NCBI GenBank assembly: GCA_028749115.1
Contig: JAQURD010000001.1
Location: 152,218-216,217, forward strand
DNA from: Acidobacteriota bacterium
Lineage (GTDB): Bacteria; Acidobacteriota; Aminicenantia; Aminicenantales; Saccharicenantaceae
Direction of reading: 5' to 3'
Length of the DNA: 64,000 nt
Made by a program: the position numbers and the translations under genes. Shown here in pieces: positions 1 to 64,000 of the stretch (positions are counted from its first letter, which is position 1; every line of letters starts with the position of its first letter). The notes beneath the pieces are model-generated. The model saw only the letters and a program-made list of their open reading frames with translations. It ran no database searches and was not told the origin of the DNA.

Positions 1-534
1 GGAAATTATAGTTTTTGGAACTTTATGAAATTCAGTTGTAGCAAAAATAAATATCGTTCTGGTTGGTGGTTCTTCCAGAGTTTTGAGCAGGGCATTAAAA
101 GCATCCCGGCTAAGCTGATGGACCTCATCAATAATAATTATCCGGTAGCGGCTATGCATCGGCTCATATTGAATGCTCTCCCTTAAGGCTTTAACGTCTT
201 CGATACCACGGTTAGAGGCACCATCAATTTCGATAAAATCAATGAGTCTGTCGTCATTTATAGCCTGACACAGGTCACATTGATTACAGGGCTCGGGGGC
301 GGGTCCTGATTGGCAATTAAGCGCCTTAGCCAGAATTCTGGCCACTGTCGTCTTACCTACGCCCCTCATGCCAGAAAATAGGTAGGCATGGCTGATTCTA
401 TTTTCTTTTATAGCATTTTGAAGTGTTCTGACGATTGCCCCCTGACCAATAACTTCAGCAAATGTTTTTGGCCGGTATTTTCTGGCCAGGACCAGATAAG
501 GTCCCGCACTATTCTTAATCAGTTCTTCCATCAT
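1..534 (-). CDS. dnaX: DNA polymerase III subunit gamma/tau, N-terminal part (truncated by window edge)
   Basis: Minus-strand translation reads ...YLVLARKYRPKTFAEVIGQGAIVRTLQNAIKENRISHAYLFSGMRGVGKTTVARILAKALNC...CNQCDLC...IDEVHQLSRDAFNALLKTLEEPP: Walker A, Zn-binding cysteines and the DnaX/clamp-loader SRC-type region. Start ATG at 531 or 534. Confidence 0.93.
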   Translation of the reverse strand, partial: MMEELIKNSAGPYLVLARKYRPKTFAEVIGQGAIVRTLQNAIKENRISHAYLFSGMRGVGKTTVARILAKALNCQSGPAPEPCNQCDLCQAINDDRLIDFIEIDGASNRGIEDVKALRESIQYEPMHSRYRIIIIDEVHQLSRDAFNALLKTLEEPPTRTIFIFATTEFHKVPKTIIS

Positions 535-654
535 GTTCTCAAGTCTGAATAGAAATCATTTTTATCTTATCATAATCAGTCTAAAATTCAACTGATAACA
601 ATGCGCTGGCCAGCTTGATTCCGGGATGAATTTTGGCCAGGAAGAGATTACAAT

Positions 655-1545
655 GTGGCTGAGATGAATCAAAGAAAAAGAGGTCTGATTTTTGTTCATC
701 TAGCTGTTTTTTTATTTGGTTTTCCGGGCGTCATTAGTCAGCTGGTTGACTTGCCCTCTTATGGCCTGACCTTCTGGCGGGTAACGCTGGCCAGTTTTGC
801 TCTTTTTTTGCTTATCAAAATTAAATCTGAAAAAATTTCCTGGCCGACTCAACTGCTTGATGGCTGCCTGATTGTTTGTTCCGGGCTTCTTCTCGCTTTT
901 CACTGGACGGCATTTTTTAAATCAATTCAGGTTTCAACCGTGGCTATTGGTTTGCTCTCCTATTCATCTTTTCCTATTTTTACAGTTTTCCTTGAACCCT
1001 GGCTTCTGGCCAGCCGGTTTAAAAAAATAAATTTATTTCTGGCTGTCATCTGCCTTTCGGGAATATATTTGATTATTCCAGAATTCAATTTAAGGAATAC
1101 CGTCTTTATTGGAGTTCTCTGGGGAGTGGCTGCTGGTTTTTCTTTTTCCTGGCTGACTATTATCAATCGAAAGCTGAGCAGACACTACTCAAGCCTGATT
1201 CTGGCCTTTTATCAAGAAATCCTGGCCATGCTTTTTTTACTGCCTGTTTTCCTGTTCAAGAAGTTCACCTGGCCGGGAACCCTAAAAAGCCTGGGCTTGG
1301 TTATTTTTTTAGGAGTCTTTTGCACAGCCCTGGCCCATACCCTCTTTATTAGAGGTTTAAGGGAGATTGAAGCCCAAGTTTCCAGTCTGATTAGCCTGCT
1401 GGAACCAGTTTATGGAATCATTCTCGGTTATTTGATACTTAAAGAAAAGCCTGGCTTAAAAACGCTGGCTGGCGGCCTGCTGATTTTAGGCTCAATTCTC
1501 TGGTTGTCTTATCATGGCGCTCGCGAAGCTAATGGACAGAGTTAA
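655..1545 (+). CDS. EamA/DMT-family transporter, ten-TM type
   Basis: 296-aa hydrophobic ORF with EamA-like repeats (LLAFHWTAFFKSIQVSTVAIGLLSYSSFPIF; SSLISLLEPVYGIILGYLILKEKP). Confidence 0.85.
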   Translation: MAEMNQRKRGLIFVHLAVFLFGFPGVISQLVDLPSYGLTFWRVTLASFALFLLIKIKSEKISWPTQLLDGCLIVCSGLLLAFHWTAFFKSIQVSTVAIGLLSYSSFPIFTVFLEPWLLASRFKKINLFLAVICLSGIYLIIPEFNLRNTVFIGVLWGVAAGFSFSWLTIINRKLSRHYSSLILAFYQEILAMLFLLPVFLFKKFTWPGTLKSLGLVIFLGVFCTALAHTLFIRGLREIEAQVSSLISLLEPVYGIILGYLILKEKPGLKTLAGGLLILGSILWLSYHGAREANGQS

Positions 1546-1554
1546 TTTCAATTT

Positions 1555-2691
1555 TTAAGTATCTTTTTGTCTTAAAGATTCTGGATTGATAGTCTTCTTT
1601 TCCTTCTCCTGTCTTTGTAAGAGCTGTTGTTTTTCCTCCTGGTGCTGCTGTTTCAACTGCTCAACTTTTTGCTGGAGATCATCTAATTTTTTTTGCTTTT
1701 CTTGAGGAGAAGCAGTTTTAATCTCTTTATCAGCCTCTTTTTTTAATTTATCTATTTCCTTTTTCTGAGTTCTTTCCAGTAAGACCTGTTCTCGCTGATG
1801 ATATGAATTAAGAGAGTCTGTATCGTAGCTTAACCTGTCTGGTGTTACCTTTTGCTCTATTTCTTCTCCGCTCATAACTCTTCCCGGCGTAACTGATTCT
1901 TTTTTAATAACCGGCCTGTATATTCTAACTTCGTTCTGGCTGACCTTTTCCTCATCTGGTTGCTTGATTTCTCTTAACTTTACGCTGTTTACCGGCCTGC
2001 CCGTTACCCTCTCTACCTGCTGCGGACTCAATCCATCATTAACAATAACATTATTTTTTATTCTAACCCGGTCGCCGATGACTGTTGAATTAATTATTGT
2101 TCTGTTTCTTTCAGGAGGTAAGACCCAATTTGCCAGATGGCGATCATGAAAATGACGGCCTTCTACAAAAACCCACAGCTCATAGTGGATGTTCTTGTTT
2201 CTCCAGTCAAATCCATATCCCGGCCTGAATGGGATATCAGGAGGAACAGGTGCCCAGCCTAGATAAATATCATTGTATCTCCAGATGACCCAGGCTGGAG
2301 CCCAGTCAACATCAGGCACCCAAAACCAGCCCAGACGTGCGTCCCGACCCCAGCGGCCATAATGGAAGGGCAGCCAGCCCCATTTATAAGCTGAAACCCA
2401 GGTCCAGCCATAATCGGTCCAGGCCCAGTAGCCATGAATATAAGGATGCCAGCGGGCACCCACTCCCTTTGGCACCCAGACATAACCGAATGGAGAGTAG
2501 TTTATCCAGAAACCAAATCCGTCCAGATAATTATAAATATAGCCAAAGGTTATTTCCGGAGCTACCGGTTGCCCATAATAAGAGCTCGTTTCATATGGGT
2601 GACTGGATGGTCTTTCTTCAGGCGGAACATATATCAAACAACTAACTGAAAGAAAAAGGGCCAGAGCCACTAAAAGAATTGATTTTTTCAT
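1555..2691 (-). CDS. Exported DUF6600-like aromatic-repeat protein with Gln/Lys/Glu-rich coiled-coil C terminus
   Basis: Signal peptide, then W/Y/G-rich repeats (GYVWVPKGVGARWHPYIHGYWAWTDYGWTWVS..WGWLPFHYGRW), then QQKVEQLKQQHQEEKQQLLQRQEKEKK. Confidence 0.75.
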   Translation of the reverse strand: MKKSILLVALALFLSVSCLIYVPPEERPSSHPYETSSYYGQPVAPEITFGYIYNYLDGFGFWINYSPFGYVWVPKGVGARWHPYIHGYWAWTDYGWTWVSAYKWGWLPFHYGRWGRDARLGWFWVPDVDWAPAWVIWRYNDIYLGWAPVPPDIPFRPGYGFDWRNKNIHYELWVFVEGRHFHDRHLANWVLPPERNRTIINSTVIGDRVRIKNNVIVNDGLSPQQVERVTGRPVNSVKLREIKQPDEEKVSQNEVRIYRPVIKKESVTPGRVMSGEEIEQKVTPDRLSYDTDSLNSYHQREQVLLERTQKKEIDKLKKEADKEIKTASPQEKQKKLDDLQQKVEQLKQQHQEEKQQLLQRQEKEKKTINPESLRQKDT

Positions 2692-2822
2692 CTTTTCCTC
2701 CCGTCCTTAGCTTTGCAAAAAACGGGTATTAAGCCTTTCACTTTGTTCAACCTATAAAAAAGCCATGATCTGTCAGTTTTATCCTCCCGGCTGTCCTTAA
2801 AAAAGGGCAGCTGTCTGGCATT

Positions 2823-4028
2823 TTAGTTTAGCTTTTTAAAGACTCTCTTTATCTTTTTATAGGCCCAATCCAGATCTTTTTTATTGATTATTAATGGCGG
2901 AGCAAATCTAATCACGTTTTCATGAGTCTCTTTGCAGAGCAGTCCCTCTTTCATCAGCTCTTCACAAAAACGGCGAGCCCCGCCTGCCTCAGGATAAAGC
3001 TCAAGGCCAATCAGCAGGCCGCGGCCTCTGATTTCTTTTATATGCTTGCTTTTAATGGTTCTAAGCTTTTCCAAAAAATAAGAGCCTTTTTCGAATGCAT
3101 TTTCAACCAGTTTCTCATCCTGAATAACTCGAAGGGATTCTCGAGCGACAGCACAGGCTAATGGATTACCGCCAAAAGTTGAACCATGCTCACCAGGCTT
3201 AAATAATCCCATAATTTCGCCGGTTGATAAAACGGCCGAAACAGCATAACATCCTCCGCCCAGGGATTTGCCGATAACCATGATGTCAGGTTTAACACCT
3301 TCATAATCGCAGGCAAACATTTTGCCGACCCGGCCGAGTCCAGTTTGAATTTCATCAGCAACAAAAAGGACATTATTTTTTTGACAGATTTCCTTTGCTT
3401 TGTTCAGGAAACCATCTGGTGGTATTAAAATTCCAGCTTCAGCCTGAATAGGTTCAACCAGAAAGGCTGCTGTCCGTGGAGTAATAGCTGCCTCCAGGGC
3501 GGCAATATCACCAAAGGGAATAATTTTAAAACCAGGAGTAAATGGCCCAAAATCCTGACGGTAAAGAGGATCAGTTGAGAAGCTGATGATAGTGACAGTT
3601 CGTCCATGAAAATTATTAGTGCAGGCAATGATTTCTGCTTCATCCTGAGGGATACCCTTTTTCTGGTAAGCCCATTTTCTGGCCAATTTGATGGCTGTTT
3701 CCACTGCTTCTGCCCCAGAATTCATGGGCAAAACCATGTTGAATCCGGTCAATTCGCACAGCTCCTTAGCCAAAAGAGGCCATTGATCATTCCTGAAAGC
3801 TCTGGAAGTCAGGGTCAACTTCCTGGCCTGATTCTGCAGCACCTTGACAATTCTGGGGTGACAATGTCCCTGGTTAACAGCTGAATAAGCACTTAAAAAA
3901 TCGAGATATTTTTTCCCTTCTATGTCCCACATCCAGATACCTCTGGCTTTAGTAATAACTACATCCAGCGGCAGATAGTTATGGGCTCCATAGATACCCT
4001 CCAGAATAATGTAATCTTGGCTATCCAT
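2823..4028 (-). CDS. rocD: Ornithine--oxo-acid aminotransferase-like class-III aminotransferase
   Basis: MDSQDYIILEGIYGAHNYLPLDVVITKARGIWMWDIEGKKYLDFLSAYSAVNQGHCHP; PLP Lys region DEIQTGLGRVGKMFACDYEGVKPDIMVIGKSLGGG. Confidence 0.85.
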   Translation of the reverse strand: MDSQDYIILEGIYGAHNYLPLDVVITKARGIWMWDIEGKKYLDFLSAYSAVNQGHCHPRIVKVLQNQARKLTLTSRAFRNDQWPLLAKELCELTGFNMVLPMNSGAEAVETAIKLARKWAYQKKGIPQDEAEIIACTNNFHGRTVTIISFSTDPLYRQDFGPFTPGFKIIPFGDIAALEAAITPRTAAFLVEPIQAEAGILIPPDGFLNKAKEICQKNNVLFVADEIQTGLGRVGKMFACDYEGVKPDIMVIGKSLGGGCYAVSAVLSTGEIMGLFKPGEHGSTFGGNPLACAVARESLRVIQDEKLVENAFEKGSYFLEKLRTIKSKHIKEIRGRGLLIGLELYPEAGGARRFCEELMKEGLLCKETHENVIRFAPPLIINKKDLDWAYKKIKRVFKKLN

Positions 4029-4053
4029 CCATAGCTCCTTTCCAAAAATTAAC

Positions 4054-4146
<93 letters not shown>

Positions 4147-4220
4147 GGCTCAAACTTTATTCAAAAAGAAAGGTTACCAAAATAATTCAACGAAATCAAT
4201 TTGCCAGGAACAGAAAAAAA

Positions 4221-5246
4221 CTATGGCCTGTAGATTGAGATTATATCTTTCAGAAGAGCTGCGGCTGCGCCTTTGGGATTGGACTGTCCGCCGCTAACAG
4301 CTATCCAGCCCATTGTATCAGTATAAAAAACAATGCCTTTGCTTGTTCCATTAATCATGGCCAGGGGATGATGGCGTTCAAGCAGGGCCAGGCCGACTTC
4401 AATTTTCCAGGGAGATCCTGCCTTTTCCTGATAACATTTTCCGAACAGCTTTAAAATCTTGTTCAAGCTATTTGCCTTTTCCATTATATCCCGGTTGATT
4501 CCACGAATACCTCTGACCTGAACATCACTCAGTTTGATCCGGCTATCCAGCACTTCATTAGCAATTATGATCATTTTGGCCGCAGTATCCCAGCCATCAA
4601 TATCTATTGACGGGTCAGGCTCGGCTATGCCTTTTTCCTGGGCCTCCTTCAGAGCCTGGTTAAAATCAAGACCGCCAGCCATTCTGGTCAGGATATAATT
4701 GGTGGTGCCGTTCAGTATCCCCTCCATTGTCATTATCTCAGTTCCAGCCAGTGCGCGCTGTCCAACATCAATTGTTGGTAAAGCAGCGGCGGCGGCGGCG
4801 CTGGCTTTGATAACCAACCCTTTTTCTTTAGCCAGGTCTTTTAACTCATCGGGCTTCAGCACCAGTGCCCCTTTACTGGCGGTAGCCACATGCCAGCCTT
4901 TTTCCAGAGCCAGTCTGATCAAAGACAGGCCAGGCTCGCCGCTGGTCAGATTAGAAGGAGTGCAATCAACCAGAACTCCCTGGTTAAATTCGTTCAGTAA
5001 ATCAGAAATAGTAATTTCCTTTATCCAGTCATCCAGATTATCGAGTTCTCCTTCTGAAAAGTATGAAGGAGATAAAACTTTTTGAGTACTGGAAAGAAGC
5101 ATAATGCCTTTTTGGCGGGCAATTCCCCGCAGCTCAAGCTGCAAGCCATAGCGAAACTGACAGGCATCATATGTTGTCTTGAGAAGTTCAAAGAAAGCCC
5201 GACCGACATGGCCAAAGCCAACTAGAATGATGTTTATTTTTTCCAT
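4221..5246 (-). CDS. hom: Homoserine dehydrogenase (short form, no obvious ACT domain)
   Basis: IILVGFGHVGRAFFELL Rossmann start; NGTTNYILTRM and EPDPSIDIDGWDTAAKMIIIAN signatures. Confidence 0.92.
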   Translation of the reverse strand: MEKINIILVGFGHVGRAFFELLKTTYDACQFRYGLQLELRGIARQKGIMLLSSTQKVLSPSYFSEGELDNLDDWIKEITISDLLNEFNQGVLVDCTPSNLTSGEPGLSLIRLALEKGWHVATASKGALVLKPDELKDLAKEKGLVIKASAAAAAALPTIDVGQRALAGTEIMTMEGILNGTTNYILTRMAGGLDFNQALKEAQEKGIAEPDPSIDIDGWDTAAKMIIIANEVLDSRIKLSDVQVRGIRGINRDIMEKANSLNKILKLFGKCYQEKAGSPWKIEVGLALLERHHPLAMINGTSKGIVFYTDTMGWIAVSGGQSNPKGAAAALLKDIISIYRP

Positions 5247-5279
5247 ATTAACCTCAGTTCAGGGCAATTATTTCCTGAC

Positions 5280-5374
5280 TGGCGGAGAGGGCGGGATTCG
5301 AACCCGCGATTCCGGTAATTAACCGGAATAACGGTTTTCGAGACCGTCGCCTTCAACCACTCGGCCACCTCTCC
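5280..5374 (-). tRNA. tRNA-Ser (anticodon CGA), CCA encoded
   Basis: Reverse complement GGAGAGGTGGCCGAGTGGTTGAAGGCGACGGTCTCGAAAACCGTTATTCCGGTTAATTACCGGAATCGCGGGTTCGAATCCCGCCCTCTCCGCCA: class-II tRNA fold. Confidence 0.95.
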
Positions 5375-5418
5375 TTTGCCTGTAATTTACTTTAACTTCT
5401 TCAAGTTTTCAACTTTTC

Positions 5419-5889
5419 TTAAACTTTTTTCATCCGCCGCCTGGCTTGAAAAAATTCACTCATCAGATGACTGCAAGCCTGGCTCAATATCCCTGAACAA
5501 ATTTCAAGCTGATGATTGGACTCCTTAAGTGGAATGGCTAACCTGGAAACGATGGCTCCCTGCTTTTTATCATTTGTTCCATAGACGAGCCTTTTTATTC
5601 GAGCCTGAAGAATAGCCCCCAAGCACATCGGGCACGGCTCAACGGTTACATATAAGGTCAAGCCCTTCAGCCGGTAATTCATAAGCTTCCTGCCTGCTTT
5701 CCTCAGAGTGATAATTTCAGCATGACCGGCTGGATCACAGCGAGAAATTGATTGATTATGCCCTCGGGCGATAATATAATCATCTTTAATCAGAACCGCC
5801 CCTACCGGGACTTCGCCTTTAGCTCCAGCCTTTCTAGCTTCGGCCAGAGCCTTTTTCATGAAAAACATATCCCTTTTTTCATTTTCCAT
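5419..5889 (-). CDS. tadA: tRNA adenosine(34) deaminase
   Basis: HAEIITLRKAG ... VEPCPMCLGAILQARIKRLVYG zinc-deaminase motifs. The internal start MENEKRDMFFM is more likely than the 5970 start of the longest ORF. Confidence 0.9.
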   Translation of the reverse strand: MENEKRDMFFMKKALAEARKAGAKGEVPVGAVLIKDDYIIARGHNQSISRCDPAGHAEIITLRKAGRKLMNYRLKGLTLYVTVEPCPMCLGAILQARIKRLVYGTNDKKQGAIVSRLAIPLKESNHQLEICSGILSQACSHLMSEFFQARRRMKKV

Positions 5890-6085
5890 CAGGAAGATTA
5901 TTTTAGACTTAATTTGAAAAGCAAACAACTGCCATGAAGTGAATTGCCTGTCTTTACGCCCTCTGCACAATTGAATAGACTCTTTTGGTGAAAAGAAGAA
6001 GAATGAACCGGCAGGGCAAATTATTAAATGTATAATAGCCAGATGATATTGACAGCCGGTTGAAATCCATTTAAGATAACTGCTT

Positions 6086-7252
6086 ATGCTTCAACTAGAT
6101 CAAGACTTCAGGCAGTCGCGACCGGTTTTTACCGTTAGCCTGATTTTGGCCATATTATTTTTCTCTTTACTTATGCCTCTTCTGGCCGAAGATAAAGCTG
6201 ACCAGCCGGCTGACCACCAGACTGAAGAAGAAAAGACAGAAAGCAAGAAAATTGGCCTGACAGCCTTGCCTATTTTATATTACACGCCAGAAACCAAACT
6301 GGCTTTTGGAGCGGGCGGGATTTTGACTTACCGCTTTGGGCTGGTTTTTAAAGAAACCAGGCCAAGTACTCTTTATTTTGCTGGGCTTTATACTCTGATG
6401 AAGCAATATAGTTTCCAGATTAAACCTGAAGTTTATCTTAAAAATAATTCTTTTTTTTTGGCGGCGAATTTTTTAGCAGAAAGATTTCCGACTAAGTTCT
6501 GGGGCATTGGACCTCAGACAACCGAAGATCAGGTAGAAGAGTACACCCCTCAAACCTATTTTATGGAATTAGGCTATCAGGGAAGATTTTTCCATAACCT
6601 GCCGCTCTACCTGGGGATTAGATATCATCTGGAAAAAACTTACATAGTTGAGAAAGAACCAGGTAAACTTATTGATCAAGGATTAGTTCCGGGCAGTCAG
6701 GGCGGCTGGATCTCTGGACCGGGGCTGATTGTCAACTATGACAACAGGGACAACATTTTTTACCCTTCCTCTGGCTATTATCTTCAGTTCTTTGGCTTCT
6801 GGAATAATAGAATATTCGGCAGCAGTTTTAATTATCTCAACTTTGTCTTAGATGCCCGTCGTTATCTTGAAGTTGGTGCCAAACAGGTTCTTGTTCTGCA
6901 GGGATTTTTAGAAACGGCAAGTGGCAATGTCCCGTTCTACAAATTCCCTAAGATAGGGGGAAATTTGCTCAGAGGCTATTATGGCGGCCGCTTTCGTGAC
7001 CACAATATACTGGCTTTTCAGACTGAATACAGATTTCCTATCTGGAAAAAGCTGAGTGGTGTAGCCTTCGCTGGCCTGGGAACACTGGCTGATAGTATTA
7101 AACATTTTTCCTGGGATAATCTAAAATATTCGGCTGGCTTTGGCCTCAGATTTAAGGTTATACCCCGGGAAAAAGTCAACATTAGGATTGATTTTGCTTT
7201 CGGGCCCGGAGGCACTTCCGGCATCTATATGAGTGCAGGGGAAGTTTTCTAA
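6086..7252 (+). CDS. Omp85/BamA-TamA family outer-membrane beta-barrel protein (surface antigen)
   Basis: Signal peptide, repeated amphipathic strands, NYDNRDNIFYPSSGYYLQFFGFW and GGNLLRGYYGGRFRDHN motifs. Confidence 0.82.
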   Translation: MLQLDQDFRQSRPVFTVSLILAILFFSLLMPLLAEDKADQPADHQTEEEKTESKKIGLTALPILYYTPETKLAFGAGGILTYRFGLVFKETRPSTLYFAGLYTLMKQYSFQIKPEVYLKNNSFFLAANFLAERFPTKFWGIGPQTTEDQVEEYTPQTYFMELGYQGRFFHNLPLYLGIRYHLEKTYIVEKEPGKLIDQGLVPGSQGGWISGPGLIVNYDNRDNIFYPSSGYYLQFFGFWNNRIFGSSFNYLNFVLDARRYLEVGAKQVLVLQGFLETASGNVPFYKFPKIGGNLLRGYYGGRFRDHNILAFQTEYRFPIWKKLSGVAFAGLGTLADSIKHFSWDNLKYSAGFGLRFKVIPREKVNIRIDFAFGPGGTSGIYMSAGEVF

Positions 7253-7268
7253 TTCTAATTTTTTGTTC

Positions 7269-8162
7269 CTATCTGTTTTCGGCGGCACAAGTTGCCTTTT
7301 TTCCTGGAGATTTATTCCCTTTAAGCTTGAAGCCTGATGAAATACAGGATGTCGGGCAGGCCCCCTGACATTTCAAGCATCTGACACAGCGTGAATTAGC
7401 GGCGTTTTCATATATCTTAATATCAACCGGGCAAACTCTCTGGCAGGCATTACATCGAAGGCAGTTATCAAGGTCAAGTTTTATCTGAAAAGCACTTATC
7501 TTATTAAAAAAGCCGAGAATTGTCCCCAGAGGACAGATCGTCCGGCAAAATGGACGTTCGCTTAAGGCCATCCAGATGAAAAAAAGCCCCAGCCAGCTGG
7601 CTTTCCAGGTAAAAAGAAATCCAAGTTGAGATCTTATACCCGGATTGAATAAAGCCAGAATTATGCCCGCTTCGAGGGTCCCGGCCGGGCATAACCACTT
7701 ACAGAACCAGGGAAGCCCGAAGCCAAGGCTGTCAACAATCAATAAGGGCAGCAAAATGACAAGGATAAGAAGAACAGCATATCTAAGATAACTTAAAAAA
7801 GCTGGTATTTTTAATTTTGGGATAGGGATTTTATATACCACTTCCTGGAAAAATCCAAAAGGGCATAACCAGCCGCAGGGCAAGCGGCCGCCGGCAACAC
7901 CGATGAGTCCCAGACTGCCCGCCACGTAAAGGCCAATCTTTTTATGACCAAGGCTCAGGTTGTATCTTAAAGAATCAAAGGCATTCTGAAGTGAACCGAT
8001 CGGGCAGGCCCCGATAGCTGCTGGGCAGGAATAGCAATTAAGAACCGGCAAGCAAAGGCCCTTAGTTTTGACCTGACTGATCTGGCCTTTGAGAAGCGAA
8101 GGGATATCCAGATTAAAACCCAGTGCGGCCAGTAGCTGTACTACTCTTCTTTTCATAGCCAT
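7269..8162 (-). CDS. Membrane 4Fe-4S polyferredoxin (NapH/CcoG-like)
   Basis: NCYSCPAAIGACPIGSLQN, multiple TM helices with GWLCPFG / KWLCPAG, and C-terminal CxxCxxxCP pairs (CLRCNACQRVCPVD; CVRCLKCQGACP). Confidence 0.85.
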   Translation of the reverse strand: MAMKRRVVQLLAALGFNLDIPSLLKGQISQVKTKGLCLPVLNCYSCPAAIGACPIGSLQNAFDSLRYNLSLGHKKIGLYVAGSLGLIGVAGGRLPCGWLCPFGFFQEVVYKIPIPKLKIPAFLSYLRYAVLLILVILLPLLIVDSLGFGLPWFCKWLCPAGTLEAGIILALFNPGIRSQLGFLFTWKASWLGLFFIWMALSERPFCRTICPLGTILGFFNKISAFQIKLDLDNCLRCNACQRVCPVDIKIYENAANSRCVRCLKCQGACPTSCISSGFKLKGNKSPGKKATCAAENR

Positions 8163-8183
8163 GGCTAATTTCTCTATCAGGTC

Positions 8184-8324
8184 TTAACCAAGCCCAATGC
8201 ACTCGAGGCAAATAGTTCTGGCTTTCTGCCAGACGATCTGAAATTCTCCAGCCCACAGGCCAAAAACAATACACAGGACGGCAAGGCTTAGCACTGCCCA
8301 GAACCATAACTGCTTTCTTTTCAA
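8184..8324 (-). CDS. Small membrane CXXC protein (CD1871A-family-like), TTG start
   Basis: 46-aa product (M)KRKQLWFWAVLSLAVLCIVFGLWAGEFQIVWQKARTICLECIGLG; AAAGGAGAAACG-TTG places a strong SD before the TTG. One TM helix followed by CxxC. Confidence 0.7.
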   Translation of the reverse strand: MKRKQLWFWAVLSLAVLCIVFGLWAGEFQIVWQKARTICLECIGLG

Positions 8325-8335
8325 CGTTTCTCCTT

Positions 8336-8560
8336 TTATTGGGTTGCCATCGCCAGCCAATCTTTTCTGCTCCTCCACTCATTAAAACTATCAGCAAAAA
8401 TTTTAACTCCGGGAAACTTTAAAACATTTTTTAATGATAGCCAGTTATGAGAAGACATAAATCCCTGGCCGCCATGGAGGACAACAATCCTGTCAGGTGT
8501 AATCTTCATAACCAGGCATATGGAGGCTAATAAAATGGAGAAAAGGCCTCTTTTTTTCAT
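8336..8560 (-). CDS. Small exported hypothetical protein
   Basis: 74-aa ORF with signal-like N terminus (MKKRGLFSILLASICLVMK), 11 nt upstream of the CXXC ORF and co-directional with the polyferredoxin. Confidence 0.4.
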   Translation of the reverse strand: MKKRGLFSILLASICLVMKITPDRIVVLHGGQGFMSSHNWLSLKNVLKFPGVKIFADSFNEWRSRKDWLAMATQ

Positions 8561-8731
8561 TTTCTCTCACAACTGTTCTTCTATTTAAGCACATTCTATT
8601 TAAATTTTCTATGTGTGAATCCTGGCCAGTTTTTTCCTGCCCTGTATTCTATCTAATTTTATCTTGTGATATAATCCACCTCTTAATTTTAATAAGGATA
8701 TTTTAGTTATCTGGTATTTGATTTTTAAATA

Positions 8732-10867
8732 GTGCATTCTCGATTAGAGGAGTCTCCTTTGATCAACAATCGCCTTGATAAACATCCAATCCTCCTGGTC
8801 ACTGACCGGCCTCTATTTAATTTTTACTGGCGTGGTCAGAAACTAACAGCCAGAGAAGGCGAAACTATTGCCTCGGCGCTTTTTGCCAACGGCATCAGAA
8901 TCTTTGGCTTTCATCACAAAGATGGCGCTCCTCAAGGTATTTTTTGTGCAAATGGCCAGTGCGCTCAATGTCTGGTTCTAGTTGATGGCTTTCCGGTTAA
9001 ATCATGTATGGAAATGATTAAACCGGGAATGCAAATCCAGCCGCTTCTTGGTTTGCCCGAACTACCAGTGCTCAATCCCGAAGAGAAGGCCGAGTTTCAT
9101 CCAATTAAAGAAGTTGAAGTTACTGTCCTGATCATTGGCGGCGGGCCGGCCGGCCTGGCTGCAGCTATTGAACTGGGCAGCCGTGGCGTTAATTGCCTTT
9201 TGATTGATGATAAGCACCGCCTCGGGGGAAAGCTTATCCTGCAAACTCACCGCTTCTTTGGCTCAGTGGAGGCTGTTTATGCTGGAACTCGTGGTATTGA
9301 TCTGGCTACCAGACTGGAGAAAGAGGTCAGAAAATTTCCGACGGTTGACATCTGGCTGCAAACGACCGCCCTGGCTGCTTTTAGCGATAAAAAAGTTGGA
9401 ATCCTGAAAGAGGGTAAAGAATATGTTCTGGTCAAGCCAGAAGTCATTTTGACTGCAACCGGAGCCAGGGAAAAATCCTTGGCTTTCCCGGGCAATACAC
9501 TGCCTGGTGTTTATGGGGCTGGTGCCTTTCAGACTCTGGTCAATCGCGACCTCGTCCGGCCAACTGAAAAACTATTCATTGTCGGTGGCGGTAATGTTGG
9601 CCTGATAGCTGGCTATCATGCTCTCCAAGCCGGGATCAAGGTTGTCGGGCTGATCGAAGTCATGTCTGAAGTTGGAGGTTATAAAGTCCATAAGGATAAA
9701 CTGGCTCGCCTGGGCGTTCCCATCCTGACTTCTCATACGATTTTAAGTGCTAATGGCCAGGCATCAGTTGAATCGGTCACTATTGCCAGAGTAGATGAAC
9801 AGTTCAAACCGATCAAGGGGACAGAAAAGACCTATGCCTGCGATACAGTGCTGATTGCCGTTGGGCTTGATCCGGTAAATGAGTTTTATTTAAAAGCCAG
9901 GGAGTTCGGCTTCCCGGCCTATGCCGCCGGTGACGCCGAAGAAATCGCTGAAGCTTCGGCTGCCATTTTTTCCGGAAAAATCCGCGGTTTAGAGATAGCC
10001 AGAGATCTTGGCCAGTATTCAGGGCAGATTCCTGACACATGGGAAAAGACAGCCGAAATTCTGAAATCAAAACCCGGTCAGACTTATCCGGAAAGCTATC
10101 TAGAGAAGGAGACTGGAATCATGCCGGTAATCCATTGTCTTCAGGAAATCCCATGCGATCCCTGTTCGGCCGTCTGCCCCCGGAAGTTAATCGAAGTCGA
10201 CAAAAATGATATCAGAAAAATACCGGCTTACCGCGAAGAAAACGACAGCCGAGGCTGCAGTGGCTGCGAACGTTGTGTGGTCATCTGCCCGGGCCTGGCC
10301 ATTACTTTAGTTGATTACCGTCAGAATCCAGACTGGCCGGAAGTAACCATTCCTTTTGAGTTTCTAAAAGAAACTATCAATCCCGGCCAGGAAATTATTC
10401 TGGTTGATTTAGAAGGTCAGGAATTAGCCCGGTCACGGGTGAATTCAGTTAAATCTATTAAGGTTAATGATCGCACCATTCTTATTAAGGCTCAGGTGCC
10501 AAAAGAGGTAGCCAAAAAGGTTAGCGGCTTGCGGCTTCAGACCCAAATAGAAAGAGCTGATGAAAAATATGTAGAAAATATTCCGGATGAAGCTATCATC
10601 TGCCGCTGCGAGCGGGTAACAGCCGGAGAAATAAGAAAACTGATCAGAGACGGAGTAAGAGATATTAATGAAATTAAAACTATAACCAGAGCCGGGATGG
10701 GCCCCTGTGGAGCCAAGACCTGCACTCCCCTTGTTCACCGTCTCTTCAGAGAAGAAGGCGTGCCTGAAAATGAAATAATTGATCAGACTAAAAGGCCTTT
10801 GTTTATTGAAGTCCCCCTCGGGGTTCTGGCTGGCCTAAACATGAAAAATGAAGAAAGGAAGCCCTGA
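8732..10867 (+). CDS. Multi-cluster FAD/NAD-dependent oxidoreductase (sarcosine oxidase alpha / HcnAB-like, with 2Fe-2S, 2x4Fe-4S and BFD-like domains)
   Basis: GIFCANGQCAQCLVLVDGFPVKSC plant-type 2Fe-2S; VLIIGGGPAGLAAAIELG and LFIVGGGNVGLIAGYHAL dinucleotide motifs; CDPCSAVCP / CSGCERCVVICP; ICRCERVTAGEIRKLI...GPCGAKTC BFD motif. Start is GTG at 8732, or TTG at 8759 preceded by AGAGGAG. Confidence 0.85.
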   Translation: MHSRLEESPLINNRLDKHPILLVTDRPLFNFYWRGQKLTAREGETIASALFANGIRIFGFHHKDGAPQGIFCANGQCAQCLVLVDGFPVKSCMEMIKPGMQIQPLLGLPELPVLNPEEKAEFHPIKEVEVTVLIIGGGPAGLAAAIELGSRGVNCLLIDDKHRLGGKLILQTHRFFGSVEAVYAGTRGIDLATRLEKEVRKFPTVDIWLQTTALAAFSDKKVGILKEGKEYVLVKPEVILTATGAREKSLAFPGNTLPGVYGAGAFQTLVNRDLVRPTEKLFIVGGGNVGLIAGYHALQAGIKVVGLIEVMSEVGGYKVHKDKLARLGVPILTSHTILSANGQASVESVTIARVDEQFKPIKGTEKTYACDTVLIAVGLDPVNEFYLKAREFGFPAYAAGDAEEIAEASAAIFSGKIRGLEIARDLGQYSGQIPDTWEKTAEILKSKPGQTYPESYLEKETGIMPVIHCLQEIPCDPCSAVCPRKLIEVDKNDIRKIPAYREENDSRGCSGCERCVVICPGLAITLVDYRQNPDWPEVTIPFEFLKETINPGQEIILVDLEGQELARSRVNSVKSIKVNDRTILIKAQVPKEVAKKVSGLRLQTQIERADEKYVENIPDEAIICRCERVTAGEIRKLIRDGVRDINEIKTITRAGMGPCGAKTCTPLVHRLFREEGVPENEIIDQTKRPLFIEVPLGVLAGLNMKNEERKP

Positions 10868-10868
10868 T

Positions 10869-12026
10869 ATGGGAGGGAATAATTATGATGTAATTATTAT
10901 TGGTGCTGGCAGTGTTGGTACCCCGGCTGCCTTGTTTCTGGTCAGGGCCGGTTTTAAGGTTCTTGTTGTGGAGAAAAATTCGAGTCCGGGACAGAGTTCG
11001 AATAAGAGAGCCATAGGCGGACTGCGGGCCACTCATTCTGACCCGGCAAAAATCTGCTTAGGGCTGAGAAGCCTTGATATTATCTCCGGTTGGAAAGAAA
11101 AATATGGTGAAGACCTGGAATGGTATAAAGGCGGCTATTGTTTTGTTACTTACCGTGAAGAAGAAGAAAAAACTCTAAAAGAAGTCTTGCCTCTTCAGAA
11201 GAGCCTTGGCTTAAATATTGATTGGCTGGAAGCTAAAGAATTAAGGCAGCTTCTGCCTGATCTCAATCCGCATGATCTCCGGGGTGGTACTCTTTCTCCT
11301 GATGATGGTCATGCTTCTCCCCTGCTGGCCAACGAAGCCTTTTACTGCCGGGCTAAAAAAGCGGGAGCTGAGTTCCGGTTTCAGGAAAACGTTGTCGGCC
11401 TCAAAATAGAAAGCGGAAAAATAAAAGGTGTGACGACTGACCATAGTCATTATGGTGCCGGGATTGTTATTAATGCTGCCGGAGCCTGGGCAGCAGAAGT
11501 AGCTAAAATGGCCGGGGTGGCTATTCCAGTCACACCTGACTCTCATGAAGCTGCGGTCACCGAGCCAGTTCAGAGGTTTTTTCACCCGATGGTGGTTGAT
11601 ATTCGCCCTGTTTCTGGCTCGGCTAACTATTATTTTTATCAACATGCAACCGGTCAGATTATCTTTTGCATTACTCCCAATCCGAGCATCTGGGGCTTTG
11701 ATGTCAGAGAAACCAGCCAGTTTCTCCCCATGGTTTCTAAAAGAATGATTGATCTTATGCCCAGGTTAAAAAATATCAGGGTCAGGCGAACCTGGCGTGG
11801 TTTGTATCCTATGACGCCCGATGGCTTTCCTATCGTTGGCTGGACAAAAGAGGTGGAGGGCTTCTTGCTGGCGACAGGTATGTGCGGGCAGGGTTTTATG
11901 CTTGGACCGGGAGTGGCTGAGCTTTTAGCCAGGTTGGTTTCCGAGAAGCCAGAGCCAGCCGATGAAGAAGTCCTTTCCTATCTCTCTCCTTATCGTTCCT
12001 TTGTCAGCGAAGAAAAATTAAAATAA
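10869..12026 (+). CDS. FAD-dependent DAO-family oxidoreductase (sarcosine oxidase beta / HcnC-like)
   Basis: NYDVIIIGAGSVGTPAALFLVRAGFKVLVVEK; RRTWRGLYPMTPDGFPIVGWT...ATGMCGQGFMLGPGVAELLA. ORF opens at 10848, overlapping the upstream gene. Confidence 0.85.
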   Translation: MGGNNYDVIIIGAGSVGTPAALFLVRAGFKVLVVEKNSSPGQSSNKRAIGGLRATHSDPAKICLGLRSLDIISGWKEKYGEDLEWYKGGYCFVTYREEEEKTLKEVLPLQKSLGLNIDWLEAKELRQLLPDLNPHDLRGGTLSPDDGHASPLLANEAFYCRAKKAGAEFRFQENVVGLKIESGKIKGVTTDHSHYGAGIVINAAGAWAAEVAKMAGVAIPVTPDSHEAAVTEPVQRFFHPMVVDIRPVSGSANYYFYQHATGQIIFCITPNPSIWGFDVRETSQFLPMVSKRMIDLMPRLKNIRVRRTWRGLYPMTPDGFPIVGWTKEVEGFLLATGMCGQGFMLGPGVAELLARLVSEKPEPADEEVLSYLSPYRSFVSEEKLK

Positions 12027-12040
12027 CCGCCACTGAGATA

Positions 12041-14158
12041 CTATTTTTTCAGGCAGTCGAGAAGCGCTTTAACTCCTGGCCAGATAGCCAGCTGACATTC
12101 AGCAACTGATTTCCGGGCTTCTTCTAATTGCTTAAACTTTTCCTCAAGCCATGATGGCTCAGCAGGCTTACCTTTCATCAAAAGGTCAACAGCTTCAACC
12201 CCTATCTGAGATAATGTCAGCAATGATGCGGATAATGGGACTGTTTCCTTAAGTATTGGAGAAAAGTTGGCCAGTCTAACTATCTTTTGATGATTTTCCT
12301 GCCAGAGGCGGAAACAGCCTTTAATTTCCTCTGCCTGTCTTAAATCCCGATTGCCAATAAATTTCTCAACCTTTTGCCTGAAGTCTCTGGCTTCAAGTGA
12401 CTCGGGAAAACAGGCATCAACAAACCGGGTTAAAGGAGCCAGAGAATTATAGGTTTTCCCCTGGCTATGACGGGCATAACCTTTAACCGGCTCGGCAACT
12501 CTGGCCAGAACCTCAAGCCCTCCAATCTCATAAGATTGTGCTAGCCGGCGCAACATCATTGGTTGATTCTTAAGGTGATTTATTCCATTCTCTTCCAGGC
12601 TCAGGCTTATTATTCTCAAGCGTTTATACATATCATCTACATCTCTAATTTCCTTTGGAGACCAGAATCTTTCAGCTATAGCTGCGCTTCGCGGCCAGAG
12701 CCGGGAGTCAACCGTTTCAGGAGTAACCAGTTCGGCCCACATGGTGGCCTCTCCTCCGAGAATTAGCTTTTTTTCCTCCGGAGTAAGGAGTGAATCAGAC
12801 GGAAGAGGGTCATTAAGGTAATGCCTTTCTGCACTTTCCACCAGGTCAATATAATAGCCATTGGACAGGATACCCTGATAGCCCTTTTTTGCCCCGTCCA
12901 CCAGTGCTTGCTGGCCGCGCCATGACTGGATAACAATGTTCTTCGGCAATCCGGGCTGATAAATTTCATCCCAGCCAATCATTTTTTTGTGATATTTGGT
13001 CAATAGCTGAAGAAGCCTACGGTTAAAATAGGCCTGCAGGCCAGCTTCATCGGAAATCTTATTTTTTTTCATAAATTTCTGAATCTCAGGATTTTCCTTC
13101 CAATGCTTCGGTTCAACCTCATCACCTCCCAGGTGAAAATAGGGATCAGGAAAGAGAAAGGTCATTTCCTTTAAAAAACGGTCAAAAAATTTGTAAGTTT
13201 TTTCTTCAGCTGGATTAAAGACTGGAGAGCTAACCCCGAATTTTCTCTCTAGCTGATAAGGACCCGGGAGACTGCCATATTCAGGGTAAGCAACAAGCCA
13301 GCTGGTCGAATGCCCGGGCAAATCAAATTCGGGAACAACTCTGATGCCCAGGTCAGAGGCCAGTTGAATTATATCTATAATTTCTGCCTGACGGTAATAC
13401 AGTCCATCCGAACCAAGTTGATGAAGCCGTGGAAAACTTTTGCTTTCTACTCTAAACCCCTGATCATCTGACAGATGCCAGTGAAGAACATTGAGTTTGA
13501 CTGCTGACATGGCCAGCAAATTTCTTTTGATAACCTCTACTGGCATAAAATGCCGACTGGAGTCAATTAACAGTCCACGCCAGGTAAAACGGGGGCTATC
13601 TTCGATCTGCAGGCAGGGAAAGTAATAGCCAGCACTGTCAGCAGACAGAACCTGCAGCAGTGTTTCCAGACCGTGTAACAGGCCGAGATCAGTTTTAGCT
13701 TTTAGCTCAATTTTTTCCGGATTTATTTCCAGAAGATATGATTCATCCTCACCGGGCACAAGCTGGCCTGGTCTTTCAAAGTGATAGAGGAATACCGTCT
13801 GATCATTGACTGGCTGGCCAGCTAGATAATCCTGCTCAAAAAAGAGCCCGGTTCGTGCAGCTAATCTTGACATAAAACGGCAGGCAGCTTTAAAAACCCG
13901 GTGGTCTGGCTTGACATGTCCGCCAACATAAAATTTTTCAGTCAGGCGAAATTCCCCGCCTGTTAAATTAACCCTGGCCGGATAAGGCATAAGATTAAGA
14001 TTCAGGGCTCCTGGTTGATCTGCTCTCAGGCTGACAGGCAATATTGAACTAAAGCTGAACATGAAAAGAGCCAGAATTACCGAATAATAGACTCTGCTCT
14101 TAACAAAAAACCTTGCACCTGGAAAAAAGCCAGCTTTACTTATTTCTGATGAAAGCAT
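12041..14158 (-). CDS. Exported beta-N-acetylhexosaminidase (GH20)
   Basis: GLLIDSSRHFMPVEVIKRNLLAMSAVKLNVLHWHLSDDQGFRVES; FHLGGDEVEPKHW catalytic Asp-Glu; signal peptide; SD AAAGGAGAG before the ATG at 14158. Confidence 0.92.
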   Translation of the reverse strand: MLSSEISKAGFFPGARFFVKSRVYYSVILALFMFSFSSILPVSLRADQPGALNLNLMPYPARVNLTGGEFRLTEKFYVGGHVKPDHRVFKAACRFMSRLAARTGLFFEQDYLAGQPVNDQTVFLYHFERPGQLVPGEDESYLLEINPEKIELKAKTDLGLLHGLETLLQVLSADSAGYYFPCLQIEDSPRFTWRGLLIDSSRHFMPVEVIKRNLLAMSAVKLNVLHWHLSDDQGFRVESKSFPRLHQLGSDGLYYRQAEIIDIIQLASDLGIRVVPEFDLPGHSTSWLVAYPEYGSLPGPYQLERKFGVSSPVFNPAEEKTYKFFDRFLKEMTFLFPDPYFHLGGDEVEPKHWKENPEIQKFMKKNKISDEAGLQAYFNRRLLQLLTKYHKKMIGWDEIYQPGLPKNIVIQSWRGQQALVDGAKKGYQGILSNGYYIDLVESAERHYLNDPLPSDSLLTPEEKKLILGGEATMWAELVTPETVDSRLWPRSAAIAERFWSPKEIRDVDDMYKRLRIISLSLEENGINHLKNQPMMLRRLAQSYEIGGLEVLARVAEPVKGYARHSQGKTYNSLAPLTRFVDACFPESLEARDFRQKVEKFIGNRDLRQAEEIKGCFRLWQENHQKIVRLANFSPILKETVPLSASLLTLSQIGVEAVDLLMKGKPAEPSWLEEKFKQLEEARKSVAECQLAIWPGVKALLDCLKK

Positions 14159-14524
14159 TTTATTCTCTCCTTTATTGGCTTGTCTAAAAGCCTTATACAA
14201 TTAACGCGGATGGTTTTCAATCAATAGATAATGGGATTAGCAGATTAGTTAACAGAGTTAATTCAGGCTGGCCACTCCCCGTCCTTCCGGGGAGATGGCC
14301 TCTAGCCTATCTTTGGTTTTTGGCCATGATCAATTAAACCTGATCTTGGGGCAACCAGCGCAATTATAAATCTTGAAACATCTTTTTAGCCACTAAAAGA
14401 TATTAAGCCTGGCTTCTGAGCTGTCTGGCAGTTCAGGACTCTAATCAATCAGACTAGCCCTTTAACCTGATATCGAATATTTATACCAACTGCTGGTTAA
14501 AATAAAAGACTCTAACCGGCTATA

Positions 14525-14734
14525 TCAGGCTTTCGGCCGGCGATTGGTAGAAATCTTAAGCGGGACATACAGAGGGCAAAAGCCGATCAAACTGGTAACA
14601 AGCAGAAGAGCGACCAGAATTACCAGGACATAAGCCAGCACTCCCTGAACGACCTTAGCAATAACCAGAATGGCCAGAATAATAGCCAGAATTGTCCGTA
14701 TTGTTCTGTCCATAGCCCCCATGTTTTTTTTCAT
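14525..14734 (-). CDS. DUF2892 (YgaP-like) small membrane protein
   Basis: MGAMDRTIRTILAIILAILVIAKVV...VTSLIGFCPLYVPLKIST, typical DUF2892 sequence. Confidence 0.85.
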   Translation of the reverse strand: MKKNMGAMDRTIRTILAIILAILVIAKVVQGVLAYVLVILVALLLVTSLIGFCPLYVPLKISTNRRPKA

Positions 14735-14942
14735 TCTTGCCTCCTCATTATTCTGTTTTTGTTCTTTGCTACTTCAATTCTAAATTATCCAGATATTTTA
14801 GCCAATAACTTTTTTCTTATCTTTTTTATAACAGTTATTGAAATATATTGTTCCCCTGCCTATAAACAGAAACCGCCCTGAAGCAGGCTTAAGCCAGCTT
14901 CAGACTAATTCTGGACTGTTCCTGTTTTTTACAGCTTTTATT

Positions 14943-15206
14943 CTACTGGCTTTTTTTCTCTTCACGCTCGACCACAATAGTCAGATTAGAGGCTAGAGCA
15001 GCTATCGCCCCGATGGCTGCCCACAGGGGAGCAATCAATGTTCCCGCCAGGCCAATTGTCAGTGGAATTTCCATGAAGGTTCTTCCCTCTTCTGTCTTAA
15101 AAATAATCCGGTGAGCGTTGCCTTCTTTAATCACTTCTTTAATCTTTTCCAGAATTTCAGAGCCAGAGACTTTGAATTCTTCTGTCCTTGTTTTCTTTTC
15201 TTCCAT
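14943..15206 (-). CDS. DUF4342-like protein
   Basis: EEFKVSGSEILEKIKEVIKEGNAHRIIFKTEEGRTFMEIPLTIGLAGTLIAPLWAAIGAIAAL. Confidence 0.8.
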   Translation of the reverse strand: MEEKKTRTEEFKVSGSEILEKIKEVIKEGNAHRIIFKTEEGRTFMEIPLTIGLAGTLIAPLWAAIGAIAALASNLTIVVEREEKKSQ

Positions 15207-15263
15207 TTATCTTTCCTTCTCCTTAAGATTTTTATCAATAACCACCTTTATATCGGACTCCTC

Positions 15264-17126
15264 TTAACCAGCCGAGATGCCACCTCCGCCGCCACCTCCG
15301 CCGCCACCGCTGCTAAAACCGCCGCCCCCACCCGAAGAATAATGTGCGGCCGAAGTGCTGGCTTGACTGATAGCCGTTGCTGCTCTTTCAATAGAAGCAA
15401 TCATGTCAGAAATTGAACTGATTTTCTGGTTGGCAGCAGAAACCGAGGCCAGCCCACCTAACCAGGCAGTGTTAACCGCTTTCTCGTCGCTTAGAATTTC
15501 AGGTATCATTTTAACCAGCTTTTTCGCCTGTCCAAATAGAATGCCGAAAACCAGATACTGATCCCAGAGTTTATAGGCTTCGGCCGGAATTTCCTTAAAA
15601 TCAGAAAAATCCTTTAAAAATCTTTCCAGGGCGATCCATAGTTTGTTTTCTTTAGCCCAATCTTTTCGGCGGCGCTTAAGAGTGGGCGAAAGAGCTATAA
15701 CCATAACTATCAATACTGGCGAGAAAGTAATAACAGCCAGAGGCAGAGAAATAAACAAAAAGAGCTTGTAAGCCTTGTGACTGGCAGGTTCGATAAAACC
15801 CAGTTCTTTAGCCTGGCGGGCCACCTCTTTACTCCAGTTTTGAAACCAGGTCTGAAATTTTGTTGGTGATTTCTTTAGATAAGCAGTGAAGTCGTCCAGG
15901 CTTAATCTGCTTTCTTCCTTCAGGCCATTTTCAACTGCGGCCTCAGACATTAAATCTAGAACCTGTTGCTCGAAGTCTTTCAAACCTGCCTGATTTTTAG
16001 AAAATTTTTTCAAAATAAAAATGACCTGATCTATAAATTTAGATCCGAATAAGCCTTTTCTTTCTACTTGCTCCGTGACAATCTCTAAATATCCCCGCCT
16101 GGCCAGGTCAAAGATAGTAGCCGTTAAAGCCACGGGCTCGACTTTGCCCCCCTGTTTTCTCAGCACCTGAACTAGAGCTGGTGGCAAGCTTGATGGCATT
16201 TCCCGGTAATATTCAGGAATATCATCGAAGTGATAGTCTTCACCGACTTTTTTCCAGAAATAGAAATAAAAAAGCAGCCAGATAAGCGGCCCAACAATCT
16301 GCCAGCTTGCCCAGGCGAGTCCCAGCTGCTTCAAGGTCTGCTTCATCTTCTGTTCTGCTTCTCTGGCCTCTTCTGCTTTTTTCATGGTCGCTCTTACCAG
16401 CTCCTGTTCCTCCTCTATTATTTTTTCCCGGGTATAGCCACTGGCAGGCACTCCAGCTACCAGCCTGGCTGGCCAGATTACCCTTATTTCAAAAAATTGA
16501 TGAGCAGGGATATTTACCGCCTGAAATTTTACCGTCCGACGGTCTATGATCTCCGATTTTCCCGACAGCGGTCCATGGCCATAGACAAGAAAATCCTCCA
16601 GGCTTTTAACCTCTTCAGGCAGGTGAACAAAAACTTCTGCTCTGGCAGTTGGCCGGTCAACCTGATCGCCAATCACCTGCCAGTACAATTCTGATATATC
16701 AGCATAATCGAGTATGGCCCCTTTGACCAGATAAGAAACGTGAAAAGTTCGGCGCTCATTCCTGGCTCGAAAATGCCAGCGTGCTTCTAATCTTTCCCCG
16801 TTAATCGTTGTTTCCAGGGGTAAAGGCTGCCCATTTTCATCTCTCACCTGAAAATTGGCGATGTCCACTTTGCTACTCTGGTGCTTACCCTTTCTAACTT
16901 CCAGAGGATGCCAGAGAGAAGCCCAGGAAAAATCTCCCTGGAATTCAAAAGTCAGATATTCATCCAGCAGGAAGGAGCCGTCTTTTTGAACGTAGATATC
17001 GGCCTTGATAAGGGGCAAGTAAAAATCTTCCTCCTGGGCAGCTAACGGCAAAGATAAAAAAATAAAAACAACAGACAATAAGATTCCAGCCGCTAACTGG
17101 CTTAAAACTGGCCTGGCCTTAACCAT
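15264..17126 (-). CDS. DUF2207-like membrane protein with poly-Gly C-terminal tail
   Basis: Signal peptide, extracytoplasmic beta domain, TM segments, C terminus SSGGGGGFSSGGGGGGGGGGISAG. Confidence 0.82.
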   Translation of the reverse strand: MVKARPVLSQLAAGILLSVVFIFLSLPLAAQEEDFYLPLIKADIYVQKDGSFLLDEYLTFEFQGDFSWASLWHPLEVRKGKHQSSKVDIANFQVRDENGQPLPLETTINGERLEARWHFRARNERRTFHVSYLVKGAILDYADISELYWQVIGDQVDRPTARAEVFVHLPEEVKSLEDFLVYGHGPLSGKSEIIDRRTVKFQAVNIPAHQFFEIRVIWPARLVAGVPASGYTREKIIEEEQELVRATMKKAEEAREAEQKMKQTLKQLGLAWASWQIVGPLIWLLFYFYFWKKVGEDYHFDDIPEYYREMPSSLPPALVQVLRKQGGKVEPVALTATIFDLARRGYLEIVTEQVERKGLFGSKFIDQVIFILKKFSKNQAGLKDFEQQVLDLMSEAAVENGLKEESRLSLDDFTAYLKKSPTKFQTWFQNWSKEVARQAKELGFIEPASHKAYKLFLFISLPLAVITFSPVLIVMVIALSPTLKRRRKDWAKENKLWIALERFLKDFSDFKEIPAEAYKLWDQYLVFGILFGQAKKLVKMIPEILSDEKAVNTAWLGGLASVSAANQKISSISDMIASIERAATAISQASTSAAHYSSGGGGGFSSGGGGGGGGGGISAG

Positions 17127-17240
17127 TTTCGTTTCCTCCTGGTTATCACTGCTCTTCTTAATATTCTCACTTTTTAACTAAGACTCTATTGATTAAGCAG
17201 TTCTTATCTGTTAATCAAATATTTTATCAGCCTACAAGGC

Positions 17241-17630
17241 TTAATGATCAATTATTTTCTTATAGACATGCTCCATCAGGAAAATTTTGCTCTGAGGATC
17301 AAGGTCAATGAACTCTAATCCCATCTCGTAAACTTCATCCTCAAACAGGCTCTTGATCCAGCGGACCTCGACCTGTCCAGAAATTATCTTTTTTGAATCG
17401 GAAAGCATAATTTCCATTTTTAACCTGGTTCTGACCGGCAAGGGTGAATCCGTCATGATTCGTAAGCCGCCGGCCGAAATATCTCGTGAAAAAGAATAAA
17501 ATGATTGAACCTCATGATCTTTATTCCACCGGACATGCAGCACGACCTTGTTCTCTTCATCGAGTCTTTTTTCCCTTCTTTTCTCCATAACTGAAATTGC
17601 TGACCCGCTCCTTTTAAGTATGATTAGCAT
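17241..17630 (-). CDS. PilZ-domain protein
   Basis: EKRREKRLDEENKVVLHVRW...SRDISAGGLRIMTDSPLPVRTRLKMEI: RxxxR and D/NxSxxG PilZ motifs. Confidence 0.82.
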   Translation of the reverse strand: MLIILKRSGSAISVMEKRREKRLDEENKVVLHVRWNKDHEVQSFYSFSRDISAGGLRIMTDSPLPVRTRLKMEIMLSDSKKIISGQVEVRWIKSLFEDEVYEMGLEFIDLDPQSKIFLMEHVYKKIIDH

Positions 17631-18054
17631 AGACTAAAAAAAATAGCAAATATTTTGGCTTTGGATATTATATTAATTATTTTCTGGCCGGACAGAAATA
17701 GCTGGAACACAAAACAGCAGTCATGGTCATTATCTGGTCTTTATTAAAATATTTGGCCAGGAAGCAGGCTCTTTAAGAGTTAAAATAATTTATCGCTTCT
17801 CTCTATCATGATTAAGCCTGGCTAGAGGTCAGCTAATAGAATCTTATTGGGTGTTTTCCTACTGGCAGCCTGTTGAGGCTTGATATAGCTATCAGATAGA
17901 CCTTTTTGATTAATCCGGCTGACCAGTTCACCAGAATTAATGGTTTTAGCCGGCGTATATTAGATTTAAAAACTTAGTGAAACACCCTGTCTGAAGATAT
18001 TCACCAGCACAAGAATGCCTGAATTCATAATATTCAACCTTGAGCAGTCCAGGG

Positions 18055-21000
18055 CTAAAAGCCTGGGGAAATAGTAAATTGTAAATGCCAGCCTTTAATT
18101 GGGCGATCAAACGGATAGACATAATCAAGCCCCAGGACAACCACGCCGAAGAAATTGGTTCTCAGTCCAAAGCCGGCGCTTGAGACTGGTTTTTTCGATC
18201 CGCCAAAAACTGATGGCTTTTCGCCATTAAACCAGGCGGTGCCGATATCATAGAAAGCCAAAAATTCCAGCGGCCAGACACCATAATAGCCTTTACCCAG
18301 GCCAAGTAAGCCAAAAACTGGAAACCTCAATTCAGCATTGGCGACTAACATCCGGCTTCCCTCCAGCCGGTTAAAATCAAAAACATCAGGGCTTTCACTA
18401 TCAAATTCATCGTACTCAAAACTGTTATAATCGTAACCCCGGACAAGGCTTTCGTAGCCAAGAAATAGAGGCCAGAGCCGACTGTCATCCGAGCCGCTCC
18501 CATAACGTCCGTAATGGAGAACCCTGAAGGCCAGAGTAAAAGGTTTGGCCGGGACAAAATAACGGCGATAATCAGCCATAACTGAAATGAAGTTTAAATT
18601 ACCAAAAGTCGGTTCAGCCTGAAGGACATAACTCTGACCAATAATTGGGCTACAGGCACCAAAAAGAGAGCTATCATAAACTACAGCAGCAGACACATAG
18701 CCATACTTTATACTGGGAGGGGCGGGCATGGATAAATCATAGTAACCAATTGGGATAAGATCTAGATCGTAAATATAACGATAAAGATGCCGGTCAAAAT
18801 CAATGTAATTAAATCCAGTACCAAATTCCAGGCGGCGGAAGGTATTAAGTGGATAAGAAGCGAAGCCCCCAATTTCATAATTTATCTGGCGATCCAGGTA
18901 TTCCTCCTGGACATAAACAGGGGTCCCCTCTAATTCATCATAGTAAGCGGCATAGGAGGCATAAACATAAGGAACCCTTTGAGCCACCAGTCCCCAGTTC
19001 AAACGTTTTTGAGAGTTCTGATAACCAACCAGAGCATAACTATCGTTGAGCTGGTTATCAGTCTGTGCCATAGTAACCAGGGTATGATAACCGAGCATAT
19101 CACTCCAGATAGCAGCTATTCCACCGCCGGCATAGGTGCCATAACGGTCAACGCCCACGGCTACCGTCGGCTGGGTAACATAATCTAAACTCAACTTTGG
19201 CTTGTAACTGGTGACCGGAAAATCGGTTTCTTTGGGCAAACCATAGAGAGAATTGCGCAGTAATCCTAAAAGAGCCCCTTCCATCTGCTGACGGGGCGGA
19301 AGAAGCCCAACTGGTCTTTGATCAAGTTGAGCCAGTGTAGCCTGGCCGGCCAGATTATCTGGCTGTTCTATCAGATAAACCGAATAGCAGCCGTTTTCAT
19401 AGACTGACATGGCCAGTAAGCCTGACCCGATTGAATAAGAGAAAGCCGGGCTGAGTTGAGTTATTCCGCCAATTCCAGAAAACAAGTTGGTAATCTGATA
19501 AATTTTCCCGTCAGCTAGATCCAGCCGGAAAAGGTCAGTCTTACCCTGGTAATCAGACAGGAAAAAGAGGCTTTGACCATCAGCGGACCACTGGGGGTTA
19601 ATATTCTTACCTGAGGGAAAAGCCAGAGCTCTGGTTACTTCACCCGTGGCGACGTCCAGCAGGGCCAGCTCATAATGCCCATAATCCAGCCAGTTTATAT
19701 TGGCACTGAATCTTTCACTGACAAAAGCTATTTTTGTCCCATCCGGCGACCAGACAGGATGAATATCTCCAAAGCTATCATTGGTCATTTTTTTTAGCGT
19801 ATTATCCTCAAGATTATAGATATAGATATCACTGACCCCACCCGCTAAGGCCGAAAAGGTAATTTCTCTGCTGTCAGGAGACCAGGAAGGATTAAGGATT
19901 TCACCCAGTTCAGGAAAAGGAATTTCTTTTTCAACTTTACCTTTGTTTATATTGATAATAGTCAGGTAGGGCTTGCCATGAGAAATTGTCCCCAGGACAA
20001 AGCGCTGGCTGCCGGCTTCCCAGGATCCAGCCGACCGGATAAATTGAATGCTTTCAAAATGAGGATCAATAGCTGTGGAGGTTAATTTTTTAATAACCTT
20101 GCCTGTCCTGGCCTCAGCCAGGTAAAGATCGACAGAAAAAAGATCACGGGAAGAAAGAAATATCATATAACGACCATCGGGGCTAAGAACCGGGGAAACG
20201 TTATAAACATTTTCATCTGTGCCTTTTAATAACAGCTTTCCGTACTTATCAGGAGTTTGAGTCAATGGCACCAGGGGTCCATAGGCAGCCTCATTGGCTT
20301 TATGCCAGTCTTCAGATATTTTTTTAAGAGGCTCTCCCAGAACTCCCTGGAGAACAGACTCGTAATCATTAGTTCTGGACAACATCCGGAAGATCTTACC
20401 AATCATCTCATCTCCGTACCGGCCGCCAATATAGGCCCAGATCGCCTGGCCATACCGGTAAGGGAAATATTTATAATAGTCTTCAAGCTTTTTAATCTGA
20501 GGGAGAAACTTTCTTTTCCAGGCATCTCTCATCCACATGGAAGTTTCTGGGTCATAGGGACCAATAGACAGATATTCAGCCAGGCCTTCGATCAGGAATA
20601 ATGGGATTCTTAAGTCAGCACCGGTATATCTGGCATCATCCGAATGCCCCTGCCCGGCCAGATCATATTGAAAGGCGTGAACCAACTCGTGACCAATAAC
20701 GTGATCGGTTTCAGCCATGGTAACACCGTAAGGCACGACAATTCTTCTTTTAAAGGACTCGGTTACACCACCAGTTCCTTCACCCATAAGTTCAGGAATA
20801 ACCGTTGTCTGCTGGAACTCGGGGCTACTGGCATAAATGATAAGAGGCTGACGTCCTTTTAGCTCGTGATTAAAAATCCGGCTGAAACGGGCATACCAGC
20901 GCTCCGCCATCTCAGCCGCCTGCTTTACAACCTCAGTGTCCTGTTGATAAAAATACACATCAAAATGTTTGGTTTTCATAATCTTGAAATCAAATTTCTT

Positions 21001-21117
21001 GTATTGAACCTTGTTCCGACCGAAATATTGAGCCTGCAGCCCGGAAGCCATGGCCAAAAGGAGAAAGCCAGAAATAAGCCAGCAGCTAATAGTTTTTTTA
21101 TTTTTAGTAAGAAACAT
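18055..21117 (-). CDS. Exported multidomain protein: MA-clan-like metallopeptidase region + PD40/TolB-like propeller + Omp85-like barrel
   Basis: VIGHELVHAFQYDLAGQG (HExxH); repeats such as LNPSWSPDSREITFSA / IHPVWSPDGTKIAFVS / INPQWSADGQSLFFLS; C-terminal Tyr-rich strands and LVRGYDYNSFE...LVANAELRFPVFG. Confidence 0.82.
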   Translation of the reverse strand: MFLTKNKKTISCWLISGFLLLAMASGLQAQYFGRNKVQYKKFDFKIMKTKHFDVYFYQQDTEVVKQAAEMAERWYARFSRIFNHELKGRQPLIIYASSPEFQQTTVIPELMGEGTGGVTESFKRRIVVPYGVTMAETDHVIGHELVHAFQYDLAGQGHSDDARYTGADLRIPLFLIEGLAEYLSIGPYDPETSMWMRDAWKRKFLPQIKKLEDYYKYFPYRYGQAIWAYIGGRYGDEMIGKIFRMLSRTNDYESVLQGVLGEPLKKISEDWHKANEAAYGPLVPLTQTPDKYGKLLLKGTDENVYNVSPVLSPDGRYMIFLSSRDLFSVDLYLAEARTGKVIKKLTSTAIDPHFESIQFIRSAGSWEAGSQRFVLGTISHGKPYLTIININKGKVEKEIPFPELGEILNPSWSPDSREITFSALAGGVSDIYIYNLEDNTLKKMTNDSFGDIHPVWSPDGTKIAFVSERFSANINWLDYGHYELALLDVATGEVTRALAFPSGKNINPQWSADGQSLFFLSDYQGKTDLFRLDLADGKIYQITNLFSGIGGITQLSPAFSYSIGSGLLAMSVYENGCYSVYLIEQPDNLAGQATLAQLDQRPVGLLPPRQQMEGALLGLLRNSLYGLPKETDFPVTSYKPKLSLDYVTQPTVAVGVDRYGTYAGGGIAAIWSDMLGYHTLVTMAQTDNQLNDSYALVGYQNSQKRLNWGLVAQRVPYVYASYAAYYDELEGTPVYVQEEYLDRQINYEIGGFASYPLNTFRRLEFGTGFNYIDFDRHLYRYIYDLDLIPIGYYDLSMPAPPSIKYGYVSAAVVYDSSLFGACSPIIGQSYVLQAEPTFGNLNFISVMADYRRYFVPAKPFTLAFRVLHYGRYGSGSDDSRLWPLFLGYESLVRGYDYNSFEYDEFDSESPDVFDFNRLEGSRMLVANAELRFPVFGLLGLGKGYYGVWPLEFLAFYDIGTAWFNGEKPSVFGGSKKPVSSAGFGLRTNFFGVVVLGLDYVYPFDRPIKGWHLQFTISPGF

Positions 21118-21248
21118 CCTTGCCTCCTTATTGCATACGCATTAGGCCTTTCTCTGCTCTATTATAAACTATTTTTAGGAAAAAAAGATGCGTCAAGTTA
21201 CAGGCCAAAAACTTTTTACTACCTGGGCTTTCAATCAAGGGTCAGCTT

Positions 21249-22019
21249 GTGATAATCATAAATATAGTGAAGATAACTGAGAAAACTGCTAGAAGCATAC
21301 TTAATAAGTCTAAAGTCTTCGATTATTGCCTTAATCCTTATACCGGTTGCAGCCACAGATGCCGTTATTGCTATGCCTCCCTATTCATGCCCCGTTATTC
21401 TGGGCACACTGAGCCGTGGGGTCAGTTTCTCGAAGCTAAAATCAATGCGCCTGAGCTGCTCAGCCGTCAATTAGTCCGGGCCAGGCGCGGGACAATCTGG
21501 ATAGCTTCAGTCTGTGATGCTTATCAGCCGGCTGAAATTAAGTATCAGTTGACCAGAAAATGCCTGGCCGAAATCAGGCACTCGGATTTCCCGGTTTTTA
21601 TTCAGACGAAATCTGATTTAGTTCTGCGCGATCTCGATCTCCTCCAGGAGATAAAAGAAGTAGAACTCGGTTTTTCCATTGCGACTGATAGTGACAAGAT
21701 AGCGAGCCTTTTCGAACCTGGCGCCCCTTCAATCTCCAGGCGAATCAGAGCCCTGGAAAAAATAAGAAAACTGAACTTTAAAACCTTTGCCTTCATCGGC
21801 CCGATTTTGCCTCAAAATCCTGCAAGATTAATGTCTTTAGTCGGCGGTCTGGTGGATAAAATTTTTATTGATCGTCTGAATTACCGGAGCTATTTTATCA
21901 ACTTCTACCGTCAGCAGCAGCTCCAGGCTCATGTTTCTGATAGCTATTTTGAGCAGGTCAAAAAAGAGCTACAAGCTGCTGCCGAAGGTTATCATCTAAA
22001 GGTGGAAGCAATTTTTTGA
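21249..22019 (+). CDS. Radical SAM protein (SPL/Rv2578c-like)
   Basis: LNPYTGCSHRCRYCYASLFMPRYSGHTEPWGQF: CxxxCxxC cluster motif. Confidence 0.85.
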   Translation: MIIINIVKITEKTARSILNKSKVFDYCLNPYTGCSHRCRYCYASLFMPRYSGHTEPWGQFLEAKINAPELLSRQLVRARRGTIWIASVCDAYQPAEIKYQLTRKCLAEIRHSDFPVFIQTKSDLVLRDLDLLQEIKEVELGFSIATDSDKIASLFEPGAPSISRRIRALEKIRKLNFKTFAFIGPILPQNPARLMSLVGGLVDKIFIDRLNYRSYFINFYRQQQLQAHVSDSYFEQVKKELQAAAEGYHLKVEAIF

Positions 22020-22028
22020 AACTTTTAT

Positions 22029-23369
22029 TTGCCTTATTCAAAACAAATAAGTAAGATTTTTTTAATGATCATTCAAACTTTAATTATCTCAGCAGTCATA
22101 GTCAGTGCTTATTCGGTAGCCAAATGGCAAAGGCTTTCAGTGGAATTGAGCCTGTTTATCTCGGCTTTAGCTGGTGCCGCGGCCGGAGCACTGTTTAAAA
22201 CTCCTGCACTGGCAGAAATTCCACGGCATCTAGTTGAAGGCAGTTTCACCTACCTTGATGTTATTCTCGTCTTTTTCTCAGCTACTTTATTCATTACTAT
22301 TATCCAAGAATCAGGCGGTATAAACTATGCGGTGCGGAAAGCAGTAGCCAGCTTTGCCCGTTTTAGGTTTCTGGCTCTTTTCCTCCTGATGATAATTGTG
22401 CTAGTTCCTGGAGCCCTGACCGGTGCTGGCAGCGTTTCTCTCCTGGTAGTTGGAGCTCCGGTGGCCTTAGCCCTGAAGGGGCTGGGCGTAGATGAAAAGA
22501 AAATTCCAGCTATACTCTTTATTCTGGCCGGATTGGCCGCGGCTGCTCCACCGGTTAATATCTGGGCTATGATTTTGTGCGCTGGAACGGCTATACCTTA
22601 TGTCGGCTTTGAATTACCTCTGGCTATTCCTGTCCTTATTCTGGGGACCATAACCATTCTTATTCTTGGCCGGAGAAAGGGACAATCAGCCGAATTAAAT
22701 GAATTTCTGGAAAAAATAGAAATTATTCCGGGTATGAACTGGCTGAGATTGCTCTTGCCTTTTGCTGTCTTTTTTGGTCTGGTCATAGCTTATCGCCTAT
22801 GGCCGTTTTCTTTCCCCATCCTTGGCCTGCCCTTAGAATTTATCATAGCTTCACTGGCTGCTTATCTTTTGAGTCCGGTGAAAATCAATCTAATCAAGGT
22901 GGCCAGTAGTACAGTTGACAAGTTACTGCCTCTTCTCTCCATCATGGTTATAGTCGGGATGCTACAGCAGGTTATGGCAGCTACTGGAGTCAAAGGATTG
23001 ATTTCCTATTCTGTCTTGATTATTCCTCTCGGGCTTTTATTCTTTCTCCTGACGGTCATCATTCCATTTTCCGAAGGTATTCTCACCTATGGCGGGGCAG
23101 CTATTATTGGTATTCCGCTTGTTTGGTATCTCAATTCACTTGGTTATCATCCGACAATAGTTATCGCTGGACTCAGTTTGCTTTGGCCTCTGGGTGATGG
23201 CCTGCCGCCAACGGCACTTATTGGCCGGTTGAGCCTGATGGTTTCAGGCTATAAGGGTTCTTACTGGTCATCAATTAAAAAAGCCTGGCTACCATGGCTG
23301 ATTATAACGGCGACAGGCATCCTGATGATCGTCTTTAGCTCGAAATTAAGCTTTCTGGTCATTAGTTAG
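22029..23369 (+). CDS. Multi-TM permease of the ion-transporter (GntP/CitMHS/DctM-like) superfamily
   Basis: About 10-12 hydrophobic segments; VPGALTGAGSVSLLVVGAPVALALKGLGVDEKKIPAILFILAGLAAAAPPVNIWAM and GDGLPPTALIGRLSLMV re-entrant-like motifs. Start TTG 22029 or ATG 22065. Confidence 0.75.
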   Translation: MPYSKQISKIFLMIIQTLIISAVIVSAYSVAKWQRLSVELSLFISALAGAAAGALFKTPALAEIPRHLVEGSFTYLDVILVFFSATLFITIIQESGGINYAVRKAVASFARFRFLALFLLMIIVLVPGALTGAGSVSLLVVGAPVALALKGLGVDEKKIPAILFILAGLAAAAPPVNIWAMILCAGTAIPYVGFELPLAIPVLILGTITILILGRRKGQSAELNEFLEKIEIIPGMNWLRLLLPFAVFFGLVIAYRLWPFSFPILGLPLEFIIASLAAYLLSPVKINLIKVASSTVDKLLPLLSIMVIVGMLQQVMAATGVKGLISYSVLIIPLGLLFFLLTVIIPFSEGILTYGGAAIIGIPLVWYLNSLGYHPTIVIAGLSLLWPLGDGLPPTALIGRLSLMVSGYKGSYWSSIKKAWLPWLIITATGILMIVFSSKLSFLVIS

Positions 23370-23427
23370 GTGAAGTGGAGAGATGAACTGATGAAAAATA
23401 TTTTGACTAGGTAAAATAGGTAGAGCA

Positions 23428-23589
23428 ATGATAGCCAAAATTATCATGATTTTTTATTATCTACTATGTCTGTTTTTTGTAGCTATAACCTTCAAAAACC
23501 TGTTAGAAGAAAGGACAAGCAAAGATAGAATTGTGCTTTATCTCATAACTTTGGTCCCGTTTGTAGCTCGCCTGTTGCGTTTTAAATGA
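23428..23589 (+). CDS. Small two-TM hypothetical protein (53 aa), absent from the supplied ORF track
   Basis: ATG..TGA encodes MIAKIIMIFYYLLCLFFVAITFKNLLEERTSKDRIVLYLITLVPFVARLLRFK; co-directional and intercalated in the 22-29 kb locus. Confidence 0.6.
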   Translation: MIAKIIMIFYYLLCLFFVAITFKNLLEERTSKDRIVLYLITLVPFVARLLRFK

Positions 23590-23599
23590 AAGGTAAATC

Positions 23600-24766
23600 A
23601 TGAAAACAGCTTTATTGAGATTTAAAATCATAGCTATAGGAGTTTTTATCATTTTGATTATAACGGGCGGGTTACCCCTCTGGCAACACCGCCATTTTCG
23701 AGTTGACGTTGTCCTGGGGCCCGGAGTTAGTGAAGTCAAAAAGCTCAGCCAGTACTTCCCGGCCATAAGCGGAAGTCAGGCTGATACTGATGTTTTTATT
23801 CTTCGGGGAAAGGAACCAGGCGGCCAGGCATTAATTATGAGCAATACACATGCCAATGAACCAGAAGGTATGTTATCGGTACTGGTCATGATTGAAAATG
23901 CCATCGTCGAAAAAGGCACGCTCTACCTCATTCCCTTTTTCAATTACAGCGGCGGGCTAAACACGCGTCCGGGAGAAGGCTATCCGCTTTATTTTTCGGT
24001 CGCCACTCTCTGGGGTAAAAGAACTTTCCGGATGGGTAACAGAGATGCCTCTCCCCTTGATCAATGGCCTGACCCGGACGTTTATATTCATTACCCGGAA
24101 AGACAGATGCTTTCTTATCTGGATATCAGAAATACCAACCGTACCTGGCCGGGCCGGAAAAATGGCCTGCCCATGGAACAGGTAACTTTTGCGGTCATGG
24201 AACTTCTCAAGCAAAACAAAGTTGATCTGGCTATCGACCTTCACGGAGCAGAAACCATGTATGCTGTTACCAATTGCATTGTCGCCCCGGAAAAATCTAC
24301 CCGCCTGGCCATTATGGCCTCGCTGACCGTCAAATCAAAAGAAGGTTTTGAAAATCATGTTGAACCATCGCCAGAAGGCTATCGTGGATTATCTCACCGG
24401 GAAATAGGCGATGCTTCTGATACTCTACCTTTTCTTCTGGAGGCTCCTCTTCCTTTTCTTGATCAACCAACTGGCCCAAAAACAGAGGAATTATATCTTA
24501 CCGGCCAGGATGAATTTCTCTTAAGCCTGGCTAAAAAGAAAAAGCTTTTTGTTCCCTACGACCAGTCTGGCTGGCCGCTGGAAAAGCGGGTTGGTCAGCA
24601 TCTATCAGTCAGCCTGGAGATTATGAAACAGTACTCAAAAAAATTGCCTGAACGGGCTATTGTCATTAATAATGTCCCCCGTTATGCTGATGTCCTTAAA
24701 AATGGCCTTGGTTATTATTTTCATAATCCGGCCGAGGCAGATCCACACTGCCGGATGGTTGAATGA
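23600..24766 (+). CDS. Exported or membrane-anchored AstE/AspA-like zinc hydrolase (succinylglutamate desuccinylase / aspartoacylase / M14-like)
   Basis: SNTHANEPEGMLSVLV (HxxE zinc ligands), later IDLHGAE (third ligand); N-terminal hydrophobic anchor. Confidence 0.72.
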   Translation: MKTALLRFKIIAIGVFIILIITGGLPLWQHRHFRVDVVLGPGVSEVKKLSQYFPAISGSQADTDVFILRGKEPGGQALIMSNTHANEPEGMLSVLVMIENAIVEKGTLYLIPFFNYSGGLNTRPGEGYPLYFSVATLWGKRTFRMGNRDASPLDQWPDPDVYIHYPERQMLSYLDIRNTNRTWPGRKNGLPMEQVTFAVMELLKQNKVDLAIDLHGAETMYAVTNCIVAPEKSTRLAIMASLTVKSKEGFENHVEPSPEGYRGLSHREIGDASDTLPFLLEAPLPFLDQPTGPKTEELYLTGQDEFLLSLAKKKKLFVPYDQSGWPLEKRVGQHLSVSLEIMKQYSKKLPERAIVINNVPRYADVLKNGLGYYFHNPAEADPHCRMVE

Positions 24767-24884
24767 ACAGGTAAAGCCTGGCCAAAAACTTAATAGATTG
24801 TTCAGTGGCCAGGTAAGGAAATTAGCGGAGAAGATTAAATTTAAAACAATGGGTTTTTGGCCCGACTAAAGGAGCATAACCTTC

Positions 24885-26588
24885 ATGAAAAAAATAACAA
24901 TCCTGAGCGGATTAACCGTCCTGCTATTTCTATTGCTACTGATTTTTTCTGCCCGCCAGCCAGGTGCAGGCGATTTATCAAATGGTTATCCTGGTTCTGA
25001 TGATAAATGCACGGTTATCATGGTTGGCAAAAGAGCGTCAGTCGATGGCTCGACTATAACCACCCACACAGCCGATTGCGGTCTGTGTGATTGGACCTGG
25101 CGTTATGTGCCAGCGGCAGATCACAAACCGGGAGAAACCAGAAGAATATTCAGGATTTCTCAGACTAAGAGCTGGCCGCCAGATCAAGGTCGGAAATGGG
25201 ACTTAATAAAGAATGATTTTACCGGAGTGGAAATCCCTGAAATCTCTCATACTTTTGGCTATATGCACGGAGTCTTTGGCTACATGAATGATCAGCAACT
25301 GGCCATGGGCGAATCAACCATAGGTAACCGCCCAAAAATGTCCAACCCAACAGCAACGCCTGCCATGAACTTGACCATGCTAACTATGCTGGCTATGGAA
25401 AGATGCCGGACAGCCAGAGAGGCCATAAAATTGATGGGCTCGCTGGCTGAGAAATATGGCTATGGAGGCGAGGATGAAGGCGAAATGCTGGCCGTAGCTG
25501 ATCCGGAGGAGGTTTGGGTTTTTGAAATCATGCCAGTCGGCCCTCTCTGGAATCAAAAATCCGGTAAGCCTGGTGCCATCTGGTGCGCTCAGAGGGTGCC
25601 GGACGACGAGGTCAGCATTTGTCCGAACGAGTCAAGAATTGGCGAGATAGATCTAGATCAACCTGATTTTTTTATGGCTTCTCCTAATGTGATTTCGTAT
25701 GCGGTGGATAATGGCCTCTGGCACCCAGAAAGTGGTCAGCCATTTAGCTGGAAAAAAACTTATTCGCCGGCGGCAGGCAGTGCTGCCTCCAACTGGAGAC
25801 GGGCCAGAATGTGGCGTTTCTTTGATCTCATTTCTCCTTCCTTAAAATTCACTCCTTCCCTCCCCAATATGGACTTTCCATTTTCTGTTAAGCCCGATCG
25901 TAAACTCTCTGTTAAAGATGTTATGAATCTCTGCCGGGACAAGGGTTATGGAAGCTTTTTTGATCCAACCCGCGGCATAAGAGGGGGACCATACAATAAT
26001 CCTAATTATGAGACTTCAGCCCGTTTAATCAGTGTCAAGCAAGCCGAATATACGACTGTCACTCAGTGCAGAAACTGGCTACCTGCCCCTGTTGGGGGCA
26101 TTGTCTGGTTGGCCTGGGGGGCCCAGGACACATCTTGCTTTATGCCGTTTTATGCCGGCCTGAAGGCTTTGCCTGGTTCTTTCAGTCTGGGTGATCATTT
26201 TGTTCTGAACCGGGAGGCTGCCCGCTGGGCTTTTGATTATGTTGATTTTCATACTCAGGTTTGTTATTCACCTGCTCTGAAAGAAGTCAAGAAGGCCCAG
26301 AGTACCTGGGAGGATGGAGCCTTAAAGCAAATTTCTGAGATAGACCAGAAAGCCCTTGAAATCTATAAAAAGAATCCTGGCCAAGCAGCTGATTTTTTGA
26401 CCGCTTTTTGTCTGAACAATGCTGAGCAGGTAGTCAAGGCCTGGTGGCAATTAGGAGATGAACTGCTGGTTAAGTTTGATCACTTTGGTTATTATGATTT
26501 AGAGCGTAGAACAGTCGAAAGAAAACCGATGGAATTTCCGGCTAGATGGAAAAAGGCAGTTAGAATTATTGATGCTCTATTGGACTAA
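24885..26588 (+). CDS. Exported C69-family dipeptidase
   Basis: Signal peptide then CTVIMVGKRASVDGSTITTHTADC (Ntn-type Cys-Thr nucleophile context), SRIGEIDLDQPDFFMASPN. Confidence 0.85.
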   Translation: MKKITILSGLTVLLFLLLLIFSARQPGAGDLSNGYPGSDDKCTVIMVGKRASVDGSTITTHTADCGLCDWTWRYVPAADHKPGETRRIFRISQTKSWPPDQGRKWDLIKNDFTGVEIPEISHTFGYMHGVFGYMNDQQLAMGESTIGNRPKMSNPTATPAMNLTMLTMLAMERCRTAREAIKLMGSLAEKYGYGGEDEGEMLAVADPEEVWVFEIMPVGPLWNQKSGKPGAIWCAQRVPDDEVSICPNESRIGEIDLDQPDFFMASPNVISYAVDNGLWHPESGQPFSWKKTYSPAAGSAASNWRRARMWRFFDLISPSLKFTPSLPNMDFPFSVKPDRKLSVKDVMNLCRDKGYGSFFDPTRGIRGGPYNNPNYETSARLISVKQAEYTTVTQCRNWLPAPVGGIVWLAWGAQDTSCFMPFYAGLKALPGSFSLGDHFVLNREAARWAFDYVDFHTQVCYSPALKEVKKAQSTWEDGALKQISEIDQKALEIYKKNPGQAADFLTAFCLNNAEQVVKAWWQLGDELLVKFDHFGYYDLERRTVERKPMEFPARWKKAVRIIDALLD

Positions 26589-26628
26589 ATGAGAGAGAAA
26601 GTTTATAAAGAAGATGGAGGTTAAAAAG

Positions 26629-28368
26629 ATGAAGATAAAAACAAAAAAAGCCAGGAGGTTTTATTTTCTGTTTCTGCCCGTTCTTTTAATTAGCCTGGCG
26701 GCGCTGCTGGCGGCTGTGCGGGCAGAAAAAAACGTAGCAGATTTAGGACTGGGGCAACCAGCCGACAACTGTACTTCCATTCTCGTTGGCAAGCTGGCCT
26801 CAACCGACGGGTCAACCATCACGACTCATACCTGTGATTGCGGCCAATGTGACTGGACGTGGAGGCATGTGCCAGCGGCGGATCACCAACCAGGGGAGAA
26901 ACGGAAAATTTATCATATATCTCAGTTTAAAGCCTGGTCGCCAGCAGAAGGCCTAAAATGGGACCTCTATAAAAATGATTTCACCGGCCTGGAAATTCCT
27001 CAAGTGGCTCACACCTATGCCTATCATCACGGGATGTTTGGCTACATCAATGAAAATCAGGTAGCCCTTGGTGAATCAACGATTGGTGTAGTTCGCAAAC
27101 TGGAAAACGAGACCCCAACTCCTGCTTTTGACCTCACCATGCTAACTATAATCGCCATGGAAAGAGCCACAACTGCTCGTGAAGCAATTAAAATTATGGG
27201 AGAGCTGTCCGAAAAATACGGCTATGGTTATTATGATTCGGGCGAAATGCTGGCCGTAGCCGATCCGAATGAAGTCTGGATATTTGAAATCCTGCCTGTT
27301 GGGCCTCTCTGGTCCCCCAGGACCGGCAAGCCAGGAGCTGTCTGGTGTGCTCAGAGGATCCCGGATGATGAGGTTAGTATCTGCCCGAATGAATCACGAA
27401 TCGGCGAGATCGATCTTAACCGTCCCGATTATTTTATGGCTTCTCCCAACGCAATTTCCTGTGCTGTCGAAAATGGACTATACGATCCAAAGAGCGGCCG
27501 GCCTTTTAGCTGGAAAAGAGCTTATTCTCCGATTAATGAGAGTGCCCAGGGTTCGCAGGGCAGATACCAGCGCCTGTGGCGGTTTTTCGACCTGGTGGCT
27601 CCTTCTCTCCAGCTTTCTCCATCTACACCAAATATGGATTTGCCTTTCTCGGTTAAACCAGACAGGAAATTGTCGGTAGAAGATATTATCAATTTTACCC
27701 GCGATAAAAGTTATGGCACCCCTTATGATCCAACAACAGGAATTCGGGGCGGGCCATTTAAAAACCCCAATTACTACCGCCAGACCAGGAATATCTGCGA
27801 CAGCCGGGCTGAATACACGACTGTTACCCAGAGCCGGGGCTGGCTTCCCAATCCGGTTGGCGGCCTGGTCTGGATCTCTTTTGGTGCCCAGGATACAGCC
27901 TGTTACATGCCTTTTTATGCCGGTGTCAGCGAGTTGCCCAGATCTTTTTCTATTGGTGATCACTGGCAAATAAACCGGGATTCAGCCCGCTGGGCATTTG
28001 ATTATGTAGATTATCATACTCAGGTTGTTTACTCAGAGGCCATAAAAGATGTTGCTGCTGCCCAGCTAATGTATGAAAAGACGGTTATCGACCAGTTGCC
28101 CGATCTTGACCGCCGGGCAGCCGAGCTTTATAAAAAGAGTCCGAAAGAAGCTATTAAGTTTATGACCGGTTTCTGCCTTAATAATGCTCAAACTGTGGTC
28201 AAAGCCTGGTGGACTCTGGGTGATCAATTGCTGATAAAATATAATCATCTTTATCATTATGATATTGAAAAGAGAACCTATGAACGGCGTTTTCCATCAT
28301 TCCCTGATATCTGGCAGAAGGCGGTCAAAGCTATAGATATCATGCTTGAACCAGAGGGGAAAAAATAA
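26629..28368 (+). CDS. Exported C69-family dipeptidase, tandem paralog
   Basis: CTSILVGKLASTDGSTITTHTCDC; closely aligns by eye with the preceding ORF. GGAGG precedes the ATG at 26629 (longest ORF starts 26614). Confidence 0.85.
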   Translation: MKIKTKKARRFYFLFLPVLLISLAALLAAVRAEKNVADLGLGQPADNCTSILVGKLASTDGSTITTHTCDCGQCDWTWRHVPAADHQPGEKRKIYHISQFKAWSPAEGLKWDLYKNDFTGLEIPQVAHTYAYHHGMFGYINENQVALGESTIGVVRKLENETPTPAFDLTMLTIIAMERATTAREAIKIMGELSEKYGYGYYDSGEMLAVADPNEVWIFEILPVGPLWSPRTGKPGAVWCAQRIPDDEVSICPNESRIGEIDLNRPDYFMASPNAISCAVENGLYDPKSGRPFSWKRAYSPINESAQGSQGRYQRLWRFFDLVAPSLQLSPSTPNMDLPFSVKPDRKLSVEDIINFTRDKSYGTPYDPTTGIRGGPFKNPNYYRQTRNICDSRAEYTTVTQSRGWLPNPVGGLVWISFGAQDTACYMPFYAGVSELPRSFSIGDHWQINRDSARWAFDYVDYHTQVVYSEAIKDVAAAQLMYEKTVIDQLPDLDRRAAELYKKSPKEAIKFMTGFCLNNAQTVVKAWWTLGDQLLIKYNHLYHYDIEKRTYERRFPSFPDIWQKAVKAIDIMLEPEGKK

Positions 28369-28382
28369 AGGAGGACAGGGAA

Positions 28383-29039
28383 ATGAAAACTAAAATTTTG
28401 GTCGTTGGGCTGGTGCTTTTAGGAGTTCTGTTATTTATCAACCCGGCCATTAACAGCCAGACCATTCTTAAGGCTAAATTGCCAATTCTGACTACTTCTG
28501 CCGGGCAGAGCTCAGATGTCACCACCGTCAATATTATCCTGGAAGAGGCGGGCCTTGGCTATGATTATTGTGATGTGCCAACAGTGGAAATACTGGCCTC
28601 AGGCACTGGCCTTGGCAACCGGCAATCTGGTTCTGGTTTCCATGCCGAAGTTTATACTGATTTGTCTAAGTTTCCTAAGGGTACTCCTTACAACACAGTT
28701 ATTTTTGCTATTGGCGCCAGTTTAAAAGGCATGGGCGCTTCCGGTCTGACAGTGGAGACAGAAGAAGCCCGCCTGAAATCACTGCTTAATTACTGCCGGG
28801 CACAAAAAATATTTACTATAGGTGTTCATCTTGGCGGAAGCTCGAAAAGAGGAGCGGCCGGCAGTGACAATGAGCGTATGATTGATGCTGTTGCTCCTTA
28901 TGTAAATTACTTGATTGTTACTGGCGAAGGAAATAAAGATGGGCGCTTTACAGAAATAGCCAGGAAGAACAATATTCCTCTTACCCAGGTTACTGATGCT
29001 CTAGATCTGGTAGAAATTTTGAAGCAAGTGTTCCAGTAA
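28383..29039 (+). CDS. Exported DUF6305-like protein
   Basis: Signal peptide; PILTTSAGQSSDVTTVNIILEEAGLGYDYCDVPTVE; alpha/beta pattern; starts 14 nt after the previous stop. Confidence 0.65.
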   Translation: MKTKILVVGLVLLGVLLFINPAINSQTILKAKLPILTTSAGQSSDVTTVNIILEEAGLGYDYCDVPTVEILASGTGLGNRQSGSGFHAEVYTDLSKFPKGTPYNTVIFAIGASLKGMGASGLTVETEEARLKSLLNYCRAQKIFTIGVHLGGSSKRGAAGSDNERMIDAVAPYVNYLIVTGEGNKDGRFTEIARKNNIPLTQVTDALDLVEILKQVFQ

Positions 29040-29075
29040 AAAAAGATAATAAACCGCCTCCTTTTGGCACTATCA

Positions 29076-29093
29076 TCTCATTTAAGAATGAGA
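29076..29093. terminator. Candidate bidirectional terminator hairpin between convergent genes
   Basis: TCTCATT-TAAG-AATGAGA, perfect 7-bp stem, in the gap between the 29039 (+) and 29109 (-) gene ends. No long U tract. Confidence 0.35.
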
Positions 29094-29108
29094 GCGGCTG
29101 TAAATAAA

Positions 29109-29639
29109 TTATTGGCTTCCGGCTAGAGAGGTTTGAAGCTTTTTCTTAGCCTGAGTGAATAAATCTTCCGCCTGATGAATAAGGTCATTCAAGCGGGCGA
29201 TGACCAGCCGGCACTTTAGATTTTCTAGTTTTCTTTTCCCCCTCTGCTGCTGGTCATAATAACGTCCCAGATAAGCTTCTAATTCTTCCGGGGAAAAAAG
29301 TTTTGGCAGGCAGGAATCTGACAGCATCATTTTTTTAATCTCTTCATATTCGACTTTATCACCCAGCATCAGCTTAACATCTCTGGTTGTTTCTTCCCGC
29401 CATTGTTGGTATTCAGGGGCAGAATAGGCTGGTAGAGGCCCAAGGAGTTTTTTAGATTCCTTCAGGATTTCCTCATAGATAACTTTCCCCTCATTCAGGA
29501 GGCTTTTTGCCCGGTAATATTCAGAGGAAGTAGCTGGGGTCTTATCATCAAGATAAATCTGAAATAAGCTCACCGCCCGTGAAAGAACTTCATAGGCAGA
29601 CTTAACTTTTATTTCATAATTAAAACTCAGGGGAGACAT
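29109..29639 (-). CDS. Hypothetical protein, predicted alpha-helical
   Basis: GGAGGGAAAAAATG places a strong SD at the internal ATG (29639); charged helical sequence MSPLSFNYEIKVKSAYEVLSRAVSLFQIYLDDKTP. Confidence 0.65.
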   Translation of the reverse strand: MSPLSFNYEIKVKSAYEVLSRAVSLFQIYLDDKTPATSSEYYRAKSLLNEGKVIYEEILKESKKLLGPLPAYSAPEYQQWREETTRDVKLMLGDKVEYEEIKKMMLSDSCLPKLFSPEELEAYLGRYYDQQQRGKRKLENLKCRLVIARLNDLIHQAEDLFTQAKKKLQTSLAGSQ

Positions 29640-29704
29640 TTTTTCCCTCCAGCCACTATATCTTTTAATAAGAATACCAGTTTTTTTTATTAAATTCAAA
29701 AATA

Positions 29705-30916
29705 TTACTTTTTTATAATAGAGCCAGCCACGATATTGGCTACTTCACTCCTCCTGGCGATGATTTCTCCCCCGTCTTCAGGATGGACACGATTGGTTAA
29801 AAAGATAACAGCTGTCTGAGTCTCCGGATCAATCCAGATAGAAGTTCCGGTGTAACCCGAATGCCCAAAAGACTTATAACTAAAAAGGTCACCCCGGACA
29901 GTTGAATAATCAGTGTTAATATCCCAGCCAAAACCCCGGCCTGAAGAGGTCAGGAGTGGGAAAACTTCAGTCATTCTGTCCAGAGCTAGAGGGCTGAGTA
30001 TCCTGACTCCTTTAAATTCGCCCTTATTTAGCATCATCTGGGCAAAAACAGCCAGATCGTCAGCCGTGGAAAACAGGCCAGCATTGCCTGAAATGCCGCC
30101 CTGGAGGCGAGCCAGCGGGTCGTGGACAACTCCACGGAGCGCCCGCCCGTTAATTACCTCGGTTGGCACACATCTTGGTTTTAGTTCAGCCGTGGGATTA
30201 AACATAGTATCTTTCATATGAAGAGGTTCAAAAATATGTTTCCTGGAAAATTCAGCCAGATTATCACCTGAAACAAGCCTAACAATCTCGCCCAGTGTAA
30301 TATAATTCAAACAGCTATAGACAAATTGCTGACCGGCTGGAGATTCTTTTCTTAGACTGGCCAGGTGTTTGACTAACTGTTCAGGCGGGCAGGGCTCTCC
30401 ATATTTAGCGGCCACTTCCTTTGGATCAGTATAAGGAGGCAAACCAGAAGTGTGGGTAAGAAGATGAAACAACCTCGCTTCTTCACCCGGCAAGCCACCT
30501 TCTTTTATATAGGGGATAAACTCAGGAATATAAGTTCTAACTTTATCCCACAGCCTGAGCCTTCCCTGTTCAACCAATATCATTATAGAAGTAGCAGTGG
30601 CTAGAGGCTTGGTCATAGACGCGAGATCAAACAACAGATCAATTTTCATTGGTTCAACGGCTGGAACAAGCTGGCTTTGCCCATAGGCCTTTCTCCAGAC
30701 AATTTTTCCCTGGCGGATAACCAGAATTACCGCACCCGGAAAATCCTTCTTCTCTAAAGCCTCTGACATCAACCGGTCTAAGGCAGCCAGCTTATGGGAA
30801 TTCATACCTGCTTCTTCCGGCCTGGCAGCTGGCAGAGGCAATTCAGCTAAGACTGGCTGTGAAGCTCCCATAATGATCAAAATTAAAATAAAAAAAAGTC
30901 TAATGTTGTTCTTCAT
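29705..30916 (-). CDS. Exported beta-lactamase-fold serine hydrolase (class C / PBP4*-like)
   Basis: FDLASMTKPLATATSIMILVEQG (SxxK), YSCLNYITLGEIV (YxN), FGHSGYTGTSIWIDP (HxG). Confidence 0.9.
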   Translation of the reverse strand: MKNNIRLFFILILIIMGASQPVLAELPLPAARPEEAGMNSHKLAALDRLMSEALEKKDFPGAVILVIRQGKIVWRKAYGQSQLVPAVEPMKIDLLFDLASMTKPLATATSIMILVEQGRLRLWDKVRTYIPEFIPYIKEGGLPGEEARLFHLLTHTSGLPPYTDPKEVAAKYGEPCPPEQLVKHLASLRKESPAGQQFVYSCLNYITLGEIVRLVSGDNLAEFSRKHIFEPLHMKDTMFNPTAELKPRCVPTEVINGRALRGVVHDPLARLQGGISGNAGLFSTADDLAVFAQMMLNKGEFKGVRILSPLALDRMTEVFPLLTSSGRGFGWDINTDYSTVRGDLFSYKSFGHSGYTGTSIWIDPETQTAVIFLTNRVHPEDGGEIIARRSEVANIVAGSIIKK

Positions 30917-30925
30917 TTTACCCTC

Positions 30926-32062
30926 TTATTTCGGGGCCGAACTGGTTTTCCAAATCAGTCCATCCTGCCGGATGTGCCATTTGTGTCCATTCTTGCCCGT
31001 ATAGCTGGCTTCAAAAAGATTATCGGTCGCCTGAATAAGAGGAGGATGGCTATAACCATTAACTTTTAGTTGCTTGTCCTTAGCTAAATTAAGTTCTGCC
31101 AGCTTTTCTCCCCACCGCCCTTGTTCAGCATAAAATTTCCTCTGCCGGTAATATATTTTGCGCAGGGCCCATTTGACTTCAGCCTCCCCGTCTTCATCAC
31201 AATATTCCCTGGTCTTTCCAGCTTCAGTAGCAGTAAACTGGACGTAACCCCACATTTCAGGATAATGAATATTAATGAGTCCCTGAGGTGCCCAGGTCCA
31301 ATTGTCCTCAGGTAAATCTCTTCCGGAGACAGGGTCTTTTTCTTTCTGATAGGTTCCATCAATCACTTTGACCCGGTACTCTACCCGCGAAAAATTCACA
31401 CGCCATAAATCGCCCGGTTCTGGTTTAGTTTTAAAAGGAGTAGCCTCTTTCAGCACTTCCCAGGGGATAGCCATTTCAACTGACCATCCCCTATCTTTAT
31501 CTTTAGGATCATTTAAGGTTCCATTAATGCTCACTGCCGTCTTTAGCCCCTTGATGTCCCAGCTATGGATGGCCGGCCCTCCATCTCGGTAGGGCTTGAC
31601 CAGAAGCAGATCCCAGACGGTATTCAGAGCATTTATTTCCAGCTCATAATAATGTTGAGTGTCGCCATCCGGATCGATAAATACTTCAAAATCATTGTCC
31701 AGATAAATGATATCATCCCTGCCGGTCAAAGTAGCCCAGACATGAGGTTCCTCCAGCTCAGCTCCAATATAAAAATACTCTTCATCCCAGAGGACTTTAA
31801 CCCTGGTTTTAAACCTTGGCCTGGCTTTGCTCTTTCCCTGAATATCCATAAAATCTTCCGACCAGTAGACCTTTTTCCAGGCCGCCTCTTCCAGCCGGCC
31901 GTCAATAGTCAAAGGTTGAGCTGTGCGATAACACATGTAATACCGAAGCTGCGGTGGAAAAACAGGCTCTTCCACCTGAAATAGTGAATCAGCCAGAAGA
32001 ATACCGGCTGCTCCAGGCAGGCTGCAGAAGATAATCAAAATTAAAGCTGCCTTGCTTCTCAT
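30926..32062 (-). CDS. Exported CBM9-like carbohydrate-binding family protein
   Basis: YRTAQPLTIDGRLEEAAWKKVYWSEDFMDI...TRVKVLWDEEYFYIGAELEEPHVWATLT...DNDFEVFIDPDGDTQHYYELEINALNTVWDLLL. Confidence 0.85.
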   Translation of the reverse strand: MRSKAALILIIFCSLPGAAGILLADSLFQVEEPVFPPQLRYYMCYRTAQPLTIDGRLEEAAWKKVYWSEDFMDIQGKSKARPRFKTRVKVLWDEEYFYIGAELEEPHVWATLTGRDDIIYLDNDFEVFIDPDGDTQHYYELEINALNTVWDLLLVKPYRDGGPAIHSWDIKGLKTAVSINGTLNDPKDKDRGWSVEMAIPWEVLKEATPFKTKPEPGDLWRVNFSRVEYRVKVIDGTYQKEKDPVSGRDLPEDNWTWAPQGLINIHYPEMWGYVQFTATEAGKTREYCDEDGEAEVKWALRKIYYRQRKFYAEQGRWGEKLAELNLAKDKQLKVNGYSHPPLIQATDNLFEASYTGKNGHKWHIRQDGLIWKTSSAPK

Positions 32063-32573
32063 TTATTACCCTCCACTGGAAATTATTCATTTCCAGACAG
32101 TATCCTGGACCAGGATGATTGCCTGACGTCCTGTAAGTTTGATATTTTACTTAAAATAAAAAAACTTTTAAACAGGTTTTCACCAGAAAAATCATTTTAG
32201 GCTGGGAAGATAAGTGGAAATATCTATTTGAATTTTTTACTGAAACTTTATAATAATATATCTTAATATCATGATTGAACCTGAGATTATCTCCAGCCTT
32301 AAGCCCGCCACCAAAGGCAGGTTCCTGCCCGGGCGTCAGCCGGGCGGGGAAAAAATTAATATAAGTTATTACCAGAAGGCTCACCACCAACTGACTGGCA
32401 GGCTTCACCTTGCCAGCCTGGCTAGCGATCTCATCTTTAGAGATTATGATCATCCCGACGATAGTTCACCACCTGAAACTTTTCTTTTTATTGATGACTG
32501 GCGATGAGTGTCTTTGAGGTCTATCAAAGATATTTTTATTTATTAAAATAATAAATCATAAAGGAGTCAAAAA

Positions 32574-33665
32574 ATGGCAAATTTTGAAAATGCTAAATGG
32601 GCGGCAGGACAGATGCGCTATTTTCTCTACGATAAAAGCTTTGAAATGTTTGAAGCTCAGGCTAAAACCTATGCCGCCACCAGATCTGCTTATTATGCCA
32701 GTTTTCTTTGCTTCGAGGGAATTAGATACTTCTGCCACCGTAATGAGCGAGGAAAAATCGAACTGGTTTTTGTTAACTGGGAGCAGAATCTTGAGCGCTT
32801 TCGCCAGAGTATGGCTTTTAACCTTAGCCGCGAGCAGCAGTCTATTGTGCCGGCTAAAGAAGAACTTGAGGATCTCTTTATCCGTAAATATTTTTCTCAC
32901 CCGGTCATGAGGCCCTTTCTGGAAGAAATGACGGTGAAGGGAGTTCAGGGTTATCTTCGTCCATTTACACTTGATGAAGAACACTCTATGGGTGTCACCT
33001 TCCCCAATTTCCCGGCGATCAGGGCGGTCACCTGTATGTATGATCGATATTTGGGTGAACCATTCACCGGAGTCGTTATTCCCAATCTGGTTAGAGCTCT
33101 TGCTGCCAATGGCACCGGCTGCTTAAAGCTGGGAATAAATTATCTGATGAGTATTAAGGCTCTGGACCAGGCCAAAAGCATCGTTCCAGAAGCAGCTGCT
33201 GTCCTTTTTCTGGATGATAAACCTTATCTGCCAATTGAAGAAAGAGAAATATCTGAATGGGATTCTTCCTGCTGCCTGCTGGCTCTGAAAGATGGGACAG
33301 TGGTTAAAATCCCCGAAAGCAAATTAATTCTTCCTTCTATTACTATTAAAAGCATGGTAGCCATTCTAAAAAGCTTGAAAATTAAGGTTGAAGAAAGGCC
33401 CTTTACTTTCGGAGAGCTGCTTAATCGGGTCAAGAAGAATGAACTGGTAGCGGTAACCAGTGTAGGAACGGCTGGTATTCTTAACCGGGCGGACAAGCTT
33501 GTTCTAATAGATAATGATTTGCAGGTAGTAGGGCAGCATCTTCCAATGAAGACACATCCACTTTATGACAAACTAAGAGAAATCCGTGAATTATACTGGC
33601 ATGTTTATCAAGGGAAAGTAGAACCTTTACCTGGTCTTAAGGTTTCCAGATATGAAATTGCCTGA
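32574..33665 (+). CDS. ilvE: Branched-chain amino acid aminotransferase-like (class IV)
   Basis: KWAAGQMRYFLYDKSFEMFEAQAKTYAATRSAYYASFLCFEGIRYF; EEREISEWDSSCCLLALKDGTVVKIPESKLILPSITIKSMVAI; SD GGAG before the ATG. Confidence 0.65.
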   Translation: MANFENAKWAAGQMRYFLYDKSFEMFEAQAKTYAATRSAYYASFLCFEGIRYFCHRNERGKIELVFVNWEQNLERFRQSMAFNLSREQQSIVPAKEELEDLFIRKYFSHPVMRPFLEEMTVKGVQGYLRPFTLDEEHSMGVTFPNFPAIRAVTCMYDRYLGEPFTGVVIPNLVRALAANGTGCLKLGINYLMSIKALDQAKSIVPEAAAVLFLDDKPYLPIEEREISEWDSSCCLLALKDGTVVKIPESKLILPSITIKSMVAILKSLKIKVEERPFTFGELLNRVKKNELVAVTSVGTAGILNRADKLVLIDNDLQVVGQHLPMKTHPLYDKLREIRELYWHVYQGKVEPLPGLKVSRYEIA

Positions 33666-33819
33666 TTTTTTGTTCTGGTATAAAATGGCTAAACTGGCTG
33701 CCTAATATTTGAAGCCAAAAACGATTGAACAACCTGACTTTTAGCCTAGGTAAGATTGGCCATTGTCTGGATGTATATGGCAAGATGGTTATTTTGATGT
33801 GGAGAGGAATCGTCTAGAT

Positions 33820-35190
33820 ATGCTTAAAAAACACCCTAAAAGTCTCGCTTACATTTTCTTTACTGAAATGTGGGAAAGAGTTGGGTTCTATACGCTGATG
33901 GCTATTCTTGTCCTTTATATGGATAAGGTTCTGGGCTGGAATGACTCGAAAAAAGGTGACTGGTACGGTGCCTTCCTCGCCCTGTGCTATTTTTTCCCTT
34001 TAATTGGAGGCTGGCTGGGAGACCGCCTGTTTGGCCGCCTGAAAACAATCCGGGTCGGAGCCATTTTGATGGCCGCTGGCTATGTTGGACTGGCCTTATC
34101 TTCTTCAGATCAGATAATTTCTTTTATTCTAGGACTGCTGCTGATTGCCATCGGGACAGGCATCTTTAAAGTCAATATGGCAGTTATGGTCGGAAATATC
34201 TATAAAAATCAGCCTGAGTTAAAAGATGCCGGCTTTAATATTTATTATATGGGGGTCAACCTGGGAGCCATGATTGCTCCCATTATTGCTACCGTTAATA
34301 GCGCGGTGTTCCATAGTTATAACCTGTCTTTCTGGGTGGCAGCCGGCGGCCTGGTTATGGCTCTGGTTATTTTTCAGGCCGGAAAATTCCTTCTAAAGCC
34401 AGCCGATGATTTTAACCCTGGCCAGTCCGAAGAATTAACTGGCCAGAAAGGAATAAAGGAGAATCAGGCTGGAGACAGGAGAGAAAACACATCTTCTGTC
34501 TCTAATTCGGCAGAGACGATACCTGATTCTGCTACTACCCTTCAGAGCAACCAGGATAGAGATTTTTCAGACAGAATTTTAACTCTCAGTATTCTTTTTG
34601 CGATAGTCATTTTATTCTGGGTAGGATTCTATCAGAATGGCTTTGCGCTGACTCTTTTTGCCGACCGCTCAACTGTCAGGATAAACTGGCTAAAACCTGA
34701 AACCTATCAATTCTTTGAACCATTTTTTATTTTGATTCTAACCCCGCTCCTGCTGTCCTTTTTAACCAGCCTCCGCCAGCGGGGGAAAGAGCCGTCGACC
34801 CCGAAAAAAATCTTTTATGGTATGGCTTTCATGTTCGCAGCCATGTTAATTATGGTTATCGCCTGCCGGCAAGGAGGTAATAAAGACCTCAATATCATGT
34901 CGCCTCTCTGGCTGATTGGCACTTATTTTCTGGTCACCATTGCTGAAATTTTGATTTCTCCTATGGGGCAATCTTATGTCTCCAAGGTAGCACCGGATAA
35001 GATACGCGGTTTGATGATGGGCGGCTGGTTTGTGGCCACAGCTATTGGGAGTTATGGCAGCGGTTTGCTGGGAAAGCTTTATAGCCAGTTTCCTCACCAT
35101 CAATATTTTCTGCTTCTGGCCGGCCTGCTGGCTCTGGCTGGCGGCCTGGCTCTGCTATCCATGAAAAAACTGGAAAGATACGGACAATAA
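33820..35190 (+). CDS. POT/PTR-family peptide:proton symporter
   Basis: MLKKHPKSLAYIFFTEMWERVGFYTLMAILVLYM; GTGIFKVNMAVMVGNIY; NIYYMGVNLGAMIAPI. Confidence 0.9.
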   Translation: MLKKHPKSLAYIFFTEMWERVGFYTLMAILVLYMDKVLGWNDSKKGDWYGAFLALCYFFPLIGGWLGDRLFGRLKTIRVGAILMAAGYVGLALSSSDQIISFILGLLLIAIGTGIFKVNMAVMVGNIYKNQPELKDAGFNIYYMGVNLGAMIAPIIATVNSAVFHSYNLSFWVAAGGLVMALVIFQAGKFLLKPADDFNPGQSEELTGQKGIKENQAGDRRENTSSVSNSAETIPDSATTLQSNQDRDFSDRILTLSILFAIVILFWVGFYQNGFALTLFADRSTVRINWLKPETYQFFEPFFILILTPLLLSFLTSLRQRGKEPSTPKKIFYGMAFMFAAMLIMVIACRQGGNKDLNIMSPLWLIGTYFLVTIAEILISPMGQSYVSKVAPDKIRGLMMGGWFVATAIGSYGSGLLGKLYSQFPHHQYFLLLAGLLALAGGLALLSMKKLERYGQ

Positions 35191-35226
35191 AAAAAATTAA
35201 ATGAATCATCTGGAGGGAGGATCAAG

Positions 35227-36423
35227 ATGCTAAGAAAAGAAGTCTTAATCAAAGAAAAGACTGAACAGGCTGTCAATATACTTAAAGAGGCCGGAGTTGA
35301 TTGCTGGATAACTTTCACCCGGGAAAGCGAGATCTGCGGCGATCCGACTCTTGTTTTTCTGGCTCCCAGCCATGTTACCTGGCATTCAGCCTTCATTATC
35401 AGTTCGGATGGGAGAAAAAAAGCTATCGTTGGCCTGTATGATAAAAGGGCTATTGAAGATAGCGGGGCCTATGACTCAGTGGACAGTTATGTGACTGGCA
35501 TTAAGGAGCCATTTGAACATTATATGAAGGAGCTTCAGCCGCGGACCATCGCTATTAATTACTCGAAAACAAGTGAAATTAGCGACGGGCTGACTCATGG
35601 TCTGTATTTAGTGCTCTATGAGCTACTGCAGGAAATTGGCTTTGAAAACAGGCTGGTGTCGGCAGAAAAAATAATTTCAGCCTTGAGACAGAGAAAGTCA
35701 CCATCTGAGCTTCAGGCTATCAAGGCAGCTATTACTGAGACTGAAAATATTTTCCAGCTTGTCAAAAAGTTTATTGCTCCCGGGAAAACCGAAAAACAAA
35801 TTGCTGACTTCATGCTAAATGAGGTCAGGCAGCGTCATCTGGCCACGGCCTGGGGGGAAAGTACGTGCCCGGCTGTCTTTACCGGACCGGAGACGGCCCA
35901 GGCTCACTACTTCCCGACTGACCGTCAGGTCAAACCTGGCCATCTTCTCAATATGGATTTTGGAATCAAAGTTGATGGCTATTGCTCAGATCTTCAAAGA
36001 ACATTTTATATCATGGAGAAAGGTGAAAAAGGAGCTCCGCCTGAGGTCAAAAAAGGCTTTGAAACTATTACCAAAACGATTGAAGAAGCCAGAAAAGCCA
36101 TGAAGCCAGGGGTCAAAGGTCTGGTGATTGACGAACTGGCCAGACGAATTGTCACCGAAGCCGGCTATGAGGAATTTCCTCATGCTCTTGGCCATCAGGT
36201 TGGACGATTTGCCCATGATGGTACAGCTCTTCTTGGACCAGCCTGGGAAAAATATGCAGACAAACCTTTTCAGCCCTTAGAACCGGGCATGGTTTTTACC
36301 CTTGAGCCCCGATTGACTGTGCCCGGGAGAGGCGTAGCCACGATTGAAGATATGGTCCTGGTCACTGAAACCGGGGCTGAATTTCTGGATCATCCCCAGA
36401 CGGAGCTAATGTTAATAAAATGA
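35227..36423 (+). CDS. M24 metallopeptidase (Xaa-Pro aminopeptidase/prolidase-like)
   Basis: LLNMDFGIKVDGYCSDLQRTFYI metal-ligand region; HALGHQVGRFAHDG; PGMVFTLEPRLTVPGRGVATIEDMVLVTE. Confidence 0.9.
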   Translation: MLRKEVLIKEKTEQAVNILKEAGVDCWITFTRESEICGDPTLVFLAPSHVTWHSAFIISSDGRKKAIVGLYDKRAIEDSGAYDSVDSYVTGIKEPFEHYMKELQPRTIAINYSKTSEISDGLTHGLYLVLYELLQEIGFENRLVSAEKIISALRQRKSPSELQAIKAAITETENIFQLVKKFIAPGKTEKQIADFMLNEVRQRHLATAWGESTCPAVFTGPETAQAHYFPTDRQVKPGHLLNMDFGIKVDGYCSDLQRTFYIMEKGEKGAPPEVKKGFETITKTIEEARKAMKPGVKGLVIDELARRIVTEAGYEEFPHALGHQVGRFAHDGTALLGPAWEKYADKPFQPLEPGMVFTLEPRLTVPGRGVATIEDMVLVTETGAEFLDHPQTELMLIK

Positions 36424-36437
36424 GTCAGACCTTTGGT

Positions 36438-37364
36438 TCACAAGCCGTAGACACCTGGCTTTTTAGCAAATAATCTGGCCTCGGCTATATCCTCAAAACC
36501 ACAGACATATCTGGTCAGGCGTTCAAGGCCAAAACCAAAACCGGCTGAAGGATAAAGCCCCCGGTCAGCCAGCCGGAGATAAAGCTCATAGGTTCTTAAA
36601 TCAATGCCTTTCTCCTGGATTCGTTTCCTTATTTTGTCTGGTTGATATTCTCTTTCACCCCCGGATAAAGCCTCGCCGAAGCCCTCAGGGTAAATTAAAT
36701 CCATGTCAACCAGAAGACCAGGTTTTTTTTCATCCTGCCGGTCGTAAAATTCCCGGTGCTCAAGTGGGAAATCCACCAGCCAGGCTGGCCCGGCCAGTTT
36801 TTCTGATAACTTCATTTCAAAATCCTCTCCATAAGTCTCGACCGCCTGCTGATAGCTAATCCGTTCAAAGGGTGGCCGGAAGGACGGTAATTTTCTTTTG
36901 AGCATTTTTAGCTCACTAGCCGCCTCTTTTTTAATACCATTAATAACCCGAGAAAATAGTTTCTCGCCCAGCTCAATTATTTCCTGCCGGCTGGCTTGCC
37001 TGACTTCGAGATCAAGCTGCACAAATTCGATCAAGTGACGGCCACTGTTTTTTCTATCGGGCGTTTCAATCCTGACATTAGGCGAAAAACAAAATATTTT
37101 GGGAACAGTACGCAGGGCCAGTTGCTTGTGAAAAATCATGCTTTTGGTAATCTGATATTTAAAACCATAACATTCGACTTCCCCCCTCACCCGGTAGTCA
37201 GTCAAAGGATCAGTAATAGGAGAAATGATCACGGGCAAAAGCTCCTGGAAGCCTGACTCCACCAAAAACTCGCGAATGAGTGTAATTAATTTTGTCTGGA
37301 TAGAAATGGCCAGAGGCAAACGGGGCGAAGCAAGTTGCTGAATATATTTATCAGTGTCAATCAT
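36438..37364 (-). CDS. AsnRS-like class-II synthetase core without N-terminal anticodon-binding domain (asparagine synthetase-related AS-AR type?)
   Basis: 308 aa. Catalytic-domain motifs only: motif-2-like PNVRIETPDRKNSGRHLIEFVQLDLEV and motif-3-like YPSAGFGFGLERLTRYVCG. No upstream OB-fold. Confidence 0.72.
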   Translation of the reverse strand: MIDTDKYIQQLASPRLPLAISIQTKLITLIREFLVESGFQELLPVIISPITDPLTDYRVRGEVECYGFKYQITKSMIFHKQLALRTVPKIFCFSPNVRIETPDRKNSGRHLIEFVQLDLEVRQASRQEIIELGEKLFSRVINGIKKEAASELKMLKRKLPSFRPPFERISYQQAVETYGEDFEMKLSEKLAGPAWLVDFPLEHREFYDRQDEKKPGLLVDMDLIYPEGFGEALSGGEREYQPDKIRKRIQEKGIDLRTYELYLRLADRGLYPSAGFGFGLERLTRYVCGFEDIAEARLFAKKPGVYGL

Positions 37365-37452
37365 CTTTTACTCCTTGATTGGTGATTTGCTAAAAAAATA
37401 GATCAATAAAAATTAACCGGAAATAAGGTTTTAATGGCAGGTAGAAATAGAC

Positions 37453-37473
37453 ACGTCCCCTAGAGGGGGACGT
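37453..37473. other. Perfect 8-bp inverted repeat (hairpin)
   Basis: ACGTCCCC-TAGAG-GGGGACGT in an intergenic region. Confidence 0.5.
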
Positions 37474-37801
37474 TATTATTGGCATGATAAGATAAAACAA
37501 AGATTACTGGCTGGTTGGTAGACACCACCCGAAAGAGAAGGTCTTGTGTTCTTGCTTTTTCTCTTTTCATCTTAGCCAGCTTTTTAATTTCTTAATTAAA
37601 TATAGACCCTTAACTTCCAGCCGTCAAGTGGAATATTAAAATAATTATACTTATATAAACGGCTGATACCTTTTTTATCTATTAATTAACCTGATAGCCA
37701 GGAAAAGACATTTTGCTTTAGCCTTTCTTTAAATATTGATTTACAAAAAAGTCGTCAAGGGAAGATAAATAATTTGTCAATAGTTCAAAGGCAATTAGAG
37801 G

Positions 37802-37807
37802 TATAAT
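37802..37807 (+). promoter_or_regulatory. Perfect -10-like hexamer upstream of the WbqC-like gene
   Basis: TATAAT in GAGGTATAATATAAAG. The best -35-like element (TTGTCA) lies further away than ideal. Confidence 0.3.
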
Positions 37808-37973
37808 ATAAAGAGAAGCTGAGGCGGAAGGAGCAAAAAGACAGGAAGGAAGAAGCCGTTGTTGCTTTAGTTCTGGCCGGTGATATTGAAAGCGGTGATT
37901 GTCCAGAAACTCAGCCCAGCATTCAACCTGAGTATGATCATATTAGATAATATTGGATTAAATAGGTTTAATC

Positions 37974-38675
37974 ATGAGAGTCACTTTTAGTCAGCCGGTT
38001 TTCATTCCCTATGGTGGTTTTTTTGGTCGTCAGCTTAATTCTGATCTTATGATCCTTCTTGATCAGACTCAATTTCCTCGCGGTTTTACCTTTGTTAACC
38101 GTAACCGTCTAAAAGGGCCGTCTGGAGAAATCTGGGTGTCTCTTCCGCTGAGAAAAAAGGGCCTTGGCCTGCAAACTATCGGTGAGCTCCGCCTTCACCA
38201 GCCAGAAACATCAGCAAAAAAGTTCCTGGCCTTGATCAAACATTACTATGGACATTCTATACACTATGAATCTGTTTCACTTCAGCTTAAGGCCGTTTTT
38301 GAGCTGGTTCAGGATAGATTCCTCGAGCTGTGTTTAGAATCAATAAATAAGCTTAAAAGTTGGCTTGGAATTGCTTCTCCCCTTCTCTTACAGTCAGAAG
38401 TCGGCTTAACTGGACGTGGACCACAGCTTTTAATTGACTTAGCCCAAGAGGTAAAAGCGTCTGAAATACTTTTTCCCTATCTGGCTAGTTGCCATTTTGA
38501 TATCTCTGGATTTAGAGCAGCCGGATTGAAGCTAGTATTTCAAAAATACAACCAGGTACCTTATCCTCAGTTCTGGGGGAATTTTCTAGCCAATTTATCG
38601 GCCCTTGATCTTTACCTTTGTTGCGGGCCTGAGGGCAGCCAGATTATTAAAAAAAGTTGCAGACTCATAAAATGA
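37974..38675 (+). CDS. WbqC-like family protein
   Basis: VTFSQPVFIPYGGFFGRQLNSDLMILLDQTQFPRGFTFVNRNRLKGPSGEIWVSLPLRKKG. Confidence 0.82.
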   Translation: MRVTFSQPVFIPYGGFFGRQLNSDLMILLDQTQFPRGFTFVNRNRLKGPSGEIWVSLPLRKKGLGLQTIGELRLHQPETSAKKFLALIKHYYGHSIHYESVSLQLKAVFELVQDRFLELCLESINKLKSWLGIASPLLLQSEVGLTGRGPQLLIDLAQEVKASEILFPYLASCHFDISGFRAAGLKLVFQKYNQVPYPQFWGNFLANLSALDLYLCCGPEGSQIIKKSCRLIK

Positions 38676-38691
38676 TGCTGCAAGCAGACAG

Positions 38692-41256
38692 TCATGTCAA
38701 TTGCCTGGAGTCAAAGCCCTGACTAAAGACAAGATACTCACGGGTTAAAGCATAGACTGGATTTTTTATAGACAGCAAAGCTCCAACGATGTCTTGAATG
38801 CGGAGAGGTTTCTGCAAATTAAAAGCTAAATAAAAAAACAGGCGCTGAACCTCAGGTTTAAATTCAATTTTCACCTGCCCTTCATATCCGGCTGAAAAGT
38901 AATTAAGATAGCCAGCCTCCAATTTTTCTGGCAGCCAATCAATAGCTTTAACAACTGGATCTTCAAGATTCAAGGAATAAACCAATCCTTTGATATCCCG
39001 GAAAAGCGGCAGCCACTCGGCCGGGCAATCTTTCAAGCCAAGAAAAGACAGCCCCTGGGGTGTGGCCTTATTAATCTTATTTAAAAATTCAGACTGGTTA
39101 AGCTGTTCATGAGCTCTAAATTCCAGAACTTCAGCCTTAGCTTCCAGGCCAAGAGGCAGGGCTGGGCCATAGGTAATAAGCATTTTGGGGTGAAATCCCT
39201 GGGAAAAAGCTAATTTAAGGTCAGCCCTCCGGAAGCTTCTTTCTATCTGGTTTAATAAATCAATATGCGAAATAAAGCGAAGCAGTCCTCTTTTCTCATA
39301 AGTTGCCCGGTAGCGAAAAACAGGCGAAAGTTTTTCTGTTTCTTTTTCACTACTACTAATCAGGTTAATGGCAGGTCTAGGGCTTGATCCGGGACTGACC
39401 ATAGATGATCTGGCTGATTTATATTGAGGCCAGTAGCAGGCCTGGCAGCCAGAACAGGTTTTCTCCTGGCAGGGCGGAGTGTATTTGGCTTCTAATGAGG
39501 CTTGAGCCTCTTCCCATAGATGAGGCTTTTTAAGTCCAGTTTTGATTATGTCCCAGGGAAGAGCTGCTGCTGGATCGATAGCTTGAAGATAATTATGGTA
39601 ATCTATCTGGCCGCGGTCAAAAGCTTCCCTCCAGAGATTAAAATCGAACTCATCCCGCCAGCCATCAAATCTTGCTCCCAGCTGATAGGCTTCTTCCAAG
39701 ACGCGGCCTAGTTTCCGATCGCCGCGAGAAAAAACAGCTTCCAGGATAGAGGTCTCAACTTTCGATTCTTTTATTTCAATCTTTTTCCAGCGTTTTAGTT
39801 GATTTTTCAAATAATGCTGTTTTTCCAGCAGTTTGGCCGGTTCTTCCATCGGCAGCCATTGAAAAGGTGTATGCGGTTTGGGAATAAATGAAGAAACAGT
39901 CAGATTAATCGCCGGGGTGACCCTAAAGATCTTTTTACCTGATTCTATTAAGCGGGCAATAAGATCAATTATAGCCTCCAGATCTTCTTCCTTTTCGGTT
40001 GGCAAGCCAATCATAAAATAGAGCTTAAGCAATCTCCAGCCGTGGGCCAAAGCATAGCCAGCTGCAGTCATTAACTGTTCATTGGTAATCCTCTTATTAA
40101 TAACCTTACGGAGGCGTTCACTCCCGGCTTCTGGCACCAGGGTAAAACCTGTCTTTTTAATCTTTACTATGTCTTCAACTATTTCACCGGAAAGTGTTTC
40201 TGGCCGGAGTGAAGGCAGGGAAATTGAAATTTTATGGGTTTCTAAAAGAGGCAGCAAATTTTTTATTGATGGCTGGAGATAAGGGTAGTCGCCGACAGAC
40301 AGAGCGATAAACGATAGTTCTTCATAACCTGTCTGTCTTAAACCGGAATAGGCCAGATGTTCAACCTGCTGGCCAGGGCGGTAACGGTAAGGAAAGTAAA
40401 GACTAGCTGCCTGGCAGAACCGGCAATTCCATGGGCAACCCCTGGCCACTTCCACCTGCCAGCGGTCGAAGACAGATTGAATATTAGGAACGGCCATTTT
40501 TTCAGCCGAATTGACTTTATCCAATGGATAAACAATTCTCTTCTCAATTGTATCTGGTGCTCCGCTCACTGGCCTGGGAACAAGCAAAAAGCTTTTTTCC
40601 TGTTTCTCGGCCTGGTAAAAACATGGCACGTAAACCCCTTTGATATTGAGAAAACTTTTTAATAATTCTTCCCGGCTGCCTGCCTCAGATTTGACTTCAA
40701 AAAATCTATCAATTATCTCCAGAAAGACCTCTTCTCCGTCGCCCAACACAAAGAAATCAATAAAGTCAGCCAGTGGTTCTGGATTGAAAGCAGCCGGACC
40801 TCCAGCTATAATCAGTGGATGTGATAGCTGGCGATCAGCAGTCAGCCTGGGAACTTGCCCGAGTTCAAGCATATTCAATAAATTGGTATTATTAAGTTCA
40901 TAGAGGAGAGAAAAGCCAATCAGATCAAAACTGCCCAGAGGAATTTTATTTTCTAAGGAATAAAGAGGCAGTTGATGCTTCCGGAGCTGAAACTCGAAGT
41001 CAGGCCAGGGAGCGTAGACTCTTTCTGCCAGAATATCTGGCCTTTGATTAAGAATAAAATATAGAATTTTCTGGCCGAGATATGACATGCCAAGCTCATA
41101 AACTTCAGGAAAAGCCAGAGCCACTTTAATCTTTACTGACTCAGGATCCTTTTTGATTTGGTTTGATTCACCGCCAATATAACGGCCTGGTTTCTGCACC
41201 TCACGCCAGAGTAACTCGAGTTTTTCTGTTTCTAATCGAGTCAGCTTGTTCTTCAT
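38692..41256 (-). CDS. Radical SAM protein with B12-binding-type N terminus fused to a DUF2344-like C-terminal domain (TIGR03960/TIGR03936-like)
   Basis: VEVARGCPWNCRFCQAASLYFPYRYR (CxxxCxxC); C-terminal RYRATYEKRGLLRFISHIDLLNQIERSFRRADLKLAFSQGFHPKMLITYGPALPLGLEAKAEVLEF. Confidence 0.88.
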   Translation of the reverse strand: MKNKLTRLETEKLELLWREVQKPGRYIGGESNQIKKDPESVKIKVALAFPEVYELGMSYLGQKILYFILNQRPDILAERVYAPWPDFEFQLRKHQLPLYSLENKIPLGSFDLIGFSLLYELNNTNLLNMLELGQVPRLTADRQLSHPLIIAGGPAAFNPEPLADFIDFFVLGDGEEVFLEIIDRFFEVKSEAGSREELLKSFLNIKGVYVPCFYQAEKQEKSFLLVPRPVSGAPDTIEKRIVYPLDKVNSAEKMAVPNIQSVFDRWQVEVARGCPWNCRFCQAASLYFPYRYRPGQQVEHLAYSGLRQTGYEELSFIALSVGDYPYLQPSIKNLLPLLETHKISISLPSLRPETLSGEIVEDIVKIKKTGFTLVPEAGSERLRKVINKRITNEQLMTAAGYALAHGWRLLKLYFMIGLPTEKEEDLEAIIDLIARLIESGKKIFRVTPAINLTVSSFIPKPHTPFQWLPMEEPAKLLEKQHYLKNQLKRWKKIEIKESKVETSILEAVFSRGDRKLGRVLEEAYQLGARFDGWRDEFDFNLWREAFDRGQIDYHNYLQAIDPAAALPWDIIKTGLKKPHLWEEAQASLEAKYTPPCQEKTCSGCQACYWPQYKSARSSMVSPGSSPRPAINLISSSEKETEKLSPVFRYRATYEKRGLLRFISHIDLLNQIERSFRRADLKLAFSQGFHPKMLITYGPALPLGLEAKAEVLEFRAHEQLNQSEFLNKINKATPQGLSFLGLKDCPAEWLPLFRDIKGLVYSLNLEDPVVKAIDWLPEKLEAGYLNYFSAGYEGQVKIEFKPEVQRLFFYLAFNLQKPLRIQDIVGALLSIKNPVYALTREYLVFSQGFDSRQLT

Positions 41257-41287
41257 CTTCAGCTCTTTCCTTTCGGCAAATCATAGA

Positions 41288-42385
41288 TTAGAACCTGACA
41301 TAAACAAATCTTCGCATTCTAACATTAGCTACCAGGCCAACCAGTAAAACATTGGTCAAAAGAGATGAGCCGCCATAGCTTAAAAACGGAATAGGAATGC
41401 CTGTAATAGGAAAAAGTCCGACAATCATCATGACATTAATTAAGAATTGGCAGCCAATAAGCATGGCTGAAAGAAAGGCTAGATAAACCCCGGCCCGGTC
41501 AGGTGAAAGCTGGCTAACCGAAAATAGCCGGTAGAGAAAGATAAAATAGACAATAAAAATCCCTAGAATACCCAAAAAACCCAGATCCTCTCCAATGACA
41601 GCCAGAATAAAATCAGTGTGGCGGGCCGGCAGGAAACGAAGCTGGCTCTGAGTTCCCTTATGGTACCCCTTGCCTGTCAGGCCACCTGAGCCGATGGCTA
41701 TTCTCGACTGCTGGAGTTGATAGCCAGCCCCGCGAGGATCCTGGCCGGGCATTAGCAGGGTCTCAATTCTCTTCTTCTGATAATCTTTAAGCATATAATT
41801 CCAACCAAAAAAACCAACTAGAAAAGCAACAATTAAAATAATAGCTGCATATTTTTTAGGTAAGCCGGCAAGAATATAGGCTCCTAGCAGGACTGGTAGA
41901 AAAGTTATAGCTGTCCCCAGATCAGGTTGTATGGCAATTAATATAAAAGGCAGGCCAACCAGGCCAGAGCTTAAAAGGAAAGCTCTAAAAGACATCACAT
42001 CTTCCTTGTAGTCTGAAAAAAGCCTGGCCAGCAAAAGAATGACAGCCAGTTTGGTCAGTTCCGAAGGTTGAAACCGAAACGGCCCGATGACCAGCCAGCT
42101 CCGGGTATTGGCCACTCTCGTACCGAGGATCAAGAGCAGGATAAGCAAAACGTTCATGAAGACATAAAAAGGAAAAGCAAAATTCAGCAAGACTTTGTAA
42201 TCGATCATAAGCAAAACAAACAGAGCCAGGAGACTGACCCCCAGCCAGAGAACCTGCCGCCAGACATATTGACTTGCTTGATAATAGATGGCACTGTAAA
42301 CAAAGAAAATCCCGATAATGGCCATAAGAACCATTAATAGAATAGTCGGCCAGTCAATTTCCCTGAAGATTCGTCTGTCTAACAT
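41288..42385 (-). CDS. rodA: Rod shape-determining protein RodA (FtsW/RodA/SpoVE)
   Basis: GPFRFQPSELTKLAVILLLAR; TGIPIPFLSYGGSSLLTN. Internal start MLDRRIFREIDW preferred; overlaps the mrdA 3' end by about 32 nt. Confidence 0.92.
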   Translation of the reverse strand: MLDRRIFREIDWPTILLMVLMAIIGIFFVYSAIYYQASQYVWRQVLWLGVSLLALFVLLMIDYKVLLNFAFPFYVFMNVLLILLLILGTRVANTRSWLVIGPFRFQPSELTKLAVILLLARLFSDYKEDVMSFRAFLLSSGLVGLPFILIAIQPDLGTAITFLPVLLGAYILAGLPKKYAAIILIVAFLVGFFGWNYMLKDYQKKRIETLLMPGQDPRGAGYQLQQSRIAIGSGGLTGKGYHKGTQSQLRFLPARHTDFILAVIGEDLGFLGILGIFIVYFIFLYRLFSVSQLSPDRAGVYLAFLSAMLIGCQFLINVMMIVGLFPITGIPIPFLSYGGSSLLTNVLLVGLVANVRMRRFVYVRF

Positions 42386-44162
42386 ATTTTTCCCGGTAAG
42401 CTTTAAAAATTTCTCCAGCCATAGGTGCCGCTGTCTGACCGCCCAGACCACCAAATTCGACCAGAATGGTGACAACAATTTGAGGTTGGTACCTCGGGGC
42501 AAAGCCGCTAAACCAGCTATGCGTTTTCAGAGCTTCTTTTCCTCTTTGAACCATTTTTTCAGCCTGTTCCCGGCTTATAACCTGAGTTGATCCAGTTTTG
42601 CCGCAGATATCAAAACCCGGTTGATAGGCACCATGTCCTGTACCGCCATCATTAACCGAACGCCACATGCCTTCAATAACTTTTTCAAATATTTCGGGCC
42701 TCAAGTCTGCTTTTTCTCGCTTAAGCTCCGTCTGATTATCAACCAGAGTCAATCTGGGCTTGACTTTTATCCCCCGGTTAGCCAGACAGGCAGTCATAGC
42801 TGCTATCTGTAGCGGAGTGACCAGAACAGGTCCCTGGCCTATGGCCACAGAAATAGTTTCACCTGGATACCAGGCTTCTCCCTGGGATTTTCTCTTCCAG
42901 TCAGTAGAAGGTACCAATCCTTCCTTTTCCCCGGGCATATCAACACCGGTAATTTTCCCCAGGCCGAGGCTACGGGCATAATTAGCAATAATATCAATAT
43001 TTAGACTCCGTCCCAACTGGTAGAAATAAATATTACATGAGTTTTTTATGGCCTCAGCCAAATCCAGGTTGCCATGACCTGGTTTGAACCAGCAGGTAAA
43101 ATCTTTACCATAAAGATTTATGCTACCCGAGCAAAAGAAAGCCGTTCTTTCAGAGATTAATCCTGTCTGAAGGGCAGTCAGAGCAGTTACGATCTTGAAA
43201 ATCGAACCAGGAGAATATAAGCCGCGAATGACCCGGTTTTCAAGGGGTCCGGCCGGATCATTCATAATTGACATCCATTCATCAGGAGAAAACCTGCTGA
43301 TAAAACGATTTGGATCATAAGAGGGCGAACTGGCCCAGACTAAACACTCCCCTGTTCCGGGATCAAGAACTACAATTGCACCTTCTTTTCCCTGAAGAAG
43401 CTCTTCCGCCCTTTTCTGTAAGTCTAAATCAATAGAGAGAATCAGATCTTTTCCTTTAACTGGCTCTATTCTATTTACTTCACCCATAGATCGGCCCAGG
43501 CTGTCAACAGTTTCTATCAACTGGCCATCCTGCCCGGTCAAATAGTCATCATATTGTTTTTCCAGGGCTGCTTTCCCGACCATTTCACCACCGCGCCATT
43601 TTCTTTGAGAACTTCCTTTTATTTCTTCAGCTGAAACTTCTTGCAGATAGCCAAGAACATGTGCTGCTGTCTGACCAAAGGGATAATAGCGCCTGGGCTC
43701 CACTTGAAGACGAAGTTCGGGAAATTCCTCCTTTCTCCCCTCAATGACGGCTACTTCGTCCAGCTTGAGGTTGTCTTTGATGACCACAGGTTCAAAACTC
43801 TGTAGCCAGCTATAGCGCTCAGTTCTGGCCTTTAGCTCATCCGGCCTTAAATTTAACAGACCACTCACCCGCTCGATAGTTTGATAACTATTCTTAAGCG
43901 ATTGTTTAAGCATAGAAACCTTAAAACTTGGTCGGTTATCAGCCAGAATAATCTTCTGGCGGTCATAGATCAAACCACGCGGGGCCGGGCTGGGCAAAGA
44001 GCGTAAATAATTAGCCTCTGACATTTTCAAGTATTTTTTATAATCAAAGATCTGTATTTTCCAGTAAAAGGCCATAACCAGAAATATAACTATAACCAGG
44101 ATAATAAAAGTCAGCCTGGATCTTTTTATGATCAGGCTCAAATCCTCGTAAATTTTAGCCAT
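42354..44162 (-). CDS. mrdA: Penicillin-binding protein 2
   Basis: YSPGSIFKIVTAL (SxxK), KNSCNIYFYQLG (SxN), DICGKTGSTQVI (KTG). Confidence 0.93.
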   Translation of the reverse strand: MAKIYEDLSLIIKRSRLTFIILVIVIFLVMAFYWKIQIFDYKKYLKMSEANYLRSLPSPAPRGLIYDRQKIILADNRPSFKVSMLKQSLKNSYQTIERVSGLLNLRPDELKARTERYSWLQSFEPVVIKDNLKLDEVAVIEGRKEEFPELRLQVEPRRYYPFGQTAAHVLGYLQEVSAEEIKGSSQRKWRGGEMVGKAALEKQYDDYLTGQDGQLIETVDSLGRSMGEVNRIEPVKGKDLILSIDLDLQKRAEELLQGKEGAIVVLDPGTGECLVWASSPSYDPNRFISRFSPDEWMSIMNDPAGPLENRVIRGLYSPGSIFKIVTALTALQTGLISERTAFFCSGSINLYGKDFTCWFKPGHGNLDLAEAIKNSCNIYFYQLGRSLNIDIIANYARSLGLGKITGVDMPGEKEGLVPSTDWKRKSQGEAWYPGETISVAIGQGPVLVTPLQIAAMTACLANRGIKVKPRLTLVDNQTELKREKADLRPEIFEKVIEGMWRSVNDGGTGHGAYQPGFDICGKTGSTQVISREQAEKMVQRGKEALKTHSWFSGFAPRYQPQIVVTILVEFGGLGGQTAAPMAGEIFKAYREKYVRQTNLQGN

Positions 44163-44174
44163 TTAAAAATTCAA

Positions 44175-44660
44175 TCAGCCTGTAACTTTTTTAACCGGGT
44201 GAAACAGGCCAACTAATAGACTTGCTATTATAGCATTCATGACCGGCTGAAAATAAAGGCCTGGCCGGCTAGAAAGCAGGCTCTTTTTAAAAATAAGGCC
44301 ATAAAGAATAGCCCAAATTAAAAGCTGAAAAAGACTCAGGAAAAACAAAATAGCCGTCCTTTTGCCAAAAGAATTAAGATCGACTTTGTGGCTGATCCAG
44401 CCAGCTAAAAAGCCAGTAATGGTCAGGCTCATACCAGCCAGGCCAAAGACACTATGTGAAAAAGAATCTTCCAGAAGTCCAGCCACCGTCCCCATTACTG
44501 CCCCTTCTACCTCTCCGTAAATCATGGCGCTCAGAAGAACAGCCAGACTGAAGGTATTTATTAAAACTACAAGGTCAGGGCTAAGCCTGCCCAGCAAGGA
44601 ATACAAAACAAAAGCCAGAACAAGTATTAAAAATAGAACCAGGCCTTTTCTGATTTTCAC
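44175..44660 (-). CDS. mreD: Rod shape-determining protein MreD
   Basis: 161-aa polytopic protein in conserved mreB-C-D-mrdA-rodA order; GTVAGLLEDSFSHSVFGLAGMSLTITGFLAGWIS. Confidence 0.85.
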   Translation of the reverse strand: MKIRKGLVLFLILVLAFVLYSLLGRLSPDLVVLINTFSLAVLLSAMIYGEVEGAVMGTVAGLLEDSFSHSVFGLAGMSLTITGFLAGWISHKVDLNSFGKRTAILFFLSLFQLLIWAILYGLIFKKSLLSSRPGLYFQPVMNAIIASLLVGLFHPVKKVTG

Positions 44661-44666
44661 CAGTTT

Positions 44667-45503
44667 TTACCTTTTTAACTCCGGGCTGTTTTTTAAGATA
44701 GCCACCAGGGTCAACTCTTTAAAATTAAAATAGGGCTCGACTTTAATTTTTTTAAACAGGCCTACCTCGTTAGCAACTGATATTATTTTGCCTACCTTAA
44801 GCCCCGCTGGAAATATCTGATCGAAGCCAGATGTCAATATTTCATCACCAATTATTCCTCCAGGAGAAGAGGCCATAATATATTTAATCAGGCACATCCC
44901 CTGGCCATCACCGCTAAGAATGCCCGGCATCCTGTCTGTGGCCGACAAAACTGCCACACCGCTGTCTTCTGAGGTAATCAAGCTAACTTTTGCCGTATGG
45001 CTCGAAACAGGCTCGGTGGTTTTACCCAGCAAGCGGCCAAGATGATCACAGACAGGCAGGTTTTTAACTACCCCGTCATCTGACCCGCGGTCTATGACCA
45101 GTGAGCGGAAATAATTGGCTGTATCAAGTCCAATAACCCTGGCCGGGAGAACAGAGGTCTCAAGCCATTGCAAATTATTTTCAAGTTGCTGTTCGGCCAG
45201 TCTTAATCTGAATTGTTCCAGCAGGAGATCCCTCTCCTGGTAGAGAAAAAATATTTGTTTCTTAAGTTCCTGGTTTTCTCTTTGTGCCTTTTTTAGAAAC
45301 ACTATGTTCTTCCAGCTCTGAGTTAAATAGTTATAAGTAGAAACCGCTGCTTTTTGCAGCGGAGAAAAGGCAGCAAAGAAAACTTTTTCCAGCAAGCTCT
45401 GATGGCTGCCGGGAGGGATCTGAACTGAAATCAAAATTAAATTGAAAAAAAGAAGGAAGGTTCCTATCAAGTATTTATTTTTAGCCAGCCTGGATAGTGA
45501 CAT
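44667..45503 (-). CDS. mreC: Rod shape-determining protein MreC
   Basis: N-terminal TM + coiled coil + beta domain (ARVIGLDTANYFRSLVIDRGSDDGV; VLTSGFDQIFPAGLKVGKI-like); gene order. Confidence 0.9.
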   Translation of the reverse strand: MSLSRLAKNKYLIGTFLLFFNLILISVQIPPGSHQSLLEKVFFAAFSPLQKAAVSTYNYLTQSWKNIVFLKKAQRENQELKKQIFFLYQERDLLLEQFRLRLAEQQLENNLQWLETSVLPARVIGLDTANYFRSLVIDRGSDDGVVKNLPVCDHLGRLLGKTTEPVSSHTAKVSLITSEDSGVAVLSATDRMPGILSGDGQGMCLIKYIMASSPGGIIGDEILTSGFDQIFPAGLKVGKIISVANEVGLFKKIKVEPYFNFKELTLVAILKNSPELKR

Positions 45504-45521
45504 CCGTCTTTAAAATTATTT

Positions 45522-46559
45522 TCATTCCAGGGAAATCTTGCGCAATAGATCCAGATCCTCCAGCAGTTTGCCCGCTCCCATAACTACTGAGGTTAGCGGG
45601 TCTTCAGTTAAAAAAACAGGTAGCTGGGTTTCTTCTCTCAATCTCTTGTCCAGATTTTTGAGTAAGGCTCCCCCGCCAGTCAGGACAATTCCCCGATCTA
45701 TAATATCGGCGGAAAGCTCAGGCGGTGTTCTTTCCAGTGCAATTCTAATGGCATTTAATATGCCGGACACCACTTCTTCTATAGCTTCTCTGATTTCCTG
45801 ATCATCAACGACAATAGTTCTGGGAATACCTTCCCTCAAATCCCTGCCTTTAATCTCCATGGTCAATGATTCATCTGGAGGATAGGCTGAGCCTATCTGC
45901 CATTTAACCTGTTCAGCTGTCTTTTCGCCGATTAACAGATTATATTTCTTTTTTAAATACTGGATGATAGCTTCATCCATTTCATTACTGGCAATTCTTA
46001 TCGAATGATTAAAAACAACTCCGGTTAATGAAATTACCGCAATATCCGTTGTCCCCCCTCCGATATCAACTATCATATTGCCAGTAGGTTCAGAGATAGG
46101 CAGATTAGCCCCCACAGCTGCCGCCATTGGTTGTTCGACAATATAAACTTCAGAGGCTTTCGCCCGGAGAGCGACATCTTTAACTGCTCTTCTTTCTACC
46201 TGAGTAATACCAGTTGGAATGCCAATAACAATTCTCGGACGCAGTAAAAAGCCACGGTTGTTCATTGCCTGTCTGATAAAATAGTCCAGCATCCGCTCAG
46301 CAATTTCAAAATCAGCGATCACACCATCTCTCATCGGTTTAACAGCCACTATATTGCTTGGCGTCTTGCCCAGCATTTCTTTCGCCCGGTTGCCGACAGC
46401 TTCAATCTTGCCACTCTGAATATTCAGGACCACAATTGATGGCTCCTGGACTACTATACCCTTCCCTTTAAGATAAACCAGAGTATTGGCCGTTCCCAGG
46501 TCAATAGCTAAATCACAAAAAAGGCTGCCCTTTATCCACTTCCAGACGTTCATGCTCAT
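45522..46559 (-). CDS. mreB: Rod shape-determining protein MreB
   Basis: LAIDLGTANTLVYLKGKGIVVQEPSIV; MIVDIGGGTTDIAVISL; GIVLTGGGALLKNLD. Confidence 0.97.
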   Translation of the reverse strand: MSMNVWKWIKGSLFCDLAIDLGTANTLVYLKGKGIVVQEPSIVVLNIQSGKIEAVGNRAKEMLGKTPSNIVAVKPMRDGVIADFEIAERMLDYFIRQAMNNRGFLLRPRIVIGIPTGITQVERRAVKDVALRAKASEVYIVEQPMAAAVGANLPISEPTGNMIVDIGGGTTDIAVISLTGVVFNHSIRIASNEMDEAIIQYLKKKYNLLIGEKTAEQVKWQIGSAYPPDESLTMEIKGRDLREGIPRTIVVDDQEIREAIEEVVSGILNAIRIALERTPPELSADIIDRGIVLTGGGALLKNLDKRLREETQLPVFLTEDPLTSVVMGAGKLLEDLDLLRKISLE

Positions 46560-46656
46560 CCTCGCTTTTTACCAGTAACTTTAGCAAAATAGATATTTAA
46601 CATAAAATACAATATCTGGCAAATGTTATGAGCACAAACCAGCTAATAAAATTGTC

Positions 46657-46686
46657 TTGACTTATCCCTGAATTTTTTAATATACA
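46657..46686 (+). promoter_or_regulatory. Candidate sigma70-type promoter for the OPT transporter
   Basis: TTGACT - 18 nt - TATACA, about 30 nt upstream of the ATG at 46716. Confidence 0.35.
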
Positions 46687-46715
46687 TAAGTAAAAAGAAT
46701 AGAAAGGAGAGGCCG

Positions 46716-48740
46716 ATGGATCAAAAGCCTATTGTTTCAGAAAAGACTGAACAGAGAGAATTTACCCTCCGGGCTATCTTGCTTGGACTGGTCATGACAA
46801 TTATTCTCGGCGCGGCCAATGCTTATCTTGGCCTCAGAGCCGGTATGACCATTGCTGCTACTTACCCGGCTGCCGTCATTGGTATGGCTCTGTTGAAAAT
46901 AATGAAAGGTTCTATTCTTGAAGAAAATATTGCCAGAACGGTTGGCTCTATTGGCGAGTCAGTAGCGGCCGGAGCTATTTTTACTATTCCGGCTTTTCTG
47001 ATCACTGGCGTCTGGACAAAATTTAACTCCTTCAGTGCCTATCTTCAGTCAACCGCTCTGATGTTTGTCGGCGGACTCCTGGGTATTTTGTTTGTCACCT
47101 TCTTGAGGCGCATTATGGTTACCGATCCGGAATTGCCTTTTCCAGAGTCAGTTGCAGCGGCTGAAATCCACAAGGCTGGCCAGAAAGGCAGTGCTGGTGC
47201 CAAACACTTATTTCAGGCGATGGGAGTCGGTGCCCTCCTCTATTCTTTGGGTGTAGTCCAGTTATTTTCTGCCTCTAAAGAATTCATCATTAAATTAGGA
47301 AAGATCGGCTCCAGCTTTGTTCGCCTGGGAGCCTCAAAAGAAGCAGGAACTGTCGGCACAGGTGGCGTAGTCAGTGTCTCTGGCCCTGGCATTTCACCAG
47401 CTTATATCGGCGTTGGCTATATTATTGGACCAAGGCTGGCTTCACTTAACTTTGCCGGCGGCGTTCTGGCCTGGGGCTTATTTGCACCGCTTCTAATGTA
47501 CTTTCTTGGGCCTCAACTGGTTGAAAAATTTTATGGTTCCTCCATGGCTATGGCCAGTGTTCCCTGGCCAGATCTGATTAGCAATGTCTGGAAGTTCATC
47601 ATCAGACCCATTGCGGTCGGAGGCATGCTGGTTGGTGCTGGCTATACCCTTTTCAAGATGAGAAAAAACCTGATGACCGGCATTAAGAGATCAATTGGCG
47701 ATGTTAAAAAGGCAGCTGGACAGACAGAAGTTACCACCAGAATCGAAAAAGACCTTAATATTAGACTGGTTTTATTTTTAATGGCTCTAACAGTTATTCT
47801 TATGATTTTTGTTTATAAGATTTTTATCGGAAGTTATGTGCCGGCAGTGGTAGCCGCAGTTATCATGGCCATTTTTGGTTTCTTTTTCGCTGCTGTCTCT
47901 GGCAACTTGGTTGGCACTATTGGCTCTTCCAATAACCCCATTTCGGGTTTGACTCTATCAACTTTAATTATCGCTGGCCTGTTAATGGTCCTCATTGGGG
48001 CTAAAGGGACAAGCGGGATTGTGGCTGTTCTGGGCGTGGCCTCTGTTGTCTGTGTCTCCTCGGCTGTAGCCGGTGAAATGCTTCAGGATCTAAAAGTTGG
48101 ACATATCCTTGGAGGCACTCCCTGGAAAATGCAGGTTGGAGATATTCTGGGTGTGCTGGTTGCATCTCTTGTTCTCTATTTTCCCTTAATGATTCTCCAT
48201 GGCGCCTTTACTTTCGGAAGTAAGGATCTGCCGGCTCCCCAGGCAGGATTAATGGCCGCCATTACTCAGGGAATTGTGGGGGGCGAAATGGCCTGGCCCC
48301 TGGTTATTGTCGGCATGATGATGGGCTTTGCCCTGATTCTGGTTAGAGTCAGCTCACCCATGCTGGTAGCCGTAGGGATGTACCTGCCGCTTGAAACTAC
48401 TTTTGCTATTTTCGTTGGCGGAATGATTAAGGGGATTCTTGATAGAACAACAGCCAGAAGAAAATTTAATCCGGCTCAAAAGGCCAGAGTGGAAAATGTT
48501 GGGATTCTCCTGGCTGCCGGCTTAATTGCCGGTGAAGCTCTTACCGGTCTTATCCGGGCAGCCTGGAAATTTTTCTTCCTCCAGGGTGTAGTTGGCCGCG
48601 ATATACCCATAATTTTTTCTCATCCAAGCTATCTAGCTGGCCTGGCTGTCCTGGTTTTAATCGCTTTGTACCTGGTATCTATTCCTTTAAAAAATGCTGG
48701 CGCCCCTGATGAGCCACCACCGCCATCGGCTGTTGTCTGA
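46716..48740 (+). CDS. OPT-family oligopeptide transporter
   Basis: FTLRAILLGLVMTIILGAANAYLGLRAGMTIAATYPAAVIGMALLK; TIGSSNNPISGLTLSTLI. Confidence 0.92.
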   Translation: MDQKPIVSEKTEQREFTLRAILLGLVMTIILGAANAYLGLRAGMTIAATYPAAVIGMALLKIMKGSILEENIARTVGSIGESVAAGAIFTIPAFLITGVWTKFNSFSAYLQSTALMFVGGLLGILFVTFLRRIMVTDPELPFPESVAAAEIHKAGQKGSAGAKHLFQAMGVGALLYSLGVVQLFSASKEFIIKLGKIGSSFVRLGASKEAGTVGTGGVVSVSGPGISPAYIGVGYIIGPRLASLNFAGGVLAWGLFAPLLMYFLGPQLVEKFYGSSMAMASVPWPDLISNVWKFIIRPIAVGGMLVGAGYTLFKMRKNLMTGIKRSIGDVKKAAGQTEVTTRIEKDLNIRLVLFLMALTVILMIFVYKIFIGSYVPAVVAAVIMAIFGFFFAAVSGNLVGTIGSSNNPISGLTLSTLIIAGLLMVLIGAKGTSGIVAVLGVASVVCVSSAVAGEMLQDLKVGHILGGTPWKMQVGDILGVLVASLVLYFPLMILHGAFTFGSKDLPAPQAGLMAAITQGIVGGEMAWPLVIVGMMMGFALILVRVSSPMLVAVGMYLPLETTFAIFVGGMIKGILDRTTARRKFNPAQKARVENVGILLAAGLIAGEALTGLIRAAWKFFFLQGVVGRDIPIIFSHPSYLAGLAVLVLIALYLVSIPLKNAGAPDEPPPPSAVV

Positions 48741-48833
48741 GTAGCAGGCATTATCCAGGGCTAGCAAAAAGTTATTCTTCTGGTGGCGAGCATATTTGCC
48801 ACCGTCCTTTAGCTGAGATAAAATAAATTTATC

Positions 48834-49349
48834 ATGGCTAAACTTGAAATAATTAAAATCGGTCACCCCCGGCTGGCTCAGAAGGCCGAGCCCATAGCCA
48901 GTATCACCCAGGAAATTGTAGAATTAGCCCGGGACATGGTGGAAACCATGCAGGCGGCTCCGGGGATTGGCCTGGCTGCTCCTCAGGTGGACCGGGGAAT
49001 CAGGCTGATTACTGTTGATCTGTCTGCCGGTGAAAAAAAAGATGAACTCTTTATCCTGATCAATCCTGAGATCAAGGAAGAATCAGGTAAAAGCCTGGCT
49101 GAAGAAGGCTGCTTGTCAGTTCCAGGGATATATGAGAAAGTTGTCCGTCCAGAATTAGTAATCGTTAAAGGTTATGATCTCGATGGACGGGAGGTGACAA
49201 TTGAGGCCAGAGATCTTCTGGCCAGAGCTTTTGCCCATGAGATAGACCACTTAGAAGGCAGGCTATTTATTGACCGGCTTTCTCCTTTAAAGAAAAATTT
49301 GATAAAAAAAAGGCTAAGAAAAGAAGAGGAGAAAGGTTTGAAAGGATGA
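48834..49349 (+). CDS. def: Peptide deformylase
   Basis: GIGLAAPQV, EEGCLSVPG, AFAHEIDHLEGRLFIDR: all three PDF motifs. Confidence 0.96.
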   Translation: MAKLEIIKIGHPRLAQKAEPIASITQEIVELARDMVETMQAAPGIGLAAPQVDRGIRLITVDLSAGEKKDELFILINPEIKEESGKSLAEEGCLSVPGIYEKVVRPELVIVKGYDLDGREVTIEARDLLARAFAHEIDHLEGRLFIDRLSPLKKNLIKKRLRKEEEKGLKG

Positions 49350-50278
49350 AAATAGTCTTTTTTGGGAGTCCGGCTATTGCCCTGCCGGCCTTAAATAGCT
49401 TAATTCAAGTGGGACACGAGATAAAACTGGTTATTACTCAGCCTGACCGCCCGGCTGGCAGGGGGAAAAAGCTGACATCTCCGCCCGTTAAGGTCTTTGC
49501 TCAGAATCATGGACTACCCTGCCTTCAGTCAGAAAAAATCAAGAGGGATGATAAAGTGTTAGAAGCTATCAAACAGGCCGGGCCTGATGTCAATGTGGTC
49601 GTGGCTTATGGCCAGATCATACCGGCTTCTATCATTTATTTCCCTCCTTTAAAAACTCTTAACATCCATTTTTCCTTATTGCCCAGATATCGGGGAGCGG
49701 CACCGGTGGAGTGGGCTATTTTAAGTGGAGAGACAACGACTGGTGTGACTATTATTGAACTGAATGAAAAAATGGATGAAGGCCCAATCCTGGCTCAAAA
49801 AGAAGTTGGAATTCTACCAGGAGAAAATGCCCATGAACTTGAGATCAGACTATCCTATCTTGGGGCAGAACTTTTGATAGATACCCTGGCCAGAATAAAT
49901 GAAATAAGAAGAATTGATCAGGACCACGAGCAGGCCAGCTATGCTCCTAAGTTAACCAAAGATCAAGGAAAGATTGACTGGCAGGAGTCAGCTGGAGCGA
50001 TAGATCTCAAAGTCAGGGCTTTTTTCCCCTGGCCAGGAGCTTATAGCTTTTTCCACGGGCAGAAGGTTGAAATTTTAAGCGGGCAGGCTATTCCGGGAAC
50101 ATTCTCTGCCTCTTCTCCAGGAGAAATCCTCCATGTTGATAAATCAGGCCTCTATATCTCCTGCGGCCAGAACACAACCTATTTGATAGAAAAAATAAAG
50201 CCACAGAGCAAAAAGGAAATGAGCGCCTATGCCTTTAGCTTGAGTGGCAAAATTAAAAGCGGAACAAAACTTGGCTGA
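49346..50278 (+). CDS. fmt: Methionyl-tRNA formyltransferase
   Basis: MKIVFFGSPAIALPAL; NIHFSLLPRYRGAAPVEWAILSGETTTGVTI; 4-nt overlap with def. Confidence 0.96.
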   Translation: MKIVFFGSPAIALPALNSLIQVGHEIKLVITQPDRPAGRGKKLTSPPVKVFAQNHGLPCLQSEKIKRDDKVLEAIKQAGPDVNVVVAYGQIIPASIIYFPPLKTLNIHFSLLPRYRGAAPVEWAILSGETTTGVTIIELNEKMDEGPILAQKEVGILPGENAHELEIRLSYLGAELLIDTLARINEIRRIDQDHEQASYAPKLTKDQGKIDWQESAGAIDLKVRAFFPWPGAYSFFHGQKVEILSGQAIPGTFSASSPGEILHVDKSGLYISCGQNTTYLIEKIKPQSKKEMSAYAFSLSGKIKSGTKLG

Positions 50279-50348
50279 AGGAATTACCCAGGATACAACC
50301 TTCTCCTTTTGGCTGTCTTAATCAATAATAAAACGAGGCGGCAGGCAG

Positions 50349-51242
50349 CTACTCTTCGATAATGTAATCAATCGGATTTATTTGCTTGCCATTTAAATGA
50401 ACTTCATAATGAAGGTGCGGCCCAAGTGCTTTGCCTGTCTGGCCAACATACCCCACGACCTGACCCCGCTCAACTCTTTGACTGGCTTTGACTATATATT
50501 TCTGAAGATGCCAGTATTCTGTTGATAATCCATTACCATGACTGACACATACAAAATTCCCTTTATACTTGTCAAAACCGACCTGAACTACAACTCCATT
50601 AGCCGTAGCCATTACCGGATTATTAAGATTGGTAGCGATATCAAGGCCCGTATGGAAGGCATTGCGGCCAGTAAAGGGATCAATCCTCGGCCCAAAGGAA
50701 GAAGAAACCCAGCCAATGGCCGGCCAGATAGTCGGAGTGGTAGCCAGAGTTACGGACTGGTTTTCAAAAAACTGATACATATAATTGAGGTTTTTCTCAA
50801 CAGATTCTGCCCTTTGCTTGATGGACTGAATAGCTCCAGGAGAAACTTCCTTACCGGACCTGCCACCTGAATTAGAGTCAACCCTTTCTCCACCGCCAAT
50901 ACCGGGCTCTCCTTCTATATTATTTGGAGATTGAATACCAGCCAGAACATTGATTTTTCTTGCATAACTTTCAAAGCTGGAGATAGTCTCTTTCATCCGG
51001 GCAATTGTATTTTCATAAGTGGAAATCGTTTCCTTTTGAGCCGCCGTCTCTTTAAGGAGTTCATTGTATTTGGCCTTGGTCATGGTCATCGAAAAATAAT
51101 CAATGAGAAAGAAGACAAAGATTATAGCCAAGGCCACACCAGCACCCCAGATCAGGCGCACCGCTTTTTGAGAGATATTTACTGTTTTAAAACTTGTTTT
51201 CCAGTTCGGAACTAGAACTATAGAGATAAACCTTTTAGCCAT
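50349..51242 (-). CDS. M23-family metallopeptidase with N-terminal TM and coiled coil
   Basis: SSFGPRIDPFTGRNAFHTGLDIATNLNNPVMATANGVV; GPHLHYEVHLNGKQINPIDYI. Confidence 0.92.
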   Translation of the reverse strand: MAKRFISIVLVPNWKTSFKTVNISQKAVRLIWGAGVALAIIFVFFLIDYFSMTMTKAKYNELLKETAAQKETISTYENTIARMKETISSFESYARKINVLAGIQSPNNIEGEPGIGGGERVDSNSGGRSGKEVSPGAIQSIKQRAESVEKNLNYMYQFFENQSVTLATTPTIWPAIGWVSSSFGPRIDPFTGRNAFHTGLDIATNLNNPVMATANGVVVQVGFDKYKGNFVCVSHGNGLSTEYWHLQKYIVKASQRVERGQVVGYVGQTGKALGPHLHYEVHLNGKQINPIDYIIEE

Positions 51243-51320
51243 TTTCCCCTCTAAATATCATATTAAAACCCTGTCTGTCAACCTAAATTTTAAATTTAGT
51301 CCAGATTCTTCCATGAGAAA

Positions 51321-51578
51321 TTATCCCGGAACCCTGAAGATTACATCGTTCTCTCTAACCGGTAAATCAACCTTAAAAGCAACTTCTTCGCCTGCTCCAG
51401 CTTCTTCAACAGGCAGGTGTTCGATTTGCATCGATTCAATTTTCTGGAAAAAATCCGAGCTGCGCCCTTTGATATGAACGATATCTCCCACCCTTAGCCT
51501 GTCACCAGTAATTCTGGCTACTCCTACCTGAATTTTCGAAAAATAATGACTGATTCTACCAATTTCCACCTCCTCCAT
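51321..51578 (-). CDS. Stand-alone EF-Tu domain-2-like beta-barrel protein
   Basis: MEEVEIGRISHYFSKIQVGVARITGDRLRVGDIVHIKGRSSDFFQKIESMQIEHLPVEEAGAGEEVAFKVDLPVRENDVIFRV; start at the second Met of the longest ORF. Confidence 0.75.
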   Translation of the reverse strand: MEEVEIGRISHYFSKIQVGVARITGDRLRVGDIVHIKGRSSDFFQKIESMQIEHLPVEEAGAGEEVAFKVDLPVRENDVIFRVPG

Positions 51579-51638
51579 TTTGTCCCTCCTTATTTTTTGT
51601 CTTATAAATAGCAAAAAAGTTGAATTTTTTCAACAATT

Positions 51639-52406
51639 TTAACCGCCAACTAAAACTGCTCCTCCATTGACATTCAAAGTTTCACCAGTTATATGCCTGG
51701 CCAGGTCAGAGACCAGAAATAGTATTGGTCCGGCTACATCTTCCGGACCGGGGATTCTCTTGAGCGGTATTGATTGCCTGATTTGTTCTTTAAATCCAGG
51801 ATCGGTAAAAACCCGGGCATTCATGTCGGTATCTACCCAGCCCGGAGCAACGCTATTGACCAGAATGTTATAGGGAGCGAGTTCTACCGCCAGGGATTTG
51901 GTCAGAGCCACCAGTGCGCCCTTGCTGGCCGCATAATGAGAGTAAAAGGCCTCGCCCCTTATGGCAGCGGTCGAAGCCACATTGACTATCCAGCCTCGTT
52001 TATTTTTTTTCATAACCGGAACCACAGCATTAGTTACATAAAAAACGCCATCGAGATTAATAGCCATGGTCTCTTGCCAGATTTTTTCTGTCATACTTCC
52101 CATCTCACCATAGGTCCAGATGCCGGCATTATTGATCAGGATATCTATAGTTCCCCAGGCTTGCAGGCAGGCAGTCACCATCCGGTCTACTTTCTTCTGG
52201 CTGGTTATATCTGCCTGCACTACCAGGCATTTTCCTCCCCGGGCCTCAATTTCCCGCCTGGCCTCCATGGCTGCCTGATGGTTATTCCTATAATGAATGG
52301 CCACTTCCGCCCCGGCTCCGGCCAAAAAGCTGGCTGTCGCCCGGCCTATTCCCCTTGAACCTCCAGTAATTAAAGCCTTTTTCCCCTTCAGATTGATAAT
52401 GGCCAT
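51639..52406 (-). CDS. SDR-family oxidoreductase (FabG-like)
   Basis: ALITGGSRGIGRATASFLA; NNAGIW; YSHYAASKGALVALTKSLA. Confidence 0.92.
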   Translation of the reverse strand: MAIINLKGKKALITGGSRGIGRATASFLAGAGAEVAIHYRNNHQAAMEARREIEARGGKCLVVQADITSQKKVDRMVTACLQAWGTIDILINNAGIWTYGEMGSMTEKIWQETMAINLDGVFYVTNAVVPVMKKNKRGWIVNVASTAAIRGEAFYSHYAASKGALVALTKSLAVELAPYNILVNSVAPGWVDTDMNARVFTDPGFKEQIRQSIPLKRIPGPEDVAGPILFLVSDLARHITGETLNVNGGAVLVGG

Positions 52407-52458
52407 TTTTCTCCTGCCTGTTTCAGATTTTCATTGGCCAGTTTCCCTGTCTTCAAGT

Positions 52459-54993
52459 TTAAGTCAAGCTAAAATTCTTCATCCGGTGAAATTCCAGATA
52501 ACGATAGATTTCACCAGCTTCAGGCAATATTTTACTTTCCATCACTGCGAAATAGTCAGCTGCTGAAGGAAGCTCACCTCTAATACCAGTTATAGCGGCC
52601 AGCTCGGCTGACCCCAGATAGACCCGGGCTCCATCACCCAGCCGGTTATCAAAATTTCTTGTCGAGGTAGAAATGACAGTACTGGCTGGCCTGACTCTGG
52701 CCTGATTACCCATACAAAGAGAACAACCCGGGATTTCGACCCGGGCTCCTACCTGGGCAAAAGAAGCCAGCAGACCTTCCTTTTTTAACTGCATTTGATC
52801 CATCCTGGTTGGTGGTGTAATCCAGATTCTGGCTGCCGGATAGGCAGCTCCTTCAAAAATACGGGCCGCTGCCCGGAAATGACCGATATTAGTCATACAA
52901 GAGCCAATAAAAACCTCATCTATTTTATCTCCAGCTACCTCTGACAGGTATTTAACATCATCCGGGTCATTGGGGCAGGCCAGAATTGGTTCTTTAATTT
53001 CAGCCAGGTCTATTTCCAGAGTGGCAGCATAAGTGGCCTCAGCATCTCGCTTTAAAAGAACCGGATTCTTTATCCAGTCTTCACAGGCTCTAATTCTTTT
53101 CTCCAGGGTGCCAGCTTCTCGATAACCAGCTTCAATCATTCTTTTCATTAAAGCTATGTTGCTTTTCAAATATTCAATGACTCTGTCTTCCTGGAGTGAA
53201 ATGACAGCGGCGGCGGCTGACCTTTCGGCCGAAGCATCGGTTAGCTCATAGGCTTGCTCAACAGTCAGATCCTCTAGGCCTTCCATTTCGAGCAAGCGGC
53301 CATTGAAAATATTTTTTTTGCCTTTTTTGGCCACAGTTAATAATCCTTTTTTAATGGCAAAATAAGGGATAGCATTAACCACATCCCTGAGCGTAATCCC
53401 CGGATTGAGTTTTCCTGAGAATTTAACCAGTACCGACTCCGGCACATCAAGAGGCATAAAACCCAGAGCGCCAGCAAAAGCTACCAGCCCGGAGCCGGCA
53501 GGAAAACTGAGGCCAACAGGAAAGCGTGTATGCGAATCTCCACCCGTACCAACTGTATCTGGCAGGAGCAAACGGTTAAGCCATGAGTGGATAATACCAT
53601 CGCCAGGTTTCAGGGCAATTCCTTTCCTCTCTATAACAAAGGCGGATAAACTTTGATGCATGTTGACATCAGTTAGCTTGGGATAAGCAGCCGTGTGGCA
53701 AAAAGATTGCATGAAGAGTTCGGTTTGAAACTCCAGGCAGGCCAGTTCTTTAAGCTCGTCGGCTGTCATCGGCCCGGTGGTGTCCTGAGAGCCAACTGTC
53801 GTCATCCTTGGTTCACAGGCTGTCCCGGGCAAGACTCCTTCCAAACCGCAGGCACGCCCTATGATTTTCTGACCAAGCGTGAAATCCTGGCCAGGCTTGA
53901 CTTCCGGGTTTATTACCTTAGTGAAAAATTCCGCCTCACCCTGTCCTAGCTCCTTCCTGGCCCGGCCAGTTAGTTGACGCCCGATAATCAGATTTAGCCT
54001 CCCGCCTGCCCGGAATTCGTCCTTAATGGTCACCGGCTTCCATTCAAATTTACTCAACACTTTTCCGGCTTCATTTTTAATCGTCCCGGTTTCGGTCTCA
54101 ATGACGATGACCTGACCGGTTTTGAGCTCGCCTACTTCAGCTTGAATCGGTAACCCGCCAGAATCTTCAGTCGTGTTGAAAAAGATGGGAGCAATTAACC
54201 CGCCGATAACTACTCCCCCGCGTCTTTTATTTGGAACATAGGGAATATCTTCACCAATGTGCCACATAAGGGAATTGCAAGCAGATTTACGTGAAGAACC
54301 AGTGCCCACGACATCGCCAACGAAAGCGACCTTATATCCTTCTTCTCTGAATTTCCTGATAGTTTCTATTCCTCCCGGAAAGCGTGTCTCACCCATAGTC
54401 ATGGCATGGAGAGGAATATCAGGGCGGCTCCAGGCATATCTGGCAGGAGAAAAATCATCTGTATTTATTTCTCCGTCAACTTTAAAGACTTTTAAGACCA
54501 TTTTTTCAGGAAATGCCGGGCGGGAATGAAACCATTCTGCCCCGGCCCAGGAAGCCAGCACTTTTTTAGCATAAGAACTCGCCTTTTGCCTGGAAATAAT
54601 TTTATCGTAGGCTCCATAAACCAGAATAATTTTCCCCAGGGCTTTAGCTGCTTCTTCCGCCAGTAATTCATCTTGAAGAAAAGCAACCAGAGGTTCAACG
54701 TTATATCCACCAAGCATGGTGCCAAGCAGGAAAACTGCTTGTAGTGGCTTGATAACAGGCGATTGCCTTTTTTTAAGGGCTACTTCTTCCAGCCAGCTGG
54801 CTTTGATTCTGGCGGCAGGATCAACTCCCGGCGAAACTCTCTGCTCCAAAAGATAGACTAGCTCCTTTTCCCGGCCAGCCGGAGGATTTTCCAGCAACTG
54901 GCATAACTCACTTGTTTCTTCTGTAGTTAGAGGCAGAGGCGGTAAGCCCGTCTTTTTCCTTTCTTCGGCTTTTTGATAATAACCATCCAGCAT
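52459..54993 (-). CDS. acnB: Aconitate hydratase B (2-methylisocitrate dehydratase type)
   Basis: AcnB N-terminal helical domain; GDVVGTGSSRKSACNSLMWHIGEDIPYVPNKR; TGGDSHTRFPVGLSFPAGSGLVAFAGALGFMPLD; GCSLCMGNQARV. Confidence 0.95.
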   Translation of the reverse strand: MLDGYYQKAEERKKTGLPPLPLTTEETSELCQLLENPPAGREKELVYLLEQRVSPGVDPAARIKASWLEEVALKKRQSPVIKPLQAVFLLGTMLGGYNVEPLVAFLQDELLAEEAAKALGKIILVYGAYDKIISRQKASSYAKKVLASWAGAEWFHSRPAFPEKMVLKVFKVDGEINTDDFSPARYAWSRPDIPLHAMTMGETRFPGGIETIRKFREEGYKVAFVGDVVGTGSSRKSACNSLMWHIGEDIPYVPNKRRGGVVIGGLIAPIFFNTTEDSGGLPIQAEVGELKTGQVIVIETETGTIKNEAGKVLSKFEWKPVTIKDEFRAGGRLNLIIGRQLTGRARKELGQGEAEFFTKVINPEVKPGQDFTLGQKIIGRACGLEGVLPGTACEPRMTTVGSQDTTGPMTADELKELACLEFQTELFMQSFCHTAAYPKLTDVNMHQSLSAFVIERKGIALKPGDGIIHSWLNRLLLPDTVGTGGDSHTRFPVGLSFPAGSGLVAFAGALGFMPLDVPESVLVKFSGKLNPGITLRDVVNAIPYFAIKKGLLTVAKKGKKNIFNGRLLEMEGLEDLTVEQAYELTDASAERSAAAAVISLQEDRVIEYLKSNIALMKRMIEAGYREAGTLEKRIRACEDWIKNPVLLKRDAEATYAATLEIDLAEIKEPILACPNDPDDVKYLSEVAGDKIDEVFIGSCMTNIGHFRAAARIFEGAAYPAARIWITPPTRMDQMQLKKEGLLASFAQVGARVEIPGCSLCMGNQARVRPASTVISTSTRNFDNRLGDGARVYLGSAELAAITGIRGELPSAADYFAVMESKILPEAGEIYRYLEFHRMKNFSLT

Positions 54994-55214
54994 TCAATTA
55001 TCTCCTGAAAATATAAATAACCTTCCGAAACTTTCTTTTTATATCTTATGAATTCTAAAATATTTTGTCAAAGACTTCACATCGATTAGAATAGAAAACC
55101 AGCAGCATATTCTTTGCCATCCAGGTAAAAGCTATGAGTTAGGCAAAAAGTGATTGATTTTATCGGGCTGAAATAATAAAATTTTAAGAATTAATAAAAT
55201 AATCAGGAGGTAAA

Positions 55215-56417
55215 ATGATTAATAAGACTGCTATTCAAAAAGCCCAGGAACACTTTGGCCGGTTGCTGGAGAACCAGATGTTAAGAATGGACAAGCTTAA
55301 GTCTGCACCTGACTGGATTGACTACCGCCAGTTGTCGCCAATCAAGATCGGTATCCTGCCCGGGGATGGCATTGGCCCTTATATCGCTACTGAAGCTGAA
55401 CGTATCCTTCGCTACATGCTAGAGGATGAGCTGAAAAAAGGCAAGGTTAGCCTGGCTACAATTGAAGGCTTAACCATAGAAAACCGGGCAGCTCACAACC
55501 AGGCCATTCCCGATGATGTCCTGGCTGAAATAAAAAAATACCAGGTCACGCTTAAAGGCCCGACCACCACCCCCAGGAAAGGTGATCCCTGGCCAAATAT
55601 TGAAAGTTGTAATGTGGCCATAAGGAAAGAGCTTGACCTATTTGCCAATGTCAGACCGGTCCGAGTTCCCAAACAGGGTATTGACTGGATTTTCTTCAGG
55701 GAAAACACTGAAGATCTTTATGCCCTTGGTCCCTATGGTCTGGATGTAGATGAAGATATTTCTATTGATTTTAAGCTCATCACCAGCCCTGGCTCTGACC
55801 GGATTTGCCGGCTGGCCTTTGAGCATGCCAGAAAAAACAAAAAGAACAGAATCACCTGCGTTACCAAGGCTAATGTAGTTAAAACCACAGATGGGCGTTT
55901 CCTGGAAAACTTCTACCGTATTGCCAAGGAATATCCGGAAATTCAAGCCGATGACTGGTATATTGATATCATGACAGCCAAGCTGGTGGATGAAAAAAGG
56001 CGCCGGGAATTCCAGGTACTGGTTCTGCCCAATCTTTATGGAGACATTTTAACAGATGAGGCAGCTGAATTTCAGGGTGGCGTTGGCACAGCCGGTAGTG
56101 CCAATATTGGAAAACAATATGCCATGTTCGAAGCTATTCATGGTTCAGCTCCCAGGATGGTTAAAGAAGGCCGGGCTCAATATGCCGATCCTTGCAGCAT
56201 GATCAGGGCCGCAGCCATGCTTATCGGGCATCTCGGCTATCAGGATAAGGCCAGTCAGCTTGAGATGGCTCTAGACATTTGCGGGCAATATGAGAAGAAG
56301 CTGGTTATTACCGGAAGACCTAATGGAGCCACTGGTAAAGAATTCACCGATTACCTGATAGATTGGCTAAAAAATCCAAAATTAAAAGCAACCTGGGAAA
56401 ATTACGTTAAGAGCTAA
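55215..56417 (+). CDS. Isocitrate/isopropylmalate dehydrogenase-family protein (probable isocitrate dehydrogenase)
   Basis: IGILPGDGIGPYI; FRENTEDLYA; LPNLYGDILTDEAAEFQGGVGTAGSANIG; adjacent mdh and divergent acnB. Confidence 0.88.
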   Translation: MINKTAIQKAQEHFGRLLENQMLRMDKLKSAPDWIDYRQLSPIKIGILPGDGIGPYIATEAERILRYMLEDELKKGKVSLATIEGLTIENRAAHNQAIPDDVLAEIKKYQVTLKGPTTTPRKGDPWPNIESCNVAIRKELDLFANVRPVRVPKQGIDWIFFRENTEDLYALGPYGLDVDEDISIDFKLITSPGSDRICRLAFEHARKNKKNRITCVTKANVVKTTDGRFLENFYRIAKEYPEIQADDWYIDIMTAKLVDEKRRREFQVLVLPNLYGDILTDEAAEFQGGVGTAGSANIGKQYAMFEAIHGSAPRMVKEGRAQYADPCSMIRAAAMLIGHLGYQDKASQLEMALDICGQYEKKLVITGRPNGATGKEFTDYLIDWLKNPKLKATWENYVKS

Positions 56418-56467
56418 AACAAATTATTAAATAATCTAACAAAAATTATCATTATAAGGAGTCACTC

Positions 56468-57400
56468 ATGAGAAAGAAGATAGCATTAATCGGCGGCGGT
56501 CAAATCGGTCAAATTCTGGCTATGCTGGCTGCCGAAAAAGAGCTGGGTGACATCGTTATTCTGGATGTTCCTCAGTATGCCAATGTGGCCAAAGGCAAGG
56601 CTCTTGATTTAATGGAAATGGCCCCTCATGGCAATTATGATGCCAATATTTCAGGCACCTCGGATTATAAGGACATTGAAGGTGCAGATGTGGTTATTGT
56701 CACGGCCGGCAAGCCGAGAGAAGCTGGCATGACCAGAGAAGATCTCTTGAATGTCAATATAAAGATCATAACTGATGTAGCCAATGGTGTAAAACAAAAT
56801 GCTCCTCATGCTTTTTGTATTATCGTTACTAACCCGCTTGATGCTATGGTCTATGTCTTTCACCAGATAACTGGTTTTCCCAAAAACCAGGTTGTGGGTA
56901 TGGCCGGTACTCTGGATACTGCCCGGTGGAGAGCTTTTATTGCTATGGAACTTGGTGTATCGGTAGCCGATATTTCCGGCACAGTTCTTGGCGGCCATGG
57001 TCCTGACATGGTTCCTCTACCCCGCCTGACAACCGTGGGAGGGGTTCCACTGACTGAGTTAGCTTCGGCCGAACAAATAAACCGGTTAATTGATAGAACC
57101 CGTGAAGCAGGAACTGAAATCGTCAAACTATTTGGCAAGGGTTCAGCTTTCTTCAGCCCAGCCTGGAGTGCTATTGTCATAGCAGAATCTTATCTTAAGG
57201 ACAAACGCCGTGTTCTCCCCTGTGCTGCTCTATGTGAAGGGGAATACGGCGTTAAAGGGCTGTTTATCGGCGTTCCCTGTCTGATTAGTGCTAAGGGTAT
57301 GGAAAAGATATATGAGATTAAGCTGACAGAAGAAGAAAAAGCTCAATTTGCTAAGACTGTCACTTCAGTTAGCAAGACTGTGGCTGAATGCAAAATCTGA
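56468..57400 (+). CDS. mdh: Malate dehydrogenase
   Basis: KIALIGGGQIGQILAMLAAEKELGDIVILDV; VTAGKPREAGMTREDLL; VTNPLDAMVYVFHQITG; GGHGPDMVPLPR. Confidence 0.95.
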   Translation: MRKKIALIGGGQIGQILAMLAAEKELGDIVILDVPQYANVAKGKALDLMEMAPHGNYDANISGTSDYKDIEGADVVIVTAGKPREAGMTREDLLNVNIKIITDVANGVKQNAPHAFCIIVTNPLDAMVYVFHQITGFPKNQVVGMAGTLDTARWRAFIAMELGVSVADISGTVLGGHGPDMVPLPRLTTVGGVPLTELASAEQINRLIDRTREAGTEIVKLFGKGSAFFSPAWSAIVIAESYLKDKRRVLPCAALCEGEYGVKGLFIGVPCLISAKGMEKIYEIKLTEEEKAQFAKTVTSVSKTVAECKI

Positions 57401-57465
57401 AGTTTTAGGGCTGGCCGGAACTGCCTGCGTGTGAAAAAACTATAAAAAAGACTTAAAAGGCGGAA

Positions 57466-57666
57466 TTAAGAAAGTAGCTTTGCCTTTTTTCTAAGCTCTT
57501 GATAAAGCCATAAAAAGACATAAGATTTAGTCTCCAGCATCTTCTGACCTGTGACCTTGGAATGCCAGTGGACTTTTAACTCAGCAAAAGAGGCACGCTG
57601 AACTAGCTTAGAATCTCCATCGTCCAGAAAACTATATTTCCGACCCTGAATATTGATTAAACTTAA
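57466..57666 (-). other. Open frame without standard start codon, possible unrecognised small gene or gene remnant
   Basis: Minus-strand frame reads LSLINIQGRKYSFLDDGDSKLVQRASFAELKVHWHSKVTGQKMLETKSYVFLWLYQELRKKAKLLS*; only internal ATG is late. Confidence 0.3.
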
Positions 57667-57707
57667 TTAATTACTGATTCTAATCTTAAATCTGTCTATT
57701 ATCTTTC

Positions 57708-59801
57708 TTATTCTTCTTCTGGTTTTACCCGGCCTTCTTTAACCGCTTCAGCAATTATTTTCTGTTGAAGCTGAACTGGTACTTCTTCATAATGGGAAAA
57801 TTCCATTAAAAATGAACCTCGTCCGCCTGTAATTGAGGTTAAAGTAGGCTCAAAATCTAACATTTCAGACATCGGGACAAGAGCTTTTAAAATTCTCATA
57901 TTCCCTTTTTGCTCCATGCCCTGAACCTTTCCTCTACGCCCGTTAAGGGCACCCATAATATCTCCCATATAAGCCTCTGGCGTATAGATTTCGACATTCA
58001 TAATCGGTTCGAGAATGGTCGGTCTGGCTTCTTTCATCGCCTTTTTAAAGGCCATGGAAGCAGCTATCTTAAAGGCTATATCGGAAGAATCGACTTCATG
58101 GTAGGAACCATCATAGAGTACCACCTTGAAATCAACTACTGGATAGCCAGCCAGCACGCCTTTCTTTCTGGCTTCCTGAATTCCTTTCTCAATCGAGGGA
58201 ATATAATTTTTTGGGATAGCTCCGCCAAAGATTTTATCCTCAAATTCAAAATCTTTACCCCTGGGCATGGCTTCCATTTTAATCTTTACATCGCCATACT
58301 GGCCGCGTCCGCCGGTCTGCTTTTTATATTTACCCTGAACATCTGATCTCCCTTTGATCGTTTCCCGGTAAGGGATCTTTGGCGGCTTGAGTTCGACATC
58401 AACATTGTAACGTTTTTTCAACTTTTCGGTCACAATCCGGACATGCAACTCGCCATTGCCAGAGATCAACAATTGATTGGTTTCTGGATCTCTTTCTATT
58501 CTAATCGTCGGGTCTTCTTCGGTAATGCGGTGCGTAGCTTGAGAAATCTTATCTTCATCTGCCCTGGTTTTTGGCTCAATGGCAAAAGAAATTGAAGGTT
58601 CGGGAAATTTAATCGGCTCAAATTCAATCCCGGTACCTTTGGCACATAAAGTGTCACCAGTCAAGGTGCCCTTAAGTTTGGCAGTAGCGACAATATCACC
58701 AGCTTTGACCAAACCGACAGGAATCTGCTCTTTTCCCTGAAGATAAAATAAGCCGCCTAACTTTTCTTCAATCTCCTTATTGGTATTATAAACGGTAGCA
58801 TCAGAATTGACTTTTCCAGAAAAAATTCTCATCAAGGTAATCCGTCCGGTATAAGGATCAGACAGGGTTTTAAACACCAGCATGGCCAGAGGCCCCTCAG
58901 GTATTAAATCCAATTCCTCTTCCTGGCCTTTGATCCTGGCTTTTATCTTGCCCTTTTCTGCCGGTGAAGGCATCAAATCTATCAGGCCATCAAGAACCAG
59001 TTGAGTTCCAATATTGATCAGAGCAGAAACAGCAAAAATCGGAAAAAGCTGGTGCTGGAAAACGCTTTTTTTCAATCCCTGAATAAGTTCCCCGCTAGCC
59101 AATTCACCCTGCTCGAAATATTTCTCCATTAGCTGTTCATCAGTTTCAGCCACAGTCTCGACGAGTTGGGTAAAACGTTTTTTGGCTTCCGCCTGCATCT
59201 CAGCCGGAATTTCAGTTTCTCTGAACTGGCCGCTTTCATCTTTTTCAAAGATATAGGCCTTCTGCTTCAGGAGATCAATAACGCCAGAGAAATTCTTTTC
59301 TTCGCCAATAGGAATTTGCACCGGAATAGCTTGCCTGCCAAAAAATTGTTGAATCTCTTCGACTGTCCGGTTAAAACTTGAATTTTCACGATCAAGTTTA
59401 TTGATAGCAATTATCCTGGGTAGCTTGAATTCCTCCAGCATCCCCCAGACTTTTTCTGTCCCAACTTCGACTCCGGCTACCCCGCAAACTACCATCAGAG
59501 CTGAATCTACGGCTCTTAAGCTCGACCTGGTATCCCAGAGGAAACTTGAATAGCCTGGAGTATCGACCAGGTTAATTTTATGGTCTTTCCATTCGACAAA
59601 ACAGGGTGTGGAATTGATGGAAATCTTCCTCTCTATCTCTTCCGGATCGTAGTCAGTAACCGTATTGCCCTTATCAACTTTAGTCAGCCGGCTGGTTACT
59701 CCGGCATTAAATAACATGGCTGCCGTCAAAGAAGTCTTGCCGGAAGAGCCATGCCCGATGATGGCTATATTCCTCAACTGTTCTGGGCTATAATCCTTCA
59801 T
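57708..59801 (-). CDS. Elongation factor G-like translational GTPase
   Basis: NIAIIGHGSSGKTSLTAAML P-loop; NLVDTPGYSSFLWDTRSSLRAVDSALMVV; AINKLDRENSSF; domain IV/V sequence GGRGQYGDVKIKMEAMPRG. SD GGAGG before the ATG at 59801. Confidence 0.9.
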   Translation of the reverse strand: MKDYSPEQLRNIAIIGHGSSGKTSLTAAMLFNAGVTSRLTKVDKGNTVTDYDPEEIERKISINSTPCFVEWKDHKINLVDTPGYSSFLWDTRSSLRAVDSALMVVCGVAGVEVGTEKVWGMLEEFKLPRIIAINKLDRENSSFNRTVEEIQQFFGRQAIPVQIPIGEEKNFSGVIDLLKQKAYIFEKDESGQFRETEIPAEMQAEAKKRFTQLVETVAETDEQLMEKYFEQGELASGELIQGLKKSVFQHQLFPIFAVSALINIGTQLVLDGLIDLMPSPAEKGKIKARIKGQEEELDLIPEGPLAMLVFKTLSDPYTGRITLMRIFSGKVNSDATVYNTNKEIEEKLGGLFYLQGKEQIPVGLVKAGDIVATAKLKGTLTGDTLCAKGTGIEFEPIKFPEPSISFAIEPKTRADEDKISQATHRITEEDPTIRIERDPETNQLLISGNGELHVRIVTEKLKKRYNVDVELKPPKIPYRETIKGRSDVQGKYKKQTGGRGQYGDVKIKMEAMPRGKDFEFEDKIFGGAIPKNYIPSIEKGIQEARKKGVLAGYPVVDFKVVLYDGSYHEVDSSDIAFKIAASMAFKKAMKEARPTILEPIMNVEIYTPEAYMGDIMGALNGRRGKVQGMEQKGNMRILKALVPMSEMLDFEPTLTSITGGRGSFLMEFSHYEEVPVQLQQKIIAEAVKEGRVKPEEE

Positions 59802-59908
59802 CCTTGTTCCTCCAGTGATTTGCTTTTTCCAGCACAAGAAGCAATTCTTGGCTCTTGAAAGTATATATAATAGTAAAAAAACTGCTTAGACTCAAGGAAA
59901 AGGCACGA

Positions 59909-60832
59909 TTATTTTCCTGAGGCTTCTTCCTCCAGGATTTCCAGGAGTGCTGGAGGCAAAGGACTCTTAAATTCCAGCCATTCTTTCTTTAACGGATGTT
60001 CGAAGGATAAACTGAAGGCATGAAGAAACAGACGGGAAACAGGTTTACGCTTTTTTTCTCCTCCCTGGCCATAACGCCTGTCACCAAGCAGTGGATGACC
60101 AGTAGCAGCCAGATGAACTCTTAACTGATGTGTTCTTCCCGTTAAGGGTTTTAAGGCGAGAAGAGTTGAATGCTTGAATTCTTTCAAAACTTCATACCTG
60201 GTAATAGCTGTCCTGGGTTTTCTGCTGCTGACTGACATCTTTAGCCGCTCGGCCGGATGCCGCCCTACGGGCAGGTCAATTATGCCTTTTTTATTCCTGA
60301 AGCGGCCGGCGGCCAGGCCTAAATAAGTTTTATTAACCGCCCTTTCCTCAAATTGCTGCCTTAACGAATAATAAGCTCTCTCCGTTCTGGCTACCACCAT
60401 CAAGCCAGATGTCTCTTTATCAAGGCGATGAACAATACCCGGCCTCAGAGGAGAGCCAACGTTTTTTATTTCAGGATAAGAAAAAATCAGGCCATTGACC
60501 AGAGTCCCGCAGGAAATGCCTGCTCCCGGATGGACGACCAGCCCGGAAGGTTTGTCCAGAACTAAAATCTCCCTATCCTCATAAATAATAGCCAGCTTTA
60601 TTTCTTGCGGTTCAAGTTCTATCGTGGGAGGCTTATCTTCCAGTGAAATTTCCACCAGGTCGCCAGCTCTGAGTTTCTGGCCAGGTTTTCCGGCCAGGCC
60701 ATTGACCTTCACCTGACCATCTCTGATGGCCTTCTGAATTTTTGCCCGGCTAACTTCCGTAATTTTGTCCCTTAGATAAAGGTCTAACCTTCTAACCTCA
60801 GAAGCGCTAATCTGAAAACTGTGTTTAATCAC
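59909..60832 (-). CDS. rluD: RluA/RluD-family 23S rRNA pseudouridine synthase
   Basis: N-terminal S4-like domain; SPLRPGIVHRLDKETSGLMVVARTERAYYSL; GRTHQLRVHLAATGHPLLGDRRYG. Confidence 0.88.
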   Translation of the reverse strand: MIKHSFQISASEVRRLDLYLRDKITEVSRAKIQKAIRDGQVKVNGLAGKPGQKLRAGDLVEISLEDKPPTIELEPQEIKLAIIYEDREILVLDKPSGLVVHPGAGISCGTLVNGLIFSYPEIKNVGSPLRPGIVHRLDKETSGLMVVARTERAYYSLRQQFEERAVNKTYLGLAAGRFRNKKGIIDLPVGRHPAERLKMSVSSRKPRTAITRYEVLKEFKHSTLLALKPLTGRTHQLRVHLAATGHPLLGDRRYGQGGEKKRKPVSRLFLHAFSLSFEHPLKKEWLEFKSPLPPALLEILEEEASGK

Positions 60833-61622
60833 TCTTCCTTGGTTTTAGAATAAAATACAGAGCCAGGCCAGCAACCAGACCAATCAAACAATAGAACTGC
60901 GGCATGGATAGACTGACCAGAGCGCTCTCCCCCTGGATGATATATGTTCCTTCTCCATGATCCCCGCGAAAATACTCGGTAAGAAAACGGATGACAGAAT
61001 AATTTATAATGTAAAAACTAAAGACCTGCCCGGAAAATTTTTTCTTTTTAAAGATGATAAAAAGAACTATAAAATTCAAGAAATTAAGGACAGCTTCGTA
61101 AAGCTGGACAGGATGCAAAGGAGTATTTAGAGGAATGCCGGTCAGTTCATGGGCATATTCATTTTTAAAGACTGTTCCCCAGGGCAGTGAGCATTCACGA
61201 CCATAGCAGCAACCAGCAGAAAAACAGCCCAGGCGGCCGAAACCGTGCCCCAGGGCAATGGCCGGAGCAATCAGATCGGCTACCGGCCAGAGCGGTATCC
61301 TTTTCTTTCTAAAGTAAAAGATGGCAAAAATAACGCCAAAAGTTAATCCACCCTGGAAAACGCCTCCTGAACGGGCCAGGCCAACCAGTTCAGAAGGATT
61401 GTTGACATAAAATGAAAAACGGCCAAAAAGAAGAACTAGCTTAGCTCCAATCAGCGAAACCAGAATTATCCAGAAAGCCGCATCCATCAGTTTATTGGGG
61501 TCAAAGCCGGCTTTTTTACCCTGAACATAAACAAACCAGATTGCGGCCGCCACGCCTAAGGCCATAAAAAAGCCATAGGTATGGACAGTCAGTGGTCCGA
61601 GCTTAAGAAGGATTGGATGCAT
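60825..61622 (-). CDS. lgt: Prolipoprotein diacylglyceryl transferase
   Basis: LTVHTYGFFMALGVAAAIW; AIALGHGFGRLGCFSAGCCYG; HPVQLYEA. Confidence 0.94.
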   Translation of the reverse strand: MHPILLKLGPLTVHTYGFFMALGVAAAIWFVYVQGKKAGFDPNKLMDAAFWIILVSLIGAKLVLLFGRFSFYVNNPSELVGLARSGGVFQGGLTFGVIFAIFYFRKKRIPLWPVADLIAPAIALGHGFGRLGCFSAGCCYGRECSLPWGTVFKNEYAHELTGIPLNTPLHPVQLYEAVLNFLNFIVLFIIFKKKKFSGQVFSFYIINYSVIRFLTEYFRGDHGEGTYIIQGESALVSLSMPQFYCLIGLVAGLALYFILKPRKSD

Positions 61623-62097
61623 GACCTTTGCTCCTGAACAAATTATAAATCAAGAGTATAACTCCAACCGTAATACAACTATCCGCTAAATTAAAAAATG
61701 GCCAGTGAAAATGTCCCGCATAAAAATCAAGAAAATCAATGACATATCCGCGGAAAATGCGGTCAATAATATTACCCAGAGCTCCACCGATAATCAGAGA
61801 AAGCGACAAGCGAGGAAAAATCATCTCCCGCGGCGTTTTATAAAAATAATAGATGACAATTCCCAGAGCGAACATGGCCCCAAGATTTATCAAAACCCTG
61901 CCCAGAGAGTGCTGGCTATTACCAAGGAATCCAAAAATTGCTCCCCGGTTATGCACTCTGGTTAAATTAAAAAAACCGGGAATAACGGTGACAACCTGAT
62001 AAAGCGAAATAGATCTGGCTACCAGGTACTTGGTCAGTTGATCAACGCCCAACCAGAATAAAATAAACAAAAAATAGAAATAATTTTTAATTTTCAT
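61603..62097 (-). CDS. lspA: Lipoprotein signal peptidase
   Basis: NRGAIFGFLGN; LIIGGALGNIIDRIFRGYVIDFLDFY; FNLADSCITVGV: catalytic Asp motifs. Confidence 0.94.
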   Translation of the reverse strand: MKIKNYFYFLFILFWLGVDQLTKYLVARSISLYQVVTVIPGFFNLTRVHNRGAIFGFLGNSQHSLGRVLINLGAMFALGIVIYYFYKTPREMIFPRLSLSLIIGGALGNIIDRIFRGYVIDFLDFYAGHFHWPFFNLADSCITVGVILLIYNLFRSKGHASNPS

Positions 62098-64000
62098 TTA
62101 TCTTATAATCCGCCTTGAGTACCTGAAGACAGCGGGCACAAACCTGCGGGTAATCAGGATCCTCACCAACAGTGGTTGAAAAATTCCAGCACCGTTCACA
62201 TTTCTGTCCGGCTGCCCGGCCTACCATGATTTTCAATTCATTAGTAGAGACCGGTTCAACGCCGACCGCGGAAACAATGAAAATCATGGGTAAGTCTGGC
62301 CAGAATTCAGCTAACAGATCAAAATCCCCGGGCGGTGCTTGAATGACAATCTGTGCCTCCAGCGAATTTCCCACCAGTTTGTCTTCCCGCGCCTTTTCTA
62401 GTTCTTTTTGAACTTCAGCTCTTATGTGCAGCAACCGCCCAACCTTCTTCATACTGTCATCAGCCAGCCAGGCCTTTTTCTCTTCAGGAAAAGTGCTAAG
62501 ATGAACCGACTCTTCTTTTCCAGGGTAAGCCGGCATGACCTCCCAGGCCTCTTCACTGGTAAAAGGTACAATTGGAGCCATCAGGCGGAGAGTATTATTT
62601 AGAATTTGAAACATAGCTGTCTGCCCGGAACGCCTCTCAGCCGACCTGGTTCCAGAGCAATACATCCTGTCTTTTATAACATCAAGATAAAATGCGCTCA
62701 GGTCAACAGTAAAGAAATTATAAAGAGTATGAAAAACAATATGAAATTCATATTGATCATAAGCTTCCACCACTCTACTGGCCACCTGATGCCCTCTCTC
62801 CAGGATCCAGCGGTCAAGCCAGTGAAGTTTCCCGGAAGGAATCATGTCCTCAGCCGGCTTAAAATCAGACAGATTGCCCAGAAGAAACCGCCAGGTATTT
62901 CTAATTTTCCTGTAAGCTTCCACCAGGCGCTGAAGAATTTCCTGGCCAAAGCGAGCGTCCTCTTTATAATTGAGCATGGCTACCCAGAGCCTCAATATTT
63001 CAGCACCATGCTGCTTAATGATTTCTCCCGGTTCAATAACATTGCCAAGCGATTTAGACATGGCCCGACCCTGTTCATCTAATACAAAACCATGGGTCAG
63101 GCAGGTTTTAAAAGGCGAGCCCCGGCGTGCCCCCACGCCAATCACCAGGGAACTATTAAACCAGCCGCGATACTGGTCATGTCCCTCGACATAGAGATCC
63201 GCTGGCCAGGGAAGTTCCGGCTTTTTTCCCAGCAGGCCATGACTTGCTCCGGACTCAAACCAGACATCGAGAATATTATTTTCTTTTCTGAACTGGCTTG
63301 AATGGCACACCGGACATTTTGTCTCTGGAGGCAGCAGTTCAGAAGCTTCTTTCTTAAACCAGGCATTTGATCCTTCTTTCTCAAAAATATCGGCTACAAA
63401 ATTGGTCGTGCGCTCATCCGCCAGAATCTGACCGCAGTTTTCACAATAAAAAGCAGGAATGGGGACTCCCCAGGACCTCTGTCTGGAAATGCACCAATCA
63501 GGCCGAGCGGACATCATATTGGCTATTCTTTCCTCGCCCCAGTATGGAATCCACCTGACTTTTTTTATCTCATCAAGGACATTTTCCCTCAGGTTGCTTT
63601 TATCCATAGAAATGAACCACTGTTCGGTTGCTCTGAAAATAACCGGATTTTTGCATCTCCAGCAATGGGGATAGGAGTGGCTGATTTCGTCTGTCTTAAG
63701 AAGTGTCCCTTCCTTTTTCATATCTTCAATAATCAGGGCATTGGCCTGGAAAACGTTCATCCGGCTATATTTTTCCACCTGAGGTAAAAACTTACCTTCC
63801 TCATCCACAGGCGTATAAATATCAAGCCCATAGGCCAGTCCAGTCAGATAATCATCATAACCGTGACCTGGCGCGGTATGAACGCAGCCGGTTCCATCCT
63901 CCAGGGTGACATAATCAGCCAGGACAAGCAGAGACTCACGATCAATAAAAGGGTGTTTTGCCTTGAGGCCTTCCAGCTTCCTCCCGGGAAAAACCGCTAG
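62087..64000 (-). CDS. ileS: Isoleucyl-tRNA synthetase (5' part beyond window)
   Basis: Frame stays open to the window edge (...GTGCVHTAPGHGYDDYLTGLAYGLDIYTPVDEEGKF); GRAMSKSLGNVIEPGEII (KMSKS variant); C-terminal CERCWNFS..CARC zinc motif. Confidence 0.95.
   Translation of the reverse strand, partial: LAVFPGRKLEGLKAKHPFIDRESLLVLADYVTLEDGTGCVHTAPGHGYDDYLTGLAYGLDIYTPVDEEGKFLPQVEKYSRMNVFQANALIIEDMKKEGTLLKTDEISHSYPHCWRCKNPVIFRATEQWFISMDKSNLRENVLDEIKKVRWIPYWGEERIANMMSARPDWCISRQRSWGVPIPAFYCENCGQILADERTTNFVADIFEKEGSNAWFKKEASELLPPETKCPVCHSSQFRKENNILDVWFESGASHGLLGKKPELPWPADLYVEGHDQYRGWFNSSLVIGVGARRGSPFKTCLTHGFVLDEQGRAMSKSLGNVIEPGEIIKQHGAEILRLWVAMLNYKEDARFGQEILQRLVEAYRKIRNTWRFLLGNLSDFKPAEDMIPSGKLHWLDRWILERGHQVASRVVEAYDQYEFHIVFHTLYNFFTVDLSAFYLDVIKDRMYCSGTRSAERRSGQTAMFQILNNTLRLMAPIVPFTSEEAWEVMPAYPGKEESVHLSTFPEEKKAWLADDSMKKVGRLLHIRAEVQKELEKAREDKLVGNSLEAQIVIQAPPGDFDLLAEFWPDLPMIFIVSAVGVEPVSTNELKIMVGRAAGQKCERCWNFSTTVGEDPDYPQVCARCLQVLKADYKINEN

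Follow-up and report, generated by a model that had tools for sequence, protein, structure and literature searches.

The window analysed here is a 64,000-nucleotide stretch of DNA from an Acidobacteriota bacterium whose kin are Candidatus Saccharicenans / Aminicenantes. At positions 22029-29039 it carries six co-directional ORFs on the + strand, and the question raised by this locus is what a permease, a very small membrane protein, three hydrolases and an exported DUF6305 protein do together. A first-pass annotation had proposed that the locus trims an extracytoplasmic acyl-peptide and imports a released product. The locus and the outline of that proposal were right; however, a link to poly-gamma-glutamate (PGA) was missed and interchangeable C69 enzymes were taken as core components. 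The six genes are as follows.

PERM, 22065..23369, + strand: DctM-like polytopic permease of the IT superfamily, listed as an ORF from TTG 22029.
MICRO, 23428..23589, + strand: 53-residue two-helix membrane microprotein with an LRLxRxK-like motif at its end.
HYD, 23600..24766, + strand: AstE/AspA-like zinc hydrolase, membrane-anchored (PF24827).
C69-1, 24885..26588, + strand: exported C69-family dipeptidase-like Ntn hydrolase (PF03577).
C69-2, 26614..28368, + strand: second exported C69-family protein (PF03577).
DUF6305, 28383..29039, + strand: exported alpha/beta protein of ~200 residues, putative extracytoplasmic receptor (PF19823).

The ORFs lie where they had first been placed and the gaps between them are indeed short (58, 10, 118, 25 and 14 nt, the longest thus being 118 nt). 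A terminator scan of the locus returned matches at chance level only. Comparison with relatives indicates that PERM probably starts at ATG 22065 and not, as first annotated, at TTG 22029.

The DUF6305 family was searched for in 199 genomes of the home phylum, followed by analysis of the gene neighbourhoods, and PERM and HYD were found to adjoin nearly every DUF6305 gene. A scan of the genome collection gave 80 named loci, 31 of which are flanked by 6.5 kb or more on each side. PERM is present in all 31 of these wide loci (as a fragment only in L078), and DUF6305, PERM and HYD lie on one strand in 30 of them; co-location of the homologues is therefore conserved in other genomes, and the check that could have refuted the first-pass grouping leaves it standing. 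Moreover, the PERM profile matched 14 of the 199 home-phylum genomes, exactly the 14 with a DUF6305 protein over the cut-off (this and the later co-occurrence figures for DUF6305, PERM and PgsW are raw genome counts that ignore kinship). The gene grouping is beyond chance, and PERM, MICRO, HYD and DUF6305 form a conserved four-gene core whose component set is well supported. S9, M28 and M14 peptidases, LarA and a radical-SAM gene upstream were also considered as core members and were ruled out, as they are not conserved.

The window PERM protein matched no Pfam or NCBIfam model, and a PDB sequence search with the PERM profile gave nothing useful. Pfam DctM was matched by 18 of 44 PERM homologues, the window protein not among them, and the Pfam matches of the homologues scatter over DctM, Na_H_antiporter, CitMHS and DcuC. 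The AlphaFold2 model of PERM (pLDDT 89) was more informative: its nearest PDB folds include the TRAP M subunit 7qha_B (SiaQM; TMq 0.70), IseQM and ArsB, with INDY near. The initial assignment to the IT superfamily is thus borne out, with TRAP M subunits among the best matches.

The adjoining microprotein also lacks any Pfam or NCBIfam match. Nevertheless, a homologous two-helix ORF of about 47-54 residues was found in every one of the 80 PERM-HYD gaps examined, characterised by a conserved Tyr close to the N-terminus and by the LRLxRxK-like motif at the C-terminus, and the MICRO profile matches all 19 permease modules of a second phylum, the Bacillota. Comparison of close relatives gave dN values of 0.08-0.33 and, in the cases that allowed an estimate, dS values of 0.39-2.5. 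The resulting dN/dS of about 0.07-0.21 identifies MICRO as a protein-coding gene under purifying selection, and the first-pass call of a genuine membrane microprotein gene is upheld.

HYD scores 28.1 bits against AstE_AspA_cat (PF24827; cut-off 25). The HxxE...H zinc ligands noted at the outset are H84-x-x-E87 and H215, and these are invariant across 48 homologues, as is R181 of an Asn-Arg pair, N180-R181, in which N180 is kept in at least 90%. The HYD profile matches DoeB, Mlr6093 and 4wck chains, the closest being DoeB, an N-acetyl-diaminobutyrate deacetylase. HYD shares its zinc ligands and Asn-Arg pair with the AstE/AspA/DoeB deacylases, but differs from them in its membrane-anchored N-terminus, its divergent C-terminal half and the low overall similarity (28 bits).

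The two C69 proteins match Peptidase_C69 (PF03577) with 209.6 bits (C69-1) and 207.7 bits (C69-2) and are 64% identical over 456 residues. C69-1 is similar to the solved C69 dipeptidase 5iau, with the nucleophile Cys aligned. The Cys-Thr nucleophile context originally described is present in both window proteins; of 42 relatives, 37 showed the Cys and the other five fell outside the search pattern. C69 enzymes are alpha-dipeptidases. The window proteins resemble PepD-like members such as 5iau in the PF03577 match and the Cys-Thr context, but they are exported, form a tandem pair and, at 182.4 and 186.2 bits, fall below the 250-bit cut-off of the NCBIfam dipeptidase equivalog NF033678.

The enzyme beside the core varies between loci: it may be C69, as in the window, an S10 peptidase or a gamma-glutamyltranspeptidase (GGT; TIGR00066, 538 bits). 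In a further group the core has PGA genes and an M28 peptidase as neighbours. On a PERM tree these associations resolve into three clades, one with GGT, one linked to PgsW and one with C69 or S10, the last containing the window copy, and the enzyme labels require 9 changes as against 23 in shuffles. In the PgsW-linked clade, a C69 gene turns up in a few members as well. The C69 pair is thus the variable part of the locus: C69, GGT and S10 enzymes are interchangeable, and the pair's initial placement in the core has to be given up, since GGT or S10 stands in its place in other PERM clades.

What the core acts upon is suggested by its neighbours. In close relatives, one core paralogue faces the genes for PgsB (254 bits against a cut-off of 222.7) and PgsW (TIGR04332, 324 bits against a cut-off of 100). 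PgsW occurs in 13 of the 199 home-phylum genomes, all 13 among the 14 that bear the core and none among the other 185. At class level (142 genomes) DUF6305 was found in 94 genomes, PgsW in 87 and both in 84 (Fisher p about 1.6e-23, ignoring phylogeny); two genomes, G292 and G293, have both in a family otherwise lacking either. The pattern recurs in the second phylum, that of G320 (locus labelled Firmicutes UBA1393), where DUF6305 is present in 45 of 399 genomes, PgsW in 24 and both in 22. Of 80 second-phylum genomes tested for PERM, exactly 22 have it, namely those in which DUF6305 and PgsW occur together; it is missing from all 23 with DUF6305 only, from the two with PgsW only and from the 33 with neither.

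Physical linkage accompanies this co-occurrence. In the second phylum the core is found within complete PGA clusters: L174, for instance, is a co-directional cluster reading GGT-DUF6305-PERM-MICRO-HYD-PgsB-PgsC-PgsW, in which PgsB (385 bits), PgsC (111) and PgsW (296) all score over the cut-off, while L170 and L173 read, again co-directionally, PgsB-PgsC-PgsW-DUF6305..DUF6305-PERM-MICRO-HYD-C69-C69. The link of the core to PGA, both physical and by co-occurrence, is well supported in two phyla. Literature searches on DUF6305, on PgsW and on their combination found no described system, and no such transporter with DUF6305 and a microprotein. The core thus shares linkage, co-occurrence and GGT partners with the known PGA systems (PgsB/CapB, PgsC/CapC, TIGR04332; GGT/CapD, PghP), but a DUF6305/microprotein transporter was not found in the literature searched on them. 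Its near restriction to bacteria with PGA genes suggests an undescribed route for processing and recovering gamma-glutamyl peptides. Since the core is tied to PgsB, PgsC and PgsW, the substrate is likelier to be gamma-glutamyl material than acyl-peptides in general, as had been supposed.

The genome from which the window comes has a single DUF6305 gene and a single PERM gene, and its copy of the core is a C69-clade paralogue that does not have PgsB and PgsC beside it. PgsB, PgsC, PgsW, a neighbouring M28 peptidase gene and C13 (a protein cluster described below) are on another contig. This PGA locus lacks both DUF6305 and PERM-MICRO-HYD, which in relatives are interleaved with the retained genes. 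Because non-adjacent genes are jointly absent, a shared function of DUF6305 and PERM-MICRO-HYD gains support, unless an assembly error is responsible.

The DUF6305 protein of the window scores 139 bits against PF19823, over the cut-off, and its AlphaFold2 model is of alpha/beta type with a pLDDT of 93. A fold search found no convincing PDB relative and no known binding-protein fold, the weak, superficial matches (TM at most 0.41) being to SGNH esterases and designed scaffolds; a PDB sequence search with the DUF6305 profile gave nothing useful, and a literature search found no paper naming the family. DUF6305 has an export signal and invariant polar residues. Open frames of 826-828 residues that looked like DUF6305 fusions run antisense to an M28 gene and are no fusions.

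Of the 18 solitary DUF6305 genes in the second phylum, 17 stand directly upstream of genes for a multi-helix histidine kinase and for a response regulator; genes of peptide ABC transporters are often close by. Extracytoplasmic solute receptors behave in this way, a single exported protein serving a transporter in one setting and a sensor kinase in another; by analogy, DUF6305 may be such a receptor, and the early suggestion of a binding factor gains support from this second lineage with its two-component sensor genes. DUF6305, histidine kinase and response regulator possibly constitute a ligand-sensing three-gene unit. The loci of this kinase-linked lineage are L168, L172, L178-L184, L189, L198-L200 and L202-L206.

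The reading we favour, to which we give an even chance, is that the core is a binding-protein-assisted secondary transporter with an anchored hydrolase, tied to PGA or gamma-glutamyl peptide metabolism. Outside the membrane, gamma-glutamyl peptides or peptides like them would be trimmed by HYD and an exported peptidase, for which paralogues have GGT or S10 in place of the C69 pair of the window. DUF6305 would then bind the product, as its export signal, invariant polar residues and alternative pairing with sensor-kinase genes suggest, and would pass it to the DctM-like PERM for what may be ion-driven uptake, with MICRO as a putative minimal small subunit of PERM. The proposed trimming chemistry is plausible because GGT cleaves terminal units off PGA and because PghP, described as related to carboxypeptidase A, is a zinc PGA hydrolase (PMC4497714). 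Counting against this reading are the failure of the DUF6305 model to match a known binding-protein fold, the position of the window copy away from PGA genes and the alpha-dipeptidase activity for which C69 enzymes are known. A bolder form of this reading can be put forward tentatively, as somewhat short of an even prospect: DUF6305 would represent a new extracytoplasmic receptor class with two alternative membrane partners, a histidine kinase or a TRAP-like permease that has a 50-residue mini-subunit, and in the latter form, together with its hydrolases, the system would be the first dedicated importer of PGA breakdown products.

The linkage with PGA synthesis genes might instead point to work on the polymer itself and not to uptake: the module would make, export, trim or anchor PGA, with GGT or C69 enzymes as transpeptidases (CapD, a GGT-family enzyme, is a transpeptidase as described for Bacillus), HYD trimming chains and PERM moving glutamate or balancing ions. 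The co-directional arrays with PgsB, PgsC and PgsW and the near-strict co-occurrence with PgsW are what this explanation would lead one to expect; however, genomes with up to nine copies of the module but a single PgsW fit diversified scavenging better, several interchangeable hydrolases fit scavenging better than a single polymer machine, and the source genome retains PgsB-PgsC-PgsW without an adjacent core. We therefore consider it fairly unlikely. Genomes of this kind are G443, G320 and G364 of the second phylum, which have 5 to 9 copies of PERM and DUF6305 and one PgsW only.

Scavenging might also be general, with exported dipeptidases and carboxylate import serving peptide and amino-acid uptake that has no specific gamma-glutamate link, and with the co-occurrence reflecting a shared lifestyle. 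Gamma specificity is not known for either C69 or S10 enzymes, the window copy lies away from PGA genes and the kinase-linked DUF6305 genes adjoin peptide ABC transporters too. Such a general role is nevertheless improbable when set against the GGT clade, the location of cores beside PGA genes in two phyla and the lack of PERM in all 23 DUF6305 genomes without PgsW. The earlier idea that HYD deacylates N-acyl-amino acids whose products are imported as carboxylates draws on the closeness of the HYD profile to DoeB and on the retained AspA-type Asn-Arg pair, but it is very doubtful, as the fold superfamily of HYD is common to carboxypeptidases and PghP (PMC4497714) and acyl-metabolism genes do not recur in the neighbourhoods examined.

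On the favoured reading, of receptor-assisted uptake of gamma-glutamyl products, the closest known counterparts are the TRAP transporters (DctP-DctQ-DctM), which the core resembles in its clustered genes for a large IT-superfamily permease, a small membrane partner and an exported partner; the modelled permease fold comes near TRAP M subunits, though near ArsB and INDY as well. The small Q subunit of TRAP systems, DctQ, has four helices, whereas MICRO has 53 residues, two hydrophobic segments and no Pfam or DctQ match. The exported partner here is DUF6305, not DctP; indeed, DctP (PF03480) had no match in the whole source genome, 91% complete, in a search confined to receptors of the DctP type. 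The core locus further differs from TRAP in having two hydrolase types built in. Judged by the sequences of its Q and P counterparts, the system would be a variant receptor-dependent secondary transporter and not a TRAP member. If the receptor role is true, a receptor-dependent secondary transporter has been built without a DctP- or DctQ-type part. The analysis thereby offers a testable function for DUF6305 and for an unannotated, universally retained membrane microprotein, and joins a transporter to PGA biology in two phyla of largely uncultured bacteria.

Several further genes were seen near these loci. In PGA-linked loci, cluster C13 encodes a protein of ~200 residues that has hydrophobic helices at its N-terminus, matches no Pfam model and is located between DUF6305 and PERM (for example L036:6844-7479 and L133:6609-7226; two copies in L081 and L141). 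In the window, the radical-SAM gene at 21249-22019 lies 45 nt upstream of the PERM start and resembles TIGR04470 below the cut-off; it has the same place in two genus relatives (L045 and L046) and is not conserved more widely. Divergent from the locus, at 18055-21117, lies a gene whose large exported product contains PD40 propeller repeats and matches peptidase MA weakly; it is retained in the same two genus relatives.
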